Positions 1-13,566 of a stretch of DNA of 13,566 nucleotides are shown here, piece by piece; the stretch's first letter is position 1; the number at the start of each line of letters is the position of its first letter. The stretch comes from Sutterellaceae bacterium (GTDB taxonomy: Bacteria > Pseudomonadota > Gammaproteobacteria > Burkholderiales > Burkholderiaceae_F). The translations under genes and the position numbers were made by a program. The notes under the pieces are model-generated. The model did not search any database and was not told the DNA's origin. It was given only the letters and a program-made list of their open reading frames with translations. The stretch lies in NCBI GenBank assembly GCA_030531135.1, contig JAUNOJ010000023.1, positions 1-13,566 on the forward strand, written 5' to 3'.

Positions 1-126
1 GCAGTTGGGGCCGTAACCCGTGCGATAAATCGACTTCAAAAACTGCTTGGGGATAATGGCGTCGGTGTCGACATTGCTGCGATCGAGCGGAGCCACAAGT
101 CCGGTGTGTACGGTAAATTTTTCCAT
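1..126 (-). CDS. leuD: 3-isopropylmalate dehydratase small subunit, N-terminal part (truncated by window)
   Basis: Only the first 42 codons lie in the window; the gene runs off the left edge. The product begins [20 protein letters not shown] and continues with [13 protein letters not shown], the typical LeuD N-terminus. With LeuC it forms isopropylmalate isomerase, which converts 2-isopropylmalate to 3-isopropylmalate in leucine biosynthesis in the cytoplasm. The start ATG is the complement of 124-126. It is preceded by a good ribosome binding site, AGGAGA (complement of 136-141), at about 9 nt. The gene follows the leuC stop by 25 nt on the same strand, so the two are surely co-transcribed. 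Identification is strong despite truncation because both the N-terminal motif and the leuC partner are present. Confidence 0.95.
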
Positions 127-151
127 TTTTATCTATCTCCTGCCCCGCGGA

Positions 152-1573
152 TTAAAAGAGTTTGCGCACGTCGACGAAGTGGCCCATCAAAGCTGCCGCA
201 GCAGCCATGGCCGGGCTCACCAAATGGGTGCGACCGCCCTTGCCTTGACGACCTTCGAAGTTGCGGTTTGAGGTCGAGGCACAACGATCGCCCTCGCCGA
301 TGCGATCGGCATTCATGGCCAAGCACATGGAGCAACCCGGTTCGCGCCACTCAAAGCCTGCGTCGATAAAGATCTGATCCAAACCTTCTTGCTGAGCTTG
401 CAGACGCACAAGCCCTGAGCCCGGCACCACCAAAGCTTGCGCAATGTTGGGTGCAATACGGCGATTGAGCTTTTTGACCACGTGGGCGGCCATACGCAAG
501 TCTTCGATACGCGAGTTGGTACAGGAACCGATAAAGATATGATCGGGCCGGATATCCGTGATCTTGGTGCCCGGTTTCAAATCCATGTAACGCAGGGCGC
601 GCTCCCAGCCTTCTTTCTTGACGGGATCGAGTTGCTTGTCGGGATCGGGCACAACGCCTTCGATATCGGTCACCATTTCGGGCGACGTTCCCCACGTGAC
701 CATGGGAGAAATTTCTTCGGCGCGAAGTTTGACGATCACGTCGTACTGCGCGTCGGGGTCGGATACCAAAGTCTTCCAGTAAGCCACGGCCTTGTCCCAA
801 TCTTCACCCTTGGGTGCCAAGGGGCGATTGCGCATATATTCAATCGTTTTTTCGTCGACGGCCACAAGACCGGAACGGGCACCGGCTTCGATGGCCATGT
901 TGCACAGGGTCATGCGACCTTCCATCGAAAGACTGCGGATGGCCGAACCCGCAAATTCGATGGTGCATCCCGTGCCGCCTGCCGTACCGATCTTGCCGAT
1001 GACGGCCAAAGCGACGTCTTTGCCCGTGACGCCTTCGGCAAGCTTGCCTTCGACTTCGACGAGCATGTTCTTGTTTTTCTTGGTCAACAACGTTTGCGTA
1101 GCCATAACGTGCTCGACTTCGGAGGTGCCGATACCGAACGCTAACGCAGCACAAGCACCGTGCGTGGACGTATGGCTGTCGCCGCATACCACGGTCATGC
1201 CGGGCAGCGTCGCACCCTCTTCCGGGCCCATCACGTGAATGATGCCCTGACCCTTGTCCATGAAGGGGAAGTAAGCCGCGCAACCGTTGGCGCGCACGTT
1301 CTTATCCAAGGTTTCGACCTGAAGATGTGCGATCGGATCGGTGATGCCGTCCATGCCCAATTCCCAACCGGTCGTGGGCGTGTTGTGGTCGGCCGTTGCC
1401 ACGATGGAAGACGCGCGCCACAGTTTGCGCCCTGCCAATCGTAGACCCTCGTATGCCTGAGGGCTCGTCACCTCGTGAATCAGGTGTCGATCAATATAAA
1501 GCGTGGTGGTTCCGTCGGCTTCGGCGTCAACCACATGCTCATCCCAAAGTTTGTCATACAGAGTCTTGGACAT
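152..1573 (-). CDS. leuC: 3-isopropylmalate dehydratase large subunit
   Basis: This 473-residue protein is a full-length aconitase-superfamily LeuC, the catalytic, iron-sulfur subunit of isopropylmalate isomerase (leucine biosynthesis). The [4Fe-4S] ligands are visible as Cys351 in GSCTNSR and Cys414/Cys417 in GCSMCLAMN. Other family landmarks are TADHNTPT (about 60-67), [11 protein letters not shown] (130-140) and the near C-terminal [10 protein letters not shown] (435-444), the last being diagnostic of LeuC. The chosen start is the ATG complementary to 1571-1573, giving [13 protein letters not shown], the usual LeuC N-terminus; a GGAAGA-like ribosome site (complement of about 1582-1588) lies just upstream. 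The reading frame stays open for 40 more codons upstream, but those residues (basic and aromatic) match nothing in LeuC. leuD follows 25 nt downstream. Confidence 0.98.
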
Positions 1574-1621
1574 GAAAGGGGTCTTCCTACAAATGTGTTT
1601 TTCGAATTCTTTTGTGTAATA

Positions 1622-1651
1622 TGCATACCTTTTTGGCTTGGCGACAAGCAA
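1622..1651 (-). promoter_or_regulatory. weak candidate promoter for leuCD
   Basis: On the minus strand a TTGCTT (complement of 1646-1651) is separated by 18 nt from TATGCA (complement of 1622-1627), about 50 nt upstream of the leuC ATG. Both boxes are poor matches to sigma70 consensus and other pairings in this AT-rich stretch are nearly as good, so this is only a suggestion of where transcription of leuCD begins. I see no leucine-rich leader peptide or attenuator in front of leuC. Confidence 0.25.
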
Positions 1652-1724
1652 AAAGCGTATCGGGTAAGTATGCCACAGGGGCCAAAAACGCACCTACTCA
1701 GATTCATTTAGATTTTGAGGCTTT

Positions 1725-1764
1725 TTTCGATTCGAAATTCGACAAAAATCAAGCCGAATCGAAA
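1725..1764. repeat. 10-bp inverted repeat in leuC-tetR intergenic region
   Basis: TTTCGATTCG (1725-1734) and its exact complement CGAATCGAAA (1755-1764) flank a 20-nt spacer. On the plus strand it is followed by TCTTTTT (1765-1771), so it could act as a terminator for any plus-strand read-through, but no plus-strand gene ends here. It lies about 150 nt upstream of the leuC start and could equally be a regulator site. The remainder of 1574-1939 holds a short GCCGT/ACGGC hairpin (1819-1831) and the tetR operator. Confidence 0.45.
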
Positions 1765-1883
1765 TCTTTTTGCCCCGACGACTCGCGCAACCGTTTCCAA
1801 GCGACGCGATACCGTCTTGCCGTCTGACGGCGTCCCCGTAAAACGACAATTTTTATAGGTACTTACCCGAATTCTCATAACAC

Positions 1884-1911
1884 TTTTAATTTAACAAGTG
1901 TTAAATTAAAA
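1884..1911. promoter_or_regulatory. perfect 28-bp palindrome, probable TetR-family operator
   Basis: The arms TTTTAATTTAACA (1884-1896) and TGTTAAATTAAAA (1899-1911) are exact reverse complements around a 2-nt centre (AG). The site ends 28 nt before the ATG of the tetR-like gene, where TetR-family autoregulators usually bind. Possible plus-strand promoter elements overlap it. One pairing is CTTACC (1862-1867) with TTTAAT (1885-1890), 17-nt spacing, which would put the transcription start near the palindrome centre. The other is TTAACA (1891-1896) with ATACAA (1914-1919). Either way a bound dimer would block transcription of the regulator and the downstream giant gene. The palindrome is seen directly; the assignment to this regulator is inference. 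Confidence 0.8.
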
Positions 1912-1939
1912 CCATACAAACTTCATAAAAGGTTCTAAC

Positions 1940-2575
1940 ATGACCGAAACGAAAGGCACCACGACCGAACAAACGACCGAACGCGTCAAACAACGCCGTC
2001 TTCGCCCCGATGCCAGACGCGAAGCGATTGTCACAAGCGCCGCCGCGCTCTTTGTTGAAAAAGGCGGTTTCGATATGACGATGACGGCCATTGCCAAAGC
2101 CTTGGGCATCTCGCGCAACCTCGTCTATCACTACTTCCAAAATCAGGAAGCGTTGATCGAGGCGGTGATCGACTACGAAACGCTGGAGTTGCAACGCCGA
2201 TTCAAGACGCTGCCCCTTGAACCGCAAAAAGAAGCGCTTGAAAGCGTCGTTCGCACCTATGTGGAATTTGTGATCGCGCACGCCCACGGTTTGTCGACCA
2301 TGCTGGCTTCGGCCGAAATGAGAACCCGCTTGCGCCCCTATCACGATCGCAACACGATGGTGATTTCCGAGCTCTGCGCTCAAATTTACGGCGTGGAGTT
2401 AAACGGCGCTTACCGTTCCGCTTTGATCGCCTCGGTGGACTTTATGGCCGCCTTTACCGGCACCCAGGCTGATTACCTCAAGGCTTACCCCGAGACTGCC
2501 GTCAAGACGTGCGTCCAAGTTTTTGAGAGCGCCATGGCCGGTGCAAAGGCCATTTCTCTCACCAAATCCGCTTAA
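1940..2575 (+). CDS. TetR/AcrR-family transcriptional regulator
   Basis: The 211-residue protein has a TetR_N helix-turn-helix at roughly residues 24-70. It contains RREAIVTSAAALFVEKGGFD, then MTAIAKALGISRNLVYHYFQ and NQEALIEAVI, the classic order of helix 1, the HTH and the YxYF-type recognition end. The C-terminal 140 residues are helical and would form the dimerisation and ligand-binding domain; they do not reveal the ligand. A charged N-terminal extension of about 20 residues precedes the HTH. The start ATG has an AAAAGG-like ribosome site (about 1927-1932) upstream. A perfect 28-bp palindrome just upstream suggests autorepression. The next gene begins 40 nt after its stop on the same strand with its own strong ribosome site, so this regulator very probably controls the activase/dehydratase-like protein. 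The effector may be an acyl-CoA or related metabolite, but that is a guess from context. Confidence 0.93.
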   Translation: MTETKGTTTEQTTERVKQRRLRPDARREAIVTSAAALFVEKGGFDMTMTAIAKALGISRNLVYHYFQNQEALIEAVIDYETLELQRRFKTLPLEPQKEALESVVRTYVEFVIAHAHGLSTMLASAEMRTRLRPYHDRNTMVISELCAQIYGVELNGAYRSALIASVDFMAAFTGTQADYLKAYPETAVKTCVQVFESAMAGAKAISLTKSA

Positions 2576-2601
2576 CTCGCCGATCGCGCATTCGCGATAA
2601 C

Positions 2602-2618
2602 AAGGAGGTAGTCATGTG
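2602..2618 (+). promoter_or_regulatory. strong Shine-Dalgarno with overlapping ATG/GTG starts
   Basis: A perfect anti-16S match AAGGAGGT (2602-2609) precedes the giant gene. The in-frame start is the GTG at 2616-2618 (6-nt spacing). An out-of-frame ATG at 2614-2616 shares its G with it and would be closer than optimal (4 nt); it opens only an 18-codon frame closed by TAG. The GTG gives MFTLGIDLGSTTVK, which places the first ATPase phosphate loop at the usual distance from the N-terminus. Confidence 0.8.
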
Positions 2619-5600
2619 TTCACGCTTGGCATCGATCTCGGTTCCACAACCGTCAAATACGCGCTTTTAGACGAAACATGCCGCGTCTTGGCACATGACT
2701 ACACACGCCACGCCAGTGCCGTCACCGACACTTTGGTGCGGATTCTGGAAAACCTGCAATCCTGCGTTCATCTCTCGGCTGCCGAACCGGTGCGGGTGCT
2801 TTTTTCGGGCTCCGGCGCCTTGGGCATTGCCGCTACTCTTAAAGCGCCTTTCGTCCAAGAAGTCATTGCGGCCTCAACGTACCTCAAAGCCAAATGCCCC
2901 GAGATCGACGTTGCCGTCGAATTGGGCGGCGAAGACGCCAAACTCCTTTACCTAAGCCGCGGGGTCGAACTTCGCATGAACGAGGCGTGCGCGGGCGGCA
3001 CGGGCGCTTTTATCGATCAGATGGCGTCTCTTTTGGATACCGATGCCGCAGGTCTCGATCGTCTCGCTTCTGAAGCAAGCATTTCTCACCCCATGGCAAG
3101 CCGTTGCGGCGTTTTTGCCAAAACGGACTTGGTGGCGCTCTTAAACGCAGGCGTTTCCAAAGCCGAAGTCGCCCGCTCGGCCTTGGATGCCGTGGCCGAA
3201 CAAACGGTGAGCGGCTTGGCGTGCGGGCGCCCTATCGTGGGTAACGTCGCCTTTTTGGGCGGTCCCTTGGGTTTCTTGAGTCAATTGCGCGCTGCTTTTG
3301 AACGCAGACTCGCATCTCCCTGTACCCAATTTCACACCTTTGACGATGCACCTTGTGCGGTTGCCATCGGCACGGCCTTGGCCGGGATCAAAGACACCGG
3401 CAAAGCGGCAACTGAGGGAATCAAAGACAACATCGGCGTTTTGATTGCCGAACTCAAAACGGTGCGCACCGCCGGCCAAACCGGACCTGCTCTCTCCCCG
3501 CTTTTTGCAAACGGCTCTGAAAAGCAGGAATTCTTGGCGCGCCACCGACAAGAGAGCGTCGCGCGCGCCGAACTCAAAGATGCCGTGGGCGACTTGTTTC
3601 TGGGCATAGACTTGGGCTCCACCACGATCAAAGGTGCGGTCTTGGATCAAGCGGGGCGCTTGGTCTACTCTTGGTACGAGCAAAACGAAGGGCAGCCCCT
3701 CTTGCGTTTATATGACGCAATGAAAACCCTGTTGCCCTTAATTCCCGAAGGCGCACGACTGCGCCAAGCCTGCACCACGGGTTACGGGGCCGATTTGGCC
3801 AAAGCCGCCTTGGGCGCACAGTTTCTCGAAGTCGAAACGTTGGCGCACCAGCGTGCGGCCGTGGCCTTTAACAAAGACGTGAGCTACGTGATCGATATCG
3901 GCGGCCAAGACATGAAGTGCTTGGAAGTTAAGGGCGGCTTGATCACAAGCGTAAAACTGAACGAAGCGTGTTCTTCGGGTTGCGGCTCCTTTTTGCAGAC
4001 CTTTGCCAAGCAACTGAATTTATCGTTGGATGAATTCGTTGAAGCGGCACTGGCCTCCAAAGCGCCCTGCGACTTGGGCACACGCTGCACCGTCTTTATG
4101 AATTCTCGTGTGCGTCAGGCGCAGCGCGACGGCGCCAAGCTCGAAGACATTGCGGCAGGCCTTTGCCGTTCGATCGTTCGCAATGCCTTGTACAAAGTCT
4201 TGCGCATCCATGATCCCAAGGATTTGGGAGAGCATGTCGTGGTGCAAGGCGGCACGTTTTTAAACGACGCGGTGTTGCGTGCGTTCGAGCAGCAAATCGG
4301 TCACAATGTGATTCGTCCCGACATCGCAGGCTTGATGGGCGCCTACGGCGCCGCTTTGATTGCGATGGAAAAAACCGTTGAAGCCACGCCGATACTCGAT
4401 CTTCAAATCGAGGCGATGGATATCGGGCTTGTGCGTCAGCATGCGATGCGCTGCAAAGGCTGCAACAATCACTGCGAACTGACGATGAGCCGTTTCCCGA
4501 GCGGAGAGAAGTTCTTTAGCGGCAATCGGTGCGACTTTGCGCAAAAAAGCGCCGGCGCAAAGAAAAAGACGACGCAATTTGTCGACTGGAAACTCGATTT
4601 GCTCTTTAACCGCGAACCGTTGGATGTCGACGCTGCGCCCATGGGCACGGTCGGCATCGCCAGAGCATTGAACACCTACGAACACTATCCGTACTGGTTT
4701 TCGCTTTTTTCCGAACTCGGCTTTCGGGTAGTGTTGTCCGACGCCTCGAGTCGCGCGATGGCCGGCAAAGCTTCCGCCACCATTCCGTCGCAAAGTCTGT
4801 GCTTTCCCGCCAAATTGGCCCACGGACATGTGCACGCCTTGGCGCAAGCCGGCGTTCACGACATTTGGATGCCGTGTATCCCGCACGAAGGTTGGGTGCA
4901 AAACGATTCCGACGGACGTTATGCCTGTCCGGTCGTGGGCGGCTATCCGGAAGCGCTGCGCTTATCCATTGCTTCCACTCTGCCCGAAACTCGCATATTG
5001 ACGCCTTTCGTCGACTTGGCGCATCCGCAAAGCGTGGTCAGAGAAATTCTCAAGGCTTGGCCGGAATTGAAAACTTCGGACGTCAAACGCGCCGTCAAAA
5101 CGGCTCAAGCCGCGCTGGCAACCTATCAGGCAACGGTACGCCGTAAGGGCGAAACGCTGTGGCACGAACACGTTGCCGACGGACGCCCCTTGGTGGTTTT
5201 GGCCGGGCGCCCTTACCATTTGGATCCGTTGATCAACCACGGACTGCCCGCTTTGATCGAATCCATGGGAGCAACGGTTGTCACCGAAGACGCGGTGAGT
5301 CATTTGGCCGAAGTGCCCGATGATCTTTCTGTTGTCAATCAATGGACGTTTCACGCAAGACTTTATCGCGCCGCCGCTTTGGTGCGCGAGAGCCGCTCGG
5401 CCGAACTCGTGCAGCTCGTAAGTTTCGGCTGCGGAATCGACGCCATCACAACGGAGCAAATCGAGCGCTTGCTGTCGGCCAAAAACCGCATTGCCACGAC
5501 GATCAAGATTGACGAAGGCGACACTCTGGGTGCGGCTCGCATTCGCCTAAAGTCGCTTCTGGCAGCTGTGAACGATCGCAAACACTCGGGCTTTATCGAA

Positions 5601-6959
5601 ATCGTGCCCGAACCGCTTGCCGCGCCCGCAAGAAAACCGGCCGTGACGCTCAAAGCAAAGAAAATCAAGCAAACGCGCACGATTTATGCCCCGCAAATGG
5701 CGCCGTTACATTTCCCTCTTTTGACAGCCGCACTGCAATCCATCGGCTGGAACGTGGAGCTTTTGCCCGATGTGCGACCGCAGGCCATTGAAGAAGGCTT
5801 AAAGCACGTCAATAACGATGCCTGTTACCCGGCTATCGTCGTGATCGGACAACTTTTGGACGCTTTAAAGACCAAAGAGATTGAACCGGATAAAAGCGTC
5901 TTGCTTCTTTCTCAAACGTGCGGACCGTGTCGCGCGACCAACTATCCCACGCAGTTGAAGTGGGCTTTGAAAGACATCGGGCTTGAAGACGTTCCGGTCG
6001 TTTGCCTTTCGGGCGGCAAAGTGCAAGGCGCCGAAATGCTCGACGTCGGCTTAACGGGTTTAAAACGCTTGATGATTGCCACCGTCTACGGCGACCTGTT
6101 GCAACGTCTGTCGTTTTACGTGCGTGCACATGAGCTCAACAAGGGCGAGGCCGACAAACTTGTCAAAGGTTGGACGATGCTCGCCAAACCTGCCGTCATG
6201 GACGGCAATGTTCGTCAGTTGGCAAAGGATGCCCATGCCATGGTTGCCGACTTCATGTCCATACCGATGGACGGCATTGAAAAGCCACGCGTCGGAATCG
6301 TCGGCGAAATTTTGCTCAAGTACCACCCGGTGGCCAACCTCGGGATCGTGCAGGAAATCATTGACGAGGGGCTTGAGCCCGTCTTGGGCGATTTGTCGAG
6401 CTTTTTCCTCTATTGCTTGAACGATCGCATCTATCAGGCGCAGTTTGGCGGCAACAAAGCCAGGGCCTGGGGTGCCAAGCTTTTAATTCAATGGTTTGAG
6501 CGCGTCAGAAGCACCATGCGAGACGCTTTGGCCGGCACGCCTTTAGAAGGCGTTTCGACCTTGACCGAAGATTTGCAGCATATCGAAGGGCTGGTCAGTC
6601 CCGGTCAGGAAGCGGGCGAAGGTTGGCTTTTGACGGCAGAGATGTCGCGCTTTTTGCAAACAGGAACGGACAACGTCGTGTGCTTGCAACCCTTCGGGTG
6701 TCTGCCCAACCACATCACGGGCAAAGGCGTGATGCGTCACTTAAGAGAAACGCGGCCGTTCGCCAATTTGTGTGCCATCGACTTTGAAGCCGGGACGTCT
6801 AAGACCAACGTCACGAATCGCTTGAAACTCTTTTTGGCGCAAGCCAAAGAAAACTTCGCCAAGAAGTCGGCCGGTTTTGAAATTTGCGAACCTCCGAGGC
6901 ATTCTGCCTCGGCCGTGAACGACACACGCGTCATCCAGATCATGGCAGCCGACGACTAA
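2616..6959 (+). CDS. giant acyl-CoA dehydratase activase-related protein (tandem BcrA/BadF/HgdC ATPases, DUF2229, dehydratase-like C-terminus)
   Basis: This 1447-residue cytoplasmic protein joins modules usually found as separate proteins. Residues about 1-258 form one BcrAD/BadFG/HgdC-type ATPase: DLGSTTVK at 7-14, ELGGEDAK at 102-109, then cluster-type cysteines C125 in NEACAGGTG and C164 in SRCGVFAKTD. Residues about 326-588 form a second: DLGSTTIK at 332-339, DIGGQDMK at 427-434, C452 in NEACSSGCGS, C491 in TRCTVF. In HgdC such a cysteine pair from each subunit holds one [4Fe-4S] cluster across a homodimer; here both halves are in one chain. A CxxCxxxC...C knuckle follows (C613, C616, C620, C639). 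A DUF2229 region (about 676-900) has RALNTYEHYPYW and SLCFPAKLAHGH. The C-terminal region (about 1020-1420) has NNDACYPAIV (C1070), TCGPCRATNYP (C1102/C1105) and QPFGCLPNH (C1362). The family is known but its reaction is not settled; related two-component systems drive ATP-dependent low-potential electron transfer. Length is usual for the fused form and the frame is intact. Start is GTG. Confidence 0.92.
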   Translation: MFTLGIDLGSTTVKYALLDETCRVLAHDYTRHASAVTDTLVRILENLQSCVHLSAAEPVRVLFSGSGALGIAATLKAPFVQEVIAASTYLKAKCPEIDVAVELGGEDAKLLYLSRGVELRMNEACAGGTGAFIDQMASLLDTDAAGLDRLASEASISHPMASRCGVFAKTDLVALLNAGVSKAEVARSALDAVAEQTVSGLACGRPIVGNVAFLGGPLGFLSQLRAAFERRLASPCTQFHTFDDAPCAVAIGTALAGIKDTGKAATEGIKDNIGVLIAELKTVRTAGQTGPALSPLFANGSEKQEFLARHRQESVARAELKDAVGDLFLGIDLGSTTIKGAVLDQAGRLVYSWYEQNEGQPLLRLYDAMKTLLPLIPEGARLRQACTTGYGADLAKAALGAQFLEVETLAHQRAAVAFNKDVSYVIDIGGQDMKCLEVKGGLITSVKLNEACSSGCGSFLQTFAKQLNLSLDEFVEAALASKAPCDLGTRCTVFMNSRVRQAQRDGAKLEDIAAGLCRSIVRNALYKVLRIHDPKDLGEHVVVQGGTFLNDAVLRAFEQQIGHNVIRPDIAGLMGAYGAALIAMEKTVEATPILDLQIEAMDIGLVRQHAMRCKGCNNHCELTMSRFPSGEKFFSGNRCDFAQKSAGAKKKTTQFVDWKLDLLFNREPLDVDAAPMGTVGIARALNTYEHYPYWFSLFSELGFRVVLSDASSRAMAGKASATIPSQSLCFPAKLAHGHVHALAQAGVHDIWMPCIPHEGWVQNDSDGRYACPVVGGYPEALRLSIASTLPETRILTPFVDLAHPQSVVREILKAWPELKTSDVKRAVKTAQAALATYQATVRRKGETLWHEHVADGRPLVVLAGRPYHLDPLINHGLPALIESMGATVVTEDAVSHLAEVPDDLSVVNQWTFHARLYRAAALVRESRSAELVQLVSFGCGIDAITTEQIERLLSAKNRIATTIKIDEGDTLGAARIRLKSLLAAVNDRKHSGFIEIVPEPLAAPARKPAVTLKAKKIKQTRTIYAPQMAPLHFPLLTAALQSIGWNVELLPDVRPQAIEEGLKHVNNDACYPAIVVIGQLLDALKTKEIEPDKSVLLLSQTCGPCRATNYPTQLKWALKDIGLEDVPVVCLSGGKVQGAEMLDVGLTGLKRLMIATVYGDLLQRLSFYVRAHELNKGEADKLVKGWTMLAKPAVMDGNVRQLAKDAHAMVADFMSIPMDGIEKPRVGIVGEILLKYHPVANLGIVQEIIDEGLEPVLGDLSSFFLYCLNDRIYQAQFGGNKARAWGAKLLIQWFERVRSTMRDALAGTPLEGVSTLTEDLQHIEGLVSPGQEAGEGWLLTAEMSRFLQTGTDNVVCLQPFGCLPNHITGKGVMRHLRETRPFANLCAIDFEAGTSKTNVTNRLKLFLAQAKENFAKKSAGFEICEPPRHSASAVNDTRVIQIMAADD

Positions 6960-6963
6960 ACGC

Positions 6964-7002
6964 CAAAGAAACATCTGCTTGCAAACGGTCATTGTTTCTT
7001 TG
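6964..7002. repeat. 10-bp inverted repeat just downstream of the giant gene
   Basis: CAAAGAAACA (6964-6973) and TGTTTCTTTG (6993-7002) are exact reverse complements with a 19-nt loop, starting 4 nt after the stop codon. It could mark transcript end or processing for the tetR-activase operon. It is AT-rich and lacks a following run of T, so it is not a textbook intrinsic terminator. Confidence 0.45.
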
Positions 7003-7036
7003 CTCGGTAAACGTCAATCGCGGGCGGCATCGGGCA

Positions 7037-7042
7037 TACAAT
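7037..7042 (+). promoter_or_regulatory. candidate -10 box for the lipoprotein gene
   Basis: TACAAT (7037-7042) matches TATAAT at five of six positions and lies 32 nt before the lipoprotein ATG. No good -35 is seen at 16-18 nt upstream, so the assignment is tentative. Confidence 0.35.
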
Positions 7043-7074
7043 TAAGAAAAATACTTTCTTTTTGAGTGTGCCTT

Positions 7075-7617
7075 ATGCAAGCCCGTTCATTTGTTTTACC
7101 TTGCATCGGCTTTGCCGCCGTTGCCCTGCTCGCAGGGTGCTCGACGACTGTCGTTTTCACCAGCGACATCGAAGGCGCCACCGTCACCAATGCTGCAGGC
7201 GAACTCTATGGCGTCACGCCTACGTCAGTCAACTACGATAACAACGCCTTGGACGATTCGCGCGACGCCAACGGATGCGCGCGTATTACGGGCGTCACTT
7301 ACAAGTGGCCTTCGGGCGCAACGGTAACTTCCGACAATCCTATTTTGCTCTGTGGCAAGCGCAGCCAATACATCTTTAGACTCACGCGCCCCGAGGATGC
7401 GCCCAACAAAGAAGTCGATCTGCAAAACGCTTTGGAGCGCATGCGCGTGCGACAAGTCCAACTTCAGGCCGATTTGGAGCGCGAGCGTCTTTATTCGGAT
7501 CATTGGTTCTGGATGGGGCCGGGCTTTATGTGGCACATGCCGGGACCGCCCCCGCCGCCGCGTCGTCCGCCGAGACCGCCTAAGCCCATGAATCCCCCGC
7601 CACCGCCTCCGCGTTAA
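7075..7617 (+). CDS. lipoprotein of unknown function with PEGA-like segment and proline-rich tail
   Basis: The 180-residue product starts MQARSFVLPCIGFAAVALLA and has a lipobox LAGC with lipidated Cys22; Ser at +2 predicts sorting to the outer membrane. Residues about 31-52 (DIEGATVTNAAGELYGVTPT) resemble a PEGA-type repeat, a small beta fold common in surface proteins. Two further cysteines (C68, C93) could form a periplasmic disulfide. Residues about 112-140 are charged and helical (QNALERMRVRQVQLQADLER), possibly a short coiled coil. An aromatic patch HWFWMGPGFMWHM is followed by an Arg/Lys-studded polyproline end (about 156-180). I chose this ATG rather than the GTG nine bases upstream because it gives a compact signal peptide; the ribosome site is weak for both. 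I do not recognise a named family. The gene stands between two unrelated genes and probably has its own promoter. Confidence 0.82.
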   Translation: MQARSFVLPCIGFAAVALLAGCSTTVVFTSDIEGATVTNAAGELYGVTPTSVNYDNNALDDSRDANGCARITGVTYKWPSGATVTSDNPILLCGKRSQYIFRLTRPEDAPNKEVDLQNALERMRVRQVQLQADLERERLYSDHWFWMGPGFMWHMPGPPPPPRRPPRPPKPMNPPPPPPR

Positions 7618-7629
7618 TGGCTTGGGCTT

Positions 7630-7643
7630 GGGTGCGATAAAAT
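7630..7643 (+). promoter_or_regulatory. candidate extended -10 promoter for tsaD
   Basis: The sequence TGCGATAAAAT (7633-7643) is an extended -10 (TG, one base, then GATAAA) of a kind often seen in beta-proteobacteria, placed 35 nt before the tsaD ATG. A poor -35 candidate TTAATG (7614-7619) overlaps the stop of the upstream gene. A transcript starting near 7650 would have a roughly 30-nt leader without a clear Shine-Dalgarno. Confidence 0.5.
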
Positions 7644-7678
7644 GGCGCATCGCATCCTTTTTGTAGTTTTATACCAAT

Positions 7679-8755
7679 ATGAAAGTTCTCGGTATTGAGA
7701 GTTCTTGCGACGAAACCGGTGTCGCTCTGATTGACAGCGACAAGGGTTTGCTCGCGCATGCCATTCACACGCAAATCGACATGCACCGCGCCTACGGGGG
7801 CGTGGTGCCCGAACTTGCCAGCCGCGACCACATTCGTCGCGTGATTGCCTTAACCGACAAGGTTTTGGCCGACGCCGGCGTGACCAAATCGGAACTTAAC
7901 GCCGTTGCCGTCACCGAAGGTCCGGGACTGGCCGGCGCCCTGTTGGTTGGCACCTCGGTTGCACACGCCATCGGCTATGCGCTCAATATCCCCGTGATCG
8001 GCGTACACCATTTGGAAGGGCATTTACTCTCTGCCCGTCTGGCCGATCCCGCGCCCGATTTTCCGTTTATTGCGCTGCTTGTGAGCGGCGGCCACACCCA
8101 ATTTATGAAAGTAACCGAGTTCGGCAAGTACGAGCTTTTGGGCGAAACGTTGGATGACGCCGCAGGCGAAGCCTTTGACAAGACCGCTCAGCTTTTGGGC
8201 GAATGCTACCCCGGGGGGCCGGCCGTTTCGCGTTTGGCCGACGAAGGCACGGCAGGCGCCGTCGAGTTGCCTCGTCCGATGTTGCACTCGGCCAATTTGG
8301 ATATGAGCTTCTCGGGGCTGAAAACTGCCGTTTTAACGGCAGTGAACAACGCGCCCGATGCCAAAGACGAAACCTTCAGACGTAATCTCGCTCGCGGCTT
8401 TGTGGATGCCGTCGTCGACGTTTTGGTGGCTAAGACCGTCAAAGCCATCAAGATGACGGGAATTAAGCGCGTCGTCGTTGCGGGCGGCGTTTCTGCCAAC
8501 AAGCAACTTAGAGCCGGTTTGATCGAAGCGTGCAAACGGCGCGGCGCCAAAGTGTTCTTCCCGCCCATGGCTCTGTGTACCGATAACGGCGCCATGATTG
8601 CCGTGGCCGGCATGATGCGCTATCAACAAATGTCGGCCGACCAACAGGCTGCGTTATTAAAGCGCTGGAGTTTTTCCGCCAAGCCCCGTTGGACGTTGTC
8701 GGCGGCGGCCACGCCCGACGCGGTCAACCCCAGACAAGCGCACCGCAATCACTGA
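7679..8755 (+). CDS. tsaD: tRNA N6-adenosine threonylcarbamoyltransferase
   Basis: The 358-residue protein is TsaD (formerly Gcp/YgjD). With TsaB and TsaE it transfers the threonylcarbamoyl group to A37 of ANN-decoding tRNAs, giving t6A. It has an ASKHA ATPase fold. The family start [14 protein letters not shown] is at residues 4-17. The metal ligands are visible as His111 and His115 in HHLEGHL and Asp302 in [21 protein letters not shown] (40-51), LVSGGHT (134-140) and [10 protein letters not shown] (265-274) are also present. Length is slightly above the usual 335-345 because of a 15-20 residue Ala/Pro/His-containing C-terminal tail. No Shine-Dalgarno precedes the ATG, but the N-terminus leaves no alternative. 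An intrinsic terminator follows 20 nt after the stop, so it looks monocistronic. Confidence 0.98.
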
Positions 8756-8775
8756 TCGTTTTCGAAATTTCACAA

Positions 8776-8815
8776 AAAACGCCTCTCGGACAAAATCCTT
8801 GAGGCGTTTTGTTTT
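8776..8815 (+). terminator. intrinsic terminator of tsaD
   Basis: A 10-bp perfect stem, AAAACGCCTC (8776-8785) with GAGGCGTTTT (8801-8810), encloses a 15-nt loop and is followed by GTTTT (8811-8815). It begins 20 nt after the tsaD stop. The A-run on its left flank gives a T-run on the minus strand, so it may also stop read-through from the opposing feo operon. Confidence 0.9.
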
Positions 8816-8843
8816 GGGTAGCGCAATTTTAAGTCTGCACCCT

Positions 8844-8884
8844 AAAAAGACGCCCCTCACAGGAAGGACTTCCTGTAAGGGGCG
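8844..8884 (-). terminator. intrinsic terminator of the feo operon
   Basis: On the minus strand a long stem is formed by arms complementary to 8869-8884 and 8851-8866, closing on a 4-nt loop with about 15 paired bases, then TTTTT (complement of 8844-8848). The single non-Watson-Crick position is a U-G wobble in the minus-strand RNA but a C-A mismatch in the plus-strand RNA, which supports the feoB orientation. It starts about 38 nt after the feoB stop. Confidence 0.93.
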
Positions 8885-8922
8885 CGACTTTGGCTTTGAC
8901 TTAAATCGTTACCAAGAGTTCA

Positions 8923-11301
8923 TTAGGCACGCTGTGCAGCGATCGGGATGATCTTGCGACCCTTGCCCTGGTTCTTGCGAACGTAGTTGCGCATGAAGAG
9001 CAACATACCGCCGAGAACCACAACCGTTGCCACGATGGCGCAGATACCGTAGACGGGGTTTTCGGAGAACGTACCCAAGCGGTAGACGAGCATAGCGGCA
9101 CAGTAACCCATGGCGGTGGTCCAGCCGGCCAAGAACAAGGTCCAGGCCGTACCGGCTTCACGGTACACGGCACCGATAGCAGCTGCGCAGGGCATGTAGA
9201 GCAGAACCATCATCAAGTATGCAAAGGCGGCCAACGGCGTACCGAAGAGCTTTTGCATCATGGTCACGGTATCGACTTCCACTTCCTGTTCTTCTGCAGC
9301 GGCAGCGGTGTCCGACAAGTCGTCGACTGCAATGCCGAGCGGATCCAAGAAGGCGCCGCCGATATCGGCCAAGTTGTCAACGATACTCTGACCGGCTTCG
9401 CCGAGGATGGCGGCCAAGGACCAGCCTTCATCGCCTTCTTCTTCCTCAGCGGCACCTTCGCCTTCACCTTCGGCAGCTGCTGCTGCAGCGGCGTTTTCGG
9501 CGCGAGCCATAGAGTCATACAAGGAGTTCATGGAACCGACCACGGCTTCCTTAGCCAAAATACCCGTGAAGATACCCACTGCGGCAGGCCAGTTTTCCTG
9601 CGTCACGCCCATGGGAGACAACACCGGAGCGATCGTCTGACCGATTTCGGACAACACGGAGCTGTTGGAGTCTTCGTTACCGAAGGAACCGTCGGTACCC
9701 CAAGAGTTCAAGAAGCTGAGGATGGCGACCACAACCACGATGGTCTTACCGGCACGCTGGATAAAGGACTTCAGACGATCCCAGGTACGCAACAACACGC
9801 CCTTGACGGTCGGGATGTGGTACGGCGGGATTTCCATCACGAAGGCACCGACGTCGCCCGGCAACACCACGCGCTTCATCATAAAGCCCGTGAGAATAGC
9901 CACGACGATACCGATCACATAGATACCGAACACGAGGTTCTGACCGTTCGTGGGGAAGAAGGCCGTTGCAAACAACACGTAAACAGGCATACGGGCGCCG
10001 CAAGACATAAACGGAGCCATCAAGATGGTGATGATACGGTCGGTGGCGCGGTCCATCGTACGCGTGGCCATAATGGCAGGCACGTTACAACCGAAACCGA
10101 CGATCAACGGCACGAAGGCACGACCCGGCAAACCGATGGCGCGCATCAGGCGATCCATCACGAATGCGGCACGAGCCATGTAACCCGAGTCTTCCAAGAA
10201 GGCCAAGAAGAGGAACAGGAAGAAGATCGGGGGAACGAACGTTGCAACCGTCTGCAAACCGCCGCCGATACCGTCGGCGAGAATCACGCGCAACCATTCG
10301 GGAGAACCCATCGAGTCAAGCAAACGACCGAAACCGTCGACGAAGATACCGCCGAAGAGAATGTCGAAGAAGTCGATGAATGCGCCGCCGAAGTTCTGCG
10401 TAAACAGGAACATCACATACATGATGAGCAAGAAGATCGGCAGACCCAACCAGCGGTTCAAAACGACGTGGTCGATCTTATCGGTGACGGTAGCGGACAA
10501 TTCGCCTTCACGCGTCAAAGACTTGTTGGCCACACCGGCCACGAAGCGATAACGGGCGTCCGAAATGGAGATATCGGCGTCGCCCTCGAATTCGTCTTCG
10601 AGCTTGTCGATCACGGGCTTGACGGCATCCCAGCAGGCATCCGGCAACTTGTTCTGGATGTCGGGAGAGCCTTCCATCGCCTGAATGGCAAACCAGTCGG
10701 CGTGCGGAACACCCTGGCTCTTTAAAGCGTCGGAAATGGCGGCGCCGGCCTTGACGATGCGATCGTCAAACTGCACCTGAAGCGGCGGCACGACGGGCTT
10801 GGCCAAGCAATCGGCCACAGCCTGCATCAAATCGCGCACGCCCTGTTCGCGAGAAGCGACGATACCGACCACGGGGCAGCCGAGCATCTTTTCGAGCTCT
10901 TTGAGATCGACCGTCATCTTCTGATCGGCGGCGATGTCAAGCATGTTGACCACAACCAACATCGGCACGCGCATTTCGATCAACTGCGTGGTCAAGTAGA
11001 GGTTGCGTTCGAGGTTGCTGGCGTCAACGATGTTGATGACGAGCTGGGATTCGCCCGACAAAATGTAGTCGCGGGCAACGCGTTCGTCTTCACCGGCCGT
11101 GGAAGCAGGCGTAATGGAGTAGATACCGGGAAGGTCGACGATTTCGACGGATTCGCCGCCGAACTTGTAGTGACCGACCTTCTTTTCAACGGTCACGCCG
11201 GGCCAGTTACCCACGTCTTGGTGAGAACCGGTCAAGGCGTTAAACAGTGTCGTCTTACCGCAATTGGGATTGCCGACGATACAAACAATATTCTTGCTCA
11301 T
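8923..11301 (-). CDS. feoB: ferrous iron transporter FeoB
   Basis: The 792-residue inner-membrane protein takes up Fe2+. The cytoplasmic N-terminal G domain shows G1 GNPNCGKT (10-17), G2 around Thr37 in NWPGVTVEK, G3 DLPG (56-59), G4 NMLD (119-122) and a G5-like VASREQG (148-154). A GDI-like helical region follows to about 275. The membrane part has the paired Gate motifs with GFGCNVPA (Cys405), APFMSCGARMPVY (Cys434) and LLYMPCAA (Cys705). Unusual is a low-complexity Ala/Glu insert between about 599 and 675, before the last group of helices. No feoC is seen. It starts 56 nt downstream of the second feoA; the ribosome site is weak (AGGG about 12 nt upstream), so translation may depend on the upstream genes. 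A strong terminator follows. Confidence 0.97.
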   Translation of the reverse strand: MSKNIVCIVGNPNCGKTTLFNALTGSHQDVGNWPGVTVEKKVGHYKFGGESVEIVDLPGIYSITPASTAGEDERVARDYILSGESQLVINIVDASNLERNLYLTTQLIEMRVPMLVVVNMLDIAADQKMTVDLKELEKMLGCPVVGIVASREQGVRDLMQAVADCLAKPVVPPLQVQFDDRIVKAGAAISDALKSQGVPHADWFAIQAMEGSPDIQNKLPDACWDAVKPVIDKLEDEFEGDADISISDARYRFVAGVANKSLTREGELSATVTDKIDHVVLNRWLGLPIFLLIMYVMFLFTQNFGGAFIDFFDILFGGIFVDGFGRLLDSMGSPEWLRVILADGIGGGLQTVATFVPPIFFLFLFLAFLEDSGYMARAAFVMDRLMRAIGLPGRAFVPLIVGFGCNVPAIMATRTMDRATDRIITILMAPFMSCGARMPVYVLFATAFFPTNGQNLVFGIYVIGIVVAILTGFMMKRVVLPGDVGAFVMEIPPYHIPTVKGVLLRTWDRLKSFIQRAGKTIVVVVAILSFLNSWGTDGSFGNEDSNSSVLSEIGQTIAPVLSPMGVTQENWPAAVGIFTGILAKEAVVGSMNSLYDSMARAENAAAAAAAEGEGEGAAEEEEGDEGWSLAAILGEAGQSIVDNLADIGGAFLDPLGIAVDDLSDTAAAAEEQEVEVDTVTMMQKLFGTPLAAFAYLMMVLLYMPCAAAIGAVYREAGTAWTLFLAGWTTAMGYCAAMLVYRLGTFSENPVYGICAIVATVVVLGGMLLFMRNYVRKNQGKGRKIIPIAAQRA

Positions 11302-11333
11302 TTGGTTTTGGACCCTGAGGTTTGTTGACTAAA

Positions 11334-11354
11334 GTCTGTCCGAGAATTACAGAC
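11334..11354 (-). other. small hairpin in the feoA-feoB gap
   Basis: GTCTGT and ACAGAC (plus-strand 11334-11339 and 11349-11354) form a 6-bp stem with a 9-nt loop. In the feo transcript it lies just after the second feoA stop and about 35 nt before feoB. It is followed by only three U residues, so it may be a weak attenuator or a processing site rather than a terminator. Confidence 0.35.
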
Positions 11355-11357
11355 CGA

Positions 11358-11588
11358 TTATTCTTCGACGCTGATTTGCATCACTTCGGCTTCGTCCTTG
11401 CGCACGCTAATGAAGCTGCCGCGCACACGGATTTCGACCGGGTCGCCGAGAGGGGCCACACGCACCACTTCAAAGGGCGTTCCGGGCGTGGCGCCAAGCA
11501 CCAGCAAACGACGACGATAATCGGCAGATCCCTTGCGGTATCCGATGATCGTGCCCTTGGTCCCGGGCTGAAGATCCTTCAACTGCAT
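11358..11588 (-). CDS. feoA: FeoA-family ferrous iron transport protein (second copy)
   Basis: This 76-residue SH3-like protein is a canonical FeoA. It has LKDLQPGTKGTIIGY at the start, RRRLLVLGATPGTPFEVVRVAP in the middle (the RLLxLGxTPGT signature) and LGDPVEIRVRGSFISVRKDEA toward the end. FeoA proteins are cytoplasmic and needed for FeoB function in several bacteria. It is adjacent to feoB and follows the first feoA by 11 nt. Its ribosome site AAGGA (complement of 11596-11600) abuts the stop codon of the upstream gene, so the two feoA genes are probably translationally coupled. Confidence 0.93.
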   Translation of the reverse strand: MQLKDLQPGTKGTIIGYRKGSADYRRRLLVLGATPGTPFEVVRVAPLGDPVEIRVRGSFISVRKDEAEVMQISVEE

Positions 11589-11599
11589 CTTATTTCCTT

Positions 11600-11839
11600 T
11601 TAATAAACGTAAATCTTTTCGGCAACGTCATGCGACAAAGCGATTCGACTGCTGCCGACGGCGACAACGATGTTGCTCTTGTCGGAGTCGACCAGAAGGC
11701 TCACAACGCTTCCTACGGTCAGCCCCATTGCGCCGAGTCGCTTGATCTCGTCAGATGACAGGCACATCTGAAAAACCTTCGCGGGCTCGCCTGCAACAAG
11801 CTCGGTGAGTAAGCGGACATTTTCTCGATGGTCGATCAT
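11600..11839 (-). CDS. feoA: FeoA-family ferrous iron transport protein (first, divergent copy)
   Basis: The 79-residue product is a second FeoA-like SH3 domain and the first gene of the operon. The core DEIKRLGAMGLTVGSVVSLL fits the RLxxMGLTxGxxV pattern of FeoA, and the C-terminal half (NIVVAVGSSRIALSHDVAEKIYV) fits the final beta strands. It lacks the RVAPLGDP stretch of its neighbour and carries a cysteine (FQMCLSSDE), so the pair are diverged rather than recent duplicates. The ATG (complement of 11837-11839) has no strong ribosome site. The gene lies about 100 nt downstream of the Fur-box-like promoter. Two-FeoA feo operons are known in anaerobes and other bacteria; the division of labour is unclear. 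Confidence 0.88.
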   Translation of the reverse strand: MIDHRENVRLLTELVAGEPAKVFQMCLSSDEIKRLGAMGLTVGSVVSLLVDSDKSNIVVAVGSSRIALSHDVAEKIYVY

Positions 11840-11943
11840 CTTCGGTGACGTGCTTTTTTCTCTTTTCTTCGGTTAGTTGCTACTTGTCGTTTCGGACGCA
11901 ATAGACGCAATGCGGCCTAAGGCGGCAAGCTATACCGAGACGA

Positions 11944-11972
11944 ATCATATTGAGAAGCGTTCTCATTAGCAA
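11944..11972 (-). promoter_or_regulatory. feo operon promoter with Fur-box-like palindrome in its spacer
   Basis: On the minus strand TTGCTA (complement of 11967-11972) is followed after exactly 17 nt by TATGAT (complement of 11944-11949), a good sigma70-type pair. The spacer holds the palindrome TGAGAAGCGTTCTCA (plus-strand 11951-11965), which matches the ferric uptake regulator 7-1-7 core (TGAGAATnATTCTCA) at 12 of 15 positions. This is the expected arrangement for Fe2+-Fur repression of ferrous iron uptake. The predicted 5' leader to feoA is about 97 nt. It contains a tandem repeat of GACGCAAT on the plus strand (11895-11902 and 11904-11911). Confidence 0.85.
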
Positions 11973-12062
11973 TTGGACAGTGTCCGAAATACAACGCTGT
12001 TTTCGCGTGAAAAAACCGTTTTTCCCCAATGAAATCAAGCCTTTAGCTTCAAAACACGCGAA

Positions 12063-12077
12063 CGAGAATCGTTCTCA
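12063..12077. promoter_or_regulatory. second Fur-box-like palindrome
   Basis: CGAGAATCGTTCTCA (12063-12077) has the core GAGAA-TCG-TTCTC and matches the Fur 7-1-7 core as well as or better than the feo box 110 bp away. No convincing promoter surrounds it on either strand and no protein gene starts downstream. It could be an auxiliary feo operator or control a small RNA running rightward. Confidence 0.6.
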
Positions 12078-12207
12078 GTTTTGTTTATGTTTATTGATGC
12101 AACACAAGGTTTCGAAATGTTTCTACATTTTTGCAATTGGGCAAATCAACCGATCTTTTCTGCCCGGAGGTTTAAGTTTTGTATCGGAAAAACCGCTCGT
12201 CACACCG

Positions 12208-12229
12208 CCGTTCGGTGCTTTTTTGGACG
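12208..12229 (+). terminator. candidate plus-strand intrinsic terminator in gene-free region
   Basis: CACCG and CGGTG form a short GC-rich stem with a 5-nt loop (CCGTT), followed at once by CTTTTTT. It begins about 130 nt to the right of the second Fur-like box, and no protein gene ends before it. The stem is short, so confidence is moderate. Confidence 0.45.
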
Positions 12230-12375
12230 AAACTTGTCGGACGGAACCCTGCCGATGATGTTTGCCGCAGGCTCGGCGTTAAGACTTTCTCTCGCAACGT
12301 GTGCGTCGTATTTGAGAGACTGATTTCGGCGACTTGTTTCTTTTGTGATACGTTACGAATATGAAACGGTCAATC

Positions 12376-12404
12376 TTGACAATCGATTGATTTTAAACGA
12401 TAAA
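12376..12404 (+). promoter_or_regulatory. candidate sigma70 promoter pointing right in gene-free region
   Basis: A perfect -35 box TTGACA (12376-12381) is followed after 17 nt by GATAAA (12399-12404). The -35 overlaps an inverted repeat, TCAATC (12370-12375) with GATTGA (12385-12390), and the palindrome CAATCGATTG (12380-12389), which could be an operator. Transcription would run into the direct repeats at 12419-12459 and then against the convergent dehydrogenase gene. Confidence 0.45.
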
Positions 12405-12418
12405 AATTTTCTACAACA

Positions 12419-12459
12419 CAATTTGAGAAGGTGTCAGGTAGCAATTTGAGAAAGCGTCA
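12419..12459. repeat. pair of 18-bp direct repeats, possible solo transposon end
   Basis: Copies lie at 12419-12436 and 12442-12459, sharing 16 of 18 bases (CAATTTGAGAA, then GGTGTCA or AGCGTCA) with a 23-bp period. Repeated short motifs ending in TGTCA/CGTCA resemble the multiply repeated termini of IS21-family elements. If so, the outer edge would be near 12459 and the element would have lain to the left, but no istA/istB remnant is recognisable. The resemblance is from memory and unproven. Confidence 0.5.
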
Positions 12460-12522
12460 ATACGACAAATTCTCCCCTACGTTCGACGACACTCAAAGAC
12501 AGTTTCTCGAGTTTTCCATCTC

Positions 12523-12548
12523 AAAAAAGCCCTCCGAAAGGAAGGCTT
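12523..12548 (-). terminator. intrinsic terminator of the dehydrogenase gene
   Basis: On the minus strand AAGCCTTCC pairs with GGAGGGCTT across a TTTC loop (one U-G wobble), followed by a run of T (complement of 12523-12528). It begins 8 nt after the stop codon. Confidence 0.9.
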
Positions 12549-12556
12549 GTGTTTTG

Positions 12557-13462
12557 TTACTTCTTATTCTTGGGCAATCTCGTCACAAGACTTGACGTAT
12601 CCCACCGAGCGCCGCCGTTGCGCTGTACCTCGGCATAGAATTCGTTGACCAACGCCGTCACCGGCAGGCTTGAGCCGTTTTTGCGCGCCTCGGCCAAAGC
12701 AATCCCCAAGTCTTTGCGCATCCAGTCGACCGCAAAGCCGAAGTTAAACTCGTTATCGACCATGGTGGCACCGCGCGCTTTCATCTGCCAGGAGCCCGCT
12801 GCCCCTTTTTCAAGAACAGGCAGTACAAGCTTCATGTCAAGCCCCGCATTCATACCGAAAGCAACGGCTTCCGACAATGCTTGCACAAGTCCGCCGATAC
12901 AGATTTGGTTGACCATCTTGGCCAACTGCCCGGAGCCCGCAACCCCCACGCGCGTGACGGAACAAGCGTACGCATCAAGCACTTCTTTCACGGAATCGAA
13001 AACGGCTTCGTCGCCCCCGACCATGATCGTAAGAATGCCGTTCTCTGCCCCTGCCTGACCGCCGGAGACCGGCGCATCCAAAAAGGCCTTGCCGTCTTTG
13101 GCGAAGATTTCTGCCATCTCGCGAGCAACTTCCGCCGAGTCCGTCGTGTGATCGACAAAGATGCTGCCCGGTTTCATCCCGGCCAACGCCCCGTTTTCAC
13201 CCAAAACGACTTCGCGCAAGTCTTTGTCTTCGCCGACGCAGGCAAAGACGATGTCGCAGTCTTCTACCGCTTCCTTGGGCGTTAAAGCCAGTTTGCCGCC
13301 ATAGGTTTGAACCCACTTTTGTGCTTTTGATTCGGTGCGATTGAAAACCGTCACGTCGTGGCCGGCTTTGAGCAAGTGGCCTGCCATCGGAAAGCCCATG
13401 ACACCCAAACCGATGAATGCCACTTTGCGCGGCGCGACTTTTTCGTATGTCTTTTGTGTCAT
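12557..13462 (-). CDS. NAD(P)-dependent beta-hydroxyacid dehydrogenase (GarR/3-hydroxyisobutyrate dehydrogenase family)
   Basis: The 301-residue protein interconverts a beta-hydroxyacid and its semialdehyde, such as tartronate semialdehyde/glycerate or 3-hydroxyisobutyrate; the exact substrate cannot be told. The Rossmann start AFIGLGVMGFPMAGHLL is at 15-31. NRT at 41-43 after the second strand suggests NADP preference. The substrate motif DAPVSGGQAGAENG (129-142), the catalytic Lys182 with Asn185 in GSGQLAKMVNQ, and RKDLGIALAEA (249-259) are all in place. The start ATG (complement of 13460-13462) has a GAGGA ribosome site close upstream; the frame stays open 24 codons further but would overlap the upstream gene. 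It follows that gene by 19 nt, suggesting an operon, and ends in a clear terminator. No other glycerate or glyoxylate gene is visible to name it garR. Confidence 0.93.
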   Translation of the reverse strand: MTQKTYEKVAPRKVAFIGLGVMGFPMAGHLLKAGHDVTVFNRTESKAQKWVQTYGGKLALTPKEAVEDCDIVFACVGEDKDLREVVLGENGALAGMKPGSIFVDHTTDSAEVAREMAEIFAKDGKAFLDAPVSGGQAGAENGILTIMVGGDEAVFDSVKEVLDAYACSVTRVGVAGSGQLAKMVNQICIGGLVQALSEAVAFGMNAGLDMKLVLPVLEKGAAGSWQMKARGATMVDNEFNFGFAVDWMRKDLGIALAEARKNGSSLPVTALVNEFYAEVQRNGGARWDTSSLVTRLPKNKK

Positions 13463-13481
13463 GTTTTTCCTCTTTTGTATA

Positions 13482-13566
13482 TTAGTGACCTTCGGCAAAC
13501 TCGCCCACAAATTCGCCCCAGTTATAAAGCGCATCCAAAATCTCTTGGCGACGCTCGGCCTTTTCG
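13482..13566 (-). CDS. unidentified gene, C-terminal 27 codons (truncated by window)
   Basis: The frame enters at the right edge and ends with TAA (complement of 13482-13484). The visible end is EKAERRQEILDALYNWGEFV followed by GEFAEGH, an acidic helical tail. The codon use resembles the neighbours and the downstream dehydrogenase begins 19 nt later, which supports a real gene and an operon. The fragment is too short to assign a family. Confidence 0.7.
   Translation of the reverse strand, partial: EKAERRQEILDALYNWGEFVGEFAEGH

Follow-up and report, generated by a model that had tools for sequence, protein, structure and literature searches.

ATP-driven enzymes of the superfamily considered here reach very low potentials, the known case being benzoyl-CoA reduction. 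The stretch of Sutterellaceae DNA analysed in this study (13,566 nucleotides, hereafter the window) raises the question of whether the ATP-driven pump and the reductase that it feeds can be carried together by one polypeptide, and of what such a protein could reduce. We conclude that the gene probably encodes a self-contained ATP-driven low-potential reductase in a single chain, which, as judged from profile matches and predicted models, would consist of two activases whose cluster-type cysteines are intact, a four-cysteine knuckle and two catalytic halves resembling HadB, BzdN and DCCP. The finding on which this work was based is real, and its interpretation is partly supported.

Results

Organisation of the gene

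The open reading frame is intact, and its features are collected in Table 1. The closest named relatives are Sutterella; a close relative (P0007) starts at the same point as the window protein, and another (P0022) starts about nine residues earlier. The genome from which the window comes is 87.55% complete, in 403 contigs, and holds neither a BcrAD match outside this reading frame nor an HGD-D match. Promoter and terminator scans returned counts no higher than those of shuffled sequences, and an Rfam search gave no match. Among the long homologues, six were checked for insertions, which sit at a few sites; in five of 1,776-1,922 aa no additional domain passed the Pfam cut-off, except for ROK on the ATPase fold.

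Table 1. Positions in the window of the fused gene, its predicted domains and cysteines, and the adjacent regulator.
Feature	Position	Strand	Remarks
TetR-type regulator directly upstream, possible regulator	1940..2575	+	40-base gap
Likely ribosome-binding site AAGGAGGT	2602..2609	+	read from sequence; 6 nt before GTG at 2616
Whole gene, ACT1-ACT2-knuckle-H1-H2, single-chain protein	2616..6959	+	1447 aa, GTG start
ACT1, first HgdC/BcrA-type activase domain (residues 2-259)	2619..3392	+	64.3 and 63.8 bits, cut-off 31.5; 1hux E 2.4e-20
ACT1 cysteines C125, C164	2988-2990, 3105-3107	+	Cys in 162/162 aligned rows
ACT2, second activase domain (residues 327-585)	3594..4370	+	137.4 bits; TIGR00241 above cut-off; 4eht E 1.9e-27
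ACT2 cysteines C452, C491	3969-3971, 4086-4088	+	Cys in 162/162 aligned rows
Four-cysteine knuckle (residues 608-645), possible extra metal or Fe-S site	4437..4550	+	C613, C616, C620, C639
H1, first HgdB/DCCP-like catalytic half (residues 664-988, DUF2229 inside)	4605..5579	+	predicted model, fold matches, split-H1 profile match
H1 cysteines C729, C771, C939	4800-4802, 4926-4928, 5430-5432	+	Cys in 162/162 rows
H2, second HgdB/DCCP-like catalytic half (residues 1018-1412)	5667..6851	+	predicted model, fold matches, split-H2 profile match
Weak DUF2229 match inside H2	5712-5867	+	
H2 cysteines C1070, C1105, C1356, C1362	5823-5825, 5928-5930, 6681-6683, 6699-6701	+	

Two activase domains and a cysteine knuckle

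The original prediction placed two HgdC/BcrA-type modules, each with both cluster-type cysteines, ahead of a cysteine knuckle and a DUF2229 region, and this order of parts is borne out. Pfam BcrAD_BadFG matches the protein over two stretches, each of which alone passes the cut-off (137.4 and 64.3 against 31.5 bits). C125, C164, C452 and C491, invariant in the alignment with the window protein included, line up with their counterparts in HgdC (1hux) and 4eht. When compared as profiles, ACT1 and ACT2 match each other across 253 columns (E 8.2e-30). A quick tree built from 87 activase domains places ACT1, ACT2, the split activases described below and ordinary HgdC-type activases each on one side of a branch, so that ACT1 and ACT2 seem to be a single ancient pair and not the product of repeated duplications. 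Two further cysteines of ACT2, C435 (3918-3920, after GGQDMK) and C456 (3981-3983, within ACSSGC), are Cys in 162/162 rows and lie outside the expected ligand sets.

The knuckle follows ACT2, and each of its four cysteines is Cys in all 162 rows. A knuckle-like motif forms the C-terminal tail of seven of seven activases of the three-gene form and was found in none of the 12 ordinary HgdC-type activases of the same set, a comparison by which the knuckle appears to be a hallmark of the subfamily.

The ATPase fold also draws matches to FGGY_N, ROK and pantothenate kinase, nearly all of them below cut-off, as would be expected of a protein that had lost its redox function and become a mere ATPase or sugar-kinase-like protein. 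Almost no weight can be given to this idea, against which stand seventeen cysteines, all proposed cluster ligands among them, that are Cys in 162 of the 162 aligned rows.

Two predicted catalytic halves after the knuckle

The catalytic part of the chain gave no match in a sequence search of solved structures. The predicted models of H1 and H2 found their best fold matches in HadB, BzdN and DCCP, at low identity and low TM-score, with MBR and BzdNO chains among the closest solved folds. These matches uphold a relation of the C-terminal region to the HgdB/DCCP fold. The acceptor had been placed at the C-terminus of the chain itself: the fold of that region fits, but the putative acceptor resolves into two halves, the first of which is the DUF2229 region itself (Pfam match at residues 678-894).

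Three invariant cluster cysteines are found in 28/28 HGD-D proteins, 9/9 split H1 and 9/9 split H2, and the fused H1 and H2 each have three, in 162/162 rows, at positions that match those of HGD-D; those of H1 had not been named in the original prediction. PF06050 (HGD-D) has no sequence match in the fused halves; among split homologues it matches two H1 at 36.1 and 28.5 bits (cut-off 28.4) and, below that cut-off, one H2 at 21.3 bits, with no match in another H2.

Conservation of the C-terminal cysteines was also part of the original prediction. It holds for C1070, C1105 and C1362, which are Cys in 162/162 rows, and fails for C1102, which is Cys in 109/162 rows and Gly in 52 of the 59 genome-derived rows. 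The [8Fe-9S] double cubane cluster of BzdN takes six cysteines (PMC11971306). Compared with that number, H1 has its three invariant cysteines and C754 (Cys in 140/162 rows), and H2 has six positions that are each Cys in 101-102 of 102 closer relatives, of which four are kept family-wide. A double cubane is thus possible in the H2 of the closer relatives. It does not appear to be a family-wide feature, since C1102 is replaced by Gly in the 52 genome loci mentioned and in 8/8 two-gene loci. C1356, six residues before C1362, is Cys in 162/162 rows and lies outside the expected ligand sets.

The same parts as separate genes

Other bacteria encode these parts in separate genes. The first examples came from genomes with a fused gene, where weak HGD-D matches pointed to adjacent genes of about 300 and 365 aa, which correspond to separate H1 and H2. 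Together, 28 such split loci were collected, eight from fused-gene genomes and 20 from a survey of the class of G069 (Caloramator); an activase gene adjoins the H1/H2 pair in 22 of them, and the pair alone was seen in six. In one split locus (L220), the activase gene is followed by another H2-like gene (355 aa, from 10731).

Profile comparison pairs each fused half with its split counterpart (H1, E 1.1e-39; H2, E 1.3e-22) and the two split halves with each other (E 1.4e-33). The split halves in turn match HGD-D (E 9.9e-12 and 2.7e-13), to which the fused halves gave no direct match in the same type of comparison.

A two-gene layout was also found. Eight loci from the survey of the class of G069, chosen by an ORF length of about 990 aa, two of them (L197 and L199) near-identical, all encode ACT-ACT-knuckle-H1 in one gene and H2 in a separate one. 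In the numbering of the window protein, the break falls between residues 989 and 998 in seven of the eight, with L196 unplaced. The two-gene layout forms one group nested in the fused proteins in a quick tree of 101 H1 domains (midpoint-rooted, some branches long), and this placement suggests that the layout arose by one gene fission.

Discussion

A probable reductase with its own activases

Two activases and two catalytic halves in one chain make up the composition of the four-subunit class I benzoyl-CoA reductase (BcrABCD, BzdNOPQ, MbdONPQ), with which the window protein shares two ATPase modules and two halves of BCR/HAD fold. It differs in that class I benzoyl-CoA reductase consists of four separate subunits, whereas the window protein is one chain with the four-cysteine knuckle in addition. 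In the 2-hydroxyacyl-CoA dehydratases HgdAB/HgdC and HadABC, the activator is a separate homodimer, whereas both activases are here in the chain; unlike these systems, the window has no CoA-transferase and its genome, at the completeness given above, no HGD-D gene. The DCCP papers may discuss the fused family. DCCP itself (6eno; E. coli YjiM/YjiL type) belongs to the same fold class as both H1 and H2 and is a homodimer whose reductase is a separate protein, in contrast to the single chain found here; it is described as an ATP-driven reductase lacking an assigned physiological role (PMC11971306).

The best reading of these similarities is an internal activase pseudo-dimer that would feed its own catalytic part. 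We infer the cluster types, the electron path and the ATP stoichiometry as follows. The HgdC homodimer holds one [4Fe-4S] cluster with two cysteines per subunit (PMC8473912), and by homology ACT1 and ACT2 would pack as a pseudo-dimer with one [4Fe-4S] cluster on C125, C164, C452 and C491. A ferredoxin or flavodoxin would reduce this cluster, perhaps with the knuckle as a relay, and ATP hydrolysis at two sites would drive single electrons to the clusters of H1 (C729/C771/C939) and likewise to those of H2 (C1070/C1105/C1362). For BzdN and BzdO, relay and substrate-reducing roles have been proposed (PMC11971306), and by analogy one half may relay or store electrons while the other binds and reduces the substrate. 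As for that substrate, a CoA ester and a small non-CoA molecule are equally tentative guesses, and reductive activation of another protein is less likely than either.

The protein had been taken for a plausible undescribed ATP-driven reductase. This stands in so far as no tested function or reaction of the fused family was found in the literature searched. The composition of the two-gene version is already in print: a 2024 study of Ruminococcus bins names DUF2229, describes ACT-ACT-DUF2229 with an adjacent Hgd-D-like gene, draws a comparison with BcrCBAD and puts forward a role as acyl-CoA reductase in aromatic degradation (PMC11362221). That version has the same parts, with the second catalytic half separate, and is the layout of our eight two-gene loci. 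New in the present work are the resolution of the putative acceptor into two halves, the alternative layouts, the knuckle as apparent subfamily hallmark, and a gene with no recurring partner. A full pump and reductase in one gene, with no recurring partner, is unusually convenient for expression, mutagenesis and structure determination, and the one-gene, two-gene and three-gene layouts offer natural comparisons.

Gene surroundings and alternative functions

The neighbours of the gene in the window are leuC, the TetR gene, a gene for a 183-aa protein, tsaD, feoB and a gene for a GarR-like dehydrogenase. This agrees with the earlier remark that no partners (hgdA/hgdB, a CoA-transferase or an electron donor) are visible; a search of the window for CoA-transferase, hgdA/hgdB and aromatic pathway genes found none. 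The 183-aa protein (7066-7617, + strand) has a lipoprotein-like start and a proline-rich tail, with no Pfam or NCBIfam match at E<=0.001.

Gene neighbourhoods were compared over 81 sources, namely 80 GTDB loci, many with short flanks, and the window. The fused-gene cluster is present in 79 of them and every other family in 15 or fewer. The six most frequent neighbour exemplars are an ABC transporter, a protein with no Pfam match, TP_methylase, a methyltransferase, Germane (spore germination) and EPSP_synthase; none of the five with a Pfam match belongs to CoA metabolism, and the recurrent families are read as clade synteny. The most frequent other family of the 28 split loci occurs in six of them. 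No partner gene recurs beside the fused gene, which behaves as a unit in itself.

These counts weigh against the reading that the protein is itself an acyl-CoA reductase or dehydratase, such as a ring reductase in aromatic degradation, the function suggested for the Ruminococcus version. Such a function is favoured by the match to class I benzoyl-CoA reductase in both folds and composition (two activases and two halves), and we hold it to be possible with the balance leaning against it; the window protein scores far below the NCBIfam equivalog cut-offs of BcrA (109.6 against 578 bits), BcrD (65.4 against 312.85) and BzdQ (64.1 against 380.2). A ring reductase is further at odds with the DUF2229 matches in Lactococcus lactis and Thermotoga maritima, which are not known as aromatic degraders.

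A gene without conserved neighbours would also suit a general service role, in which the protein acts in trans as a reductive activator that restores or activates the metal centre of another protein. There is a precedent in the activation complex of methyl-coenzyme M reductase, which is ATP-dependent and works through complex Fe-S clusters (PMC12176620). We consider this role unlikely, as the chain itself contains two catalytic halves whose cysteines are those of substrate-reducing enzymes, and a target gene recurring beside the fused gene was not found.

A role in selenium metabolism was considered because PMC5322559 lists a CoA-substrate-specific enzyme activase and 2-hydroxyglutaryl-CoA dehydratase subunits as associated with YedE, YedF, a LysR-like gene or DUF3343 in Slackia, and because two of the first eight split loci contain related genes (selA in L138 and a SelD-like AIRS protein in L137). 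With SelA, SelB, SelD, YedE and desulfurase queries over the 28 split loci, each found only its own locus, in an ORF-based search that could overlook a SelD interrupted by an in-frame TGA. Moreover, selD passes its cut-off in just 14 of the 24 fused-gene genomes. Given 2/28 split loci only and this selD count, the link was rejected, and such a role is very improbable.

TetR genes related to that of the window (28-35% identity) lie upstream in six of 25 sources, which comprise the window, four named loci and 20 family regions, the fused ORF not being recovered in two (L143 and L149). Among the six are L025 and L158, probably one contig, L151, L152 and, further away and twice, L024, with another ORF between. 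A perfect 16-base palindrome, TTTAACAAGTGTTAAA, lies at 1890-1905, 34 bases ahead of the start codon of the TetR gene; shuffles average 0.03 matches at up to 2 mismatches, and the palindrome is a possible TetR operator. It was searched for in seven other loci and not found there.

In Lactobacillus, a gene annotated as 'CoA-substrate-specific enzyme activase', possibly of another family, has a Rex-like site (PMC4972977). A loose Rex-like pattern did not occur more often ahead of 56 fused genes than ahead of 531 other ORFs, either with at most one mismatch (4/56 against 30/531, p 0.55) or with at most two (24/56 against 175/531, p 0.14), and the Rex link was rejected. Genes of such a name, which may or may not be the fused form, also appear in expression studies: one of Streptococcus mutans is up 2.2-fold under manganese depletion (PMC6952196), and one of S. 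gallolyticus stands in an expression table with macrophage-like cells (PMC5495212).

Distribution of the family

The family is common in anaerobes and very common overall: with 7,993 candidates scored, a match to the catalytic part at E<=0.001 was obtained for 7,990, which is beyond chance. Within the genus, the gene is present in five of nine genomes, the genome of the window included, and 86 of the 118 genomes in the class of G069 have a split or fused H1-like match.

Of the 61 genomes sampled from the window's family, a strong DUF2229 match (E<=6e-60) was obtained in 21, every one of which also matches anaerobic ribonucleotide reductase. In the 24 genomes that lack the reductase match, strong DUF2229 matches are absent altogether; as the sampled genomes are related, this co-occurrence is a pattern and not a test. 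Three genomes were left out of the strong class, G009 (4.2e-14, over cut-off) and G021 and G033 (about 4e-4). A version of the family may exist in aerobes, because DUF2229 matches are found in Thermus composti and Deinobacterium chartae. G009, which has no anaerobic reductase match, encodes a distant relative of 1638 aa (L221, 2525-7441, + strand) with a DUF2229 match of 48.4 bits and one activase match of 45.5 bits, near a gene that we take to be an ETF-ubiquinone oxidoreductase.
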